Assembly (NCBI GenBank): GCA_013154085.1
Contig: JAADDE010000001.1
Coordinates: 1-64,000, forward strand
Origin: Thermoproteota archaeon
GTDB taxonomy: Archaea > Thermoproteota > Thermoprotei_A > Sulfolobales > Ignicoccaceae
DNA: 64,000 nt
Direction: 5' to 3'
Shown: one piece after another, positions 1-64,000 of the stretch
Layout of the letters: every line of letters starts with the position of its first letter
Numbering within the stretch: position 1 is the stretch's first letter
Translations under genes and position numbers: made by a program
The notes under the pieces: model-generated
The model's input: the letters and a program-made list of their open reading frames with translations, nothing else
Database searches by the model: none
What the model was told of the DNA's origin: nothing

Positions 1-127
1 CTGGGGGAGTTGAACCAGCGCTTGCATAGCTCCGTCCCAGAGGCCCTACCTGCTCCCGGCTTAAGGGTGCTTGCCGAACGCTGTGTTCTGCTATAGCCTA
101 ACTACAGTCCGTGCTCTTTAATGCACA

Positions 128-1765
128 ATGAAATATAAGGGAATTCTAACCGAGCGGCGCGGTGAGAGTTTGAGAAAGTACGCAGTGGTGTTCCCGTTGT
201 TACTTTTAGTGAACCTTGCCAGTGCACTGGGTATGACCTTGATAAACACAATATCCCTCGACGGTAGGCCGGACGCTCTCGCCTTCTCCGATAATGGAAA
301 CTTGGCCGTGGCGCACTATGACGACTGCGTGTACTTCTTCTCGCTGGACGGTACGCAGCTGAACAGCTACTGTGGAGACGACGACATGGACGACGTCTCC
401 TATGCGGCTGGCATATTCGCCGTGGCGGGCTACGACCAAGGCGCGATATTCCTCTTCAGCAAGGCCGGAACCTTCATTAGACGCGTTGACGTCGGCGACC
501 CCTACGACACGGCAGTGACTATGTTGCCCAATGGCAACTTCATAGCTTGTGACGGCAAGTGCGGACTCTTTACGGCCGATGGAGACATGATATGGAGCTT
601 CGACTCCGGCACAGTCAGAAACGGACCGGCGGTCTATCAAGGGTACGTCTACATACCCAGCTTAGGCAACGATAAGCTCTACATCGTAAAGGACGGAATG
701 GAGGTTAATTCAATAAGCTACGATGTAGGTGTAAAGGACGTGGGGGTATGTAACAATTACTTGATAGTCGTTACCGCCGACACAATATATGCGTACGAAC
801 TCTCCGACCCGGTGCACCCGCAGCTGCTGTGGTACAGAGGAGGGCTTGCCACAACCGGAGGCGGCGACGGCGACTACAGTCAGAACTTGGCGCTCGCGCC
901 GGACTGCCGCTATGCGGCGGTTGCGGACAGCGGCAACGACCAAGTAAAGATATTCCGGATAAGCGACGGCGAACTCGTCTATACCTACAGCTTCAACGAC
1001 GCGGTTAGAGGAATTGCTTGGTGGAAGGACGTGATCGCAGTCTCCGTTGATGGCTTTGGGGTCTACATCTACCGCCTTGAAGGCTATACGCCCTACCTTG
1101 CGCCGCCCCAGCCGCGCATAACTAGGATGCCGTTGCCCCTCTCCGAGTTCCTCGCTAAGGCGGCGGCGGCGGAGCGTGCCTATATAGAAGTACTTAATGC
1201 AAGAGGAATAGTGCGCGACTTGCTGGGAACGGCAGCTGTCAAGGTCATGCAAGATATGGTGATAGTCGACAAGGTTAGGATAACCACCCAAGAGCTGTAC
1301 AAGAAATATGTCAGCCTCGATAATGCGCTCGGCGACCTCAACAGGACCGTTGCCTCCATCAACCTCCAAGAGCCTGCGGCCGCCAAGGTCTTCGAGGCCT
1401 ACTCCTACGCCTCCTCCGCGGAGCTCAAGCTGGAGGACTTCCTCCAGACCTACCGGACGCTCTCGGAGGAGGTCCAAGGACTCAGCGCCTCCCCGTGCGG
1501 GGCCAACGCCACGAAGGCCCTCTTGGAGCTGCTGGAGGCGTCGAACAGCCTGCCCAAGTTCTTGAAGGTGCAGGCCAAGGTGAAGAGGGTCTTCGGGAGC
1601 GTGGACGGGCTGATGAAGTGCTTGGCGGAGGAGACCAAGGCCTCGCTGAAGGAGAACTTCCGCTACGTGCAGCAGTGGGCGGCCTCGGTTGAGGCTAGGG
1701 CGAGGGGCAGCGTGGAGGAGGCGAAAACCGCCTTGGAGCTTCTGGTATCGCTCATGGTGAGGTGA
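128..1765 (+). CDS. Secreted/membrane-anchored beta-propeller-like protein with C-terminal helical region
   Basis: Hydrophobic N-terminal segment (YAVVFPLLLLVNLASA), then WD/NHL-like repeats (e.g. APDCRYAAVADSGNDQVKIFRISDGELVYTYSF), then a long helical C-terminus. Confidence 0.75.
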   Translation: MKYKGILTERRGESLRKYAVVFPLLLLVNLASALGMTLINTISLDGRPDALAFSDNGNLAVAHYDDCVYFFSLDGTQLNSYCGDDDMDDVSYAAGIFAVAGYDQGAIFLFSKAGTFIRRVDVGDPYDTAVTMLPNGNFIACDGKCGLFTADGDMIWSFDSGTVRNGPAVYQGYVYIPSLGNDKLYIVKDGMEVNSISYDVGVKDVGVCNNYLIVVTADTIYAYELSDPVHPQLLWYRGGLATTGGGDGDYSQNLALAPDCRYAAVADSGNDQVKIFRISDGELVYTYSFNDAVRGIAWWKDVIAVSVDGFGVYIYRLEGYTPYLAPPQPRITRMPLPLSEFLAKAAAAERAYIEVLNARGIVRDLLGTAAVKVMQDMVIVDKVRITTQELYKKYVSLDNALGDLNRTVASINLQEPAAAKVFEAYSYASSAELKLEDFLQTYRTLSEEVQGLSASPCGANATKALLELLEASNSLPKFLKVQAKVKRVFGSVDGLMKCLAEETKASLKENFRYVQQWAASVEARARGSVEEAKTALELLVSLMVR

Positions 1766-2184
1766 GGTTTTTGCCAGAGTTTTCTATTATTTGGGACGCC
1801 AACATGATGTAAACCGTGCTAGGAGCAACGCCAATAACAACAGATCCACACATCTTTCTCTCTACATATTGGCACACTGCCTCTAGCCTTAGAGGCCATA
1901 CTCGCAAATTTACGATAAAACTGCATTGGTACAACAAGCAAAAGCACCTCCTCCCAACATTAATTACTTGCCTTTTCAGCGTCGAATAGAGCGGTTCGAC
2001 CGCCGCTACAGCGGGCGGCGCGGAGGTTAGGTCTATTAAAGCATTACAACAACACGACAATTGCCGCCTCTAGTGCGTCTACCCGTTGCCTTGATGTGCC
2101 CTCCTTTTTAGCTCCCCAGCCTCCCGCCCCTTTCGCCAAGCCCCCTGCGTTTCATGCGGGTCCGTGCGCCGGGGGTTTGTGTGG

Positions 2185-2269
2185 CGCCGGGGGCGGGATT
2201 TGAACCCGCGCGGGGTTTCCCCCACCGGCTTAGCAGGCCGGCGCCCTGGCCAGGCTAGGCGACCCCGGC
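2185..2269 (-). tRNA. tRNA-Ser (anticodon GCT)
   Basis: Reverse complement GCCGGGG TC GCCTAG...CTGCTAA...GGGGGAAACCCC...GCGGGTTCAAATCCCGC CCCCGGC G. Acceptor stem pairs, long variable arm (class II), T-loop GTTCAAATC. CCA appears encoded at 2182-2184. Confidence 0.95.
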
Positions 2270-2348
2270 TCCGGGGACCGGCTCAACTTTTCCTTAATAA
2301 GCATTCCAGCCTCGGCTCCTAGCCTGCTCCTCACCCGTCAGATCCCGT

Positions 2349-3182
2349 CTACTCCTCACAGGCTTTTCTGTAGAAGAACTCAGCCAGTTTCATCCCTATA
2401 TCCTCCCCGATGGCTTCGGAGAGCCCGAACCACAGCGGAGAGGGGTTTACTTCGATCACTTTAGGGCCCGTCGGCGTTTCGACCAAGTCGACGCCGCCGT
2501 ACTCGAGTCCCAGCGCCTCCACCGCCTTAAGCGAGATTTCCGAGTACTCCTCCGGAGGGGCCGGGTCCACGTCTGCCCCTTGTGCGTAGTTCGATGCGAG
2601 CTTAAGCGGCTCTACCCTGTACATGGCCCCTAGAACCTCCCTCCCGGCCACGAGCACGCGTACGTCCCTGGCCTTTTCGACGTACTCTTGTACGACTACT
2701 TCGAACCCGAACGGAAGCGCGTTCAGCAAGTAGAACACTTCATCGGGAGCGATCCTTACTACTCCAAAGCCTAAACTAGATGATATAGGCTTGATGACCG
2801 AATCCCCCAGCTCCTCGACCCTTTTGAGGAGTTCCCCCCGGGTCCTCGCCAAGAAGGTCTTAGGCACCGGCACCCCGGCCCGCTCCAAGAGCTTTATTGA
2901 GGTGAACTTGTCCCTGGCTTTGATAGTGGCCCATGGATTGTTTATTGTCCGTGCCTCCGACAAGCACGTGGCTAAGCTTGACGCTCGAACGGCGTCGTAG
3001 TGATATGGGAAGCCTCTAAGGATTATAAGGTCAAACCTGTCCAGGAGATCGCACGGGAGCGCGTCGAACTGCTTTGCGTCAACTACGGCCCCCGCTCTGC
3101 TCAAGGCCGCACTCAGAACGACCGTCGATCTGGGTACCTTCCTCTGAGGATAGAGGATTAGTATGCGAGGCTTGCACCTCAA
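2349..3182 (-). CDS. RimK-like ATP-grasp ligase
   Basis: RimK/LysX-like pattern: TINNPWATIKARDKFTSIKLLERAGVPVPKTF, VIKPISSSLGFGVVRI, VQEYVEKARDVRVLVAG, VDLVETPTGPKVIEVNPSP. Confidence 0.8.
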   Translation of the reverse strand: MRCKPRILILYPQRKVPRSTVVLSAALSRAGAVVDAKQFDALPCDLLDRFDLIILRGFPYHYDAVRASSLATCLSEARTINNPWATIKARDKFTSIKLLERAGVPVPKTFLARTRGELLKRVEELGDSVIKPISSSLGFGVVRIAPDEVFYLLNALPFGFEVVVQEYVEKARDVRVLVAGREVLGAMYRVEPLKLASNYAQGADVDPAPPEEYSEISLKAVEALGLEYGGVDLVETPTGPKVIEVNPSPLWFGLSEAIGEDIGMKLAEFFYRKACEE

Positions 3183-3259
3183 ACTGCCGACCCCTCCGGA
3201 GGGATCCCCTCAGCCCTGGCATCCGCGATCATCGCGGAGCTCTCCAATACCAGCCCTCC

Positions 3260-4057
3260 TCATCTGCGGTACTCCGTGGGCGGAATGTAGAAGGGTATTT
3301 TGCCCTTGTGGTAATCGATTATGATCCTCCTCGCCGCTTCCTCTATGAGGGGCTCTCCGTCGCTCTTGTAGAACCAACCCCTCCGCCGCGCGAGCTCCTG
3401 CAAGAACTCGTAGGGCTCCCCGGGATCGAAGCCGTATGCTTCCTCGAAGGCCCTTTCGTTGTACTTTTTTATGAAGTTGTAAAGCTCGCTTGCGACCCTC
3501 TCGGGATCTTTGAGTTTCTCCGGGGGCGCGCCCCTCAGCGCCTTTTCGAGCCGGTTGCCGTCCGGAGGTATGACCCCGGGCGTGTCTAGGAAATAGATCT
3601 GTCCGGGACCTCTGTATATGCCCGGCCTCTTGGTGTAGCCCGGACTCCCGGGCACCGGGGACGTGCTCGCCCCCGCCCTGCCCCTGAGCGCGTTTACGAC
3701 CGTGCTCTTGCCGGTCTTGGGATATCCCACGACGGCCACGACTATGGGTCTGGTATCGGTAGCTCTGTTTATCTTCTTTCTGAGCACCCTCGTCCCCTTA
3801 TGTTCCTTGGCAGCTAGGTAGACAGCCTCATATCCTTCGCCTCTGAACATCCTCACCCATTCTTCGGCGACTTCTCTCGGCACTAGGTCGGACTTGTTCA
3901 GCGCTATGATTACCGGCTTTCCGAGGGTCTCGGCCAATCGCTCGAGCCTTCTGCTCCTAGTAGAGATAGGCACCCGCGCGTCAACGGCCTCCACTACTAC
4001 ATCAGCTCTTCGGAGGAGCGACGCGAGGGCGCCCCAGCTGGCGGTTATCATTCCCAT
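3260..4057 (-). CDS. Circularly permuted GTPase (YlqF/Nog2-like)
   Basis: G4 NKSD precedes G1 GYPKTGKST and G3 DTPG. Confidence 0.85.
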   Translation of the reverse strand: MGMITASWGALASLLRRADVVVEAVDARVPISTRSRRLERLAETLGKPVIIALNKSDLVPREVAEEWVRMFRGEGYEAVYLAAKEHKGTRVLRKKINRATDTRPIVVAVVGYPKTGKSTVVNALRGRAGASTSPVPGSPGYTKRPGIYRGPGQIYFLDTPGVIPPDGNRLEKALRGAPPEKLKDPERVASELYNFIKKYNERAFEEAYGFDPGEPYEFLQELARRRGWFYKSDGEPLIEEAARRIIIDYHKGKIPFYIPPTEYRR

Positions 4058-4749
4058 CCGCTCCTATAGGCGGTCCAGAGCAAGGCTAAATAGCTGGAGA
4101 GTAGCGTTGCTCTTATAAACCACTCAGTGACGTCGGGCCCAAGCGTTCCAGCACTCAGCACATATATCCAGAACATAACTATTACCAGAAGGTCTACCAT
4201 TATCGCTTGTATGAGCCTCTCCGTGAAGACCGGCACCAGCAACAAAAAGTTAGATAGCGCCAACATCAGTGCCAGGATCATTGTTATGTAGTTATAATAA
4301 GAACCGTACTTAAATGCCAGCAGGACGTAGATGAGGTATGGCAAGTAAATTATGAGAAGGACTAATGTTAAGTGGATTCCCTTGAGGTCTACGCTGCCCT
4401 CCACGAAATCCATTAATATGAATATGGCTAAAATCAGTCCCATTAATACCACGGCGTACTCGTAATCCAAGATCGTGCTCTCGTTGTATGTTAATGCATA
4501 GGTAATTAGTGTAAGGGATATGAACAAGATCGTGAGTATTGCCCCGAGCTGGTAGTCGCCACCGAAGGCAACTATTGCCAGCGATATGATAAACGACACG
4601 CCCATAAGAGGCCCGACCACGAAGGGGTACCACGGTTGACGCGTGTTCCAGTTCACCACAGCATACTGCACAAATATCAGCATCGTTAGCAGTAGCAGTA
4701 CGTAGAAGGATGTCTTAATCATACTGTACGATAGGATCGGTGTGAGCAC
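4048..4749 (-). CDS. Polytopic membrane protein, unknown function
   Basis: Roughly seven hydrophobic segments; start overlaps the GTPase gene by a few nt. Confidence 0.6.
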   Translation of the reverse strand: MLTPILSYSMIKTSFYVLLLLTMLIFVQYAVVNWNTRQPWYPFVVGPLMGVSFIISLAIVAFGGDYQLGAILTILFISLTLITYALTYNESTILDYEYAVVLMGLILAIFILMDFVEGSVDLKGIHLTLVLLIIYLPYLIYVLLAFKYGSYYNYITMILALMLALSNFLLLVPVFTERLIQAIMVDLLVIVMFWIYVLSAGTLGPDVTEWFIRATLLSSYLALLWTAYRSGWE

Positions 4750-4805
4750 CCTTCCCTCCGCGCTAAGGGACGCATGTGAGCTAAATATCGTGAACGCGCG
4801 CTCCG

Positions 4806-6194
4806 CTACCTCAAACGCGCCACGCTCCTAACCAGCTCCGCAAGGCTGGCCCTCCGCTCGAGGTACCACTCGCCGCCTATGTCCGGCCTCCACACGCTCT
4901 TCCAGCCCACGAACACCACCCCCTCCGCGCACTCGTTTGCGGCCTCAGCCGCTTCCCCTATGCTGTTACCCTCCGAATAGACCTCTACAGCCCTGGAGCC
5001 CCCGCTGATCAGCTTCCCGTCTTTTAAATCAACGGAGCCAAAGTATATTTTCGAAGACCGACACTCGGGAAGCTTCAGCTCCCTTCCCTTCGCCAAGTCT
5101 CGCCTCTCCGGATAACCCATAGGGGCTATGCACTTGACCACGCTCGCAACGCTCCTAGCACCGAGCTTTGTGCTTCCCAAGTTACCCTGAGCGGCGCCGA
5201 AGAAGGCCTCCAGCACGTTGCCCTCTACGACGTTCATTACGTTTACTGCCTCAGGATCGCCAAAGCGCGAGTAGAACTCTATTAGGACCGGTCCCTTAGT
5301 GGTCAGCATCATCTGGGCCGAGAGCGCCCCGACGTATCTCTCTCCAGTCTCTTTGTAGATGGCACTTACGACCTTTTCCAAGATCTCTACTGCGAAGTTG
5401 TACTCCTCCTCCAGTAGGAACGGAAGTAGCTTACCGGGACCTTGGACTGTGCCCATGCCTCCCGTCTCGGGACCGACGTCGTAGATGAAGAGGTGGGGGT
5501 TGTCTTGAACGGCTGGGAGGGGTATGACCCTTTCCCCGTCCGTGAAGGCTTGGACTGTGTACTCGACGCCCTCTACCCTCTCCTCTATCAGTAGCTTCTC
5601 ACGTATGTCGGTGTACTTAGCCATTACTTCTTGAAGTATTCTGCGCGCATGAGCTTCCTTAACCTTCTTCTTTTCTTCTGACAGATAGGCTTGCATGTCA
5701 GCTATTACCTTGACTCCCTTGCCGCCGGCTTGCCTCGCGGGCTTGATGGCCACGTTCCCGGCCCTCTCCAGAAACTTCACGGCCTCTTCCCAGCTCTCGA
5801 AGTACCAGAACTCCAAGTTCCCCGGTATACCGTACTTTTTCATCAGCGTGCGGGCAAATACCTTGCTCTTTTCTATTTCCGACGCCCGGGAAGAAGCGCC
5901 GAACACCAAGAATCCTTCTTTTCTCAGCGCGTCGCCGACGCCGCGGAACTGCGGCTCCTCGGGTCCGATTATCACGAGGTCCGGCCGCACCTTCTTGGCG
6001 GCCTCTACGGCGTCCTGCGGACTCGTGGGCGAGCCCTTGATGTACTGGCCGCCGCTCCGCTCGCTCAGCTCCAGGAGGCCGGGGTTAACGTTGGATGCCA
6101 GCACGCTGAGCGACGCTCCCTCTTTGACGACCCTCTCGCCTATCGCGTGCTCTCTGGCGCCGCCGCCGATCAGCAGAACCCGCTCGCCGGTCAA
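4806..6194 (-). CDS. purD: Phosphoribosylamine-glycine ligase (PurD-like ATP-grasp)
   Basis: VLLIGGGAREHAIGE..., GPEEP, ATP-grasp core, VGALSAQMMLTTKGPVLIEFYSRFGDPEA. The track ORF begins further upstream; a TTG start at 6194 fits the conserved N-terminus. Confidence 0.85.
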   Translation of the reverse strand: MTGERVLLIGGGAREHAIGERVVKEGASLSVLASNVNPGLLELSERSGGQYIKGSPTSPQDAVEAAKKVRPDLVIIGPEEPQFRGVGDALRKEGFLVFGASSRASEIEKSKVFARTLMKKYGIPGNLEFWYFESWEEAVKFLERAGNVAIKPARQAGGKGVKVIADMQAYLSEEKKKVKEAHARRILQEVMAKYTDIREKLLIEERVEGVEYTVQAFTDGERVIPLPAVQDNPHLFIYDVGPETGGMGTVQGPGKLLPFLLEEEYNFAVEILEKVVSAIYKETGERYVGALSAQMMLTTKGPVLIEFYSRFGDPEAVNVMNVVEGNVLEAFFGAAQGNLGSTKLGARSVASVVKCIAPMGYPERRDLAKGRELKLPECRSSKIYFGSVDLKDGKLISGGSRAVEVYSEGNSIGEAAEAANECAEGVVFVGWKSVWRPDIGGEWYLERRASLAELVRSVARLR

Positions 6195-6257
6195 CCTTAT
6201 AGTCCCCGACGGGCCCAACTTTTTTGGGCCTAAAATAACCTCCTTAGGTGGGATATC

Positions 6258-6788
6258 ATGCTCGTGCCGATAGATGTTAAGGAGAAGAGCCGCATTAGGT
6301 TTGAAAACAACCAATGCATAGTGGAAGGAAGAAGCTTCAGCACAGATCACGTGGTGCTCGTCAAGCCGTCCTCAGTAAAGATAACTATGGACGAGGAGGG
6401 CGTAAGGATGGAGGCTGAGTATGAGGGCATGCCTAAGTTCAGCACTTATGGCAATTACATAGTTATCGGCGTATCTTCGGACCGCTACATACCTTCTTGG
6501 GAGAAGCTGGAAGGAACGGTCCTCCGCGTTGACGAGAAGGGCGGCGAGGCGCGCGGCGAGGTAGGAATACGGGGCTCGCTGAGCAGAGGGTACGCGGTTC
6601 TCGAGGTCGTCGGCAGCGACGCTGTGCCCAACAAGATCTATGCGAAGGAGCTGAAGGTGCACGCGAAAAGCCCAGACTTCGTGAACGTGTTGGGCTCGAG
6701 GTTCCAGACGTTCTACATAAAAACCAAAAAGGACAGCAAAATCGATATCAGCAAGGAAGAAGAGAAGATAACGGTTACTATAGAGTGA
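6258..6788 (+). CDS. Conserved hypothetical protein
   Basis: 176-aa ORF with natural composition, divergent from purD. Confidence 0.55.
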   Translation: MLVPIDVKEKSRIRFENNQCIVEGRSFSTDHVVLVKPSSVKITMDEEGVRMEAEYEGMPKFSTYGNYIVIGVSSDRYIPSWEKLEGTVLRVDEKGGEARGEVGIRGSLSRGYAVLEVVGSDAVPNKIYAKELKVHAKSPDFVNVLGSRFQTFYIKTKKDSKIDISKEEEKITVTIE

Positions 6789-7509
6789 TCAGCCAGCGCG
6801 GCTCCTCGCCGCCGCGCCCGCCCTCCTCAACTTTTACTATCTTGCCGTCCCTCATGTGGACCACGTAGTTTGCGTAGCGAACGTGTTCGGGGTTGTGCGT
6901 CACCACCACTATCGTTTTTCCCAAGTCTTCGTTGAGTTTCAGTAAGATATTCATCACGCGCTCCGCATTCTTCGTGTCTAGGTTGCCGGTAGGCTCGTCG
7001 GCAAGCAAGATCTTAGGATCGTTTGCCAAAGCCCTCGCCACGGCCACCCTCTGTTGCTCCCCCCCGGAGAGCTCGGTGGGCTTCCTCAGCGCCTTCCCCC
7101 GAAGCCCGACTAGCCCCAAGAGCTCGAGCGCCCTGGCCCTACGGACCCTCGGGGGAAGGCCCTTAGCCACCATCGGCAACTCTACGTTTTCGACGGCTGT
7201 AAGTCTGTTGATTAAGTAGAAGTGCTGGAAGACGAAGCCTATGGTATCCCTCCTGAGCCGCGCGCGCTCATCTTCGCTCATCTCGCTCACCTTTCTATTT
7301 GATACTATAACCTCGCCGCGGGTGGGCGTGTCAAGGGCTCCTAGTAGATGCATCAGCGTGCTCTTGCCCGAGCCTGAGGGACCCAGCACCACTACGAAGC
7401 TGGACTCCGGAATCCTTACGCTGACTCCCCTTAGGGCCGGAAAATCAACATTTCCAACTCGGTATATCTTCCAGACGTTTCTCGCCTCAGCGGCGGCCCT
7501 TAGCGGCAT
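6778..7509 (-). CDS. ABC transporter ATP-binding protein (LolD/MacB-type)
   Basis: Walker A GPSGSGKST, LSGGEQQR signature, LLADEPTGNLD. Start placed at MPLRAAAEARNVWKIY. Confidence 0.88.
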   Translation of the reverse strand: MPLRAAAEARNVWKIYRVGNVDFPALRGVSVRIPESSFVVVLGPSGSGKSTLMHLLGALDTPTRGEVIVSNRKVSEMSEDERARLRRDTIGFVFQHFYLINRLTAVENVELPMVAKGLPPRVRRARALELLGLVGLRGKALRKPTELSGGEQQRVAVARALANDPKILLADEPTGNLDTKNAERVMNILLKLNEDLGKTIVVVTHNPEHVRYANYVVHMRDGKIVKVEEGGRGGEEPRWLITL

Positions 7510-9241
7510 CCAGCACCATCCTCCCGAGCTCCTCTTGCCCCTCTCCCCAGCCGACGAACAGCTTAGCCCTCCCGAGGGCCCTCCACTCCAGCCCAAACCT
7601 CTCGGCCGCGGACTTGGTCGTTATTGCCATATCTATCTGCCCCTCCTTCACGCCCGCAGCGAGGGCTTGGGGGGTGGGCATAACGACGTGCACGTACCTC
7701 TTCTGAGCCTCTCCCTTGGTCAAGCCGAGGTCCCTCAGCCACTTGAGGTAGAAGTGATAGAGGAACGAAGCTTTGTGCGGCACGCCCAGCCTATCCCCCT
7801 TTCCTACAACAACTACATCTACCTCGACTTCTTCGCCTTTAGAATCGGGGGATATCCAGACCGCCCTCAAGTTCTTCGAGGATGCGTAAGAGCCGCTGTA
7901 GGAACCGAGGGGCAACATCTTGGGCGGCGTCGCGAACTCGGCGACGGCATCATCTACCCACACGTCTGTGTCCCCGACCACGGCGAAGCCGTAGCTAGGA
8001 TCTTTGAATAAGTACACCTCCACTTCTTCGTCCACTTCCACCGGCGCCCGCCGGGTCTCTGGAATGACTATGTACCCGTCCGCCCTGGAGTAGCTTACCA
8101 TAGCGTGGTCGGCCAGCGCGGAAGGGAACGCGTAGAACCTCTTGGACGCGTCCTCCAGCAGTACGACGGGGACGTGCGTCCGCCTCCCTCTGGCCCCGAC
8201 GAAGCTCGCGGCGGCCCTTGCAACTACCTTGCTCCCTTCGGGGCTCGTGCTCCGCACCATCTTTTTCAAGTACGGTATTACAAGCCTCTCGAGGTTGAAG
8301 TAGGCCGAATCCGGATGACCGGCCAAGCCAAAAACGGGCTTCCCCTTTACTACGCCCAGCATCACCGGCTTACCGGGCTTGAAGGCAAGTCCGTGGACCA
8401 GCACTTCCCCGAGCTCTCCGACTACTCTGTAGACGTAGTCCCCAGGCCCGGCCGAGGTGGAGCCCGTGGTCACGACGACGTCCGCCACCTCGACCCCCCT
8501 AAGGATGGCCTTCCGGAGCTCCTCCGGGTCGTCTGGGACCACCCCGTGGAGGATCGGCACGAAGCCCTCTTCTTCGAGGCGTGCTTTCAAGGAGTACGAG
8601 TTCACGTCGTAAATTTTCCCAACCTTTAAGGGCCTCCCCGGTTCAACGAGTTCGCCGCCGGTTGATATTAGGTACACCTTCGGCCTCCAGACCTTGACCT
8701 TCCTTATCCCAACAGCAGCCAGCGAAGCTATGACCCTAGAGTCTACGCGCGTTCCGGCCTTCCACAAGGGCTGTCCCACGTAGACGTCGGTGGCGGGCCA
8801 GAGCACGTTCTCTCCCGGCACCACAGCTTTATAAACAAGTATTTTCCCATCCAACTCCTTTACGTATTCTATCATAACGACTGCGTCCGCGCCGGGAGGG
8901 ATGGCCGAGCCGGTGTCTACCTCCACCGCCTCCCCCGGACCCACCTCCACTGCAGGCTCCTCTCCAACGCGGACCTCACCCACTACCTTGAGCTCCACGG
9001 GTCTGTCCTCTTGAGCTCCCCACGTTGACCTTGCCTTGACCGCGTATCCGTCGGCGGAGGATCGGGCGTACGGGGGCAAGTTTATGGGAGATGTGATGTC
9101 CTCCGCCAAGTAGTGGCCCAGCGCGTCCTCTATCAGCACCTCCTCCGGCTCCGGGGGAGCGGGCGGGACGCGCTCCTCGAGCCTCTTGAGCGCCACGTCG
9201 GGAGGCAAGAGTTCCTTAAACACCTTCCTAACCTTCTTCAA
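7487..9241 (-). CDS. MoeA-like molybdopterin enzyme fused to periplasmic-binding-protein-like domain
   Basis: MoeA motifs (SADGYAVKA, DTGSAIPPGADAVVMIE, TTGSTSAGPGDYVY, KPGKPVMLG) followed by a PBP-like C-terminus. Confidence 0.85.
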   Translation of the reverse strand: MKKVRKVFKELLPPDVALKRLEERVPPAPPEPEEVLIEDALGHYLAEDITSPINLPPYARSSADGYAVKARSTWGAQEDRPVELKVVGEVRVGEEPAVEVGPGEAVEVDTGSAIPPGADAVVMIEYVKELDGKILVYKAVVPGENVLWPATDVYVGQPLWKAGTRVDSRVIASLAAVGIRKVKVWRPKVYLISTGGELVEPGRPLKVGKIYDVNSYSLKARLEEEGFVPILHGVVPDDPEELRKAILRGVEVADVVVTTGSTSAGPGDYVYRVVGELGEVLVHGLAFKPGKPVMLGVVKGKPVFGLAGHPDSAYFNLERLVIPYLKKMVRSTSPEGSKVVARAAASFVGARGRRTHVPVVLLEDASKRFYAFPSALADHAMVSYSRADGYIVIPETRRAPVEVDEEVEVYLFKDPSYGFAVVGDTDVWVDDAVAEFATPPKMLPLGSYSGSYASSKNLRAVWISPDSKGEEVEVDVVVVGKGDRLGVPHKASFLYHFYLKWLRDLGLTKGEAQKRYVHVVMPTPQALAAGVKEGQIDMAITTKSAAERFGLEWRALGRAKLFVGWGEGQEELGRMVLDAAKGRR

Positions 9242-9279
9242 GGCTTCGCGGCCCTAGGGCATCATTCAAGCGGGGCTAT

Positions 9280-9900
9280 TCAGCGCGCGGCCAAGAGGAC
9301 CACGCGCTCATCGGGAGAGATAGCGTCTGTCACCCCGCTCGGGGCAGTGTACATCACGGCGGCCCCGCTTCTTATTGCTTCCTTGATTAGCTTGAGGATA
9401 TCGGATTTCCCCTTCTCGTCGAGCCCTACAAAGGGCTCGTCCAGCAGCAACAGTCGCGGACCGTGAAGCAGAGCTCTGACCAGCTCCAGCCTCTTCCTCC
9501 ACCCAAAGCTGAGCTCGCCAGCCAGCTGGTGTAGCCTCTCGTCCAAGCCTACTAAGGAGGCAAGCTCCATGGCCTTCTCCGGTTCCGTGCCGTATAATTT
9601 TGAAAAGAACCGCAAGTTTTCCTCGACGGTTAGGTCTGGGTACGTCATATTATTGTGAAGTAGCACGCCGAAGCTCCTCTTAGCCTTGGGCCGCCAAGGC
9701 GGGGTGCCCAGCACCTTTACCTCGCCTCTCGTCGGCCTCTCGATGCCGCTGGCAAGCTTCAAGACTGTAGTCTTCCCGGAGCCGTTGGGCCCCTCCAGCC
9801 GTATCACCTCGCCGCTCATCACTGTCAAGCTGAAGCCCTCGAGCACAGGCTTCATGCCGTAACTCTTGTAAACGTTCTTGAATACTAAGATCTCCCCCAC
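9280..9900 (-). CDS. ABC transporter ATP-binding protein
   Basis: LEGPNGSGKTTVLKLASG, ELSFGWRKRLEL, LLLDEPFVGLD. Likely GTG start at 9900. Confidence 0.82.
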   Translation of the reverse strand: MGEILVFKNVYKSYGMKPVLEGFSLTVMSGEVIRLEGPNGSGKTTVLKLASGIERPTRGEVKVLGTPPWRPKAKRSFGVLLHNNMTYPDLTVEENLRFFSKLYGTEPEKAMELASLVGLDERLHQLAGELSFGWRKRLELVRALLHGPRLLLLDEPFVGLDEKGKSDILKLIKEAIRSGAAVMYTAPSGVTDAISPDERVVLLAAR

Positions 9901-9970
9901 TCTGTGGCCCCAAAGGCTTTGGAGCGACGCAAAATTAAGCTCGAAGCGTAACCTCAGGAGGGACTGAGTA

Positions 9971-10162
9971 GTGAACCAGCTGAGGCGCGGCTTGATAACG
10001 GAGATCATCGCCACTTACTTGACACCGATAAACATGCTCCTATTCTTAACATTCTTCATGACTGTACTGGTTATGGCATGGTTCATCAACGTCTGGTGGA
10101 CCATGGAGCAACAGAGACTTATGGTTTTGCAGGCTGTTCAAGGACAAGTGGTATCGCCCTAG
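9971..10162 (+). CDS. Small single-pass membrane protein
   Basis: 63-aa ORF with one strong hydrophobic segment (INMLLFLTFFMTVLVMAWFI). Confidence 0.4.
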   Translation: MNQLRRGLITEIIATYLTPINMLLFLTFFMTVLVMAWFINVWWTMEQQRLMVLQAVQGQVVSP

Positions 10163-10740
10163 AGGTAGGCCTTCAGTACCACATACCCCTTCTTCTTCTT
10201 GCGGTCAACCTCACTGAAGATGGACCTCATCAGTCCTTCGGCCCACTCTCCTCCTTGGGCGAAGACCATCTGAAGGACCCCGCCCGGAGCGAGCCTCTCG
10301 GCAGCACCTTCAATGATCTTCTGCACCACTTCCCTTCCAGCTGAGAGTGGAGGGTTGCTGACTATCGTGGCAAAGTCTTTAATTCCGAGTCCGTCAACGG
10401 CTTCATAGAGATCACCCAAGAGGACTGTTGCCTTTACCGAGTTCAGCTCCACGTTCTTCTTGGCCGCCTCTACGGCCTTCGGGTTCACATCTGTCATTAT
10501 CACATCAAGAGACGGGTTCATCTTAGCCATAACAATGCCGAGCACGCCATATCCGCAGCCCACGTCTAGCGCCCTTCCCTCTTTTGGGATTTCCATCATT
10601 TCGGCCAATAAGAGAGTTCCCTTATCTACCTTCTTGCTGGAGAACAAACCAAGCGGAACTATGAACGTGAAGGGGTGCCCCCGGATCCAGGCTCCAATGG
10701 TGCTTGGCCTCCCTCCCTTACCGCCTTTGTAGTAGTGCAT
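10159..10740 (-). CDS. Class I SAM-dependent methyltransferase, RsmC-like
   Basis: ALDVGCGYGVLGIVMA motif I and SNPPLSAG (NPP) motif. Confidence 0.85.
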   Translation of the reverse strand: MHYYKGGKGGRPSTIGAWIRGHPFTFIVPLGLFSSKKVDKGTLLLAEMMEIPKEGRALDVGCGYGVLGIVMAKMNPSLDVIMTDVNPKAVEAAKKNVELNSVKATVLLGDLYEAVDGLGIKDFATIVSNPPLSAGREVVQKIIEGAAERLAPGGVLQMVFAQGGEWAEGLMRSIFSEVDRKKKKGYVVLKAYL

Positions 10741-10779
10741 ATTCCCCCCATGTATGGGCGCACGGAGGGGTAGAAGGGC

Positions 10780-11037
10780 TTGGACCTACAGTCGCTGGGC
10801 CTGAGCGTAATATTTCTCGGCATATTATTGGTGTTCTTGGGGATGATATTAATGGTATTGGGCTCCGTTGGGAGGGCTGAGTGGGGCGGAGGCTTGGTGG
10901 TGTTCGTCGGCCCCATACCGATTGCCGTAGGGGGAGGAAGGCTGGGCAAGATAGCTTTATTAATTGCAGTCCTCTTAGCAATAGCAATGATGTTGATGAT
11001 AGTTATAAGCTACCGGATGGGATTAGCTAAGTACTAG
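10780..11037 (+). CDS. Small membrane protein, TIGR00304/DUF131-like
   Basis: Two hydrophobic segments flanking VVFVGPIPIAVGGGR. Confidence 0.65.
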   Translation: MDLQSLGLSVIFLGILLVFLGMILMVLGSVGRAEWGGGLVVFVGPIPIAVGGGRLGKIALLIAVLLAIAMMLMIVISYRMGLAKY

Positions 11038-12248
11038 AACACTTGGACCTTACCTTCGAGTATGTCTTTAGTTATTTGCGGTATTTTGTCCAACTCGGCT
11101 TCAACAATTTCCCTGACGCGCTTCTCTATTGTGGGGTCCAGCTCTCCTTTTACCCTCACTGCGGCCACCAGCGGGTCCGTTATCGGCCTCCCTATCTGGC
11201 TCAGCAACTCGACGTAAACCTCGCCAGTCTCGGGCACTTCTTCAACAACCTTCTTAGCGATTATATTTGCAGCCACGTTGTAGAGCTTGCCTACGTGATT
11301 TACGGGGTTCTTACCCGCTGCGGCCTCGAGACTCATGGGCCTCATGGGAGTTATCAAACCGTTCACGCGGTTCCCTCTGCCGGTCGCGCCATCGTCCCCG
11401 TGCTCGGCGCTGGTCCCCGTAACCGTTAGGTAGAATATGCCCTCTTCCGGCTTGTCCGCAGTGTTCACGAACACTTCGACTTCGTGGTTCGGCGCGGTCT
11501 CTCTCGCCACCTCCTCTACGACTTCCTTTATTTCTTCCTTCACAGCCCCGTACTCTCCCGGATCCCGTACGTACCTCGACACTATGGCGGCTGCTACCGT
11601 TAGCTTTATTTTGTTCCTCAGCCTGAGCCCCATAACCTTTATGTCCTCACCTAGTGCCTTTATCTTGGATTTGGTTTGAGGGGAGTTGAGCGTTCGCTCC
11701 ACTCGGTACACCGTTTCCTCAAGCGTGCTGAACGGGGCAAACCCCACGCCCACAGAGGTGTCGTTAGCCAAGGGAACCGTTTTGCCGAGCTCAAATACCC
11801 CAACGAGGTCTGCAGAGCCCTTGCCGACCTTATAGTCAACGACGACATGGTGCTCTACGTCAAGATGTGGTATGTTTTTCTTAAGCCAGTCTTTGGCGGC
11901 CCTCAGCAGTATGGTTCCGAGAGGTACTTGCACGACGCCGTCGTCGGTCCGGACCTCCGTGACCGCCCTACCAGATATTATTATGTAAATCGGTTGCAGG
12001 ACGTCGCCTCCTCCGAAGCGCGGGGCGGCTTGTCCGCCCACCAGCAACGTCTTATCCAAGTTGTGGTGGAAGATGTGGCCGAACTCATTTAAGTAGTATA
12101 AGGAGAGTTGCCGGCTGGCTTCCTCGGAGACGGCGTCGGAAATGTAATCGGGGTGGCCGGTTCCCTTCCGCTCAACTATCTCTACATCGAGTTCGTCTTG
12201 GCGGGGTAAGCTGAGCCGGGTCACCGTCACGTTCTTCACTTTCACCAC
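11034..12248 (-). CDS. mat: S-adenosylmethionine synthetase, archaeal type
   Basis: [72 protein letters not shown]. Confidence 0.95.
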
Positions 12249-12524
12249 CTACTTCATAACCTTGTGGTAGTCCAAACTTACGAAGAGCACGTAACTGCCT
12301 CTGATCATTATTCTGCCGTACTTGGCTACGGGCTCCCCGGTCTCTGGAGAGAGCTCCTCACAGTCGTCAAGTATCAAGTTCATTGTGTTGTCCGTGAACA
12401 CAAGCTTCCCCACATATTCACTGCCGTCCTTCAGCTTCACCAGTACGACGTTGTCCACTGCGGCCCTTAGGTACTTCAGGGGACTCTCTAGGTTCAGCTT
12501 GGGCTTTTCTTGAGCGCGCGGCAC
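12249..12524 (-). CDS. LSm/Sm-like RNA-binding protein
   Basis: Sm1 ([31 protein letters not shown]) and Sm2 ([14 protein letters not shown]). Confidence 0.9.
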
Positions 12525-12586
12525 GCTTTCTTCCCCGCCTTCGATACGCGACTTGGTTAGCTTAAAGAGGTTCCCTAGGCACCAAT

Positions 12587-12596
12587 CTTATATAAC
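12587..12596 (+). promoter_or_regulatory. Putative TATA box for pdxST
   Basis: cttatataac about 37-46 nt upstream of the likely ATG at 12633. Confidence 0.5.
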
Positions 12597-12632
12597 ATTG
12601 GTCCAGCGACCCCTTCTGGGTTCTGAGGCTTG

Positions 12633-13664
12633 ATGCTCTCTCAGAGAGACCGCCTCGTGGAGGTAGGCTTTGACGCGATAGTGACGTTCTTCTATAAGCT
12701 GGCCGAAGCTGCAGACAAGCTCAAGGAGGAAGGTCTTTGGACGTACTTGCCGGATCCCTCAGAGACCCTCCGGGAAGTGGCGACCGGAACCCTCAGAGTG
12801 AAGCTAGGCTTCCCCGTATATCAGAAAGGCGGAGTCATAATGGACGTTACCAACACAGAGCAAGCGGGAATCGCGGAGGACGCGGGCGCTGTGGCTGTCA
12901 TGGTGCTTGACAAGTTGCCGTACGACATCCGGAAGGCCGGAGGCGTCGCTAGAATGGCAGACGTAAACGTAATAAAGGAAGTAATGAACTCCATATCCCT
13001 ACCGGTTATGGCAAAGGTGAGGATAGGACACTTCGTAGAAGCAAAGGTGTTAGAGGCGCTGGGTGTTGATATGATAGACGAGAGCGAAGTTCTGACCCCT
13101 GCAGACGAGAAGCACCACATCAATAAGTGGCAGTTCAAAGTACCGTTCGTCAACGGAGCCAGGAACCTCGGGGAGGCGCTGAGGAGGATAAGCGAGGGAG
13201 CGTCCATGATAAGGACCAAGGGAGAGGCGGGCACCGGCAACGTGGCCGAAGCGGTCAGACACATGAAGACTGTAATGAGGGAGCTGAAGGAATTAACTGC
13301 GATGCCAGAGGAGGACAGAGTGCTCAAAGCAAGAGAAATGGGCGTCAGCTACGAGCTAGTGGAGCTAGCGGTCAGACTTAGAAGGTTGCCCGTGGTGAAC
13401 TTCGCCGCCGGAGGGATTGCCACTCCGGCCGATGCGGCCCTCATGATGTGGCTGGGTGCCGACGGGGTGTTTGTCGGTTCCGGAATATTCAAGAGCGAAG
13501 ATCCCCGCCAGAGGGCAGAAGCAATAGTGCTGGCAACTTCCCTCTGGTCTGAGCCAGAGGCGGTGCTTGAGGCCCAATCCATGATTAGCGAGCGGAAGAG
13601 CATGATGGGTATAGACATAAGGACCTTGAAGCCCGAAGAGCTCCTCCAAGTGAGGGGTGAGTGA
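12633..13664 (+). CDS. pdxS: Pyridoxal 5'-phosphate synthase subunit PdxS
   Basis: [75 protein letters not shown]. Confidence 0.96.
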
Positions 13665-14260
13665 GCTTGAAGCTCGGCGTCCTGGCGTTGCAAGGAGGGA
13701 TAGTGGAGCACGTGCATATGCTGAGAAGGGCTGCGGAGAGGCTGGGCGTGAGCGCGGAGGTAATTGAGGTCCGGAAGCCAAGCCACGTCGAGGGGCTGAG
13801 GGCGCTGGTTATACCCGGCGGAGAGAGCACTGCGATGTATAGGCTGGGCAAGAGGACCGGAGTGGCAGAGCCCTTGAGAGAAGCCATCTTGGAGGGCTTG
13901 CCCACTTTGGGCACGTGCGCCGGCGCGGCTTTGCTGGCGAAGGAAGTGGAAGACAGGCAGAGCGGACGCAAGTACGAGCCTCTGCTGGCGGTCGCAGACT
14001 TCAAGGTAGTTAGGAACTACTTCGGACGCCAGCGCGAGAGCTTTGAGGCGGAGCTGGAAGTAAAGGGAATAGGCAAGTTCAGGGGGGTGTTCATAAGAGC
14101 GCCCGTAATCGTGCCCCGCTCCGACAGCGTCGCCGTGCTCTCTGAATACAAAGGGGAACCAGTTATGGTCAAGCAGGGCAATGTCATTGCAACTGCCTTC
14201 CATCCCGAACTGACATCGAACACCAAGATACATGAAATGCTTATCGAGATGGCCCGTTAA
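13661..14260 (+). CDS. pdxT: Pyridoxal 5'-phosphate synthase glutaminase subunit PdxT
   Basis: [40 protein letters not shown]. Start overlaps the pdxS stop (GTGA). Confidence 0.96.
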
Positions 14261-14321
14261 CGCGAAAATACCTACTTATTAAGATTAGGCGCCCCGTACT
14301 TCCGGAGGGTGACGTCGCCAG

Positions 14322-14867
14322 TTGCCGAGATTCCCCTCAGCGCTGTTGCAAGCGTACAGCGTGCTAGAGGAGACGTCGCCAGCAATAGCTAGGGATTCAT
14401 TGGAGGAGATACTTGCGGAATTCAACAAGCTGACAGTATACACCGAAGTACTGAGAACGTACTTGGACTACCTCAAGATAATGGTTGAGTCGCTCGAGGC
14501 AAACGACAATGCCTCCCGGGACGCGTGGAGGCTCGGACTGATCTTGGATGTTCTGAGAAATGTCAAGGATGTAGTCGAAAAATTGGAGGAGAGCAAGAAA
14601 GAGGTAGAAAAAATAATGAACAAGATAGGCTCGGAGCTGGGCAATGCTTGCAGCGACTGCAAGGCGCTCGAGAATCTGAGGGATGCACTCCAAAGCTGGG
14701 AAGAGTGGAAGCTTTTGAATCTGTGTAAGCTCAAAGCCGAAATAAAAAGCATCAACAAGCTTCTGAGAGAAAAGCTCCTAAGCTACGGCTCTAAGGACAA
14801 GAAGGGGATCCTCCCCTTTCAGCGGGACACCCACCAGAGGAAGGGAAAGGCCAACAGTGCCACGTAG
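14322..14867 (+). CDS. Hypothetical coiled-coil protein
   Basis: Long amphipathic helices; convergent 3' overlap with the signal peptidase gene. Confidence 0.5.
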   Translation: MPRFPSALLQAYSVLEETSPAIARDSLEEILAEFNKLTVYTEVLRTYLDYLKIMVESLEANDNASRDAWRLGLILDVLRNVKDVVEKLEESKKEVEKIMNKIGSELGNACSDCKALENLRDALQSWEEWKLLNLCKLKAEIKSINKLLREKLLSYGSKDKKGILPFQRDTHQRKGKANSAT

Positions 14868-15313
14868 CCTAAGTAAGGCACCTTAAGCACGTGACCCCAA
14901 GCGGACACTACCACTCCTTCCACGCGCGAGTAGGGTATTCCCGGGAGAGGCCTTCCCGTCCTGCAGTCGACGAATTGACCCAAGAAGAAGTCGCTGTCCG
15001 GATTATTGTCGCCCTTCGTAACGTAGTAATATTCATTATCCATTTTGACTATCTTAATTACTCGATGTATTATCAGCGGACCTTGACAAGACTGGTAAAC
15101 GACGATGTCTCCTACCTTGATATCCTCCGGGCCAGCCCCCCTAACCACGACCAAGTCCCCGCGCTCGAGCGTCGGGAGCATGCTACCCGAGGCGACAGCC
15201 GCTAAAGGTACCCCCGTGTTCAGCACGAATTTGAGTATCGTCAATATTATCACTGCTTCCACGATAGCCTTTATCCATTCCAGAGCTTCCCTCTTGGCCC
15301 TTTCCGACTTCAT
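14819..15313 (-). CDS. Signal peptidase I (archaeal/Sec11-like)
   Basis: N-terminal TM, catalytic ASGSMLPTLERGDLVVV, GDIVVY, IIHRVI, TKGDNN. Start placed at MKSERAKREALEW. Confidence 0.85.
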   Translation of the reverse strand: MKSERAKREALEWIKAIVEAVIILTILKFVLNTGVPLAAVASGSMLPTLERGDLVVVRGAGPEDIKVGDIVVYQSCQGPLIIHRVIKIVKMDNEYYYVTKGDNNPDSDFFLGQFVDCRTGRPLPGIPYSRVEGVVVSAWGHVLKVPYLGYVALLAFPFLWWVSR

Positions 15314-16233
15314 TGCTGTCCTCCCACCAGCGCCACCAAGGCGAGGGTTATCAAGAGGGCGGCGAGGCTGAGCCTGCTGGGACCAGAGAAGGGGTCCTTC
15401 CATGCCGGCCGCTCTTTCAGCAATATGGATAGCAGTGCGGATGCCAAGGCGTAGCCGCCCAAGACCGCCCCGGAGCCTTCCACGCTGACCGACAGCGACA
15501 GGGCGATCAGCAATGGCACAGCGACGTTGGACATTCCCAAAAGAGCCCATGAGGGAGAGTAGGGGTAGAACGTCAGCTGAAAGAAGGCGCTGAGCATGAA
15601 CGCCAGTGCCCCGCTCCTCAGAGGCGAATACAAGCCCGTTATATCAGCGAGCGATGCGACATTCAAGGCTACTATTTCGGGCTTGACTCTCGGATACATT
15701 ACGATGAAATCTAGCCTTGCTATAAGCAAGGCTAGCGCCACGGACAGGAGAAGGGAGAGCGAGAGCGCCGTCGAGTACTTGCCCACATCGCACGCACCCT
15801 CCTTCACCTCGAAGACGGGCAGGAAGGAGGGAAGCGGAGATGGGACGGCTACAGCAAAGGAGGCGAGCTCGAAGCCGAGCGCCCTCGCGAGAGCGCCAGC
15901 GATGCTCAGCTGGAAGAAGGTTAGAAATAGAACCGTACCGGCGTACGCGCTGAAGGCGGTCCAGAGGTCCAACGTAGTCGCGCCCGATACCGAGTAGGCA
16001 AACGCGTAGGAAAGCGATAGGAATACTGCAACGCTGAGGGCGCTGACTGCCACCCTGCTCCTCGGCGCGCCCTTCTCGAGCAATACCAGAGGGCCCAAGG
16101 CCCTTCCGCGACCCTCGCAGCCGCAGACCTCCAGGGGCTCTGCTAACAGCGCGCCCTCTGATTCTGCTATGACACTACATGAGCCTCGGCACGTCGCCGA
16201 ACACTTCTCTTTCTTTTTTGACGAGACACTCAA
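15310..16233 (-). CDS. Polytopic membrane protein with Cys-rich N-terminus
   Basis: Many hydrophobic segments; N-terminus KEKCSATCRGSC...CGC. The start codon is uncertain because it overlaps rpoK by 59 nt. Confidence 0.5.
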   Translation of the reverse strand: MSVSSKKKEKCSATCRGSCSVIAESEGALLAEPLEVCGCEGRGRALGPLVLLEKGAPRSRVAVSALSVAVFLSLSYAFAYSVSGATTLDLWTAFSAYAGTVLFLTFFQLSIAGALARALGFELASFAVAVPSPLPSFLPVFEVKEGACDVGKYSTALSLSLLLSVALALLIARLDFIVMYPRVKPEIVALNVASLADITGLYSPLRSGALAFMLSAFFQLTFYPYSPSWALLGMSNVAVPLLIALSLSVSVEGSGAVLGGYALASALLSILLKERPAWKDPFSGPSRLSLAALLITLALVALVGGQQ

Positions 16234-16465
16234 GGGGTATCAGCGCCTCCCTGCCGCTCTGAGTTCTCCTCTTCACAGTTATTGGCAGTAGCCCTCGCTC
16301 CAGCTCTTCCTTTGCTATGAGGAGGGGGTCTTTGTTCGGTATTTTAGATATGTCTATCAGTGGAGGTGCTCCTATGGACAGCTGTAGCGCTCGGACGCCT
16401 ATTATTACCGCCCTTTCAAACTTCGTTAAGTGTGGAGGGCCCAGCTCTACGTCGCACTCGCTCAA
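16175..16465 (-). CDS. rpoK: DNA-directed RNA polymerase subunit K (Rpb6-like)
   Basis: LTKFERAVIIGVRALQLSIGAPPLID...DPLLIAKEELERGLLPITVKRR. Confidence 0.93.
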   Translation of the reverse strand: MSECDVELGPPHLTKFERAVIIGVRALQLSIGAPPLIDISKIPNKDPLLIAKEELERGLLPITVKRRTQSGREALIPLECLVKKEREVFGDVPRLM

Positions 16466-16500
16466 GGCAATCCCACCCCGCTTCGTGCGGGCATCTAAAT

Positions 16501-19500
16501 TTATTCGACATATATAGCTGGCTTTAGGGGCAACGGCTTCTTCTTGCCTCCTTCGTACACCTTCACTTCAATTGGAGCCCCCACCTCGCGCTCTATGACG
16601 GCTTTCAGCTCCGTAAGCGCTTCTACCTCGTCGAAGCGCCCGCTTTCGACGGCCTCCCTCAAGGTTTCGCTCAATCCAGTGGCCATTTCGTACAGCGCCT
16701 TCAAGTCCTTAGCAGCCTTCTTTCCATACAGCTTAACAGCGTCCGACATAAACTCCTTCAGCCCTTTGCCCTTCTTAACGTAATCTATTGCCGCCTTCAA
16801 GTAATCTGCTTGCTCTTTGGGCGCGACTTCAATTCTGATCTTCTTCGGGCTTGATATCTTGGCAACTTTGATAATCTCCTTGATATCCTCTATTACCTTT
16901 TCGACGTACTCCTTCGCGGCCTCGGCGATGGGATCCACCAGCTCCTCGTCCTTTGAAGGCCAGGGCTCTGTTACCACGAAGCTCTTGTGGCCCAGTCCGT
17001 GCCAAAGCTCTTCGGCGAAGTAAGGCGTGAACGGCGCCATCATCTTAACCCACCTCTCCACGACGTACTTCAGCACCCATTTGGCCACCTCGTCGAGACC
17101 TCTTCCCAGCGCATCTAGCTCTTGGAGGTACTGCTTCGTGCGGTTGAGCAATATGAAGTATAAGACGTTGGTGGCTTCTCTAGTCCTCAAGCTCTCCATT
17201 AGATAAGTAACGTTTTCCACATCTTTTACGAACGCGCTGAGGTACCACGCGTCCAGCAAGCCGAGCCTTCCGGGCTTTTTGACCTCTACTCCTTTAACGA
17301 GCTCAACGATGTTCTTAATCTCCTTTAGGTTCGCTACTACCCTAGATACCATTTCTGTTCTGAAGTCTGCATCCGTGCCAAGCTCGGCCGAGTGGAGCAA
17401 CACGAGCCTTATGATGTCCGGCGCGTGCTGTTTGACCGCCACACTTATGGGTATGATGTTACCCAAACTCTTGCTCATCTTTTTGCCCTCTAAGTTCACG
17501 AACCCGTTAACCACTATCTGGCGGGGCCATTTGTCCTCCGGAAATATCGCTGCGTGGTTGAATATGAAGAACGTTAAGTGGTTCTTTATCAGGTCCTTGC
17601 CCGAATGCCTTGAGTCCACGGGATACCAATATTCAAAGCTCTCCCTAGCCGCTTTCAATATTTTCTCATCAATGCCGTATTTCTGCGAAATCTCCCTTAG
17701 GTCCCCCTTGCCTAATAATATGTAATCCCAGACCTCGGGCTCCAGTCTCTCCGGCGGGACGCCGGCGGAGCGGAGTATGTGATCAACTGTGTAGAAGGCC
17801 ATGTATATCGTCGAATCGCTCAAGCTCTCTATAATCCACCTCTTGTCCCACGGCAGAGGGGTGCCCAAACCCCTCGTCCGCGCACAAGCCCTCTTCTGGA
17901 GCCACTCTATAGTGTTTTCAAACTCCTTGCGGAAGCTCTCCGGCACTATCCTCATCTTCGCCAGCGCCCTCCGGGCTAGGCTTTTCCACTGAGGATCGCC
18001 GTAGTTCAAGAACCACTGGTCCTTGAGAACCTTCACCACTACTTCGTTGCCGAAGCGCGAGTACACGGGTCCGTTCTTTATCTCATAGAACGAATCTCCA
18101 GCGCCGAACAGCTTGAGCCACTTCGCAGTCTTCTCTCTCGCTTGAGGAACGGCCTCGCCGGCCATGAGAGCCTTGAGGGCGGCCACGAGCCTGGCCTCTC
18201 CCTTCACGCGCTCCAGCGCCTCTTCCATCAGTCTGCCCTTGCGGTATTCTAAGGAGTAGACCTCCTTAGTAGCCTCTTCCAGCATTTCTTTTTCCTTCGT
18301 GGTTCTTATGCCCATTTTCTCTACTACCGTTGGCGCTAAAGGACCATCAGTTCCGGGTACGCGAATGACTTGGACCGGCTTGATGCTCTTCGCTATCCTT
18401 CCGAATTCCGGATCCTCCTCCAGCTCCTTCAAGGCGACGTAGTCGAACGGCGCGTGCGCGGGTACGCTCATTACTACCCCCGTTGCGATGTTGGGGTCTA
18501 CGAAGGACGCAGGTAGCACGGGCACCTCTTCACCGGTGGCCGGATTTATGACCATCTTCCCCAAAATGTCAGATCCCTTCAATTCACCAATCTCCTTTGT
18601 GTTCTCCTTCTGAAACTTAATTTTGTAAGCAGCCTTCTCACTTAAGATCCACTTTTTGCCCTCAACCTCAACTATCTTATAAGTAGCGTCGGGGTTCACC
18701 CACACGTTGGTGACTCCAAAGACCGTCTCGGCCCTAAGCGTGGCGGCCGGTAGGTAGAGGTCCTCGTCCTTTATCTTGAAGAGTATTATGTCGTATTCCT
18801 CTATCTCGGGCTCTACGTCTCCCTTGGTGTCGTGCTGGCTTACTGGGGTGTTGTATACCGGATCCCAAGCCACCGGATGCGTGCCCCTCTCGACGTACCC
18901 TAGCTCGTAGAGCTTGTAGAACTGCCAAGTGATGAACTTTTGGAAGTCCGGGTCTATCGTAGTGAACTTCCTCCTCCAGTCTATCATATAGCCGAGCTCC
19001 TTCATCCCTTCCTCTGTGAGGGAGGCAAAGTAGTTAGCCATCGAGAGAGGTTCGGTCAGCTTTTTTACGTTTTCATAGGGTATTTCGAAGACTTTTGCGA
19101 ATAGCACCACGTACTCCAGGGCGTCGGCGCTGTCGAGCAAGTCTTCCCGTCCAATCTCCCTCAAGTACTCCTCCACAGCCTTGGAAATGGGCACTCCTTT
19201 CTCTTCCTTAATCTTCCAAATTTTCTCAATCACTTCTTCGGGACTTCCGAGGTCTTCCAGTATGGAGATGGCTTGCTTCACTTTCTCGCTCATAGCTATT
19301 ATAGGCGTGCCGGTGTAGTGGAATCCCATAGGAAAGAGTACGTTGAATCCCCTCATCCGCTTGAAGCGGGCGTATGCATCAGTTATGCTGTAAGTGCGCG
19401 AGTGGCCTAGGTGCATGGGGCTGTTGGGGTAGGGGAACGCGGCAGTGACGAAGAACTTCGGCCTCTCGGGATCTACGTCAGCCTCATGGAGGTGTGCCTT

Positions 19501-19560
19501 CTCCCACTCTCGCCGCCACTTCTTGGATATTTCCCGTAGGTAGGCCACGAAGTCCTCCAT
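16501..19560 (-). CDS. leuS: Leucyl-tRNA synthetase, archaeal type
   Basis: HIGH-like MHLGHS, KMSKS, CP1 editing domain. Start placed at MEDFVAYLREI. Confidence 0.95.
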   Translation of the reverse strand: MEDFVAYLREISKKWRREWEKAHLHEADVDPERPKFFVTAAFPYPNSPMHLGHSRTYSITDAYARFKRMRGFNVLFPMGFHYTGTPIIAMSEKVKQAISILEDLGSPEEVIEKIWKIKEEKGVPISKAVEEYLREIGREDLLDSADALEYVVLFAKVFEIPYENVKKLTEPLSMANYFASLTEEGMKELGYMIDWRRKFTTIDPDFQKFITWQFYKLYELGYVERGTHPVAWDPVYNTPVSQHDTKGDVEPEIEEYDIILFKIKDEDLYLPAATLRAETVFGVTNVWVNPDATYKIVEVEGKKWILSEKAAYKIKFQKENTKEIGELKGSDILGKMVINPATGEEVPVLPASFVDPNIATGVVMSVPAHAPFDYVALKELEEDPEFGRIAKSIKPVQVIRVPGTDGPLAPTVVEKMGIRTTKEKEMLEEATKEVYSLEYRKGRLMEEALERVKGEARLVAALKALMAGEAVPQAREKTAKWLKLFGAGDSFYEIKNGPVYSRFGNEVVVKVLKDQWFLNYGDPQWKSLARRALAKMRIVPESFRKEFENTIEWLQKRACARTRGLGTPLPWDKRWIIESLSDSTIYMAFYTVDHILRSAGVPPERLEPEVWDYILLGKGDLREISQKYGIDEKILKAARESFEYWYPVDSRHSGKDLIKNHLTFFIFNHAAIFPEDKWPRQIVVNGFVNLEGKKMSKSLGNIIPISVAVKQHAPDIIRLVLLHSAELGTDADFRTEMVSRVVANLKEIKNIVELVKGVEVKKPGRLGLLDAWYLSAFVKDVENVTYLMESLRTREATNVLYFILLNRTKQYLQELDALGRGLDEVAKWVLKYVVERWVKMMAPFTPYFAEELWHGLGHKSFVVTEPWPSKDEELVDPIAEAAKEYVEKVIEDIKEIIKVAKISSPKKIRIEVAPKEQADYLKAAIDYVKKGKGLKEFMSDAVKLYGKKAAKDLKALYEMATGLSETLREAVESGRFDEVEALTELKAVIEREVGAPIEVKVYEGGKKKPLPLKPAIYVE

Positions 19561-19752
19561 TGGTCCCCCCACTCGGCGTCTTGGGAGGGTTTTTCGATTT
19601 CTTCCAGCACGCGCTCGTGCGGGAACTTGAAGCCCAGTGGGTTTTCTACCAAGGCCGCGTCCCGGGAGCTGTGGTTACACGGGGTAATCACCCTTTCTCA
19701 ATTTTGGTACACAACAAAGATCGTTTACGCAATGAGGAATTACGTTTAGCAA

Positions 19753-20367
19753 TTGAGAGATCGATTCCCCCATTACCTCATTAAAAAGTACGCCCCCGAG
19801 AGAAGCTGGGGAGCTCGCGTGGACGATCGCGAGGTAAAGATACTCCAAGCGGTAGCCTTCTTCTACCAGACGTACTTCCGGAACATTACGTTCAGGGCCC
19901 TTCCCAAGGAGCTCAAGAGGCTCGTGGGCGACACGGCCTACGGAGTCATCGTTAGAATAGTGTCCCAAGCGTCAATAGTGGCAGTGCCGACCATGGCAAA
20001 AATGATGGGCTACAGAATAGAGGGCGAGGACGCTCTGAAGGCGCTGGTCGATCTCAACAACAAGTGCCACGTTGAGCTCTACGAAGAAACAAAGAAGCTG
20101 GGTACTATAGGAGAAATAGGGCTCATCCCGACCGAGTATGACGGCAAAAAGGCCTACTTCTACATTGAGGGAGAGTGCCCGGAGGACATAGTGGAGTTCG
20201 CTCCGTACGTAGGAATAGTGTATGGTATATCAAAGGCCTTGGGCTTGGAGGACATTACAGCAATAAGGGAGGAACGAATGAAGAGGCTCGTCAAATCTAA
20301 GTACGTAGTCTATCCGAAGAAAGAGGGAGACAAGTGCATGGTTGTTGTAGAAAAGCTGGAGGACTGA
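19753..20367 (+). CDS. Conserved hypothetical protein
   Basis: Natural-composition ORF. A GTG at 19819 (VDDREVKILQ), preceded by cattaaaaag and a ggggag motif, may be the true start. Confidence 0.55.
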   Translation: MRDRFPHYLIKKYAPERSWGARVDDREVKILQAVAFFYQTYFRNITFRALPKELKRLVGDTAYGVIVRIVSQASIVAVPTMAKMMGYRIEGEDALKALVDLNNKCHVELYEETKKLGTIGEIGLIPTEYDGKKAYFYIEGECPEDIVEFAPYVGIVYGISKALGLEDITAIREERMKRLVKSKYVVYPKKEGDKCMVVVEKLED

Positions 20368-20456
20368 AGTTAATACTTTCAGTACGGTCCCCTTAGAGGG
20401 GATCCGACGTAGAAGGCCTGAGCGAAAAGGAGCGGCGAGCTCTGGAGAACATAATC

Positions 20457-21380
20457 TTGGCACTCAAGGCCGGAGACCGCGAAACCGCTAGGGTAATCCT
20501 CGAAGAGGAGATACGTGACGAGAACAAGGATAAGGTAGTGAGGTACCTCAACGACCTAGGCTTCTCCTTCGCGCGGCGCAGAGCTCAGCAACGAGCACGG
20601 CCCCTGAAGGCCCGTCCGCCTACACGTCCGAGCAGGATTATGACAAAGGAGATCTCCCTCAAAGGGAGATCTCTCGGCCAGCCCCTCGAGCTGGTGAGGA
20701 GGCAGAGGGAGCAGGAGTTCGGCAAGGTTAACGTAAAAGAAGCCGTTCTGACGATGCTGGGCGTAGCAGAGAGGGAGATACTCTTCGCTTCCGCTGAGAT
20801 AGATAGGGAAATCACAAGAATTCTAAAGGAAAAGGAGCGGCAAGGAGTGGACGTAAAGGTACTCTTACCCATGCAGGCCTGCAAGTCCCTGAGGCGCTTG
20901 GGCAAGGCTACCGGTCGCTGTATCGCGAAAGAATTGGCCACCGGCATAGCCCTCAGAGCAGCGCCCTTTGCGGTCGCCGCCCTCTTGCCCGCGGAGCCGG
21001 CGGGGATCGGCGCCCTTGCGCTCCTCGGAGTTCCCGTCGGCCTCTCGCTCCCAGCCCTCTACGTAGCGACGGCTGCAGCGCTTGTCTACTGGAACTCTGC
21101 GTTGAAGTATACCTTTATACCGTGGTTCTTGAAGGCTGCCGCGGTCAGTTCTGTGGTTAGCTTGGTGAGCAAGCTGTCCGGAAGGGGAGGCTCAAACATC
21201 GAAGTTCGCGTGGCCGACGCCGTCCCGGCTACTTTGCTCGTCGTTGACGGGAGGCGCGGCCTCTCTTCCGAGTGTCCGCCCTCCGTTTCCTCTCCGTGCC
21301 TCGCCCGCGTTTACCGGGACGGCGCGTACGAGCTCTCCCGCGAGTTTTCCCTCCTTTGGGAGGGGGCGCGGCCCGCTTGA
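20457..21380 (+). CDS. Putative membrane-associated phospholipase D-like protein (degenerate)
   Basis: AEREILFASAEIDREITRILKEKERQGVDVKVLL resembles a PLD N-half strand/helix pattern. Two to three hydrophobic segments follow, then IEVRVADAVPATLLVVDGRRGL. Confidence 0.5.
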   Translation: MALKAGDRETARVILEEEIRDENKDKVVRYLNDLGFSFARRRAQQRARPLKARPPTRPSRIMTKEISLKGRSLGQPLELVRRQREQEFGKVNVKEAVLTMLGVAEREILFASAEIDREITRILKEKERQGVDVKVLLPMQACKSLRRLGKATGRCIAKELATGIALRAAPFAVAALLPAEPAGIGALALLGVPVGLSLPALYVATAAALVYWNSALKYTFIPWFLKAAAVSSVVSLVSKLSGRGGSNIEVRVADAVPATLLVVDGRRGLSSECPPSVSSPCLARVYRDGAYELSREFSLLWEGARPA

Positions 21381-21582
21381 TGCACCAGCCCCTTATCTTT
21401 CCGACCACAACCTCGAAGGACAGCACGTACTTCTTTCCCCGAAGCTTCCAGAGGACTTCTCTCCAGCATTTCTCTACTTCAAGCGGATCTCCTTCCAGCT
21501 CAAATGCTCCCGAGTCCGGGAGCGCCTCGGGCAACTGCTCGCAGTTCACTTCCCTTTTGCTCTCTCCTATGAGCAACTTCAA
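21229..21582 (-). CDS. Hypothetical protein with highly basic C-terminal tail
   Basis: 117-aa ORF. The first ~75 aa look coding; the basic tail is antisense to the upstream gene's 3' end. Confidence 0.4.
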   Translation of the reverse strand: MKLLIGESKREVNCEQLPEALPDSGAFELEGDPLEVEKCWREVLWKLRGKKYVLSFEVVVGKIRGWCIKRAAPPPKGGKTRGRARTRRPGKRGRGTERKRRADTRKRGRASRQRRAK

Positions 21583-21601
21583 AGAATATCACCAAATCAG
21601 C

Positions 21602-21955
21602 TCAGCGGATCTGTAGCTCCCCTCTCTTCACCTTTTCCTCGATCATCCTCATCTTATAGCGCAAGAGCGTCGGAGGGACCCACACGAGCCACGCCGGCAT
21701 CTTCTTAACGAACTCGTACGCCTCCTCCCAGCCGTTTAGGCCCAGTTCTTCCGCTAGCTTCTCCAAGCTGTACTCGGTGCGCAAGTAAACCCTGACCTTC
21801 CTGAGCACCTCCTCCGTGAGCTCAACCTCCTTAGCGTTCTCCCCTTCTCCTATGCGGACCACCAAGACTATTCCTTCTTCCTCAGCCAACCGTCTCCCCC
21901 GCCGCGGAGCTCTCAGATGCTCATAAAGCTCACCCCGGCCTCTGATTAACCCCAC
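21602..21955 (-). CDS. Hypothetical protein
   Basis: ORF with natural composition, divergent from the helicase gene. Confidence 0.5.
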   Translation of the reverse strand: MGLIRGRGELYEHLRAPRRGRRLAEEEGIVLVVRIGEGENAKEVELTEEVLRKVRVYLRTEYSLEKLAEELGLNGWEEAYEFVKKMPAWLVWVPPTLLRYKMRMIEEKVKRGELQIR

Positions 21956-21968
21956 AGACCGCGCCGTC

Positions 21969-23654
21969 TTGATGAGAGTGGAGCTGAGGAGCTACCAGAA
22001 GAAGGCTTTGGCCAAGGCTCTTCGCATGAGGAAGTGCGTAATAGTGATGCCCACAGGATCGGGGAAAACAATAGTCGCCGGCGCATGGCTGAGCGAGCTC
22101 TTCAAGAATTCAAAGATAAAGAGGGCGCTGGTTCTGGAGCCCACGCGCATACTGGTTGACCAGAACTCCCTCGTCTTTAAAGAGAAGTTCGACTTGGACG
22201 CCAGACCCCTCCACGGGCGGAAGAGGAGGGAGGAGAAGGAGTGGGCGCTGGAGGGCAAGGTAGTAGTCGCCACCCCAGAGGAGGCTGAGGTATGGCTGGA
22301 GCACCTCAAGGACCGCGAGGCTCTTGTGGTAGACGAGTGCCACCACACGGTCGGAAAGGACCCGTACGTCAAGGTGGTCAGCTCCGTGGAGGCTGAATGG
22401 AGGCTCGGACTGACAGCGTTTGTACCTTCAGCTCGGAAAGAAATGATAGAAAAGTACATCGGTCCCATCGTTGAGATCGACTGGAGCGACGAAGAGCTCA
22501 AGAAGTACGTACCGCCTTACATAGGCGAGGTCTACGAGGCCCCGCTGGAGGGACCGTGCGAGCGGCTCTATGAGGAGCTGAAGTCGGAATGGCAGGGCGC
22601 AGATCCCAAGAAGAGGATACTCCTCTCCATGGCCATGAGGTTTCTGGCGCGCGACGGACCCCTCGCGCTCTACGAGTCCTCCCAGAGGTCCACTTCGCTG
22701 GGCAACCTGCTGAAGAAGCACAAGCCCCTCATCGAGGAGTGCGTGAGATACAAGCCGCTACACAAGATGCCAGCTCTGAAGAGAGCGCTCAGCGACCACG
22801 ACTTCGATAAGGCTTTAGTCTTCGTTGATAGGGTAATTGTTGCCAAGAAGATAGCTGAAGAAGTTCGCGCAGAGCTTCTAATAGGAAAGCAGAAGCCGGT
22901 CTCTATAGAGCGGATACGTAAGGCAAAGATAATCGTCGCCACATCAGCTGGAGAAGAGGGCATAGACTTACCCGAAGCAGATCTTCTGGTGATATGGAGC
23001 AACACCTCCTCGGCCCTCCGCTTCATACAGAGAGTTGGCCGGTTGCTCCGCCCCCGAAAAGATAAGAAGCTAAAGTTCTTGGTTTTTATAGTCACTCCAG
23101 ATACCATTGATATGGACTTACTGGTTGAGGGTTTAGAGATAGCTAAGAAGGTCGGTGTCGATCCCAATATAGATCCGGAGATTCTGAAGCGCTTGCTGAC
23201 CAAGACGAGCGTCGGAAGCGTACTGGAACTGCTGAAGGAACGGGCGTTGCCGGAGGACGTCTTAGCAGAGCTAGCTTCGGTTCCGCTAACTAGGGCTCGG
23301 AGGTTGCTGAAGAAGTTCGGGGAGGAAGGTCTGGTCGGCTACGTACACACTCCCTACGGCAAGCTTTGGTACTCGCAAGACTCTCCCGAGGTGCTCGAGG
23401 AGTATAGAGACATCCTGGAGCCGTACAAAAATGTCGAGCTTAAGCTGAGGGAGCTGGGAATCAGAGGAGACTTGGAGACGGTCTTGAGGAAAGCGAGGAA
23501 AGAGTTGCCGCTGGGGCCCTTGACTGTAGAAGTCCGTGCGAGGGAGAGAGATATGGAGATCTTCGAGATAAGGAAATACTCTTTCAAGATAAGTAACGAA
23601 AGGGTCCTTGAAGTGGTGCTGAAGAACGCCGCCTCTAAGGGCTTGCTTTCATAG
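21969..23654 (+). CDS. SF2 DEAD/DEAH-type helicase
   Basis: Walker A PTGSGKT, DECHH box, motif V/VI-like VATSAGEEGIDLPEADLLVIW...FIQRVGRLLR. Confidence 0.88.
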   Translation: MMRVELRSYQKKALAKALRMRKCVIVMPTGSGKTIVAGAWLSELFKNSKIKRALVLEPTRILVDQNSLVFKEKFDLDARPLHGRKRREEKEWALEGKVVVATPEEAEVWLEHLKDREALVVDECHHTVGKDPYVKVVSSVEAEWRLGLTAFVPSARKEMIEKYIGPIVEIDWSDEELKKYVPPYIGEVYEAPLEGPCERLYEELKSEWQGADPKKRILLSMAMRFLARDGPLALYESSQRSTSLGNLLKKHKPLIEECVRYKPLHKMPALKRALSDHDFDKALVFVDRVIVAKKIAEEVRAELLIGKQKPVSIERIRKAKIIVATSAGEEGIDLPEADLLVIWSNTSSALRFIQRVGRLLRPRKDKKLKFLVFIVTPDTIDMDLLVEGLEIAKKVGVDPNIDPEILKRLLTKTSVGSVLELLKERALPEDVLAELASVPLTRARRLLKKFGEEGLVGYVHTPYGKLWYSQDSPEVLEEYRDILEPYKNVELKLRELGIRGDLETVLRKARKELPLGPLTVEVRARERDMEIFEIRKYSFKISNERVLEVVLKNAASKGLLS

Positions 23655-24104
23655 CCTGCTGGCGGCCGGCGCATCTCCTTTAACCACTAAGACGCTCTTC
23701 TTGCTGGTTAGCACCACTTTTGTGGAGACGCTGCCCAAGAGGTAGCCGCTTACTATGCCCAGTCCGCGCGCGCCCAGCACGATTAGGTCTGCCCCGTACT
23801 CCTCGGCGCTCCTAACTATGGCGTCGACGGGTCTGTCCCTAACGACTACGAACTTCCCTCTGATGCCGCTCTCCTCGAGCCTCTTCTTCACTTCCTCCTC
23901 CAGCTTCTTCGCTCTTTCTTCGAGAGGCTTTATCAGTACGTCTTTGTGGGGTATGTCCGGAACGGAGCTCGTATCTATTGCATGGAGTACTATGAGTTCC
24001 GCCCCGTACTTGCGGGCTAAGTCTAGAGCCACATCGAAGGCGTTCCAGCCGCACAGGCTGGAGTCGTGTGCCATGAGTATGCGCTTAAACAAGCGCTCAC
24101 CCAC
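23649..24104 (-). CDS. Universal stress protein (UspA family)
   Basis: ILMAHDSS...; DLIVLGARGLGIVSGYLLGSVSTKVVLTSKKSVLVVK (G-2x-G-9x-G(S/T) ATP site). Confidence 0.9.
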   Translation of the reverse strand: MGERLFKRILMAHDSSLCGWNAFDVALDLARKYGAELIVLHAIDTSSVPDIPHKDVLIKPLEERAKKLEEEVKKRLEESGIRGKFVVVRDRPVDAIVRSAEEYGADLIVLGARGLGIVSGYLLGSVSTKVVLTSKKSVLVVKGDAPAASRL

Positions 24105-24297
24105 CTAGCAACAGCATTCGGACTAATTTCTTGCTCCTCTCGACGGCCTTTGAAAGCGGCACTATTACTTCCTTGGCTATGCCTACGGCTTCCTCGTACT
24201 CCTCTGGCTTTGCTTTTAATACATTCTTCGTGACAAACTCTTTCAGCTTCTCATCCAGCAAGAAGCTCAAGGACTCCTCTTCCCTCGCCTTGGCCAT
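24097..24297 (-). CDS. Small helical hypothetical protein
   Basis: 66-aa ORF one nt after the PIN gene stop, with its 3' end overlapping the Usp gene start. Confidence 0.5.
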   Translation of the reverse strand: MAKAREEESLSFLLDEKLKEFVTKNVLKAKPEEYEEAVGIAKEVIVPLSKAVERSKKLVRMLLLGG

Positions 24298-24298
24298 G

Positions 24299-24811
24299 TT
24301 ACAGCACCTCCTCCTTTATTATCTGGGATAGCCTTTTAGGTGTGACGACCTCAATCTCCCTCAGCTTTCTGTTGACGTTGACTCTGTTAACCGCACTAAC
24401 CACGCTCTTGTTGGCCATCCTCCTAGAATCCCAGGAGACCACGTAGTCGGCGTCGGCCAGGGTGGCAGAGGCCAAGATTAGGAGGTTCGCGAAGTACCGC
24501 TCCGACAGCACCTTCTCCTCTAAGTACAAGTTGGCCAGCTCGAGGACTCTTCTGTGGTCGTCCTCTACTACCTTTACCTCATATTTCGGCAAAGTCGCTA
24601 GGGCGTGGCGTAGCCTAAACCAGCCCATGTCTCCCAGATAGAGGAGCTGCTCGAGTTCGAGGAGTATAGGCGTGCCTATTATCAGTTTCCAGTCCGCCTG
24701 CCTAACGAGGTCTAGGAACTCTATCGTCTCGTCGTGGAGCTTATCTTCGAGGGTGGAGGCCGCTAGGAGGACGTTGCCGTCCAAGTATACGGTCTTCTCA
24801 TTCGACGTCAC
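24299..24811 (-). CDS. PIN-domain protein
   Basis: VYLDGNVLLAAS, ILLELEQLLYLG, ADADYVVSWDSRRM: acidic residues in PIN-like order. Confidence 0.7.
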   Translation of the reverse strand: MTSNEKTVYLDGNVLLAASTLEDKLHDETIEFLDLVRQADWKLIIGTPILLELEQLLYLGDMGWFRLRHALATLPKYEVKVVEDDHRRVLELANLYLEEKVLSERYFANLLILASATLADADYVVSWDSRRMANKSVVSAVNRVNVNRKLREIEVVTPKRLSQIIKEEVL

Positions 24812-24859
24812 GGGACTTCCCAGGGGGGAGGACGAACGGGGATTTTTGAAAAGGGCGGC

Positions 24860-25540
24860 TCACAAGAGCAGGAACTTCGCCAGCTTGAGCATTTCGAAGC
24901 TGTCGAGCCCGTTCACTTCGATGACCATATATTTCTTTATGTAGCCGAGTTCTTTCATTGCTTCAAGAGATCCGTGGACGAAGGTGGGAACCCCTCCTTT
25001 CCCCATAGACACTATGGCGAGCTTTTCTACCTTCCTCCCTTCAGTAGCTGAAATGAGATTTGACATCTCCAGCGACGCGTAGAGCTGCGTGTCCGGGTCG
25101 TAGGCGTAAACGAAGTTCTTCGAAGATTCCATTAGCCTTTCTACCTCCTTTGGATTGTCGAGCATGCCCTCCAGCTCTTCTGGCAACTCTCCACGCAGCG
25201 CCTTTATCGCGCTCCTCAAGTCCCCTAACATTCTTGAGGATATTTCCGAGTTTATGCCCACGAGCCACTTCTCGTGCCTTTTCCTTCCGACGCGGAAGCT
25301 TATTCTAGCGTAGTCGATCTCGTCATTAGCGCCGAGCACTACGTTATTCTCAAAGAGAGCCGGCGTATCGGCCATGCCCAGCTCGGCCAGCCTGGAGAGT
25401 GCCAGATAGAGGGAGTGCAAGAACTTATACTTGGGCTCGTGAGTACCCAGTATGATGATGCTTTTCTTTGGCGGAACGCCTCTCGGTACTTTATAAATTG
25501 TGTAGGTCGAGGTCGAAGAGCTTACGTCCACGACTGCCAT
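24860..25540 (-). CDS. Conserved hypothetical protein
   Basis: 226-aa ORF with natural composition. Confidence 0.5.
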   Translation of the reverse strand: MAVVDVSSSTSTYTIYKVPRGVPPKKSIIILGTHEPKYKFLHSLYLALSRLAELGMADTPALFENNVVLGANDEIDYARISFRVGRKRHEKWLVGINSEISSRMLGDLRSAIKALRGELPEELEGMLDNPKEVERLMESSKNFVYAYDPDTQLYASLEMSNLISATEGRKVEKLAIVSMGKGGVPTFVHGSLEAMKELGYIKKYMVIEVNGLDSFEMLKLAKFLLL

Positions 25541-25653
25541 GTCTGGACACCGCTAGTCGGTAGTACTGCTTCCAATCCTTAATAAGAGTGTGAGCGCCCC
25601 GGTAAATATGTAACATATGCTGGATATTAGCACACCAGGCGGGTAACATACAC

Positions 25654-25661
25654 ATATATAT
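25654..25661 (+). promoter_or_regulatory. Putative TATA box for the binding-protein gene
   Basis: acatatatatcc about 40 nt upstream of the ATG at 25697. Confidence 0.5.
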
Positions 25662-25696
25662 CCACCCGCGCACTCCGACCCACGACCGGTGAGACC

Positions 25697-26992
25697 ATGA
25701 GGCGTGTAATTGCTCTGGCATTGCTGTCCTCCATAGTGTTGCTGGCCGTGTCCCCGGCGGAGCTAGAGCTCCTCACGAAGCCGTACCAGCTCGGTCCCAA
25801 CTGTGAGAGCATAAAGAAGGTGGTCGAGTGGAGCGGCGGTCCAGACAACATCAACTTGCCTCAAGAGATACCGATAGGTGCTCCGGCTCCCCTCAGCGGC
25901 GCCCTCGGCTCCTTTGCCGTATCCAACTATAATGCAATAAAGATGGCTGCAGACGACATCAACGGCTGTATGCAACAGCTAGGGCTTCCTTGGAGGTTCA
26001 AGTTCATAATGGAGGACACCAGGACTGACCCCCAGGTAGCAGTGGAAGTCGTGAGAAAGCTGGCCCTCCAGGGCGTCCAAATAATAGCTGGAAGGATCAC
26101 CAGCAGGCCTATGGGATCCTTGATGTATCCCGTCAACTCTGAGCTTCACGTAGTAGTTATGTCCGCTACCAGCACTGCCCCCAACCTGAGGATTGCCAAC
26201 TACAACCAGTACATATCGAAGACCGGCAAGTCCTACATCTTCTGGGCCATCACCAACGACTACTTCCAGGGCGACGCTCTGGCCTCGCTGGCCCACAAGC
26301 TCGGCTACAGGAAGGTCACTGTGATGTACCGCCAAGACGACTACGGCGTCGGCCTCGCCAACGCCTTCAAGTACTACTTCTCCCAGTACGGCGGCGAAAC
26401 GGTGCTGGTGCCTTACGATCCCAACGCCAGGACCTTCGACGCTGAGCTCAGGATAGTCGCAAACAGCAACCCTGATGCAATACTCTTCATATCGTTCGAC
26501 GAGCTGAAGGTGATACTGAGGCAAGCCCTCCAGCTGGGCCTCCAGAGGTACCCGTGGCTCTTCAGCGAGACTTGTAGGGGTGTGCTGCTCAGCGATCCCC
26601 AGCTGGCGAAGATAGTAGCACTCAAGAACGGCATGGGCACCGGACCGGGCGGCAGCGACCAGTTCGCGAAGCTGTATCAAGAGCGGTTCGGCATGCCGCC
26701 GATGCTCTATGCCGACTACATCTACGACACTCTGTGGCTGTCTGCCCTAAGCGTGCTGAAGGCTAAGACGTACAACGCAGATGCCATAAGGCAAGCGCTG
26801 ATCGAGGTGGGCGCCTACTTCCGCGGCTACACTGGCCCCAAGACCTTCAACCCGCTCACCCAAGAAGTGATGAAGTCAGTGTACCACTACTGGACGATCA
26901 AGATCGTGGACGGAAAGCCCGAAGTTGTGAAGGTAGGACTCTGGGACCCCGAGCAAGGGATAAACATGTTCCAAGAGATAACTCCTCGCTGA
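25697..26992 (+). CDS. ABC-type substrate-binding protein, branched-chain amino acid (LivK) type
   Basis: Signal peptide; IPIGAPAPLSGALGSFAVSNYNAIKMAADDING...; YRQDDYGVGLANAF. Confidence 0.88.
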   Translation: MRRVIALALLSSIVLLAVSPAELELLTKPYQLGPNCESIKKVVEWSGGPDNINLPQEIPIGAPAPLSGALGSFAVSNYNAIKMAADDINGCMQQLGLPWRFKFIMEDTRTDPQVAVEVVRKLALQGVQIIAGRITSRPMGSLMYPVNSELHVVVMSATSTAPNLRIANYNQYISKTGKSYIFWAITNDYFQGDALASLAHKLGYRKVTVMYRQDDYGVGLANAFKYYFSQYGGETVLVPYDPNARTFDAELRIVANSNPDAILFISFDELKVILRQALQLGLQRYPWLFSETCRGVLLSDPQLAKIVALKNGMGTGPGGSDQFAKLYQERFGMPPMLYADYIYDTLWLSALSVLKAKTYNADAIRQALIEVGAYFRGYTGPKTFNPLTQEVMKSVYHYWTIKIVDGKPEVVKVGLWDPEQGINMFQEITPR

Positions 26993-27051
26993 AACACCTC
27001 AAAGAGTAAGGTTTTTATGAAGTGGGTTTCCCGTCCCTCTGGAGAAGGGGC

Positions 27052-28344
27052 ATGAAGAGCTACGCCGCTCTCTTGCTACTTACCCTCCTCGCCGGAGGCG
27101 TCGCCTTCGCTATGGCTCCTCAAGAGAAGTACGGAGGCCCCAGCTGTGACTACATAAAGATGGCAATAGAGAGGGCCGGCGGTCTCGAGAAGGTTAAGGA
27201 AGGCCTCGGCACTACTACGATAAAGATAGGCGCGCTCATACCCATGAGCGGCGCGCTGGCCAGCTTCGCCGAGGAGCGCTACGCGGCCCAGCTGGCGGTC
27301 CGCGACCTCAACTACTGCTTCGAACAGCTACAACTGCCCTTCAAGATAGAGCTGTACATAGAGGACACCCAGACCATGCCGCAAGTGGCCCTGGAGAAGG
27401 CTAGGAAGCTGGTCAACGTTAACGGCGTCCACATGATAGTGGGCCCGGCCACCAGCGCTGCCGTCGGTACCCTCCAAGACGTGATAAACAACGAGCTAAA
27501 GGTAATACTGATGAGCCACTCCAGCACCTCTCCGCTGGTCAGGTTTAACAACAGGGAATTCATCAAGAACAACGGCTACAGCTACGTGTTCTTCAGCGTC
27601 AGCAGCGACCTCTTCCAAGCCAGGGCGCTGGCCAGCGTCGTCGAGTCCCTAGGCTACAAGAACGTGGTCTTCTTCTATAGGAACGACGACTACGGCAAGG
27701 GATTCGCTATGGCCTTCAAGCAAGCCTTCGAGGAGATGGGCGGTAAGGCCCACTTAATACCCTACGACCCCAACGCTAGGAGCTACCTGGCGGAGCTGAG
27801 GGCCATCCCGACCTACAACCCGGACGCCATTGTGTGGCTGGCGTTCGACGAGATAAAGGTAATACTCAAGCAGGCACTGACCCTCGGCCTCCAGAAGTAC
27901 CCGTGGTTCTTCACTGAGGCGGTCAAGGGCCCGGCTCTGGTAGCCGATCCGGTCGTGGCCAAGGTACTGGCAACCAAGAACGTCCTGGGCACTGCCGTTT
28001 ACACTACCAGCAACTTCATACAGTACTACGAGAGCGTTTACGGAAGGGCCCCCGTGGAGTTCAGCGACACCCTCTACGACGCCGTCTGGCTGGTGACCCT
28101 CGGCGCTCTGAGGGCTGGTTGCTTCAACCCCAACGTCATGAGCCGCGCAATCATTGAGATGAGCTACGTGTACAAGGGCTTCAGCGGCGACAAGAGCATG
28201 AACGCAATATACCAAGAGCCTCTGACCACCAGCTACAGCATCTGGACTGTGAGGATAGTCGACGGCAAGCCGGTCTTCGTGGACGTGGGCTTCTGGAGCC
28301 CCGACAAGGGCCTCGTTATGAAGGAGAACATAACTCCTAGGTAA
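27052..28344 (+). CDS. ABC-type substrate-binding protein, LivK type (tandem paralogue)
   Basis: Start placed at MKSYAALLLL signal peptide; IKIGALIPMSGALASFAEERYAAQLAVRDLNYC; FYRNDDYGKGFAMAF. Confidence 0.88.
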   Translation: MKSYAALLLLTLLAGGVAFAMAPQEKYGGPSCDYIKMAIERAGGLEKVKEGLGTTTIKIGALIPMSGALASFAEERYAAQLAVRDLNYCFEQLQLPFKIELYIEDTQTMPQVALEKARKLVNVNGVHMIVGPATSAAVGTLQDVINNELKVILMSHSSTSPLVRFNNREFIKNNGYSYVFFSVSSDLFQARALASVVESLGYKNVVFFYRNDDYGKGFAMAFKQAFEEMGGKAHLIPYDPNARSYLAELRAIPTYNPDAIVWLAFDEIKVILKQALTLGLQKYPWFFTEAVKGPALVADPVVAKVLATKNVLGTAVYTTSNFIQYYESVYGRAPVEFSDTLYDAVWLVTLGALRAGCFNPNVMSRAIIEMSYVYKGFSGDKSMNAIYQEPLTTSYSIWTVRIVDGKPVFVDVGFWSPDKGLVMKENITPR

Positions 28345-28346
28345 CG

Positions 28347-29129
28347 CTAATAGATGTTTTTTATCAAGTACTCGGGCACGTCTTCTATCCTAAGCTTCTT
28401 CACCTCCCCGGAGCAGAGCGGACACCCTTCATTTCTCACGTCACTTGCCAAGAACGCTCTGTACGGCTCCTCGAGGTTCAGCGAGATCTCGCTGGGCCAG
28501 CTCCTCCCGGAAAGGGCGTGGAGCACGGCTTGTGATGCCAGCGCGGCCACCGCCTCGGCCAAGTTGGGGTTCGTGTAGTACCTGACCTTCTCCTCCCATA
28601 CCTTGCCGCATATCGGGCAGTATCCCTCTTTCAGATACTTCACGTAGCCTCTCGTGACGCCCAGACCCGCATCAATGTACTTTTTATCGAACTTAACTGA
28701 AAGGAGCAAGGCCGTCGCTCTCGGAGGGAGGGTGTCGAAGGCCGTAACTACAGCGTCGCTCTTCTCCACGAGCCTCGCAAACTCCTTCAAGCTACTAAGG
28801 GAGACCAGACCAGAAGGGGTGAACACTTCCATGTACACCCCTTCTAAGTGCGTCCACGGGTGGTACTTGTTCAGCCTCTCTGCCAGAGCCTCTACCTTCG
28901 GCCTTCCTACCTCCTCGCTGTGGTAGCACTGGTATCCGACGTTCTCTGGCCCTACGTAGTCGAAGTCCACCAGCACGATCTTTTTAAAATTAAAGCGGGC
29001 GAGGTCCCGGGCTATGCGCGAGCCCAGAGTGCCTATTCCGCCTATGAGGACCGTCTTGTCGGATACGTCTATTCCTACGTCCTTCAAGTAGTTTGACGTC
29101 CTCTCGGGGAACCCTTTAGGGGGCTCCAT
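28347..29129 (-). CDS. E1-like/ThiF-MoeB-HesA family adenylating protein
   Basis: LIGGIGTLGSRIARDL, IVLVDFDYVGPENVGYQCYHSEEVGRPKVEAL, AVVTAFDTLPPR, paired CPIC...CPLC zinc cysteines. Confidence 0.88.
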   Translation of the reverse strand: MEPPKGFPERTSNYLKDVGIDVSDKTVLIGGIGTLGSRIARDLARFNFKKIVLVDFDYVGPENVGYQCYHSEEVGRPKVEALAERLNKYHPWTHLEGVYMEVFTPSGLVSLSSLKEFARLVEKSDAVVTAFDTLPPRATALLLSVKFDKKYIDAGLGVTRGYVKYLKEGYCPICGKVWEEKVRYYTNPNLAEAVAALASQAVLHALSGRSWPSEISLNLEEPYRAFLASDVRNEGCPLCSGEVKKLRIEDVPEYLIKNIY

Positions 29130-29914
29130 GTCACACCCCTTACTACAACGCGGTCCTTAGATAATTTGGATACTTTGACTTCGTAAGCCACCGCCTTTGA
29201 AGGAGTTATCTTTAAATACGGAAATTCTGTAATGTCGAAGTTAATTCTATAGGAAGCTATGAAAATCAAATCTTCTAAGACAATATCAGCCACGTTGCCG
29301 TAGCGGTAGGGCACGCACGTCTTGTCCGGCTCGCTGCAGAACCCTGTCAGAGAGTACTCGTCCGCATCCCTGTCATACTCCGTTTTGGCAAAACCCTTTT
29401 TCTTGGCTATATTGTCGATATCCTTTATTTTCAATTTTTTCGCGTTATACATTATGGATATATCCGGAACCGGCTCATATATGCCTATGTCGAGGCAGAA
29501 AGAGCGTCCCACCACCACCGGCGAGATTATGCCGAAGACGCGCGGTTTTCCCGGTATGGTGGCATACAGCTGGGCCCTCAGCGCAATTTTCATCGTATCC
29601 ACATCGATGCTTGATGGCTCCGGAGGTATGCCGCAGTGGTAGTGCGCCACAATGAGATCGTCCGGCTGGAGGTCGTACGTCCTCACGTAGGTTGGGCCCT
29701 TATCGAGGGCCCTCATGTATCTGGCCCTTTCTACTTTTATTACTATGTCGTCCATAGTTCCGCTGAGCGCAACTACGTCTTCTGAGGCGTCCTTGCTCAG
29801 CATGTAGCATTTGTTCCTCACACCTATATCGAGTAACAGAGTGAATATCTCTGGGTTTATCATGGCCCTATGCACTGCCACCGTCGCAGAGTCCAACGTC
29901 CGTGCATAGCGCAA
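29084..29914 (-). CDS. JAB/JAMM-like (putative deubiquitinase/desampylase-type) protein
   Basis: HYHCGIPPEPSSIDVD fits H-x-H-x6-P-S-x2-D with canonical spacing. Alternative ATG at 29863 would remove the overlap with the upstream gene. Confidence 0.7.
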   Translation of the reverse strand: MRYARTLDSATVAVHRAMINPEIFTLLLDIGVRNKCYMLSKDASEDVVALSGTMDDIVIKVERARYMRALDKGPTYVRTYDLQPDDLIVAHYHCGIPPEPSSIDVDTMKIALRAQLYATIPGKPRVFGIISPVVVGRSFCLDIGIYEPVPDISIMYNAKKLKIKDIDNIAKKKGFAKTEYDRDADEYSLTGFCSEPDKTCVPYRYGNVADIVLEDLIFIASYRINFDITEFPYLKITPSKAVAYEVKVSKLSKDRVVVRGVTWSPLKGSPRGRQTT

Positions 29915-30596
29915 CGTCGAGCACCTCGAGTGGGTTCTTTTCCGTTGACCTTATGTAGTCCCAAGACTCAATGTGCATTATGCAGGCGTTTAGCTCAACC
30001 ATACGCCCGGCCTCCTCTAGGGCCGGGCTCAACTCGGGGAATTCTTTTGCTTTAAGTAAGAAAAAATCGCCTTTCAAGTTGTGAAAACAGCACTTGTGGT
30101 ACACTTTGGGCGATATAAATATCAGCGGCTCTGTCTTGGGGTAGCCCAAGCTCGGGAACACGAAGACCTTGTAGGTTCTTTTGGGACTGCAGTAGCCCCT
30201 CTTCGCACACGCCTTCTCCGTCCAGATGCCCAGCCCCGGGTCGTTCGCCAGCGGCCGGTACTTCTTCTGGAGCTCTGGGGAAGAGAAGTAGTGCTCTCGG
30301 AACGCTTCTATCGCGCTCTCCAGCGAGCCGTAGGGCTCCTCTATCGTCGCGTACCACGTATTGCCGTGGACTGCCACCAGGCTTCCGACGCTCTCGGACG
30401 AGTGCGTTATCTCGTACTCGACGCCGTCCGGCTTCTTTACGAATATTCTGATCCTTCTGGGGCTTATGCCCAGCTTCTCGGCCAGCTTTCCGCGGATGTC
30501 GTCCGGGGTCTCTCCGTAGTTCGCGAATATGTGGTATTCCGAAAGCTCCGGCTTCAGCATTACGACCAAGTGAATCTTTTCGGGCTCGCTCGACAA
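29868..30596 (-). CDS. Ubiquitin-like N-terminal domain plus E2/UBC-like domain protein (inferred)
   Basis: N-terminal IHLVVMLKP...GETPDDIRGKLAEKLGISPRRIRIFVKKPDG...SLVAVHG resembles a beta-grasp Ubl. GYPKTEPLIFISPKVYHKCCFHNLKGDFFLL resembles UBC YPxxPPxVxFxTxxYHPN...GxICL. Confidence 0.5.
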   Translation of the reverse strand: MSSEPEKIHLVVMLKPELSEYHIFANYGETPDDIRGKLAEKLGISPRRIRIFVKKPDGVEYEITHSSESVGSLVAVHGNTWYATIEEPYGSLESAIEAFREHYFSSPELQKKYRPLANDPGLGIWTEKACAKRGYCSPKRTYKVFVFPSLGYPKTEPLIFISPKVYHKCCFHNLKGDFFLLKAKEFPELSPALEEAGRMVELNACIMHIESWDYIRSTEKNPLEVLDVALCTDVGLCDGGSA

Positions 30597-30599
30597 GGC

Positions 30600-31043
30600 C
30601 TACCTTCTCCTCCTCATCTCCACTTCTGCTTCTATGGGTTCTATAACGGACTTCAAGCTCACCGCCAGATCCACGACGGGCTTTACTTCGTCCTCAGGGA
30701 GGCCGTATTTCTCGAGGAACTCCTCGCCGTCGGGCGTCAAACGGAGCTTGTTCTTGGCCGGGTTCCGCTCTAGGAGGCCCACGTAGAGCAAGTCCATTAT
30801 ATCTTGGTGGAGATCCTTGCTACCGACGACCTTGCCTATCTTCACGAACTGGTAGCCTAGGTCTACTCCCTTCTCCTTCATTTCGTACAGGAGGCGCGTG
30901 AGTCCCTTTTCAGAAATCTCGCCGAACTGCTTCACTATGTGCAGTATCATCTTCATGCTTCTACTTTTCTTGACGTCGTCAACCGTGATGACGTGTCTTG
31001 TTACGATCTTCAGCTCTTTCGTTTTCCCCCCGGACGCCGACAT
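30600..31043 (-). CDS. Winged-helix-like hypothetical protein
   Basis: Helix-rich segment with LLYVGLLERNPAKNKLRLTPDGEEFLEKYGL. 3 nt before the Ubl/E2-like gene. The track ORF starts at 31061. Confidence 0.55.
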   Translation of the reverse strand: MSASGGKTKELKIVTRHVITVDDVKKSRSMKMILHIVKQFGEISEKGLTRLLYEMKEKGVDLGYQFVKIGKVVGSKDLHQDIMDLLYVGLLERNPAKNKLRLTPDGEEFLEKYGLPEDEVKPVVDLAVSLKSVIEPIEAEVEMRRRR

Positions 31044-31788
31044 GTTCTCCCCCCTCGTCATCCTCCTCGGAGGATATTTTTGTAGTGGTCAACCTCTCCC
31101 AGAGCTCTGCCAGTGCCTCCTCGAGGGTCCTTCCGCTCAGCAGAAGCTGATAGAGCTCGAAGCGAAACAGCTCCTCGCCTTCCCTCGTTCCGTAGAACTC
31201 CAAGAACAGCCTCCTAACCTCTTCATAATCCACTCTTCTCGGCAACCTCTTCACCTCCAAGCTTACTCTGATAGGAGCTTCTGCCCCCGCAATAACAGAC
31301 GCCACGAGGTATGCTCCGCCCATCAAAGGATTTGCGAAGAATGTGCCTATGCCCCCTACGAAGAGCACCATCAGCGCCAGCGTGGGAGAAAGAGAGTACA
31401 GCAACAAGCTGGCCCAAGGAATGTAATTCATCAATGTTATTGGAGTTACAAGCAGACTGAATGCGGAGAGCGAAACGAGGGTAGCCACGAGCTTTCCGTT
31501 CCAGCGCACCTCTTGTTCAATGAGCTTTTCGACGGCTTCGCCTATCTTTTCTAAGTACGCCTTTTTCATGGCACTATCCTCCGTTTCTTCCAGCCTATCC
31601 AAGAGCTTCTCGACCTCGCTCCAGACCTCTCCCGAACGGAGCGTGCACGCTACGGGCTTGAGAGTGCTTGATATTTTTACTAGCAACTCCATGAGAATTG
31701 TATTATCTGGCGCGACCTCCCTCTTTGCCGCTTCCTTGAGAAGTTTCCGGAACTTGTCGTAAAAGCTCCTCTTAGGCTGGCACATCAC
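30979..31788 (-). CDS. Membrane protein with cytoplasmic helical regions
   Basis: Two or three hydrophobic segments (LVATLVSLSAFSLLVTPITLM; ASLLLYSLSPTLALMVLFVGGIGTFF). 3' end overlaps the next gene. Confidence 0.55.
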   Translation of the reverse strand: MMCQPKRSFYDKFRKLLKEAAKREVAPDNTILMELLVKISSTLKPVACTLRSGEVWSEVEKLLDRLEETEDSAMKKAYLEKIGEAVEKLIEQEVRWNGKLVATLVSLSAFSLLVTPITLMNYIPWASLLLYSLSPTLALMVLFVGGIGTFFANPLMGGAYLVASVIAGAEAPIRVSLEVKRLPRRVDYEEVRRLFLEFYGTREGEELFRFELYQLLLSGRTLEEALAELWERLTTTKISSEEDDEGGEHVGVRGENERAEDRNKTRHHG

Positions 31789-31815
31789 AGCACCGGTACC
31801 TAAGGGCCCCGCGCT

Positions 31816-33081
31816 CTAAGAGTCTAAGAATTTAGAGAGGAGCTCCCGATCGGTCATCAGGCGGGCAGCCTTTACTTTCCTCATGAGGCCCTTTTCATAT
31901 CCTCTGTAGAACGGACAGATGTAGCAGCCGAGCCTGTAGAAGCCCGACGGGTAGAGGGGGTTGGGGTACACTCCCTTGTGGAGCAAGTAGAGCTGAACCA
32001 TCATAGCGCTCCACAACTTTAATGGTGCCTTGAGGGTGCCGACGCCCTCCCAAGAACGCTCCTCCCAGCGGGAGGAGCGCGCGCTGGATTCCGCGTCCCT
32101 GTCCCCAACCACCACGAAGTCGGGCCTTGCCTCCCTTATTGCCTCCTCAAGCGCCTTGAGTTTGAGGCCCGTGCACCACCTCTCCTCTCTGCGCGGGAGC
32201 CCCCTAGACGCTATCTCTTCCTTAACCGGGGCCCTCTTGTACACCAGCTCAACTCCTAGGCGGCTTGCTAGGTCTTCCACGTACAGCTTGTTCAAGTGCA
32301 TGTCAACGCCGGTGTCTACGTAAACTGCAACTACTTCGTCGCAAGCCTCCTTTGCGATCAGCAGCGCAGCAGTGCTGTCCTTGCCGCCGCTCCAAGGGAC
32401 GACCGCCCTCTCGCAGGGCTTCAAGAACTTCACTGCGATTCTTTCCCATTCTTTTAAGAACGGCTCGCTCTTAACGAGGGAATCCTTAAGCCGGAATCCT
32501 ACCACATCGCCCAGAACGGTAGGCGTGGGCTCCGAAAGGTCTCCCAGCTCCATCATGGCCACTACCCTTCCTCCCGAATATATCTCGTGAAATCCCTTTG
32601 CCCTCTTGAACACCAGAAAGGCGTCGCTGGAGGCCTTCCCCAGCCCAAGCGTCTCCCACCAAAGTCCCCACGCCAAGAAGGGCTCTTCGGAGGGCCCCAC
32701 CTTGGCCGGAAAGACCTTCTTCAAGTACGGAACGTTCCCCTCCCAGGCCACCCAGCCGCGCGGCTGGGCCTTTGCCATCTCCAGCTCCCACCTCAAGTGG
32801 GAGAGGCGCGCGTTCCGGACCCGCGCCCTCGGAACTACGTGGACCACGACGTTGGGCGGGGTCGTCGAGCTCAGCTCGCCGGCGATCTCAGAATCCTCCC
32901 TGCCCAGCATGACAATGTTCATAGCGTTTGGATCGTAGACTTCTTTTATTTTGTCAAGTATATCAGCCTTGCGGGCTCCCTTCAGCGTGAGAACCTCCGC
33001 CCTCCACCAGGGGAGGGCTTGGGAGAGCATCGCCTTTACGGCGTCGGCGTCTTTCTTGCTACGCACGATTATTTTCAGCAT
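31816..33081 (-). CDS. PAPS-reductase-family PP-loop protein
   Basis: VVPWSGGKDSTAALLIA PP-loop, EERWCTGLKLKAL, GCYICPFYRGYEKG. Confidence 0.82.
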   Translation of the reverse strand: MLKIIVRSKKDADAVKAMLSQALPWWRAEVLTLKGARKADILDKIKEVYDPNAMNIVMLGREDSEIAGELSSTTPPNVVVHVVPRARVRNARLSHLRWELEMAKAQPRGWVAWEGNVPYLKKVFPAKVGPSEEPFLAWGLWWETLGLGKASSDAFLVFKRAKGFHEIYSGGRVVAMMELGDLSEPTPTVLGDVVGFRLKDSLVKSEPFLKEWERIAVKFLKPCERAVVPWSGGKDSTAALLIAKEACDEVVAVYVDTGVDMHLNKLYVEDLASRLGVELVYKRAPVKEEIASRGLPRREERWCTGLKLKALEEAIREARPDFVVVGDRDAESSARSSRWEERSWEGVGTLKAPLKLWSAMMVQLYLLHKGVYPNPLYPSGFYRLGCYICPFYRGYEKGLMRKVKAARLMTDRELLSKFLDS

Positions 33082-33182
33082 AAAGGTCTTCCGGCAGTGA
33101 CTGAGCACAACGGGTTTAATTAGCTAGGGGCCGGGGCAGAACGATATTTAGCTCTACCTTAGAGCAGAGGGCGGGCACTGCC

Positions 33183-34430
33183 ATGATCTACAACCCCTTC
33201 GGAGACACGGTCTGGGAGTTCCGCTCCCCGCGGAGCAAGTTCGGTCCGGGAAGCCTGAACGAGCTCAAGGTCGACTTGGAGAGGCTGAGGGTGAAGAAGC
33301 CGTTCCTCATAACCACTAAGGGATGGGTAAGGAGGGGCATAGTGGAGAGGCTGAAGGAGATACTGGGCTTTGATGTCCCGTACTGGGACGGCGTAGAGCC
33401 CGAGCCGTCAGCCGAGAGCGTGGAGGAGGCGGCGAAGGCCTTAAGGGAGAGCGGCGCGGACTCCGTAATAGCCATCGGCGGCGGCTCGGCGCTCGATACG
33501 GCGAAGATAGCTAACTTGCTTGCTACATACGGCGGAACGGTGAGGGACTACGTCGCGCCCCCCTACGGCAAGGGGAAGCCGGTGCCCGGACCGGTCAAGC
33601 CCATGATTGCCGTGCCCACTACTGCCGGCACCGGAAGCGAGGTGACCAGCGTCGCCGTTGTGACGCTTAAAGACGTCGGAGTTAAGGTCGGCATAAGCTC
33701 GGACTACTTGAGGCCGGACCTAGCGCTCTTGGATCCGGAGCTCACAATGACCGTCCCGCCGAAGGTTACCGCGGACACCGGCATGGACGCGCTAACGCAT
33801 GCGGTCGAAGCCTACATAGCTAAGCCCTACTGGGCCAGGGAGCGCCCGGAGGATCCGTCGAAGAGGCCGGTATACGTTGGCTCCTACACCGTGACCGAGG
33901 TGCTGGCAGAGAGGGCGATAGAGCTCATAGGAAAATACCTCCGGAGGGCAGTGTATCAAGGCACAACGGACCTCGAGGCGAGGGCCGGCATGCTCGTGGC
34001 CAGCTACCTAGCGGGTCTCGCGTTCGGCAACTCCGGCGTCGGGCTGGCCCACGCCGCTTCCTACCCGCTCGGCGGGAGGTACAAGGTCACTCACGGAGAG
34101 GCGGTGGGCATCCTCTTGCCGGCGGTGCTGGAGTTCAACGCGCCGGCGGACTACCGGAAGGCGCAGAGGGTGGGCGAGCTCCTCACCGGCACCAAGTGCC
34201 CGGAGAGGGATCCCGCTAAGTGCGCCGAGTGGGCGGCCAACGCCATAAGGGAGCTCCAGAGGGACATAAAGTTCACACCGGGGCTGGAAGCCGTCGGCGT
34301 GAAGGAGGAGGACTTGAGGATAATGGCTCAAGAGACGCTGAACCAGAAGAGGTTGCTGGCCACCAACCCGAGGCCGGTGAGCGCCGACGACGTGTATTGG
34401 GTGTATAAGAGGAGCATGAGGAACTACTGA
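33183..34430 (+). CDS. Iron-containing alcohol dehydrogenase
   Basis: IAIGGGSALDTAK, VPTTAGTGSEVTSVAVV, GMDALTHAVEAY, GLAHAASYPLGGRYKVTHGEA. Confidence 0.93.
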   Translation: MIYNPFGDTVWEFRSPRSKFGPGSLNELKVDLERLRVKKPFLITTKGWVRRGIVERLKEILGFDVPYWDGVEPEPSAESVEEAAKALRESGADSVIAIGGGSALDTAKIANLLATYGGTVRDYVAPPYGKGKPVPGPVKPMIAVPTTAGTGSEVTSVAVVTLKDVGVKVGISSDYLRPDLALLDPELTMTVPPKVTADTGMDALTHAVEAYIAKPYWARERPEDPSKRPVYVGSYTVTEVLAERAIELIGKYLRRAVYQGTTDLEARAGMLVASYLAGLAFGNSGVGLAHAASYPLGGRYKVTHGEAVGILLPAVLEFNAPADYRKAQRVGELLTGTKCPERDPAKCAEWAANAIRELQRDIKFTPGLEAVGVKEEDLRIMAQETLNQKRLLATNPRPVSADDVYWVYKRSMRNY

Positions 34431-34519
34431 GGGTCCGCCAGCCACCTTTTCGTCACGATCCTATCGGCTGTGCGCAACCTCTTCATCCCCGCCCGGCTGG
34501 AGGCGGTGGGTTAAACGGG

Positions 34520-35074
34520 GTGAGGCTGAGGGACCTAATAGACGGCCTCTCCTCGCTGGTGAGGACCGGGTGGATGCAACGCGGCGTGCCCCCCTCCTTG
34601 GGCGAAACCGTGGCTGAGCACTCCTTCGCGGCGGCCCTCATAGCGCTGGAGCTCGGATTGAGGCTGAGGGAGAAAGGGGTAGTGGTGAATCCCGAGAGGG
34701 CAGCGGCTATAGCGGTGGCTCACGACGCGCCGGAGGCTGTCGTGGGCGACCTCCCGAAGTGGACTGCCGGGAAGCTGGGCAGAAGGAAGGAGGAGCTGGA
34801 GCTGATGGCGATTGACGATATAAGAGAGATAAGGTTGCTCGACTACTCAAAGAGCTACATCGAAATGAGCGGGAGGGAGGCGGTACTCGCTAAAGTGGCC
34901 GAGGTGCTGGCTACGTTATGGAAGGCTGAGAAGTACCAAGATATGGGAATTTCGCGTGTGGCAGAGATTAGGCGTAGCATGGAGGACAGCTTAATGAAGC
35001 TCCTCAGCGAGCTGAGGCGCCGGGACCCCCCGCTGGCGGAGGCGCTAGAGGAGGCGCTGGGTGAGCTGGCTTGA
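34520..35074 (+). CDS. HD-domain phosphohydrolase (YfbR-like)
   Basis: VAEHSFAAALIALEL...AIAVAHDAPEAVVGDLPKWT. Confidence 0.88.
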   Translation: MRLRDLIDGLSSLVRTGWMQRGVPPSLGETVAEHSFAAALIALELGLRLREKGVVVNPERAAAIAVAHDAPEAVVGDLPKWTAGKLGRRKEELELMAIDDIREIRLLDYSKSYIEMSGREAVLAKVAEVLATLWKAEKYQDMGISRVAEIRRSMEDSLMKLLSELRRRDPPLAEALEEALGELA

Positions 35075-35220
35075 AGGTGTGCGAGCGCTGCGGCTTGAGG
35101 TATTTGAGCGACGAGTACAACTACTGTTTGGTCTGCGGCTCGCCCTTGGCCGATGAGCGGAGCCCCGCTCAGAGCGGTGAAGAGTTCAGCCTTGGGCGAG
35201 GCGCTTCTCGACGGCCTTGA
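35071..35220 (+). CDS. Small zinc-ribbon protein (49 aa), absent from the ORF track
   Basis: TTG start overlapping the HD gene stop (TTGA). Translation MKVCERCGLRYLSDEYNYCLVCGSPLADERSPAQSGEEFSLGRGASRRP has CxxC-x12-CxxC. Confidence 0.6.
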   Translation: MKVCERCGLRYLSDEYNYCLVCGSPLADERSPAQSGEEFSLGRGASRRP

Positions 35221-36124
35221 TGTCTTTGAGCAACGCGGATCCCAGCACCTTGTCGGGCGTGTCGTTGGTACCGTGATAGTAGCTCTTCATCAGTTCAACG
35301 GGCGTGCCGTATACGGCCAGCCTTTCCCTTCCGAAGGGCGAGTAGGCTTCGAGGTACTCCTCGTCGGCTATCCAGCCCGCGTGCCCCGTGCCCAAACAGT
35401 CAAGCACCACGACCTCTTCAACCCCGGCCAGCACCTCGGAGTAAGCTTTGGTCACGCTCTTGAAGGAGGGCAACCAGTACTCCTTCTCAATCATGTTTAT
35501 TTCTGAGAACCCGATGAAGATGAAGAGGAGCTCGTCTAGGTTGACGTAGGTGAGGAGGCGGAGCGCGGCCACGACGCCGCTCGAGTTGTCCACGGCTCCG
35601 GCCCAGAGGCTGTCGTAGTGCGCTACGACGGCGCGCTTGGGCTTGTCTAAGTTTCCGACCAGATAGGCCTCGCCGAATGTCTCGATAGTCCTTACCTTAA
35701 GTCTCCACTTAACCCTCTCCGACTCCTTCAAGCGCGCCGCGTCAGCTTCGCTGACGGCCAGTGCGGCCCCAGACGAGAAGCTCGGCGTCATTATCTCGGT
35801 CCCGCTACCGCTCACGTACGCGAGCGTCCCCTCGGGCGGGGCATCGAGGCCTATCTCAACCACCTTGGGAGGGCCCTCGTAGGAGCCGGAGCTCAAGCCC
35901 GCGGGGAGCGAGCGGATCTCCTCGCCGTCGGCCTCGAGGTACCAGCTCCAAGAGGGCGCGGCGACCGGGTAGACGAAGCGGGCGTACTCTAGGTTCATCG
36001 ACTCCAGCTCGTCGCGGAGCTTCTCAGCAAGGAGCTTCGTCTTCTCAACGTACTCATAATCAAAAATCGTAAATGAGCTGAGCTTGCTCAAGATCTCTCT
36101 CAGAGCCATTTCGATCCCAGCCAA
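35186..36124 (-). CDS. M28-family metallopeptidase-like protein
   Basis: AVVAHYDSLWAGAVDNSSGVVAALRLL; GFSEIN; VVLDCLG; YYHGTNDTPDKV. Confidence 0.82.
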   Translation of the reverse strand: MAGIEMALREILSKLSSFTIFDYEYVEKTKLLAEKLRDELESMNLEYARFVYPVAAPSWSWYLEADGEEIRSLPAGLSSGSYEGPPKVVEIGLDAPPEGTLAYVSGSGTEIMTPSFSSGAALAVSEADAARLKESERVKWRLKVRTIETFGEAYLVGNLDKPKRAVVAHYDSLWAGAVDNSSGVVAALRLLTYVNLDELLFIFIGFSEINMIEKEYWLPSFKSVTKAYSEVLAGVEEVVVLDCLGTGHAGWIADEEYLEAYSPFGRERLAVYGTPVELMKSYYHGTNDTPDKVLGSALLKDIKAVEKRLAQG

Positions 36125-36786
36125 GCGTGCAGGTTGCTCCTAACAACACTAACTACGCTCTCCACGCTCACCCCCTTGACCTCTGCGACCTTGACTGTGA
36201 GCTCTGGAATCAACGACGGCGAGAGCCTCAGTCCCCTATAGTTGTAAGGTCCGTCGCTCTCGGTGATGAGCCTGCTCAGAGGGGTTCTTTCCAGAACCCT
36301 GAGGTGCTTCCTCTGGATCTTTATGGCCGCGTTAATGCCGATGAAGTATCCCTGTCCGACGATTTCTTCTATTAGATCTAGAGGACCGTTGTACCAGTGG
36401 AAGTACGCTCTCCTAATGTCATGCCTCAAAAGGAGATCGAAGACGTCCCTCCAAGCGTCGAGGGCGTGCAGGTTCAGGGGCAGGTCGTACTCCCTTGCTA
36501 TGTCTAGAAAGTACTCAAAGAAGGTCCTCTGCTTTTCCCTGCTCCCCACAAACCGGTAGTCGAGGCCCACTTCCCCCAAGCAGTCGGCGCTCTCTGCCAT
36601 GTTCCCTATCCTCTTCAGCTCCCCTTCGGAGCTCTGAGGGACGCTCCAAGGATGGATGCCGATACACTTGATCGCGTCCAACTCCAACGTCCTCTCGGAG
36701 CTATCCAAGTCATCGGATACGGCCACCACGGTTATGCCTTCCGTCAGCATGGAGGGGTCCTCGTGCAAGTGGACGTGCGCGTCCAC
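36100..36786 (-). CDS. TatD-like metal-dependent hydrolase
   Basis: MDAHVHLHE, CLGEVGLDYRF, LPLNLHALDAW, ITESDGPYNYRG. Confidence 0.85.
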   Translation of the reverse strand: MDAHVHLHEDPSMLTEGITVVAVSDDLDSSERTLELDAIKCIGIHPWSVPQSSEGELKRIGNMAESADCLGEVGLDYRFVGSREKQRTFFEYFLDIAREYDLPLNLHALDAWRDVFDLLLRHDIRRAYFHWYNGPLDLIEEIVGQGYFIGINAAIKIQRKHLRVLERTPLSRLITESDGPYNYRGLRLSPSLIPELTVKVAEVKGVSVESVVSVVRSNLHAWLGSKWL

Positions 36787-36837
36787 GTAGTCCCTCCTAA
36801 TAGCCCCTCCCCCTCGTCGGGGGCTAGGGAAGAATTA

Positions 36838-39276
36838 ATGCTGAAGCAGTTCTTGGAGAGGCTCGAAGACGATTTGGAGAACGCCGTAGAGGGGAGGCAC
36901 AGAAGGCTCGTGGTGCTGTCCGGCGACGACCCGGAGAAGCTCGGGCGCGCGGCGAGGGAGGTGCTACTGCTCTACGACAGAATTAGGACCCGCAGAGATC
37001 TCGGAAAAGGCAAAGTGCTCTACATGTTTCACGATGAATTTGAGGATTCAAAGAAGATAAAGGATATAGTTAAGAAATCCGTAAAAGAGAGTGCGCAGTC
37101 AATAAAATTGGATATAAACGTATACGAGACCTCGAACAAGCTCTTGGGCACGACGTACCAAGGACTCGTGCTCGATCTTACCCACGATCTGAAGCCGAAC
37201 GACGTGGGCAGGCTGGTGGAGGTGGTTGAGGGGGGAGGCCCGGTAATCCTTCTGGTTCCCAAGTGGGAGCGCTGGGATACGGTAATTACTCTGTTCAAGA
37301 AGTTGCTTACAGTCCCTCAGTACCCGGAGCCCAGGCACGTGTTCATCACTTGGTTCAAGAGGAAGACCCTTCAGCATCCTGCGCACATATTCCACGCCGA
37401 TGAGGAGAAGATAATAAAGCAAGAGCCTTTCAAAAGCCCCAAGTGGGTACCCAAGGAGCCGGAGTATCCGGAGAAGACTAGATTTCCGAAGAAGCTCTAC
37501 GAGCTCGCGCTTACCCAAGATCAGGTTAACGTGATAAATGCAATGGAGTGGTTGCTGGGGAGGAAGAAGAAGCACAGGGTGCTCATAGTAACTGCTGACA
37601 GGGGGAGGGGCAAGAGCGGAGCTGTCGGCATAGGCCTGGCGGGGTTTCTGAAAGTGTTTGCAAAGTCTAAGAATGCCTTTGTAAGGGTAATAGTGACCAG
37701 CGCCGATCCCGTGGGCGTTCAGACGCTCTTCAAGTTGCTCATCAAAGCCGCCCAGATTCTCGGCGAGAAGACCAAGAAGATAGAGAGGGGCGGCAACGTC
37801 TTCGAAGTCCGCGGCGAGGGGTGGAGCGTAGAGTACTGGCCTCCGGTGGACGCAGCAGAGAAGCCGGCAGACTTGGTGGTGGTGGACGAGGCAGCTGGGA
37901 TCCCGGTTCCCGTCCTCTATAAGATATGGAAAAAGCACAAGAGGAGCTTGTTCGCCACCACAATACACGGCTATGAGGGGGCGGGCAGAGGCTTTAACGT
38001 CCGCTTCCTGCCAGCTCTGAAGAAGGACAGGGACACCGAGCTGAAGCACGTAACCATGAGCGAGCCCATCAGATACGCTCCCGGCGATCCTGTGGAGAGG
38101 TGGCTCTACGACGTGCTCCTCCTCGATGCGGAGCCCGCAAAGCTCACTAAGGAAGATATAAAGGCGATCAAGGAAAAGAAGCTAAAATACTTAAGACTCG
38201 ACCCAGAGTGGCTGTTCTCCGAAGAAGGAGAGGAAACCCTGCGGCAACTCTTCGGAATCTACGTGCTGGCCCACTACCGCAACGAGCCCGACGACCTAGC
38301 GATGATAGCAGACGCTCCCCACCATACGCCCAGAGCCGTTATGACGGAGACCGGCAAAGTCGTGGGCGCCGTTCACTTGGCCGAGGAGGGCCCCATACCG
38401 GAAGATATGGTAGACGACTTGCTCACCGGAGGAAAGATACCGGGCAACATAATTCCCGACCGCTTCCTGAAGCACTTGAGGGTCAGAGAATTTGCATTTA
38501 CGAAGGGCTGGAGGATAGTGCGGATAGCCACTCACCCCGACGTCCAGGGCATGGGAGTGGGGACCTTCGCTCTTCAAGAGGTCAGCAAGGAGGCGCGAGA
38601 GAGGGGCTACGACTGGGTTGCCTCGGGCTTCGGAGTTACGGAACAGCTGTTGCGCTTCTGGCTGCGCTCGGGCTTCTTGCCGGTGCACATGAGCCCCGAC
38701 CGCAATCCCTCAAGCGGAGAGTTCACCATCCTCGTCGCGAAGCCGCTCAGCCAGAGCTTGAGGACCTTGATATGGGAGGCGAACAGGCTGTTCCGGAGGA
38801 GGCTGCTCTTCGCTCTGCACTTGAACTACAAGGGGCTTGAGTGGGACGTGGCGAAGGCGATACTAGAGGAGGACCCCCTCCCCATCCAGCCGGACCTCAA
38901 GGTTCCTCACCTGCACCCCGTCGACCTCGACCGCCTCTGGATCTACGCTTACGGACCCATGACGTTCGAGGCGGCCAGCGACCTAGTGTACCGCCTCGCG
39001 CTGGCCTACTGGTCCCAGCCCAGAGCGTGGAGGCCGGAGCTGGACGAAGAGAGCAGAATAGTAATAATTACAAAGGTGCTCCAGGGAAAGAGCTGGGACG
39101 AAGTTTCGGAGGAGACCGGGATAGGCTTCAAGAAGCAAGTGGCAATACTGAAGTCCTTCGCCCGCAAGAGCTTGAAGCACTACTGGGGCATAGAAGATGA
39201 GGGTGGAAGGGGGGTAAGGAAGGAAGCCGTAGACATCTTCTTGAGCGAGCGCGGGAGGAGGTTGCTGGACTTCTGA
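36838..39276 (+). CDS. tmcA: tRNA(Met) cytidine acetyltransferase TmcA
   Basis: VTADRGRGKSGAVGIGLAGF, VVDEAAGIPVP, ATTIHGYEGAGRGF, GNAT segment VRIATHPDVQGMGVGTFAL. Start placed at MLKQFLERLEDDL. Confidence 0.93.
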   Translation: MLKQFLERLEDDLENAVEGRHRRLVVLSGDDPEKLGRAAREVLLLYDRIRTRRDLGKGKVLYMFHDEFEDSKKIKDIVKKSVKESAQSIKLDINVYETSNKLLGTTYQGLVLDLTHDLKPNDVGRLVEVVEGGGPVILLVPKWERWDTVITLFKKLLTVPQYPEPRHVFITWFKRKTLQHPAHIFHADEEKIIKQEPFKSPKWVPKEPEYPEKTRFPKKLYELALTQDQVNVINAMEWLLGRKKKHRVLIVTADRGRGKSGAVGIGLAGFLKVFAKSKNAFVRVIVTSADPVGVQTLFKLLIKAAQILGEKTKKIERGGNVFEVRGEGWSVEYWPPVDAAEKPADLVVVDEAAGIPVPVLYKIWKKHKRSLFATTIHGYEGAGRGFNVRFLPALKKDRDTELKHVTMSEPIRYAPGDPVERWLYDVLLLDAEPAKLTKEDIKAIKEKKLKYLRLDPEWLFSEEGEETLRQLFGIYVLAHYRNEPDDLAMIADAPHHTPRAVMTETGKVVGAVHLAEEGPIPEDMVDDLLTGGKIPGNIIPDRFLKHLRVREFAFTKGWRIVRIATHPDVQGMGVGTFALQEVSKEARERGYDWVASGFGVTEQLLRFWLRSGFLPVHMSPDRNPSSGEFTILVAKPLSQSLRTLIWEANRLFRRRLLFALHLNYKGLEWDVAKAILEEDPLPIQPDLKVPHLHPVDLDRLWIYAYGPMTFEAASDLVYRLALAYWSQPRAWRPELDEESRIVIITKVLQGKSWDEVSEETGIGFKKQVAILKSFARKSLKHYWGIEDEGGRGVRKEAVDIFLSERGRRLLDF

Positions 39277-39277
39277 G

Positions 39278-39868
39278 GTGGTGGCGGTGATATCGGAGGC
39301 CGTCGTGAACGCGTTTATAGCATTGCTCATAATAATAGATCCCTTTACCAACGCGCCGATATTCTATCAGATGACGGCTTCCTTCGACCCGAGGCAGAGG
39401 AAGAGAATAATAGTAAGGAGCGTCATAGTGTCAACGTTCATACTCTTGCTCTTCGCACTATTTGGAGACACGATAGTAAAGCCGTTCGGCATGACGGTTG
39501 ATGACATAAGAATAGCGACCGGTCTAATTCTGCTCATATATGCCATACAAGCTCTCTTCGGAAAGAGCGAGGCGGAGATGATAGATCCGGAGAGCATAGC
39601 TATAGTGCCTATGGCGATTCCCATGCTGGCCGGGCCGGGCGCGATAAGCTTGGTCCTCTACTACCGCTCAGTCATGCCGCCCCATGAGGTCGGCTTAGTG
39701 GTCGTCGCGGTTATGCTCGTGAGCCTGCCGATACTCTTGGCCGGCCGCTACTTGGATAAGTTGCTGGGCAAGAACGGCACGCTCGCGTTGACGAGGATAC
39801 TGGCGATACTCATGGCGGGGCTCGGAATTGCCATGATAAGGGAGGGGGTTGCCCACATCACCTCTTGA
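39278..39868 (+). CDS. MarC-family integral membrane protein
   Basis: LLIIIDPFTNAPIFYQMT, DDIRIATGLILLIYAIQ, AIPMLAGPGAISLVL. Confidence 0.85.
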   Translation: MVAVISEAVVNAFIALLIIIDPFTNAPIFYQMTASFDPRQRKRIIVRSVIVSTFILLLFALFGDTIVKPFGMTVDDIRIATGLILLIYAIQALFGKSEAEMIDPESIAIVPMAIPMLAGPGAISLVLYYRSVMPPHEVGLVVVAVMLVSLPILLAGRYLDKLLGKNGTLALTRILAILMAGLGIAMIREGVAHITS

Positions 39869-40562
39869 GGCATTTGCCGAGCACGTACAATAAGCTCCGA
39901 ACTTCCTGCTTCGTGCCCTTCGAAACCAGCCTCCTCAAAGAAATCAAGAGCCTATCCCTTTTCACCTCGTCCCTAACGAACCTCTTTGCGAGCTCCTCCA
40001 GCACTTCCATAACCAGCCCGACCTCTTCCCCACTCGGCCTCTCCGGGAGCTTGCCCCTTTCGAGGCGGTACTGCTTCCACACCTCCCACAGCACTATGGC
40101 CACGGCGTGGGACAAGTTGAGCACAGGGTACCGCTTGGAGGCCGGGACGTGTAGCAGAGCGTCGCACAGCGCCAGCTCCTCCCGCGTCAGCCCCACGCTT
40201 TCCCTTCCGAATACAAGCGTCAGCACCTCCGGCTCCCCGAAGACTTCTTTGAGCTCCCACGGGACGACGAAGCTCCTCACCGGATCGGCGTCAGACACCT
40301 TAGCGCTCGTGCAGATGCTGAGGCCCATTAGGGCGCTCTTGTAGTCCTCCAGCACCTTCACCTTGCTCACGTAGTCCTTCCCTTGTGCAGCGAAGCGCAG
40401 AACCTCTTCGTCGCGAATATCAAACTTGGGCTTTACGGCCAATATTTCATCCACTTCGAAGTTCTTAGCCAACCTTAAGATAAATCCGAAGTTGATCTTC
40501 CCCTCGGGCTCTACTAAAACCAGCCTTACCTTCAAGGTAGGAGCCCTGACGAGTTCGTGCAC
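39858..40562 (-). CDS. SpoU/TrmJ-like RNA methyltransferase
   Basis: RLVLVEPEGKINFGFILRLAKNF, LVFGRESVGLTREELALCD, PVLNLSHAVAIVLWE. Confidence 0.87.
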   Translation of the reverse strand: MHELVRAPTLKVRLVLVEPEGKINFGFILRLAKNFEVDEILAVKPKFDIRDEEVLRFAAQGKDYVSKVKVLEDYKSALMGLSICTSAKVSDADPVRSFVVPWELKEVFGEPEVLTLVFGRESVGLTREELALCDALLHVPASKRYPVLNLSHAVAIVLWEVWKQYRLERGKLPERPSGEEVGLVMEVLEELAKRFVRDEVKRDRLLISLRRLVSKGTKQEVRSLLYVLGKCLKR

Positions 40563-40566
40563 AAAA

Positions 40567-42360
40567 CTATTGAACGCTCTCCTCTACGTGAGCTTGTATC
40601 TTCTCCACGGCCTCCAGCAGAAGCTCTCCTTCGCCGGTCAAGTCCTTGGTCCCCAGAAGCTTGGCCTCTCTGGCCACTACCAGCGCGTCCTTGACTATTC
40701 CAAGCGTCAGCCTGGTGCGGTTCACTATCTCCGCGATGTCCTCGTAGCTCCCGAGCTCCTTGACTACTTGCAGCACCCTTAGGAAGTGCGGGTGAACCGG
40801 AGTTGCCACGCCCGGCGGAGTTGCGACCAGTGCGTGCTTCAGCATGTTTCCTATTTCGGTGAGTTCTACGTACCCGTTTCCGTAGATCTCCACTGCGCCC
40901 CACATCTCCAGCCAGTATACAGCTGCCCTCGTCTCCTCCTCGTCGTAGCCGAGCTCCGCCACCCTCTGGACGAGGTCCTCTATAGGCTCAGCCTTACCCG
41001 TGGGGAGCGTCTTGTGGAGGACCACGAGCTCCAGCTTGGTCAGCAGTGGAAGCCTCTTCACCCTCCTCGCAATCCTCATGACCTCTCTGGCCTTAGTTCC
41101 AGCTCCCTGCTGGCCCATCAGCCCCCAGCGTATGGCCTCCTCTATCCACAAGCGGTAAGGCGGAATCCCTCTGTCGGCATATACCAAGGTCTTGACGCCG
41201 TGAGCGGGAATCTCGGTTATTTCTCCCAAGACCTTCAGCAACCTCTCTCCGTACTCCGTGAGCTTGTATATCAGTTTCTCCTTCTCCTCGTAGGATTCAA
41301 TGAGCCTAATTGCCTCCAGACGGTAGAGCGCGAGACCTATGGTGTAGTCGCTGAACTCCAGCTCCTTGTAGGTTTCTTCGTCCATACCCAGCTCGTCTCT
41401 GTGCCTCTCTATCCAGTACTTGATCAGCTTCTTCGTGGGCTTGAGCTCTGGGTTGGTTTCCGCTTTCTTCCAGAGATGATCTATCGTCTTCAGAACCCAC
41501 TGATCCACCCTCGTGAGCCCTATGGGGAACGTGGCCCACCACTCGCCCCTCTCGAGCTCCTTTATCGCTAGGTAGAGCCACCTCGCGGCTCTGGTGGGCT
41601 TGCCGTCTCGGTAGTAGCCCAAGTTCATCAGCAAGTACTTCTCTTCGTCGGTGAGCTCCTTTCCTTCTATCAGCTTCTTCACCGCCTCTACAATTTTCAT
41701 GTTCACTAGCACGTATTCCATCGCTACCGGCCTCAGCTCCCTTATTGCCTCCCTCAAGAACCTGCCGAACCTCGTCAAGGCGTAGTACTTGCGGTCCGGG
41801 GAGCTGAAGACGAGAGCGCCCATAGCCTCCAGCAAATCAACGTAGGTTTCGGGGAAGCGCTTTAGGGGAACTATGAACGCCGGCCCCGGAGGCGTCTTGG
41901 CCAGCACCCAGCCCAAGTCTCTAGTAACCCTGACCTTGACCGGCCTCACCTTGGGCTCGAACTGCTGGACCAGCTTCTTGGCTGGCTCGTTCAAGTAGCC
42001 TTCCTCGTCCACTAAGCCCCTCTCCCTCAGCGGCGTGTACCAGTCCTTCGGAGCCTTGGCGCCTGTCCTCCACAGCGCCCACACGGCCGCGTGGATGGCG
42101 CTGTCGAACCAGCGCTCCACGTCGGGCTTGCCGACCTCTTCCCACACTTCCAGCACTTTCTTTCCGGCTTCGGTTAGCCTGAACACCCTAGGTCTCTCCC
42201 TGCTAACCGGCTCTATGAGGCCTTGGAGCTCGAGCGCGAGGAGTATTGCTAGGGCCTCCTCCGCCTCCTCGTACCCTCCGGGCGCCAGCTCTGCTAAGTC
42301 CACTTCTCCCTTTTCCTTGAACTTTTCCAGCATTTCCATGTATTCCTTCTTCAGTAGCAC
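40567..42360 (-). CDS. Large multi-winged-helix-like protein (possibly DUF505 family)
   Basis: 597 aa with repeated HTH-like segments ending in LTEAGKKVL / LTRFGRFLR / LTEYGERLL / LTEIGNMLK. Confidence 0.65.
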   Translation of the reverse strand: MLLKKEYMEMLEKFKEKGEVDLAELAPGGYEEAEEALAILLALELQGLIEPVSRERPRVFRLTEAGKKVLEVWEEVGKPDVERWFDSAIHAAVWALWRTGAKAPKDWYTPLRERGLVDEEGYLNEPAKKLVQQFEPKVRPVKVRVTRDLGWVLAKTPPGPAFIVPLKRFPETYVDLLEAMGALVFSSPDRKYYALTRFGRFLREAIRELRPVAMEYVLVNMKIVEAVKKLIEGKELTDEEKYLLMNLGYYRDGKPTRAARWLYLAIKELERGEWWATFPIGLTRVDQWVLKTIDHLWKKAETNPELKPTKKLIKYWIERHRDELGMDEETYKELEFSDYTIGLALYRLEAIRLIESYEEKEKLIYKLTEYGERLLKVLGEITEIPAHGVKTLVYADRGIPPYRLWIEEAIRWGLMGQQGAGTKAREVMRIARRVKRLPLLTKLELVVLHKTLPTGKAEPIEDLVQRVAELGYDEEETRAAVYWLEMWGAVEIYGNGYVELTEIGNMLKHALVATPPGVATPVHPHFLRVLQVVKELGSYEDIAEIVNRTRLTLGIVKDALVVAREAKLLGTKDLTGEGELLLEAVEKIQAHVEESVQ

Positions 42361-42420
42361 CCTTCCCGCCGGAGGCGTGGGACTACCGTTGGATATAAAA
42401 ATGAAGTTAAGTGAATTGTA

Positions 42421-42801
42421 TCACTTGAGCCCGCTCTTGATTAATTCCAGCGCCTTTTCCACGAACTTCGAAATGGTGACCCTCGGCAACAAATATTCAT
42501 GTCCTATGGGATGCTCTCCGCTCGCTACCTCCATGAGGAACTTCTTTATCGAGTCTGTGTCGTTAAGCGTATCTAAATCGTATTTCTTCCTTTGCTCGTT
42601 CCACCACAATACCAGTTCGTAGAGTTTTCTGTACGCGCGGTCCCGATCCCCTTCCATCAGAGCCATTGTTATCTCGCCCAGCGCCCTATCAACGCGCGTC
42701 AGCTCCTCCTTCCACAAGTCGTAGACGGTCTCCAAAGCGCCGCTACCGTGAAGGCTTCCGAAGACGTCTACTGATAAGTAAAATGCTAGTATTTTAGCCA
42801 T
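42421..42801 (-). CDS. Hypothetical helical protein
   Basis: Start placed at MAKILAFYLSVDVFG; helix-rich. Confidence 0.5.
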   Translation of the reverse strand: MAKILAFYLSVDVFGSLHGSGALETVYDLWKEELTRVDRALGEITMALMEGDRDRAYRKLYELVLWWNEQRKKYDLDTLNDTDSIKKFLMEVASGEHPIGHEYLLPRVTISKFVEKALELIKSGLK

Positions 42802-42830
42802 CGAATGGCTGCGGCAAAGGGAAAGGAGCA

Positions 42831-43571
42831 GTGATCCCTCTGTACGACATAAACGCAGTGAGAGGGTCATCAATCATCACGTATGCAATAATCGCCATTA
42901 ACGTAGCCGTCTTTGTAATATTTGAATTGCCTTTGATTCTTACAGGGAATGTGCTTTGGCTGAACGAGTTCATCAAGCAGTACGGACTCGTGCCGTACTT
43001 CGTCGTAAACGGCTTGAGGCTGTATACCTTAGCAACCCATATGTGGATCCACGCGAGCATCGAGCACATAGCCGGAAACATGCTTTTCCTGCATATCTTC
43101 GGGGATAACGTGGAGTATGTGCTGGGCAAGAAGAAATTCTTGCTCTTCTACTTGCTCTCCGGGCTCGGGGCGGTGGTGTTCCACTTAGCTTCGATAGCGC
43201 TCGCCCCGGGCAGCACGCTCAATCCGTACCTTATGCAGAACCCTTGGATGACGCCGGCGGTCGGCGCCTCCGGAGCCATAAGCGGCGTGCTGGCCGCGTA
43301 CATGCTGTTCTTCCCCCACGCACAAGTCATGACGCTGGTGTTCTTGCCCTACCCCCTCTTGATACCGGTCCCCGCAGTGGCCTTCATAGGCTTCTGGTTC
43401 CTCTACCAGCTGCTCATGGGTACTTGGAGCCTCAGCGGGGTCCCCACGGGGGTGGCGTGGTGGGCCCACGTGGGCGGCTTCTTGACCGGCGCCGCTCTGG
43501 CTTACTTGCTGGCCGATAGGGATAGGATAAAGTCCCTCCGACTCCGGGCGAGGTACGTGATAGCAATATAG
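42831..43571 (+). CDS. Rhomboid-family intramembrane serine protease
   Basis: WIHASIEHIAGNMLFL, VGASGAISGVLAAYMLFFP, AHVGGFLTGAALA. Confidence 0.92.
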   Translation: MIPLYDINAVRGSSIITYAIIAINVAVFVIFELPLILTGNVLWLNEFIKQYGLVPYFVVNGLRLYTLATHMWIHASIEHIAGNMLFLHIFGDNVEYVLGKKKFLLFYLLSGLGAVVFHLASIALAPGSTLNPYLMQNPWMTPAVGASGAISGVLAAYMLFFPHAQVMTLVFLPYPLLIPVPAVAFIGFWFLYQLLMGTWSLSGVPTGVAWWAHVGGFLTGAALAYLLADRDRIKSLRLRARYVIAI

Positions 43572-43805
43572 GTGGTGGCCGTGAGGATCGACTTGACTTC
43601 CGGAAGCGCATGCGAAGATCCGGTTACGACCATAGCTATGAAGGTCCAGCGGGCTGAGGCAGGAGAGACAATCGAAATAGTTATGCCGTTAGAGTACGCC
43701 GAGGCCCTCGACGTCTACAAGGGGGTGCTGGAGGAGCTGGGCGCGGGAGTTGTAGACGTACAAAAGGCCGGGAACAAGCTGGTGATCCTAGCCAGAAAGC
43801 TCTAG
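43572..43805 (+). CDS. TusA/SirA-like small protein
   Basis: RIDLTSGSACEDPVTTIAMKVQRAEAGETIEIVMP resembles TusA CPxP region. Confidence 0.6.
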   Translation: MVAVRIDLTSGSACEDPVTTIAMKVQRAEAGETIEIVMPLEYAEALDVYKGVLEELGAGVVDVQKAGNKLVILARKL

Positions 43806-44408
43806 CACTGCCCAGCGCGCCTCGCCCGTAAGGGAGAGGGGCTCCCACCCTCTGCCCAGAGGCTCGCTGGAGAAGAGGTCTTCCTTTCTCCAGAGCGTAT
43901 AATATTCGTCGCCGTTATGGTAGTTCACGATTACAAGTTTTCTCAAAGACGGAACTATAGCGACGAAGTTTGCAGAGGGCTTCGGCCTAACCGTTCTGAC
44001 GAACGCTCTTACGGCCTCTCCGAGTCCCAAGGAAGACACGAGGTAGCCGAAGTAACAAGCCATTTTTTCGCTGGAGGTCCTCTTGTGTAGCCTCAGGCCG
44101 GGGAGCTGGGGCACCTCCGCGTTTCCGTTGTGCGCCAAGGCTACTCCGTTGCAGAGGTGCGGGTGGACGTGGTCCAGCGCCCTCGGCAGCTTCTTCGCTC
44201 TGCGCGCGTGGAGTATGAAGGGGAGCCTCGGCAAGGGCTCCCAAGAGTCCCAAATGGGGTCCAGCTTCTTCTTTACCCTTAGGGAGCCCCCCGCAAAAAC
44301 CGCGTAGCCCCAGCCGTCGCCGTGGCTGAAGCCTTTGGAATCGTTCCTAGCAATCTTGATAAACTCCATTAAGTACCTAGGCCTCGCCCCTGCCATCATA
44401 CGGCACAC
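43788..44408 (-). CDS. Class II glutamine amidotransferase-like protein
   Basis: N-terminal MCRMMA nucleophile, HGDGWGYAVF, FILHARRA, HLCNGVALAHNGN. Confidence 0.85.
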   Translation of the reverse strand: MCRMMAGARPRYLMEFIKIARNDSKGFSHGDGWGYAVFAGGSLRVKKKLDPIWDSWEPLPRLPFILHARRAKKLPRALDHVHPHLCNGVALAHNGNAEVPQLPGLRLHKRTSSEKMACYFGYLVSSLGLGEAVRAFVRTVRPKPSANFVAIVPSLRKLVIVNYHNGDEYYTLWRKEDLFSSEPLGRGWEPLSLTGEARWAVLELSG

Positions 44409-44919
44409 GTCCGTTCCCCAGCTTGACGCCGTTGATCTTGTACGGCTTCGCCAGCAAGTACGTGTGTATCTTCTTAATGTAGCTTATCTTACCTATGTGC
44501 TCCCTTACGATCTTCTCTAGGTCTTCCAGATCAGCGGCCCATACGACGGCGTATATGCTGGCGTCGCCCAGCAGCGTTCCTAGGTCAACCACGTTAGGTA
44601 GCTCCGCCAGCTCCCTAGCCACCTCGTCTATCCGGGACGGCTCCGTCTCTATGAGCATGTGCGCCACTACGTTGAAGCCGAGCCTCTTGGGATTTAATAT
44701 GGTGGTATAGAAGAGGATCGTGCCGTCCTCCTCGAGCCTTTTTATTCTCCTTCGCGTCGCGACGTCGCTTATGTTCAGCTTGTTTGCTATATCGGTTGTT
44801 GTAGTCTTGGAGTTGAGGACAAGAGTTTTGAGGATTAACTTATCCCTCTCATTGAGGGAGGTAGACTGATCTATTATAGTGGTGTCTTCACGCACACGGG
44901 CCCTTCTCGCGGCCAACAA
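44377..44919 (-). CDS. Lrp/AsnC-family transcriptional regulator
   Basis: LNERDKLILKTLVLNSKTTTTDIANKLNISDVATRRRIKRLEEDGTI plus RAM-like domain. Confidence 0.88.
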   Translation of the reverse strand: MLAARRARVREDTTIIDQSTSLNERDKLILKTLVLNSKTTTTDIANKLNISDVATRRRIKRLEEDGTILFYTTILNPKRLGFNVVAHMLIETEPSRIDEVARELAELPNVVDLGTLLGDASIYAVVWAADLEDLEKIVREHIGKISYIKKIHTYLLAKPYKINGVKLGNGRVPYDGRGEA

Positions 44920-45163
44920 AGACCCCCATTAAGGGTGTTAACATTAGCGGCTAAAGAAGACTACGCCTCAGCGGAAGACCGCACAGAACGGCCCGATTCC
45001 TTGGAGCGGCGCTGAACGCCCGCGGGGAGCTGGCGTTAGATTACTTAATGAAGTCCTCATGATTATCGTGCCTCTGAAGAATTAGCAATGTTTTTATGTT
45101 GCCCACCATTAGGACCACTACACTTATCTGGCTCACACATAATCAAGCTCGGAGGTCATCGAC

Positions 45164-45865
45164 ATGGATGAGAGGGACGCCGAGGGGATAGATTACGTGG
45201 AGCCGGAGAGCGAGGCAAAGGTCTTCAGTAGCATTGCCGAGCTCAACTTAGTGGAGGCGCTAGTTAACATAAGCTCCAACTTAGTAGAAGAGCTGAGGTA
45301 CGCTTTGGAGGCGGCGGAGAAAATGAAGGGCGGCGTGCCCGGCGAGATCGACGAGAGCTTGAGAAGGGTGAGGGAAATTAAGGAAAATATCGAGAAGAGT
45401 AAGGACAAAGCCATGGAGTACCTAGTCAGGCTCCCCTCGGGTCTGATAATGAAAGATACCTTCAAGCCCGTCGTGTTGGGCCTCACGAACGCGGCTCAGT
45501 ACATAGACGGCAGCTACTACCGGCTGGGCGTGCTAGCGAAGAAAAAGAAGGCATACGAGAGCTTGCTGAACACGACAAAGGAGCTTACGGACATCTTGAG
45601 GGACCAAGTGGAGAAGCTGGCAAAGGCAATAAGGGTGGTGGAGGGCAATCCCAAGCTGGCTCTGAAGTACATCGACGAGAGCATGATACTGGAGGACAAG
45701 ATAGATCACGTCTACCGCTCCTCGCTGATGGAGGTCTTGGAGGGCGCTAGGGACTGCGCCTCGGCGGTGCTGGCTTGGGAGATCGTAGGCAATCTGGAAG
45801 ACGCATCCGACATAATAAAGGATGTGGCTGAGAACTTCAAGTACTTCTTGCTCCACAAGGTGTGA
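45164..45865 (+). CDS. PhoU-like/DUF47 protein
   Basis: Helical PhoU-like pattern (VYRSSLMEVLEGARDCASAVLAWEIVGNLEDASDIIKDVAENFKYF). Confidence 0.75.
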   Translation: MDERDAEGIDYVEPESEAKVFSSIAELNLVEALVNISSNLVEELRYALEAAEKMKGGVPGEIDESLRRVREIKENIEKSKDKAMEYLVRLPSGLIMKDTFKPVVLGLTNAAQYIDGSYYRLGVLAKKKKAYESLLNTTKELTDILRDQVEKLAKAIRVVEGNPKLALKYIDESMILEDKIDHVYRSSLMEVLEGARDCASAVLAWEIVGNLEDASDIIKDVAENFKYFLLHKV

Positions 45866-45868
45866 CTC

Positions 45869-46414
45869 GTGTATAGGGCGTACCTCGTCGGTGACCGGGT
45901 GGTCGTGCTCGACGACGAAAGCGCGAGGGAGATCTACTCCTTAGGGTTCTTCGGGCATCCTCTGAATACCGACAAGCCCAAGGGTCCCGAGGACGTCAGG
46001 GCGCCCCTTGCCCTCTCTCCACTGGAGACCCTGTATCTAATGGAGAAGAAGGTGCTGGAGGTCTACGACGTTTCAGGAAAGAAGAGGTTCGGGACCGAGG
46101 AGCTGAAGGAAGTGTGGAAGAAAGAGATACCAAATCTCGAGGAAAAGTATATCGTTTACAAGGAGTTCCGCGACAAAGGGTTTATCGTGAGGTCTGGGCT
46201 GAAGTACGGGGCAGACTTCACGATCTACGAGTTTGGGCCCGGGATAGACCACGCGCCCTATATGGTGGACGTAAAGGACAAACGGGAATTGATAGACCCA
46301 GCAGAGCTCATCAAGGGCGGCAGGGTCGCCCACGGGGTAAGGAAGAGGTACATCCTAGCCTTAGTTGAGGAGGAGAGCGCCGACTACGTTATGCTTAAAT
46401 GGCACTTGCCATAG
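45869..46414 (+). CDS. endA: tRNA-intron endonuclease
   Basis: YIVYKEFRDKGFIVRSGLKYGADFTIYEFGPGIDHAPYMV...GVRKRYILAL with catalytic Y/H/K order. Confidence 0.9.
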   Translation: MYRAYLVGDRVVVLDDESAREIYSLGFFGHPLNTDKPKGPEDVRAPLALSPLETLYLMEKKVLEVYDVSGKKRFGTEELKEVWKKEIPNLEEKYIVYKEFRDKGFIVRSGLKYGADFTIYEFGPGIDHAPYMVDVKDKRELIDPAELIKGGRVAHGVRKRYILALVEEESADYVMLKWHLP

Positions 46415-46455
46415 CCTACCTCGACGAAGACAGAAGCCCCGGAGAGGTGTGAGAC

Positions 46456-46836
46456 TTGGCCGATAGGTGGAGAAGGGGAGGCAAGGGAGGAGGGCGTAGA
46501 GACGCTAGACCTAAGCCCCTAGGAGACAAGTGCAACCCCGCGTGTCCCCTCTTCCGCTGCTCTCAGAACGCGTTGATGTTCACCAAGAAGTACCAGAGAG
46601 GAAAGATGATCACCGTGGTTATGTGCAGGCTTGTCGGCGACAAGTGCATAGGCTACAAGTGCCAGTACGCCTACTGCGAGCGCAAGTACTTGCTCCCCGA
46701 CGGGCGCTGTGCGTGGGTGCTCCGCCGCAAGGAGGAGGAGAGCGGCGAGGACGAGTTCCTAAAAGAGGTAAAGGAGGAGGAGAGGGAGCTTGGAAGGCTC
46801 AAGAACAAGCTACGCGACCTCGACGACCTCTACTGA
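46456..46836 (+). CDS. Cys-rich conserved hypothetical protein
   Basis: CNPACPLFRC...CRLVGDKCIGYKCQYAYCERKY. Confidence 0.65.
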   Translation: MADRWRRGGKGGGRRDARPKPLGDKCNPACPLFRCSQNALMFTKKYQRGKMITVVMCRLVGDKCIGYKCQYAYCERKYLLPDGRCAWVLRRKEEESGEDEFLKEVKEEERELGRLKNKLRDLDDLY

Positions 46837-46840
46837 CGTC

Positions 46841-47608
46841 GTGGAGCTCTACGACGTGTGGGTCAAGTACGGGGACGTCTATGCCTTGGAGGGCGTGACG
46901 CTCAGCGTTCCAGAGAGGGATTTCTTGACTGTTATGGGCCCCAACGGCGCCGGGAAGAGCACGCTTCTTAAAACGATCCTCGGCGTGGCCCCATTAGTAA
47001 AGGGGAAGGTTCTGGTATTCGGCAAAGATCCATACCGAGAACGGAAGGAGGTGGTGAAGCGGATAGGCTACGTTCCGCAGAGGGAGAGGGTGAACGAAAG
47101 CGTACCCCTCAGGGCGGTAGACGTAGTGATGATGGGGCTCATGGGAGATAAGCTCCTTCCCTTCAAGAGGAACGGGGCTGAGGAGAAGGCCCTCAAGGTG
47201 CTGGAGGAGGTGGGGCTGCTGGAAGTGGCCTACCGGCCCTACAGAGAGCTCTCTGGGGGACAGAAGCAGAGGGTGCTGATAGCTAGGGCTCTGGTTTCCG
47301 ACCCCGATTTGCTGTTGCTGGACGAGCCCTTTTCGGCTTTAGATGCCCACAGCACCAAGGTAGTGGCAGACTTGTTGAAGAAATATAACGATAAGGGGAA
47401 AACTATAATTCTTGTTACACACGACATAACACCGGTCATAAGGTACACAAAGAGGGTGGCTCTGCTCAACAGGAGGTTGATAGCTGTCGGCGAGCCGTTG
47501 AAAATATTTACGAAAGAGAACCTAGTAAAGACCTACGGCGTTGAAGTCCCCGTAGTGGTGCAGGGAGAGTTCTGCATTCCTCTGGTAGGTGACCAGCATG
47601 GACGTTAG
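46841..47608 (+). CDS. ABC transporter ATPase, metal (ZnuC/MntA-like) type
   Basis: MGPNGAGKSTLLKTILG, ELSGGQKQRVLIARAL, LLLLDEPFSALD. Confidence 0.88.
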   Translation: MELYDVWVKYGDVYALEGVTLSVPERDFLTVMGPNGAGKSTLLKTILGVAPLVKGKVLVFGKDPYRERKEVVKRIGYVPQRERVNESVPLRAVDVVMMGLMGDKLLPFKRNGAEEKALKVLEEVGLLEVAYRPYRELSGGQKQRVLIARALVSDPDLLLLDEPFSALDAHSTKVVADLLKKYNDKGKTIILVTHDITPVIRYTKRVALLNRRLIAVGEPLKIFTKENLVKTYGVEVPVVVQGEFCIPLVGDQHGR

Positions 47609-48377
47609 CTACTGGTCGCTGAGCGTGGCCCTTTATGCGGTGTCTTTGTACTTAGGCACCTTTTTGAGATACACCGGCTCGACGTTCTTAATACCTTCTT
47701 CAGCAGACTTCGCCCTCGCTTTGGTACTACTTTCCCTCCTGCTCTTTAAAAATATTAACGTATATTTGATAATAATAGGAGCTTTAATTACCTCGATAAT
47801 GCTTCGAAGGAGCGGACCCAAGCAAGTGCTCTACCTAAAGATAGGTGCCTACACGGTCGCATTGACGTCGCTACCTCTGCTGGACTACGACGTCTATGAG
47901 TACGCCCGCTCAGTGCTTACGGGATTCTTGTTCGTAACGCCGGATATGGTCGCTCTGACATCCATAAGCTTGGCTCTGACTCTATTGCTGTTTGTAAATA
48001 AAAAGGTGCTAGAGTTCTCTATATTCGACCCGGAGTACGCGGAGCTCGTGGGACTTAGGCCGTGGCTCTGGCTGGGGCTGCTCTCTTTCTCAGCAATAAC
48101 GACTGGATTTGCCATGGCTTTGAGCTACGGCTTCTTGCTGGCACACGTAGTCGCCCTGTCTGCTTCCGGCACCACGCGCTTCAAGGGAGTGATTTTATTT
48201 GCCGCGTTCTCAGCCGTTCTGTCCGTGCTGATCGCAACGCCGTTAGCCTGCGCCCTCTCGGCGACGGCGGTAAGGGGGCTTGAGGTGCTACTTCTGCGGC
48301 GAGCGGGCCTCCTCGAGGTGCTCCGTGTGTGGAAGGCCCGTCTGCCGCTCCCACGGCGACCCGTGCCCGGCTTGTAA
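47589..48377 (+). CDS. ABC-3-type metal transporter permease
   Basis: Polytopic; adjacent to ATPase; SYGFLLAHVVALSASGTTRFKGVILFAAFSAVLSVLIATPLA. Confidence 0.75.
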   Translation: MTSMDVSYWSLSVALYAVSLYLGTFLRYTGSTFLIPSSADFALALVLLSLLLFKNINVYLIIIGALITSIMLRRSGPKQVLYLKIGAYTVALTSLPLLDYDVYEYARSVLTGFLFVTPDMVALTSISLALTLLLFVNKKVLEFSIFDPEYAELVGLRPWLWLGLLSFSAITTGFAMALSYGFLLAHVVALSASGTTRFKGVILFAAFSAVLSVLIATPLACALSATAVRGLEVLLLRRAGLLEVLRVWKARLPLPRRPVPGL

Positions 48378-48642
48378 GATGGGCACGTGTGAGGTGTGCG
48401 GCTCCAAGCTCTCGGTCACCAGATGCTACGTCTGCGGAAGGTTGGTTTGCAGGGACTGTAGCGAGGAGGTCCAGCCCGGCATCAGAGTTTGTGCGATCTG
48501 CATTAAGTCCGGCTGGAAGGAAAAACTGATGGAGGCAAGGCTCGCGGCGGCCTCCGAGTACTCGAGGTGGTACCGTGAGGCGCTCCGTCTTGGTGGTCGG
48601 TTGCGGGGGGCTGGGAAGCTGGACGAGCTTGATAATGGCTAA
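48280..48642 (+). CDS. Treble-clef/B-box- or RING-like zinc-finger protein
   Basis: CYFCGERASSRCSVCGRPVCRSHGDPCPAC...CEVCGSKLSVTRCYVCGRLVCRDC...CAIC. Confidence 0.75.
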   Translation: MRCYFCGERASSRCSVCGRPVCRSHGDPCPACKMGTCEVCGSKLSVTRCYVCGRLVCRDCSEEVQPGIRVCAICIKSGWKEKLMEARLAAASEYSRWYREALRLGGRLRGAGKLDELDNG

Positions 48643-49150
48643 GTCCGGCTGGAAGGACTTCATATTGGTCGATCCCGACTACGTCGAACCGAAGAACATT
48701 TCCAACCAGATATACTTTCCGGAGGACGTCGGGAAGCCGAAAGTAGAAGCCTTGAAGAGGAAGCTCCAAGATCTGGGAGCGAAGGTAGAGACATACCAGT
48801 CCCGGATCGAGGAAGTCTTGGACCGCCTCCCAGAGGTTCCATTAGCCTTGGCTCTGACCGACAACATACCGAGCAGGCTGGTCGTGGAGGAGAAGTACAA
48901 GACTCTCCACGCCATGGTTAGGCCCGGGTTTGGGATAGTAACCATGACCACAGAGAACTTCAAGCTCTCCCAAGTAATGAGAGAAGGAAGGCACGAGGGG
49001 CCCCAAGAGCCCCCTATGGTAGTCATGGTTGCCAGCGTCGCGGCTAGGGAGGCTCTAAGCTACTTGAAGGAAGGAAAGTCCAAAGTCGAAGGCAAGCTTC
49101 TTATGATATCTCCTTACCGCTTCGAGGTGCTGGAGGTCGGGACGGCGTGA
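48575..49150 (+). CDS. Short E1-like/ThiF-fold adenylating protein
   Basis: VLVVGCGGLGSWTSLIMAKSGWKDFILVDPDYVEPKNISNQIYFPEDVGKPKVEALKRKL; ALTDNIPSR. Confidence 0.85.
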   Translation: MRRSVLVVGCGGLGSWTSLIMAKSGWKDFILVDPDYVEPKNISNQIYFPEDVGKPKVEALKRKLQDLGAKVETYQSRIEEVLDRLPEVPLALALTDNIPSRLVVEEKYKTLHAMVRPGFGIVTMTTENFKLSQVMREGRHEGPQEPPMVVMVASVAAREALSYLKEGKSKVEGKLLMISPYRFEVLEVGTA

Positions 49151-49947
49151 TAGAGCTAATACTTCTCTGGACCTTCAACACCGGCTGGATGGTGAGCTCC
49201 CTCGCAACCGACGGATACCTCGGAGCGGCCTCCTACGCGAACTGCTTCTACTTGCTCAGCTGGAACGACGGCAACATCGAGTTCAAGCACTGCCCCGGCC
49301 GCCCCGTGCTTCGGGCCTTTGAGAGCGGAGGTGCTTATGCATTTGTAACGGAAGATTCTGTGTACGTGACCGACGGCACTAGGGTTGAGGAAGTCAAATG
49401 CAACTGCACAGCCGCGATCCCGTATGAAGGAGGTCTAGTGGCCTGTCGCTCTGACGGCGTGCTCGTCGGGCCCGGCTGGGAGAGGCAGTTCCGGTGCACG
49501 TGGCTGGGCCGCGACGGGGAGCTCATAGTTGCGGTCGGGCCCGAAGGAGTGCTTTACCTCGATCCCGGCGGCAACGTCGTGAAGGTCTTAGAGGAAGGAG
49601 GCCTCTCCGCGGCTCTCTGCGACGGACGAGTGGCGCTCCTAAGGGAGGGCGAGGTGGTCGTGATAGGCCAAGGAATTCTGTGGCGCTTAAACATGACCTA
49701 CCCCGGCCAAGCGGACTTTTCGCCGGACTGCCAGATGCTGGCCGTGACGGATGCCTACAGAGGGGTCCTCATAATCTTCAACTCGACGAGCGGCGACATC
49801 CTCTACGAGAGGGAGTTCAAGTTCTACGGCGACTGCCCAGTCACGCTCTTCGCTGTTGCTTGGAAGGACAGCTACTTAGCTGTGGGCAGAGGTGACGGGT
49901 GGGTTGACGCGTTCGAGGTGAGGTTCGTTGGGGAAGCTGGCAGATGA
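49147..49947 (+). CDS. Beta-propeller-like protein
   Basis: Repeated propeller blades; SPDCQMLAVTDAYRGVLIIFNSTSGDILYEREF resembles the 128-1765 protein. Confidence 0.7.
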   Translation: MIELILLWTFNTGWMVSSLATDGYLGAASYANCFYLLSWNDGNIEFKHCPGRPVLRAFESGGAYAFVTEDSVYVTDGTRVEEVKCNCTAAIPYEGGLVACRSDGVLVGPGWERQFRCTWLGRDGELIVAVGPEGVLYLDPGGNVVKVLEEGGLSAALCDGRVALLREGEVVVIGQGILWRLNMTYPGQADFSPDCQMLAVTDAYRGVLIIFNSTSGDILYEREFKFYGDCPVTLFAVAWKDSYLAVGRGDGWVDAFEVRFVGEAGR

Positions 49948-50212
49948 GGTTAGGGAGCTGTTGCCCGGGGCCCTCTGCGAAGAGGGCGACTGTTTGATAT
50001 GCTACTACAAGGCTGACGGGGATATATTCATAATAGCCATTTCTAAGGGTAAAAAATACTATGCCAAGGTGGTGCCTTTCTCAAAGGCGCCGCCCGGCGC
50101 GACGTGCGAGGCGATTTACGCCCTGCCACACGGCCTCTACGCGTTCGGAAGCGACCTGCGCGAGCTCGCGGAGAACTTGAAGAGGAAGCTGGCTGCCCTG
50201 CACCCCAACTAA
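49928..50212 (+). CDS. Small conserved hypothetical protein
   Basis: 94-aa ORF overlapping the end of the propeller gene. Confidence 0.55.
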   Translation: MGKLADEVRELLPGALCEEGDCLICYYKADGDIFIIAISKGKKYYAKVVPFSKAPPGATCEAIYALPHGLYAFGSDLRELAENLKRKLAALHPN

Positions 50213-50252
50213 TTTTGTAGACCCCCTTCTCTATGCTTAGGGGAGAGCAGTC

Positions 50253-51134
50253 TTGGCGTTGTTCGATTGGGGAACGTATAACGGCCTCACGAAGCTGGAG
50301 AGCGCCTCCCTGACGGGCATGAGGCTGACCGAGATACCCCCTGCAGAGTTCTCCCGTAGGTACTACACGGAAGACCACTTCCGCCAGTACCGGGAGCTGG
50401 CTTCCAAGTACTTCTACATAGTTACCGCCCACGCTCCCTACTACAGCTTGGTCAACCACGACGCATACACGCACGAGAGGGTCAAGAGGGCGATGGTTCA
50501 GTCCGCTAAGAAGGCCAGAATAGCCGGCGCCAAGATCTTCAACATGCACCTAGGAGCTAAGGTAAGGGGCGTCCCCTACGACTACGAGCCCGTGGTCGAC
50601 GTGGTCAAGGCCATACTCGCGGAGGTTCCCGACATATACGTATCCTTGGAGACTACCTATACGGAGAGGTTTCTAGGAAGCTTGGACGAGATCAGAGAAA
50701 TAATAGAAATGATCGGCGACGAGAGGGTAATACCCTCCGCACAGCTGGAGAACGACTTCATGAGGGAGACAAAGGCCTTCCTGCACGGCAACTTGGCCGA
50801 GGCAGACAAGCTGGCAGATGTGGACTTCTGGCTTAGGATACTCCACAAGCTGAAGAAGATGACAAATACGTTCGTAAGCTTGAGATTCAGCCAGATAATA
50901 GCGTTCCGGCTCAGAGGCTTCATAATGAAGAAGAGGACCCCGCTGGGCATGGGCTATCCGAGCCTGGAGCCGCTCGCCGAGGCGCTCGCGCTCTTCCTCA
51001 CGAGGGACCTCTACTACGCCGGGGCAGACATGGAGGCCCACTTGATATACACCGGTCCGTGGCAGAACAAGTACCGAGACACTGTCAAGCTGTACTGCGA
51101 GGTTATGACCCGCGCAACACAGTACATCAAGTGA
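50253..51134 (+). CDS. Endonuclease IV/xylose-isomerase-like TIM-barrel protein
   Basis: YIVTAHAPYYSLVN, KIFNMHLGAKVRG, VSLETTYT, AQLENDFMRE. Confidence 0.65.
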   Translation: MALFDWGTYNGLTKLESASLTGMRLTEIPPAEFSRRYYTEDHFRQYRELASKYFYIVTAHAPYYSLVNHDAYTHERVKRAMVQSAKKARIAGAKIFNMHLGAKVRGVPYDYEPVVDVVKAILAEVPDIYVSLETTYTERFLGSLDEIREIIEMIGDERVIPSAQLENDFMRETKAFLHGNLAEADKLADVDFWLRILHKLKKMTNTFVSLRFSQIIAFRLRGFIMKKRTPLGMGYPSLEPLAEALALFLTRDLYYAGADMEAHLIYTGPWQNKYRDTVKLYCEVMTRATQYIK

Positions 51135-51140
51135 CGGGCC

Positions 51141-52121
51141 ATGAAGGTGGTTTGGGACGACAGTTTTACTTCCTTCTTCTTCGGCCCTCCAAGCGTGGTG
51201 AAGCCTTGGCTTGAAAGGATGAGGGAGTTTTACGAAGCGGTCAAGGGGGAGCACGAGCTCGTGCCTCCGGAGCGCGCGAGCGTGGAGTTGCTGAAGGTAG
51301 TTCACTGTGATTCTCTGGTCAGCAAGATTTTGGAGCTCAACGAGGAGGGAGGAGTCATCGACTACGGGGACACATACATCTACCCGGGCTCGCTCGAAAC
51401 GCTCTTGGCGGTCTTCGGCGGGACGCTCAAGGCCTCGGAGCTGGCCTCCGAGGAGGGCTTCGCCTACACCCCCTACGGAGGCCTCCACCACGCGTCGCGG
51501 TGCAGAGCGGCCGGCTTCTGCCCGGCCAACGACGTTGCCACGCTCGTCGAGCTCTTGACTCGAAAAGGAATGAGGGTTGCTTACTTGGACTTCGACGTAC
51601 ACCACGGCGACGGCACGCAGGAGATATTCTACGCTAGGGACGACGTACTTACCTTGAGCATCCACATGTACTATCCGGGGTTCTACCCCGGCACGGGCTG
51701 GTACGACGAGCTGGGCGCCGGTCCCGGAAAGGGGTTCTCGCTCAACGTCCCGTTGCCTCCCCGAACCGGCGACGAGGCCTACGGGGCAGTCTTGGAGCTC
51801 ATAGTCAAAAGGGCCGTAGAGAACTTCTCCCCCGACTTCGTCGTGGCCCAGATGGGAGTCGACGGTCATAGGAGCGACCCCCTCGGCGGACTCCTGAACT
51901 TGACTACGAACACGTACTATCGCATTGGGAAAATGCTGAGGAGCTTCGATCCGCCCGTGGCCGGGACTGGGGGAGGGGGCTACGGGAGGGCCTCTGTTAG
52001 GGCCATGCTGAGCGAGCTGGGGAACGCTCCGGACGAGGAGCCCACCCCGTCGCCTCCGGAGGCGTGGAGCCGCATCGAAGAGGTCCTAAAGTACTTCGAA
52101 GAGAACATCCCGTGGTTTTGA
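51141..52121 (+). CDS. Histone-deacetylase-family (AcuC/HDAC-like) hydrolase
   Basis: VAYLDFDVHHGDGTQEIFY, GGLHHASRCRAAGFCPANDVA, GTGGGGY. Confidence 0.9.
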   Translation: MKVVWDDSFTSFFFGPPSVVKPWLERMREFYEAVKGEHELVPPERASVELLKVVHCDSLVSKILELNEEGGVIDYGDTYIYPGSLETLLAVFGGTLKASELASEEGFAYTPYGGLHHASRCRAAGFCPANDVATLVELLTRKGMRVAYLDFDVHHGDGTQEIFYARDDVLTLSIHMYYPGFYPGTGWYDELGAGPGKGFSLNVPLPPRTGDEAYGAVLELIVKRAVENFSPDFVVAQMGVDGHRSDPLGGLLNLTTNTYYRIGKMLRSFDPPVAGTGGGGYGRASVRAMLSELGNAPDEEPTPSPPEAWSRIEEVLKYFEENIPWF

Positions 52122-52158
52122 TTAAATTCCTCGGCGCCGGGCCTAGGGGGCTGTTCCA

Positions 52159-52491
52159 GTGGAGCACGTGAGCTTTGAGACCTTCAGCAAGCTGGACTTG
52201 AGGGTAGGAAAAATCGTGGAAGCGGAGGACGTTCCCGACTCGAGGAAGCTGATAAAGCTGGTGGTGGATCTAGGGCCCCTCGGAAAGAGGCAGATATTGA
52301 GCGGAATAAAGAAGTGGTACAGGCCGGAAGAGCTCGTAGGAAAGACGGTAGTCGTCGTAGCTAACCTGAAGCCCAAGAAAATGGCTGGACTGCTGTCAGA
52401 GGGGATGGTCCTGATGGCTGAGGAGGAGGGGCAGAAGCCCACCTTTATCGTACCCGAAGAGGAGGTAAAGCCCGGCACCAAGGTGTTCTAA
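52159..52491 (+). CDS. EMAPII-like tRNA-binding domain protein (MetG C-terminal type)
   Basis: FSKLDLRVGKIVEAEDVPDSRKLIKLVVDLG...RQILSGIKKWY...VVVANLKPKKMAGLLSEGMVLMA. Confidence 0.92.
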   Translation: MEHVSFETFSKLDLRVGKIVEAEDVPDSRKLIKLVVDLGPLGKRQILSGIKKWYRPEELVGKTVVVVANLKPKKMAGLLSEGMVLMAEEEGQKPTFIVPEEEVKPGTKVF

Positions 52492-53067
52492 TTGAGAGAA
52501 ATACAGATAAAATATGGAATAATGTACGGAGCGCCGGCGTTGCTGATATCGTGGATCGTGCTGACAATCGCTTTCGGCATTAGATACCTCGTGGTAGGTG
52601 CGTGGCACGTCCTGCTCTGGGTCGCGGCCGCCGTGGCGACGGGCTTCATCTTCCACGAGCTGGCCCACAGGGAGGTGGCCAGAAGGTTCGGCTGTAGAGC
52701 AGAGTACGTGCTGTGGCCGACGGGACTCGCAATGGCGCTGTTCCTAGCACTAATAAGCATGGGCTCGTTCGTCTTCGCTGCTCCCGGGGCAGTGATGTTT
52801 GCTTGCATCTACGCGAGCCGGAGAACCGAAGGCATGATAGCGGCGGCTGGACCCCTCGCGAACATAGTCGTAGCGCTGGTCTCCCAACTGCTCCACGCGC
52901 TTACGGGCATCTGGGGCCTAGCGGTGGTCGCGAACGTGAACTGGTTCTTGGCGTTCTTCAACCTACTGCCCTTCGATCCTCTCGACGGCGCTAAGGTGAT
53001 GAGGTACAACATGTTGGTCTGGCTTGCGCTGTTTACCGCTTCAGCCCTCTTCACGTTCGTTTATTGA
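52492..53067 (+). CDS. M50/site-2-protease-like membrane metalloprotease
   Basis: FIFHELAHREVARRFGC (HExxH) and FFNLLPFDPLDGAKV. Confidence 0.88.
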   Translation: MREIQIKYGIMYGAPALLISWIVLTIAFGIRYLVVGAWHVLLWVAAAVATGFIFHELAHREVARRFGCRAEYVLWPTGLAMALFLALISMGSFVFAAPGAVMFACIYASRRTEGMIAAAGPLANIVVALVSQLLHALTGIWGLAVVANVNWFLAFFNLLPFDPLDGAKVMRYNMLVWLALFTASALFTFVY

Positions 53068-54035
53068 AGATAAGGTTTTTTCCTCCCCCTCGCGCACTGG
53101 CCCGAAGGTTTATGATAAAGGAAAGGCCGCTAAAGGCGCTGATAGTGCTGGGTCTGGCGGGCCTCCTCTCCGCACTCGCGCTCCTCCTCGTGCCCCTACT
53201 CTACAACAGCGCCGACTTCCTGCTGTCCCGCGGGGCGGAGTTGCTGAGCTCAATGGACTGGTCCCCCTACCGAGGGCGCTTCGGCGGCTTGCAGTTTGTG
53301 CTGGGCACTCTGTGGGTCACCTTCTGGGCGACCCTATTCGCAACGCCGCTGGCGGTGTCGCTGGCCGTGTTCGCAGCCGAGCTGGCGCCGGTCAAGCTCA
53401 AGGGGTTCTTCGGCGGCCTCGTGGACTTGATAGCGGCCGTGCCCAGCGTGGTCTACGGCTACTGGGGATTGATGATCTTCGGGCCGTTGCTGGCCCAGAA
53501 CTTGTACCCCCACCTTCAATCCTTGGCGGCGCTCCCGGTCATAGGCACGCTCTTCGCCACCAGCGCCGTCAGCCCCCAGTGCTTCCTAACAGCCATACTC
53601 GTGCTCTCGTTGATGGTGACGCCCTACGCTTCGGCGATAATAAGAAACTCCTACGAGATGATACCTAGGGACCTTGTGGAGGCGGTCTACGCCCTAGGGG
53701 GTACCCGCTGGGACGTGATAAAGATGAACTTAGGATATATAAAATCTTCAATAATTGCCGGGGTTGTAATAGCGGCCGGAAGAGCCATGGGAGAAACCAT
53801 GGCTGTTACGATGCTTATAGGGAACTCGGTGGCGCCCTTCGAGCCCTGCTTGCTCTGCCGCGGCGCCACCATAACTTCCCTCGTTGCCAATGAGTTCGAA
53901 GAAGCCATGATGAATCCGTTGCACGTTAAGGCACTTACCGCTCTAATAGTGATACTCATAGTGATGGGCTCGGTTCTGTTGGCCTTAGGAAGAAAGGTGG
54001 GGAGGAGCTTGGCGGGGGTCGAGACCGTTGCGTAG
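53064..54035 (+). CDS. pstC: Phosphate ABC transporter permease PstC
   Basis: ABC permease core; VPSVVYGYWGLMIFGP; YASAIIRNSYEMIPRDLVEAVYALGGTRWDVI. Confidence 0.85.
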   Translation: MKIRFFPPPRALARRFMIKERPLKALIVLGLAGLLSALALLLVPLLYNSADFLLSRGAELLSSMDWSPYRGRFGGLQFVLGTLWVTFWATLFATPLAVSLAVFAAELAPVKLKGFFGGLVDLIAAVPSVVYGYWGLMIFGPLLAQNLYPHLQSLAALPVIGTLFATSAVSPQCFLTAILVLSLMVTPYASAIIRNSYEMIPRDLVEAVYALGGTRWDVIKMNLGYIKSSIIAGVVIAAGRAMGETMAVTMLIGNSVAPFEPCLLCRGATITSLVANEFEEAMMNPLHVKALTALIVILIVMGSVLLALGRKVGRSLAGVETVA

Positions 54036-54867
54036 GGGCGTCCTATGGATAGGCATAATTTACGCAATCAGCCTCAGCGCCCTCGCGGCCCTCCTGTGGG
54101 TGCTGGGCTCCATACTCGTCAACGGCTTGCCCGTGGTCTTGAAGTACGGAGCCGAGCTGTTCCTCAACGACATACCGCCCCCGCTGTTCTTCTTCGGAGA
54201 GCCCCAAGTGGGCCTCGCCCCAGCAATAGTAGGCACGCTGATGGTTACCGGAATAGCGTTTCTCATCGCTTTTCCGTTAGGCTTTGTGAGCGGCGTGGTC
54301 ATTGCAGAGTTCGGGCACACCCGCTGGGGCCGCTTCTTGGAGGACTTGGCCTCCACGCTGGTGGAGGTGCCCACCATAACGGCCGGAGTCGCAGTCTACT
54401 GGACCCTAGTAGTTCCAATGAAGGGCTTCTCCGCCCTCGCCGGGGGGCTGGCGCTCTCGCTGGTCATGATCCCGTACGTGGCGCTGTACACTGCCGAGAG
54501 CTACCGAAAGGTCCCCAAAGTAATAAAAGAAGGGGGTCTCGCTCTTGGACTGAAATACACCACGGTCCTGTTCAAGGTCATAAGGGGGCTCGTGCTTCCG
54601 GGCGTAGTGTCCGGGGCCTTAATGGCAGTGGCCAAAGGAGCCGGCGAGGCGGCGCCGTTGCTGTTCACGGCCGGCTGGAGCGACAGACTCTCCTTGGACC
54701 CCTTCTCGCCCACCGCTACCCTGAGCGTGCTGATATACAAATTCGGGTTCAGCTCCCAAGACCTCTGGCTGGAGCTCAGCTGGGCGGCCTCCTTCATTTT
54801 GGTATTCATGATTATATTGCCTCTGATAGTAATAAGCAGGTTGTTGGTGAAGAGGCATGTCGTCTGA
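54028..54867 (+). CDS. pstA: Phosphate ABC transporter permease PstA
   Basis: VEVPTITAGVAVYW; EGGLALGLKYTTVLFKVI; GAGEAAPLLFTA. Confidence 0.85.
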   Translation: MRRGVLWIGIIYAISLSALAALLWVLGSILVNGLPVVLKYGAELFLNDIPPPLFFFGEPQVGLAPAIVGTLMVTGIAFLIAFPLGFVSGVVIAEFGHTRWGRFLEDLASTLVEVPTITAGVAVYWTLVVPMKGFSALAGGLALSLVMIPYVALYTAESYRKVPKVIKEGGLALGLKYTTVLFKVIRGLVLPGVVSGALMAVAKGAGEAAPLLFTAGWSDRLSLDPFSPTATLSVLIYKFGFSSQDLWLELSWAASFILVFMIILPLIVISRLLVKRHVV

Positions 54868-55615
54868 AGCCATGGTTAAGATACGTGATCTGAACGTCAG
54901 GATAAAAGGAAAGGACGTGCTTAAGGGTATAAACTTGGATATTCCTAAGAACTCCATATTCGCAATAATGGGTCCCTCCGGGTCGGGGAAGAGCACGCTC
55001 TTGAGGGCTATAAACAAGCTCTGGGACTTGTATCCTGACGTCGAGGTCAAGGGAAAGATATTCGTAGACGGGGTGGACGTTGACTCCATGGAGCCGCACC
55101 AGCTGAGGAGGCTTGTGGGCATGGTGTTTCAGCGCCCCAACCCCTTCCCCCACCTCTCCGTTTTCGACAACGTGGCCCTCGGCTTGAAGATACATAAAAT
55201 GGCCAAGGACAAGAAAGAGCTGAGGAAGAACGTTGAGTGGGCGCTGAAGAAGGCCTACCTCTGGGAAGAGGTCAAGGACGACTTGAAGAGGAAGGCCCAC
55301 ACCCTTTCGGGAGGGCAACAACAGAGGCTCTGCATAGCGCGGGCCATAGCCTTGAAGCCAAAGGTGCTCTTGATGGATGAGCCAACTTCGGCCTTGGATG
55401 TAGTATCAACAAAAAAGATAGAGGAGAACATAGTAAGCTTGAAGAACGACTTTACGATAATAATAGTGACCCACAATCCCCAGCAGGCGGCCAGAATAAG
55501 CGACTACGTGGCCTTCATCTACCAAGGAGAGGTTGTCGAGGTCGGACCCACGGCCGAGATATTCACGCGCCCCAAGCACCCCCTCACCGAGAAGTACGTG
55601 GTGGGGAAGGTTTGA
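54857..55615 (+). CDS. pstB: Phosphate ABC transporter ATPase PstB
   Basis: MGPSGSGKSTLLRAINKL, VFQRPNPFPHLSVFDNVALG, TLSGGQQQRLCIARA, MDEPTSALD. Confidence 0.93.
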   Translation: MSSEAMVKIRDLNVRIKGKDVLKGINLDIPKNSIFAIMGPSGSGKSTLLRAINKLWDLYPDVEVKGKIFVDGVDVDSMEPHQLRRLVGMVFQRPNPFPHLSVFDNVALGLKIHKMAKDKKELRKNVEWALKKAYLWEEVKDDLKRKAHTLSGGQQQRLCIARAIALKPKVLLMDEPTSALDVVSTKKIEENIVSLKNDFTIIIVTHNPQQAARISDYVAFIYQGEVVEVGPTAEIFTRPKHPLTEKYVVGKV

Positions 55616-56709
55616 GCTGGAGCGAGCTTCCCCTCCACGGAGGAAGGGTACCCCAGCACTTGCTGAAGAGGATGAAGTCTATAGCCGAGGCAGTAGTGGA
55701 GCTCATGATACTAGAGTTCGGTCCCGAGAAGTTCGTCGAGAGGATGGCAAATCCCTTCTGGTTCCAAGGCCTAAACAACGTCATAGGCATGGACTGGGAC
55801 TCCTCCGGCTCCACGACGGTGGTTCTGGGAATACTGAAGGAGCTGAGCTGGAAGAAGGACCTCGGCTTCCTAGTGCTCGGAGGCAAGGGGAGGAGGATGC
55901 TGAGGATAAAGGAGGAGTCCGAGCGCGCGGCGGAAATTTTGTCAATAGACCCGGAGTTCGTGGCTACGGCCTCTAAGAGGTCGGCCAGAATGGACAGCGC
56001 GTTCCTGCAGGACGGCTATGAGATTTACATACACTCCTTGCTGGTCGCCGAAGGAGCTCTGACGGTCGTTCAGCAGGGAATGAACGAGGAGCTGAAGTTG
56101 GCCAGAAGATACCAGCTGACCTCGAAGAACGAGCCTTGGAGGGACCCCCACGAAGCGGTGCTGGGCAAGAAGGGGAGTGCTCTGGACTTAAGCTCCCCCA
56201 AGTCGGCGAAGGCCGCAGAAGTGATCGCGGAGCTGGCCAACGAAAGGCCCAAGAAGATAGTGTCGATGCTTAGAGCCCTGAAGGCAAAAAAGACCTTAAC
56301 TGGCGCGGCGCTCCCCCTCTACCGCCCGGTGCGTCCGACGCCCCAGCTGGAGGCCTCATTGAGGAAGCTCCACGAGTTCGGGCCGAGGAGCAAGGAGGAG
56401 CTGTTGCTTGCTCCGGGGGCCGGACCGAAGGTCCTCCGGGCTCTGGCCCTCATAAGCCACTTAGTGTACCAGCAGGAGCCGTCCTTTGAGGATCCCGCCA
56501 ACTTGCCGCTCAACCCCTTCGCGTACGCGTACGCCGTGGGCGGAAAGGACGGAGTGCCCTATCCCTACGACTTGAAGACCGCAGACGAAGTAATTGAGGT
56601 ATTAAGAAATATCATAGAGGAGGCCAAAATGGGCTCTAAGGAAAGGCTCCACGCCCTCAAGGGGTTGAGGTCGTTGGTCGAGCGTCTTCGGGCGAGGGAG
56701 CTCGAGTAG
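55612..56709 (+). CDS. DUF763-like protein
   Basis: [16 protein letters not shown]...[31 protein letters not shown]...; begins at the pstB stop. Confidence 0.75.
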
Positions 56710-57994
56710 CCCTCCTCCACTTGTCCAGCAGGAGGAACACGCAGAGGCTGCCGCACATGTTGCAGCTCTTCAGGGGAGTCGGGCCGTACTGGTTCCTTAT
56801 CTCCCTCGCCTTTTCTGGGTCTATCGCTAAGCTGAGCATGCACTCCCAATCCAGCCTCCCGCGGCACCTCCCCATCTCTATGTCTACCTTCATGGCTCTG
56901 TCCGGATACTTCACGATGTCGGCCGCGTGTGCGGCTATCCGAAATGCGATTATGCCTTCCCTAACCTGCTCGGGGTTGGGCAGGTTTAGGTGCTCAGCCG
57001 GCGTCACGTAGCACAGGAAGTCCGCTCCGTGGGCGGCTGCTAGGGCTCCGCCGATGGCGCCGGCTATGTGGTCGTAGCCGGCCGCTATGTCGGTTACGAG
57101 CGGTCCGAGTATGTAGTACGGGGCGCCGTCGGTGAGCCTCTTCGCCAGCTTCACGTCCGCTACGACCCGGTCCAGCGGGACGTGGCCCGGCCCCTCGAGC
57201 ATAACTTGCACTCCGTGCTCGCGGGCCCTCTTCACGAGCCTCGCGTTTACCATGAGCTCGCTTAGGTGGTACTCGTCGTGGGCGTCCTCGAGCGCGCCCG
57301 GCCTGAGGCTGTCCCCCAAGCTTATGACGGCGTCGTACTCCTTGAACATCTCGAGCACGTAGTCGAAGTGCTCGTAGAGGGGGTTCTCCTTGTCGTGCTC
57401 CAGCATCCAAGCTGCTAGGATGGAGCCTCCTCTGCTCACTATAGGCTCGGCGCGCTCGCTCCTCACGGCCCTGCTGGCCAGCTCCTTCGTCAGCGCGGCG
57501 TGAAGCGTCATGAAGTCAACTCCGTCTTTCAGATGCTTCTCAATAGTATTAAGGATATCATCTTCGGTCATGTATAATCCTGCGCCCCTCTTCATAGTGA
57601 CGTCCATGAAGGCTTGGTATATGGGAACGGTTCCTAGAGGTAGGGGTTCAGCGGCCTTCATTATTTCCCTTCTTATCACGTCTAAGTTGCCTCCAGTAGA
57701 GAGGTCCATGACTGTGTCGGCTCCATACTTCTTCGCTATGCGTGCCTTTTCAATCTCCATATTGAGATCTATCAGGGTGTTGCTGGTGCCTATGTTGGCA
57801 TTCACCTTGGTCCTCATTCCTTCTCCGACAGCCACGACCTTTACCTTGTCGGCGCGTAGCACGTTGCGGAGCAACACAATCCTCCCCTTGGCCAGTCCCC
57901 TCCGGACGAACTCCGGCTCGACGCCCTCGACCTCCGCTATCTTCTTCATCTCGTCAGTGATCTTCCCGCTACGGGCGTCCTCGTATATAGTCAT
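56657..57994 (-). CDS. thiC: ThiC-family protein (phosphomethylpyrimidine synthase-like)
   Basis: [54 protein letters not shown]-terminal CNMCGSLC. Confidence 0.88.
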
Positions 57995-58077
57995 GGTGTG
58001 GGACCTTTAGTCCACCCTAACGCTTAGGTATTAAGTGTTTCAGCTAGACCAGCCCGTCTGGTACAAAAAGGGGGCCT

Positions 58078-58287
58078 TCAGTCGAGGAACCTAACTATCT
58101 CGCCCAGTATTTTTGCCTTCCCGCCGGTCGGCTCTACTAACCTGGTCCCGCACATGAGGCAACTCGCCGGATAAGTCGCGTGAGTAAACACTATCTGCTC
58201 GTTCTGACACGACGGGCACCTAACCTTTACGAAGCGAGAGCGCGGCTCCGGCGTCAATATCTTGTAGAGCTTCCTCTTCCGCGGCAC
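58078..58287 (-). CDS. rps27e: Ribosomal protein S27e
   Basis: FVKVRCPSCQNEQIVFTHATYPASCLMCGTRLVEPTGGKAKI. Confidence 0.95.
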   Translation of the reverse strand: MPRKRKLYKILTPEPRSRFVKVRCPSCQNEQIVFTHATYPASCLMCGTRLVEPTGGKAKILGEIVRFLD

Positions 58288-58320
58288 TCTTGCAACCCCC
58301 GCCGGGGGCTTCAGACGCGG

Positions 58321-58330
58321 TATATAATTT
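58321..58330 (-). promoter_or_regulatory. Putative BRE/TATA for rps27e
   Basis: Minus strand reads gGAAATTATATA, about 33-43 nt upstream of the rps27e start. AAA preceding TTATATA fits BRE+TATA in this orientation. Confidence 0.5.
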
Positions 58331-58424
58331 CCGCGAGGCCCGGCGCCCGTAACAACCTGATCTTACCGCGCACCCGCGTCGGTAAGCTCTGGGGGCCCTA
58401 TCGATAAGACCGGGGAAGCGAGGG

Positions 58425-58961
58425 ATGGGTCTAAGAGCGAAGATAGTTGACGCTCTGAGGAAGATAAGGAAGACCAGGAGGAGGATGGAGATATACCTAG
58501 CGAAGGCGAAGCATAAGGAGAAGGAATTAATGGAGAAGCTGATAGAGGCGCAGAAGAACGGCGACGAGCTGCGCGCGAAGGTGTACGCGAGCGAGATAGC
58601 GAAGATAAGGAAGTTCGTGGCCAACATAATGACTCTAGACGTCAAGTTGGAGCAGGCCGAGCTGGAGCTCCAGAGGGTGCTGATACTGGGCGACACGGGC
58701 CACGCTCTGAGGCCGGTGGTAAAGGACATAAAGGCCCTCATGGGCTCGGTGAGGGCCCTGCTTCCCGAGATAGAGAACGAGATGGAGGAGCTGATAGAGA
58801 CAATAGACGACATAGCCGAGGACGGCATAGCGAGCGTCGCCTACGCCGACGTGTACCTCGACCACGAGGCCGAGAGGATACTCAAGGAGGCCCAAGTGAT
58901 GGCCCAGAAGAGGCTTGAAGAGAGCTTCGCCCTGGCGACCGAGGAAGGCTCTAAAGCTTAA
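58425..58961 (+). CDS. CdvB/ESCRT-III (Snf7-like) family protein
   Basis: Basic first helix (LRAKIVDALRKIRKTRRRMEIYLAKAKHKEKELMEKL) followed by an acidic helical region (EIENEMEELIETIDDIAEDG), as in CdvB paralogues. Confidence 0.7.
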   Translation: MGLRAKIVDALRKIRKTRRRMEIYLAKAKHKEKELMEKLIEAQKNGDELRAKVYASEIAKIRKFVANIMTLDVKLEQAELELQRVLILGDTGHALRPVVKDIKALMGSVRALLPEIENEMEELIETIDDIAEDGIASVAYADVYLDHEAERILKEAQVMAQKRLEESFALATEEGSKA

Positions 58962-58981
58962 TTTTCTTTACCAATTCACGG

Positions 58982-60019
58982 GTGAGTTCCTCGAAGACCA
59001 GCTACCTCCGCAAGAAGCGTTTCTTCCCGAACTGCACGCTACTCCTAAGCCCTTCGAACGTTAGGTGGATGACGGGATTCGACGTAGAATTTCCCGGCTC
59101 CGCGGTAGTCCTCCTCGGAGACGTCGACTACCTCATAGTTGCCGAGCTGGAGTACGAAAGGGCCAAGGAGAAGGTCCCTTGGATGGAGGTCGTGAAGGGC
59201 CCCCGGAGGGCCCTCTGGAGGAAGGCGGAGGAGCTGTGCGGAGGCCCGTACTTCGCCGACCTCTCGTATCTGGACTTCAGAACTGCCATGATGCTGATAG
59301 AAAAACTCGGTGCCGGGGACGTATCGAAGAAAGTTAGAGAGCTGAGAATGAGCAAGGATGAGGAAGAGGTGGCCAGAATATCTAAGGCCTTAGAGATATC
59401 CGAGAAGGCCTTCTTGGAGTCTTGGAAGGAGGTGGACGAGGGCTTGGACGAGCTGTCGGCGGCCGGCGTGCTGGAGGCCCACATGAGGGAGTTCGGCGCG
59501 GAGAACTTCGCGTTTCCCACGATAGTGGCTTTTGGAGAGAGCTCATCACATCCGCACGCCGTTCCGGGCCGGAGGAAGTTCTCGTACTCCAAGCCGGCCC
59601 TCTTCGACTTCGGGGCCGTTTACGGCGGCTTCAGGAGCGACATCACCCGGACCTACGTGCCGGACAAACAGCCTTACCTCGACTGGTTCAACGCCGTCAT
59701 AGAGGCCATCAACGCCGCCCTAAAGGCCCTAAAGCCCGGGATCCGGGCGAGCGAGGTGGACAAGGCCGCCCGGAGCGTAATTGCGGAGTACGGCTTCGCA
59801 GAGAACTTCCAGCACGGCTTGGGGCACGGAGTGGGCGCGGACGTGCACGAGCCTCCCTACCTCTCCCCCACATCCACAGACGTGGTGCCCAAGGGTTCCG
59901 TGGTCACAATCGAACCGGGCTTGTACTTTAGGGGTTTGGGAGGCGTAAGGATAGAGCAACTTGTGCTCAGTGATAATAAACCCTATGTTCTCAATAAGAC
60001 AACGGTGGTGTGGTGGTAA
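58982..60019 (+). CDS. Xaa-Pro dipeptidase/M24-family peptidase
   Basis: LFDFGAVYGGFRSDITRTY, HGLGHGVGADVHEPPYL, VVTIEPGLYFRGLGGVRIE. Confidence 0.92.
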   Translation: MSSSKTSYLRKKRFFPNCTLLLSPSNVRWMTGFDVEFPGSAVVLLGDVDYLIVAELEYERAKEKVPWMEVVKGPRRALWRKAEELCGGPYFADLSYLDFRTAMMLIEKLGAGDVSKKVRELRMSKDEEEVARISKALEISEKAFLESWKEVDEGLDELSAAGVLEAHMREFGAENFAFPTIVAFGESSSHPHAVPGRRKFSYSKPALFDFGAVYGGFRSDITRTYVPDKQPYLDWFNAVIEAINAALKALKPGIRASEVDKAARSVIAEYGFAENFQHGLGHGVGADVHEPPYLSPTSTDVVPKGSVVTIEPGLYFRGLGGVRIEQLVLSDNKPYVLNKTTVVWW

Positions 60020-60435
60020 AATCGACTCGCGCGCCGCCCAGAGAAGTAATGAATATTGTAAGAGAGTGCATGGACAAGCTGGAGCGGATCGACAGAGAGA
60101 TGGATAAGACAGAAGTGGACTTGGTAGAGGTCAAGAAGCGCATAGAGGAGATAAGGCCGTACGTTTCGATACTCACGTCTAAGTGGGTGCCCGAGATACT
60201 TTACGCCCTAGCGCTGAGAGGGCACATGAGCTTTAATGAGCTGAAGCAGACGCTGGGGATATCCTCGAGGGTTCTCTCGGATAAGCTTCAAGAGTTGCAA
60301 GAGATAGGACTACTCTTGAAGGAGAGCACGAGCGAGCGGCCGAAGAGGGTGAGCTATACCTTAACGGAGAAAGGCAAGAAAGTGGTGTACGCGCTGACCC
60401 CATTTCTCTTAGCGATTTATTTCAACAAGGAGTAG
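60010..60435 (+). CDS. HxlR-like winged-helix regulator
   Basis: SKWVPEILYALALRGHMSFNELKQTLGISSRVLSDKLQELQEIGLL...VSYTLTEKGKKV. Confidence 0.85.
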   Translation: MVVKSTRAPPREVMNIVRECMDKLERIDREMDKTEVDLVEVKKRIEEIRPYVSILTSKWVPEILYALALRGHMSFNELKQTLGISSRVLSDKLQELQEIGLLLKESTSERPKRVSYTLTEKGKKVVYALTPFLLAIYFNKE

Positions 60436-61481
60436 ATTCTCTCCCTCAACGTTGCTATATTTCTCCACGAGGTCAGCGAGGCGTATGACTTGAGGCGCCC
60501 CCACGCGTCCTCCATTCTGGGCCTCGCCATCAGATCGGCCAGAGCGATGTGATCTCCCGGCCAGAACGTAAGCTCCCTGGCCCTCTCCCAGCACTCCACA
60601 AGCCTCTGTACCCTCGAGCAGATGGGGTACCCTCCCGTGGCAATGGCGGTGTGGAGCGCCCCAGAGATCCCAAAGTCGTTGGGGAGATCCTCGTAGGGGA
60701 AGAGCACATAGTCGGCCGATCTTATAAGAGTTCCCAGAAGCTCTTCGCTTAAGAATCCCGGCAGGTACACGGCTCCGGCCGACTTGGCCTCGTCTATAAG
60801 TTCTTTATCGTCCTCGGAGAGCGGCTTGCCCGCTAGGAGCAGTGTGCCCTTGTTCAGCCTCTCGAAGGCCTTTACTGCCACCTCCAAGCCCTTGTCCCTC
60901 CTCAGCAGGCCGTAGAGCAGGTACACCGGACGCTCGTAGCCCAAGTCCTTCCTCTCTCCCGGAAGGGGCGCGCTGCCGTGGGGCACAACATAGGTCTTCT
61001 TTAAGAAGCCCAGCATGCGATAGAGAGCATTTTCCATAATAAAGTGATGTACAATTACAGCGTCGCTGATCTTCAATAACTCCTTGTGGGCCAGCTTCCA
61101 CCAAGGATCCTCGGAGTATCTCACGGTGTGAAGGGTGCTCACCACGGGGCCTTGTGCCTTGGCGTTTCTCAGCAACCAGAGACCCCGCGAGTCGAGCGGA
61201 ATCACGGGCCACAAGCCGTATTCGTATTGGAACTCAATGACATCGAAGGGCCCTTCGGATTCCAAGGCCTCAAGGATTTTTCGGTGAAAGTCCTCGTTGC
61301 CCCTTCTCCAGACCCTCAGCACTCGAGGGTTCCCGTCCTCTAGGCGCGGCGCCTCGGCATATTCCGTCGCAATCACTGTGACTTCGTGACCTCTCTTGGC
61401 TAAGGCTTCGGCGAGGTCCTTGGCATACACCCCTATGCCGCACGGCATTGGAGGGTAGGAGCTCACTATGGCTATCCTCAA
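60417..61481 (-). CDS. GT-B glycosyltransferase (family 4-like)
   Basis: MRIAIVSSYPPMPCGIGVYAKDLAEALAKRGHEVTVIA; YLLYGLLRRDKGLEVAVKAF; GISGALHTAIATGGYPI. Confidence 0.85.
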   Translation of the reverse strand: MRIAIVSSYPPMPCGIGVYAKDLAEALAKRGHEVTVIATEYAEAPRLEDGNPRVLRVWRRGNEDFHRKILEALESEGPFDVIEFQYEYGLWPVIPLDSRGLWLLRNAKAQGPVVSTLHTVRYSEDPWWKLAHKELLKISDAVIVHHFIMENALYRMLGFLKKTYVVPHGSAPLPGERKDLGYERPVYLLYGLLRRDKGLEVAVKAFERLNKGTLLLAGKPLSEDDKELIDEAKSAGAVYLPGFLSEELLGTLIRSADYVLFPYEDLPNDFGISGALHTAIATGGYPICSRVQRLVECWERARELTFWPGDHIALADLMARPRMEDAWGRLKSYASLTSWRNIATLRERIYSLLK

Positions 61482-61482
61482 C

Positions 61483-62301
61483 CTATCTCCGGAATGCCTT
61501 GAGGAGCACCTCTCCTAAAACGACGACGCCGTCCCCTATTTCTGCCCCGACGGCCTCGGCTAGAGGCTTGCACTTGGCGGCGTAGGCCAGCACAGTGGGC
61601 TCTTGAGGCCTATAGTCTATATAGGCATCTGCGTTGAGCAAGCCCTTGGCAAACACCAAGTCTGCCTCTTCCCGGATCTTTTTGGCTCCCTTGCACGGGT
61701 CGAAGATGGTGCAGCTCCCCGGGATGGCGTCCAGGCCGCCGTCCCAGCCCAGCAGTTGGGCCACTTCTGCCAGCTCAGCGTAGGTCGCGTCAATCTCGTA
61801 GCTCTCCTCTCTAGCTACCATTACCACGTCCCATCCCATGTATTTGAAGAACCTGGCCACCATTATGTCGTATGGAAGCTCCGGCAAGTTGTCAACGGCG
61901 TAAACCAACCTCCCTCCGGGGTTGAGGAGCGCCTCAGCTCCCTCGACCACCAAGTTGCCGTACTTGACGCTTCCCAGCCGGTACTCCCCGCCCACGGCAG
62001 TGTCGTAGAGGTTGCCGAGGGTTGCAAGCCTCAGAGCCTCCTCGAAGGTCTCCGGAACCTTCAGCTCCCCCCCGAGGACCTCTTCCAGCATCTTCCTTTT
62101 TTCCAACGAATAAATATCGCCCAGCACGGACTTTACAGCCTTCCAAGAGAAAATGAAGGCCTTATTCTTCGGAAGCTGCATGGAACCTACGGTGGAGCTC
62201 AAGATAAACTGGAGCTCCTTGTCCGTGGCACCTCCTTTAAAGGAGTCGTACGTCCTCGCGTCGAGGAGGCAACGTACGCACTCTTCCCTCCACTTCATCA
62301 A
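61483..62301 (-). CDS. DUF89/ARMT1-like protein
   Basis: YAVDNLPELPYDIMVARFF, VVMVAREESYEIDATYAELAEVAQL, DLVFAKGLLNADAYID. Confidence 0.7.
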   Translation of the reverse strand: MMKWREECVRCLLDARTYDSFKGGATDKELQFILSSTVGSMQLPKNKAFIFSWKAVKSVLGDIYSLEKRKMLEEVLGGELKVPETFEEALRLATLGNLYDTAVGGEYRLGSVKYGNLVVEGAEALLNPGGRLVYAVDNLPELPYDIMVARFFKYMGWDVVMVAREESYEIDATYAELAEVAQLLGWDGGLDAIPGSCTIFDPCKGAKKIREEADLVFAKGLLNADAYIDYRPQEPTVLAYAAKCKPLAEAVGAEIGDGVVVLGEVLLKAFRR

Positions 62302-62350
62302 TTCCTAACTCCGGAGGAACGCGCGAGTGGGAGGTTAAAGGAAAAACGTC

Positions 62351-64000
62351 TTAGAACTCGCCTCCGAACTTGCCTTCCTCCTCCTCTTCGCCCTCCTCTC
62401 CCTTCTTGCCCTTCTTGCCCTCCTTGGGGGGCGCCGCGGCGATCACGTCGTCTATCTTCAGCAGGGCGTTGGCCGCCTCGGTGGCGCTCTTCAGCACCTG
62501 CTCTCTGACCCTCACGGGTTCGACGACGCCGAGCTTAGTCATGTCCTCTTCGATCTTGCCTTCGACCACGTTCACGCCGGCCCATATCTTGCCCTCGCGG
62601 TGAAGCTTCCTCAGCTCCATGAGGGTCTCCAGAGTGTCCATACCGGCGGTGTCGGCCAGCACTACCGGTATCTCCTCAAGCGCCTCGGCGTAGGCCTCTA
62701 TGGCGAGCTGCTCCTTGCCGCGCACGGTCGCGGCGTACTTCCTCAGCCTCTCGGCCAGCTCGACCTCGACAGCTCCTCCGCCGCCCACTATCATGGGCTT
62801 CATGAATATGTTCCTCAGAACGTGCAGGGCGTCGGTGATGTTCCTCTCAGCCTCGTCGAGCGCCATGTCGCTGGCTCCCCTGAGCAGTATGGTCACAGCC
62901 CTCGGGTTCTTTGCTCCCTCGATGAACACCATCTTGTCCTTGCCGACCCTCCTCTCCTCGACCACTTCGGCCTCGCCCAGCACGTCGGGAGTTACGTCCT
63001 TGATGCTGGTCACTATCTTGGCTCCGGTGGCCTTGGCGACCTTCTCTATGTCGCTCCTCTTCACCCTCCTAACGGCCATTATGCCCTTCTTCGCCAAGAA
63101 GTGCGCGGCCACGTCGTCGATGCCCTTCTGAGTTATCACCACGTTTGCTCCGGCCTCGGCGATCTTGTCGACCATTTCCTTGAGTATCTTGGTCTGCTCC
63201 TCGAGGAATGCCTCTATCTGCCTTGGGTCGGTAATGTTTATCTTGGCAGTTATGTCGGGCTTCTCAACCTCCAGCGGAGCGTCCAGCACCAGTATCTTGG
63301 CCTTCTCAACCCTCTTGGGCATGCCGGGGTGGACCACTTCCTTGTCGAGGACTATGCCCCTCACCAGCTGGCTGTCGAGGAGGCTGCCACCCTTCTTCTT
63401 CTCGATCTTTACGTCGTCGAGGCTCATCTTCAGGGTGCCGTCGGGCTGCTCCTCGGCGACGGCGTAGGCCGCCTCAATTATCATGTCGAGGAGCTTGTTC
63501 TTTATGTCCTCAGCCTCTTGGCCGACGAACTTGCTGCTGAGCGTTGTGCTGACCAGCTTCCTCATATATTCTTTGTCCTTGGGGTTTATCTTGATAGCTA
63601 TGTTGTGGAGCTCTTCCAAGGCCTTCTCCATCGCCTTCTTGTAGCCCTCGATAATTATGCTCGGATGGATGTTCTGGTCGAGGAGGGGCTCGGCCTTCTC
63701 CAGCAGACTGCCGGCGAGGACCACGACGCTGGTAGTGCCGTCGCCCACCTCGGCGTCCTGGGCCTTGGCGGTCTCCACTATGAGCTTGGCGGCCGGGTGC
63801 TGGACGTCCATCTCTTTGAGTATGGTTACACCGTCGTTAGTGACGGTAATGTCTCCGAAAGTGTCAACGATCATTTTGTCCATTCCGCGGGGTCCCAAGC
63901 TGGTCTTCAACACCTCCGCAATTATCCTCGCAGCCAAGATGTTGCTCCTCAGAGCCTCCCTTCCGTAGGTCCTGGTAGCGCCTTCCTTCAGGATGAGAAC
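62351..64000 (-). CDS. Thermosome subunit (group II chaperonin), 5' end truncated by window edge
   Basis: [57 protein letters not shown]. The frame stays open upstream to 64000 ([27 protein letters not shown]). Confidence 0.97.

Follow-up and report, generated by a model that had tools for sequence, protein, structure and literature searches.

A three-gene unit of Ignicoccus that looks like a divergent ubiquitin-like protein-tagging pathway

Bacterial operons of type 6e encode repeats of a ubiquitin-like (Ubl) protein, with an optional C-terminal inactive E2/RWD-like domain, together with a JAB-E1 (Iyer, Burroughs, Aravind 2006, PMC1779556). Among archaea, the Caldiarchaeum-type operon comprises ubiquitin, E1, E2, RING, and an Rpn11-like JAMM, and in this organism pro-ubiquitin is matured by a JAMM, which also cleaves a fusion carrying ubiquitin at its N-terminus (PMC5654768). 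Comparable Ubl/E1/E2/JAMM gene sets were found in other Thermoproteota, and a genome of the same order as Ignicoccus (G019) has its own Ubl-E1/E2/JAMM trio. The background to the original prediction, that most Crenarchaea lack an E2, needs revision, as 49 of 300 Thermoproteota genomes contain a canonical E2 that passes the Pfam cut-off.

Here we describe a locus in a 64,000-nucleotide stretch (the window) at the start of contig JAADDE010000001.1, from a member of the Ignicoccaceae. Three adjoining genes, C, D, and E, resemble a protein-tagging pathway of Ignicoccus that is very divergent and has gone unannotated, and the literature searched contains no mention of the gene set. Work on the archaeal genus Ignicoccus has dealt with its endomembranes and with its role as the host of Nanoarchaeum (PMC5468417). 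These heat-loving archaea have unusual inner membranes and a complex endomembrane system.

Extent and conservation of the gene unit

Five minus-strand open reading frames (ORFs), genes A to E, were originally predicted to form one system. All five exist at or very near the positions first assigned to them (Table 1), and the overlaps and gaps of a few nucleotides are as described: A and B overlap by 65 nt, C and D by 47 nt, and D and E by 46 nt, with a 3-nt gap between B and C. Gene B has a second ATG, 18 nt farther upstream.

Table 1. Features of the locus, in window coordinates
Feature	Position	Strand	Length, start or residues	Assignment and remarks
Gene A	30979..31788	-	269 aa	Hydrophobic stretches at ~99-120 and ~125-157 (hydropathy)
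Gene B	30600..31043	-	147 aa	Winged-helix-like; in Ignicoccus, lies immediately upstream of C
Gene C	29868..30596	-	242 aa, TTG start	N-terminal ubiquitin-like and putative C-terminal UBC/E2-like domain
Gene C ubiquitin-like domain	~30336-30578	-	residues ~7-87	
Gene C putative UBC/E2-like domain		-	residues ~92-242	
Gene C conserved tail	30324..30341	-	E86-E87-P88-Y89-G90-S91	Candidate G-S processing site
C/D overlap	29868..29914	-		Two reading frames; 27-nt block identical in five genomes
Gene D	29084..29914	-	276 aa, TTG start	JAMM/MPN+ metalloprotease-like
Gene E	28347..29129	-	260 aa, ATG start	E1/ThiF-family adenylating enzyme
Gene F	31816..33108	-	430 aa	PRK08576-family protein with a PAPS-reductase domain; upstream neighbour of A

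The boundary of the system is narrower than five genes, and the specific unit is C-D-E only. Gene B has matches in 38/38 same-order genomes within a 250-genome sample, far from Ubl genes and in unrelated neighborhoods (e.g., with pyrimidine and CTP synthase genes), and is an order-wide housekeeping winged-helix (wHTH) gene, probably outside the dedicated system. Gene A is almost confined to Ignicoccus. It had been proposed as a dedicated membrane protein, which is not supported because A travels with gene F (NCBIfam NF006351, E 1e-139; Pfam PF01507, E 5.6e-26) and the two sit together ~9 kb from B-C-D-E in one species (G001). Both A and B were therefore rejected as members of the system.

Each of the five Ignicoccus genomes found has the C-D-E trio, with order and adjacency kept and protein identities of 50-73%. 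C and D have no credible match outside Ignicoccus in ~400 Thermoproteota genomes; the genome matches seen there (E 0.003-0.009) are partial, several with stops in frame, and were treated as chance. Purifying selection is evident from comparison of the window with a second genome (G002), with dN/dS values of 0.15, 0.24, and 0.13 for C, D, and E, respectively. The start positions of D (TTG/GTG/TTG/TTG/ATG) and E (ATG/TTG/TTG/TTG/GTG) are the same in the five genomes, and the C/D overlap contains an invariant sequence, CTATGCACGGACGTTGGACTCTGCGAC. Codons in this overlap are identical in 9/10 cases, versus 11/93 of the other invariant-residue codons (Fisher p 6e-7).

The ubiquitin-like domain and the JAMM-like protein

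The proposed ubiquitin-like N-terminus of C is borne out by modelling and profile searches, which make a strong case for a beta-grasp ubiquitin-like fold. In AF2 models of C and D, built with three sequences, residues 1-90 of C have pLDDT values of 68-92 by ten-residue block and are confident over 1-87. Foldseek matches this domain to UFM1 (E 5.4e-5, TMt 0.76) and to ubiquitin variants (TMt 0.82), and a Ubl-only profile searched against the PDB matches almost only ubiquitin. The domain has no C-terminal di-glycine; it ends in IEEPYG-S and runs on into the second half of C. Residues 81-92 are the best-conserved 12-residue window of the protein (11/12 invariant), although shuffles equal this conservation in 8.6% of cases and it is not significant alone; in L011, an insertion follows immediately after the tail. 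The tail suggests that the Ubl is freed by D at a single glycine, with cleavage after Gly90. A free Ubl paralogue was looked for in the genomes and none was found, and a match of the C HMM to an 81-aa ORF in L011 resembles an RNA polymerase subunit and was set aside as chance.

Gene D contains the JAMM signature pointed out originally, HYHCGIPPEPSSID, and its catalytic motif argues strongly for a JAMM metalloprotease-like protein; its fold prediction is not confident (mean pLDDT 39.8). The catalytic set E45...H91-x-H93-x7-S101-x2-D104 is complete and invariant in five orthologues. HxHx7SxxD alone arises in 19/200,000 shuffles of D, and in combination with the upstream E-x4-hydrophobic-x-G in 1/400,000. 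The motif lies in register with those of cassette JAMMs in an hhalign alignment (E 0.021, 4/300 shuffles), and searches of Pfam, NCBIfam, and PADLOC gave nothing above cut-off and no Prok-JAB match. A match to eIF3f was out of register and was discarded.

Activation, transfer, and alternative explanations

Gene E is an E1/ThiF-family protein, as had been recognized (Pfam PF00899, E 2.6e-24), with its best PDB profile matches to ATG7 (E 9e-13) and then NAE, SAE, Cap2, and MoeB. The adenylation residues are invariant (G30-G31-x-G33-T34-x-G36-S37-R38, D55, N63, Q67, K78, D132, and R137), as are the zinc cysteines C171/C174 and C236/C239 (CPIC and CPLC motifs). The catalytic (thioester) cysteine of an E1 is absent: none lies between the zinc pairs, and the sole other cysteine is C68. 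In the first E1 tree, E groups with cassette E1s (98/99).

JAMM proteins trim carriers in some bacterial sulfur-carrier pathways (Mec+/CysO, QbsD/QbsE), and C-D-E could be a sulfur-carrier or cofactor pathway of this sort, with the Ubl a thiocarboxylate carrier activated by E and trimmed by D, and the C-terminal half of C an accessory. The missing thioester cysteine and the MoeB-like zinc site of E point this way, as does the PAPS-reductase-domain gene F, which is a neighbor in three genomes and probably also in one more, where the contig breaks; the AU test does not reject a tree that forces E in with the solo sulfur-type E1s (p-AU 0.57). Nonetheless, E is separated from the solo E1 clade in the free trees (98/99), C-D-E of G001 is not linked to F and A, the Ubl of C lacks a di-glycine end, and no rhodanese or sulfur-transfer gene lies within C-D-E. 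We consider this explanation unlikely.

The second half of C is weakly predicted to be a UBC/E2-like domain. The UBC-like YP..P...H pattern behind the original E2 claim is present, but the assignment is suggestive rather than firm. In a weak hhalign match to E2s (E 0.013; 5/300 shuffles equally good, P ~0.01-0.02), GYPKTEPLIFISPKVYH, with YP-x2-x-P...H, aligns in register. C matches nothing above cut-off in Pfam (its E2 family included), NCBIfam, or PADLOC, and AF2 gives pLDDT <50 beyond residue ~112. Local matches of C to JAMM proteins in L054 and L057 were judged to be chance. The canonical E2 active-site motif is missing: H167-K-C-C stands in place of HPN, and residue 177, ten after the His, is not Cys. 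This half could thus be a dead UBC/RWD-type scaffold, with E sufficing to conjugate the Ubl, as happens in sampylation, or with a Ubl that acts unconjugated; type 6e, in which the cysteine is missing from the E2-like domain (PMC1779556), has the same Ubl-E2-like, JAB, E1 order. However, all seven cysteines of C are invariant, including C169, C170, and C205 near the expected E2 site, and we regard a dead scaffold as quite improbable. C205-x6-W212 has a spacing similar to that in divergent archaeal E2s (e.g., L053), which makes Cys205 a candidate substitute active cysteine; two C-x5-C pairs may serve only in zinc binding.

The suggested role as an anti-virus defense cassette of the CBASS/Bil kind is very hard to sustain: E matches PADLOC E1-E2 models (E 4e-14), in the ThiF domain only, but C-D-E, being carried by every one of the five Ignicoccus genomes found, looks inherited. 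PADLOC yields no match for C or D, a plasmid search with C and a phage search with D were both empty, and no nucleotidyltransferase or effector was recognized nearby: A-D have no relevant PADLOC match to a CD-NTase or effector, and none was recognized by eye among the flanking ORFs.

We therefore favor C-D-E as a divergent, Ignicoccus-specific pathway of Ubl activation, conjugation, and removal, which is probably correct, with its E2 part and transfer step being predictions. Of the distinct archaeal Ubl-conjugation system originally proposed, the E1 and Ubl components stand, as does the JAMM by its catalytic motif, the five-gene extent and the membrane protein are not supported, and the E2 is suggestive. 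A Ubl fold, a JAMM catalytic set, an E1 adenylation domain, and tight, conserved linkage are supported directly by sequence and modelling; we infer the E2 fold with its activity, the cut behind Gly90, the transfer step, and the targets. C would be a Ubl-E2 precursor with the Ubl as its N-terminal half, and D would take the Ubl off this precursor and/or off targets. E, acting as a homodimeric E1 of the ATG7/UBA5/MoeB type, would adenylate the tail of the Ubl, and because E lacks a thioester cysteine, the adenylate would pass without an intermediate step either to a cysteine in the E2-like domain, with Cys205 as candidate, or to a target. The most specific version, in which a tag made in cis is freed by the JAMM at one glycine within IEEPYG-S, as in UFM1, and charged from the E1 adenylate onto a displaced-cysteine E2, in a pathway of all Ignicoccus that was unrecognized before, is possible but doubtful. 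A C-D-E pathway would give Ignicoccus a Ubl system that is minimal and highly diverged, and would offer a test of an E2-type relay with a single-glycine Ubl and an E1 lacking the catalytic cysteine. C, D, and E are three small hyperthermophile proteins, and we expect their purification and assay to be easy.

Comparison with described systems

Like the archaeal SAMP/Urm1 systems, C-D-E combines a noncanonical E1, a JAMM, and a Ubl with no classical E2, but its Ubl is fused to a second domain and lacks GG, and its genes form a dedicated three-gene unit. Bil operons (BilABCD) and type II CBASS (Cap2/Cap3) share the parts list of E1, E2 (putative in C-D-E), and JAB, whereas C-D-E lacks a free Ubl, a CD-NTase, and a matching E2 motif, and its distribution is not mobile. 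UFM1 exposes a single-glycine tail before Ser. The UFM1 pathway (UBA5, UFC1) resembles C-D-E in this feature, in its noncanonical E1, and in having the nearest Ubl fold in Foldseek; no sequence relationship is demonstrated, however, and the protease class differs.

With Caldiarchaeum, the locus shares the grouping of archaeal Ubl, E1, E2-like, and JAMM genes, and the precursor-maturing JAMM of that system is a model for the role of D. It differs in having no separate di-glycine ubiquitin, canonical E2, or E1 catalytic cysteine, and no RING seen, and D has HYHC in place of the JAMM HSHP form. Jointly with the pathway reading that we favor, it is rather probable that the closest architecture is that of the bacterial Ubl-E2/JAB/E1 operons of type 6e. 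C-D-E differs from these in being archaeal, in its single Ubl without repeats, in having JAB and E1 as separate overlapping genes rather than a fusion, and in the cysteines kept in the E2-like part of C, with no Pfam match to type 6e families. Provided that the E2-like call holds, both arrangements have a Ubl on the N-terminal side of an E2-like domain, with JAB next and E1 last.

Gene content of the unit

The genes for the ubiquitin-like (Ubl) protein C, the JAMM-type protein D and the E1/ThiF protein E sit side by side, in a fixed order, in all five Ignicoccus genomes (G000 to G004), and C and D profiles gave no credible match among 398 Thermoproteota genomes outside Ignicoccus. The original prediction was of a five-gene cassette that also included a winged-helix protein (B) and a dedicated membrane protein (A); neighborhoods in related genomes uphold the linkage of C-D-E, but place B and A outside the unit. 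Gene B, for which no Pfam family was found, has a single match per genome; all 38 sampled genomes of the order have it, whereas the 212 others have no match. In relatives whose neighborhoods were fetched it adjoins ordinary metabolic genes, and no E1, E2 or JAMM gene lies near it in those stretches. Because B is present sample-wide in the order, with metabolic neighbors and without Ubl genes, it is a housekeeping winged-helix-like gene that lies upstream of C-D-E. Gene A follows F, which encodes a PAPS-reductase domain, in Ignicoccus, and in G001 the F-A pair is ~9 kb from B-C-D-E on the opposite strand, so the membrane protein is not tied to C-D-E. The F-A pair is kept together in Ignicoccus even when relocated. 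The Ubl-JAMM-E1 unit is thus narrower than originally drawn, and is real, conserved and unannotated, probably with an E2-like partner.

Coordinates of genes and loci in the window and in other Thermoproteota
Feature	Position	Strand	Description
Gene F	31816-33108	-	PAPS-reductase domain
Gene A	30979-31788	-	Membrane protein
F-A pair	30979-33108	-	
Gene B	30600-31043	-	Winged-helix-like
Gene C	29868-30596	-	Ubl domain; suggested E2-like second part
C/D overlap	29868-29914		Contains 27-nt block
Gene D	29084-29914	-	JAMM-type by motif
Gene E	28347-29129	-	E1/ThiF
Short ThiF-like gene	48575-49150	+	191 aa
G019:C5 trio (same order, non-Ignicoccus)	L044:8730-10948		Ubl-E1 fusion, E2 with HPN and Cys, JAMM with HTHP
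G173 locus	L053:7158-10826		Ubl with GG, E1, E2, JAMM in a row; probable membrane-protein genes on both sides
G310 locus	L052:9582-12277		JAMM, E1, divergent E2 without HPN; genes overlap

The source genome is archaeal (1.18 Mb, 81.7% complete), and a single genus represents its family in the sample. All five ORFs predicted at 28347-31788 were found, with their overlaps. That C, D and E are protein-coding follows from their dN/dS ratios (0.13-0.24, window versus G002) and from the start sites of D and E, each a start codon in 5/5 Ignicoccus genomes although the codon itself varies. Within the C/D overlap, a 27-nt block is identical across all five genomes; codons of invariant residues are unchanged at 9 of 10 positions inside it, compared with 11 of 93 in the rest of C (Fisher p 6e-7). 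Selection on two overlapping frames at once would be expected to leave such a pattern; the block may also carry a nucleotide-level signal.

The E1 and JAMM-type proteins

The E1/ThiF fold of E is confirmed by its Pfam ThiF match (E 2.6e-24) and by invariant adenylation residues and four zinc cysteines; the nearest solved structures in a profile search are ATG7, then NEDD8/SUMO E1, Cap2 and MoeB. The crossover region has no cysteine, and the NxxRQ motif has tyrosine in place of arginine. In the E1 tree the Ignicoccus branch is very long and falls outside the clade of solo E1s (98/99), but a tree that forces E and the solo E1s together is not rejected (p 0.57). The window also encodes a second, short ThiF-like protein, without the zinc cysteines and conserved in G001.

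The JAMM motif predicted in D is present as a full set, E45-x4-[LF]-x-G plus H91-x-H93-x7-S101-x2-D104, invariant among orthologues and matched by 1 of 400,000 shuffles of D. Among 1,152 ORFs, HxHx7SxxD alone picks out D, JAMM genes at other archaeal loci and a single, probably spurious ORF (L026/L055); adding the Glu motif leaves JAMM-type genes alone. Glu and His lie 46 residues apart in D and 59-67 apart in the other JAMM-type genes of this set. Profile comparison places the motif in register with JAMM (hhalign E 0.021). By its catalytic motif D is JAMM-type, with a putative MPN fold, an assignment that covers the protein up to its last 120 residues.

The two parts of protein C

The predicted ubiquitin-like N-terminus is borne out by structure and profile searches. 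The AlphaFold model (three sequences) reaches pLDDT 68-92 per ten-residue block over residues 1-90, which have beta-beta-alpha-beta-beta-alpha-beta order, with UFM1 the best Foldseek match (E 5.4e-5, TM 0.76 by target) and TM up to 0.82 to ubiquitin variants. A PDB search with the profile of these residues alone returned 43 matches at E up to 1, nearly all ubiquitin entries; single-copy ubiquitins score 0.035-1 and tandem ubiquitins far lower, because repeats add up. Most C members match Pfam ubiquitin, weakly (E 0.16). IEEPYGS follows the last Ubl strand in every orthologue, with an insertion directly after it at locus L011; residues 81-92 are the best conserved of C, yet shuffling reaches the same in 8.6%. 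We hypothesize cleavage after Gly90, which would give a tail of ubiquitin's length. In Caldiarchaeum, JAMM cleavage has been shown for the ubiquitin precursor and an N-terminal ubiquitin fusion (PMC5654768).

For the second part, the predicted E2-like pattern has a possible counterpart to the E2 core: hhalign lines up the GYPKTEPLIFISPKVYH segment, in register, with YP..PP...YH of E2 proteins (E 0.013), a score equalled by 5 of 300 column shuffles. C has neither HPN nor a cysteine ten residues past the histidine. The low-confidence model of residues 112-242 (helix, three strands, then helices) fits E2 and proves nothing. Cys205 is a candidate active cysteine: its distance to W212 equals that in a divergent archaeal E2 encoded at L053 (VCWAAYSNW), and it sits 38 residues past the histidine, versus about ten usually. 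C130-x5-C136 and C231-x5-C237 resemble a zinc-binding pair. Together, an E2-like identity is suggestive only.

Comparison with other Ubl systems

Canonical E2 genes above the Pfam cut-off occur in 49 of 300 Thermoproteota genomes; at the loci read, they generally have E1 and JAMM genes close by. None of these other sets, including the compact G019 trio, matches the Ignicoccus architecture. The nearest described architecture is that of bacterial type 6e operons, where Ubl domains, optionally followed by a cysteine-free E2/RWD-like domain, lie beside JAB-E1 (PMC1779556). From these comparisons, the best reading is that C-D-E would work like a Ubl conjugation/deconjugation pathway, with the second part of C a putative E2-family member and the set a possible type 6e relative.
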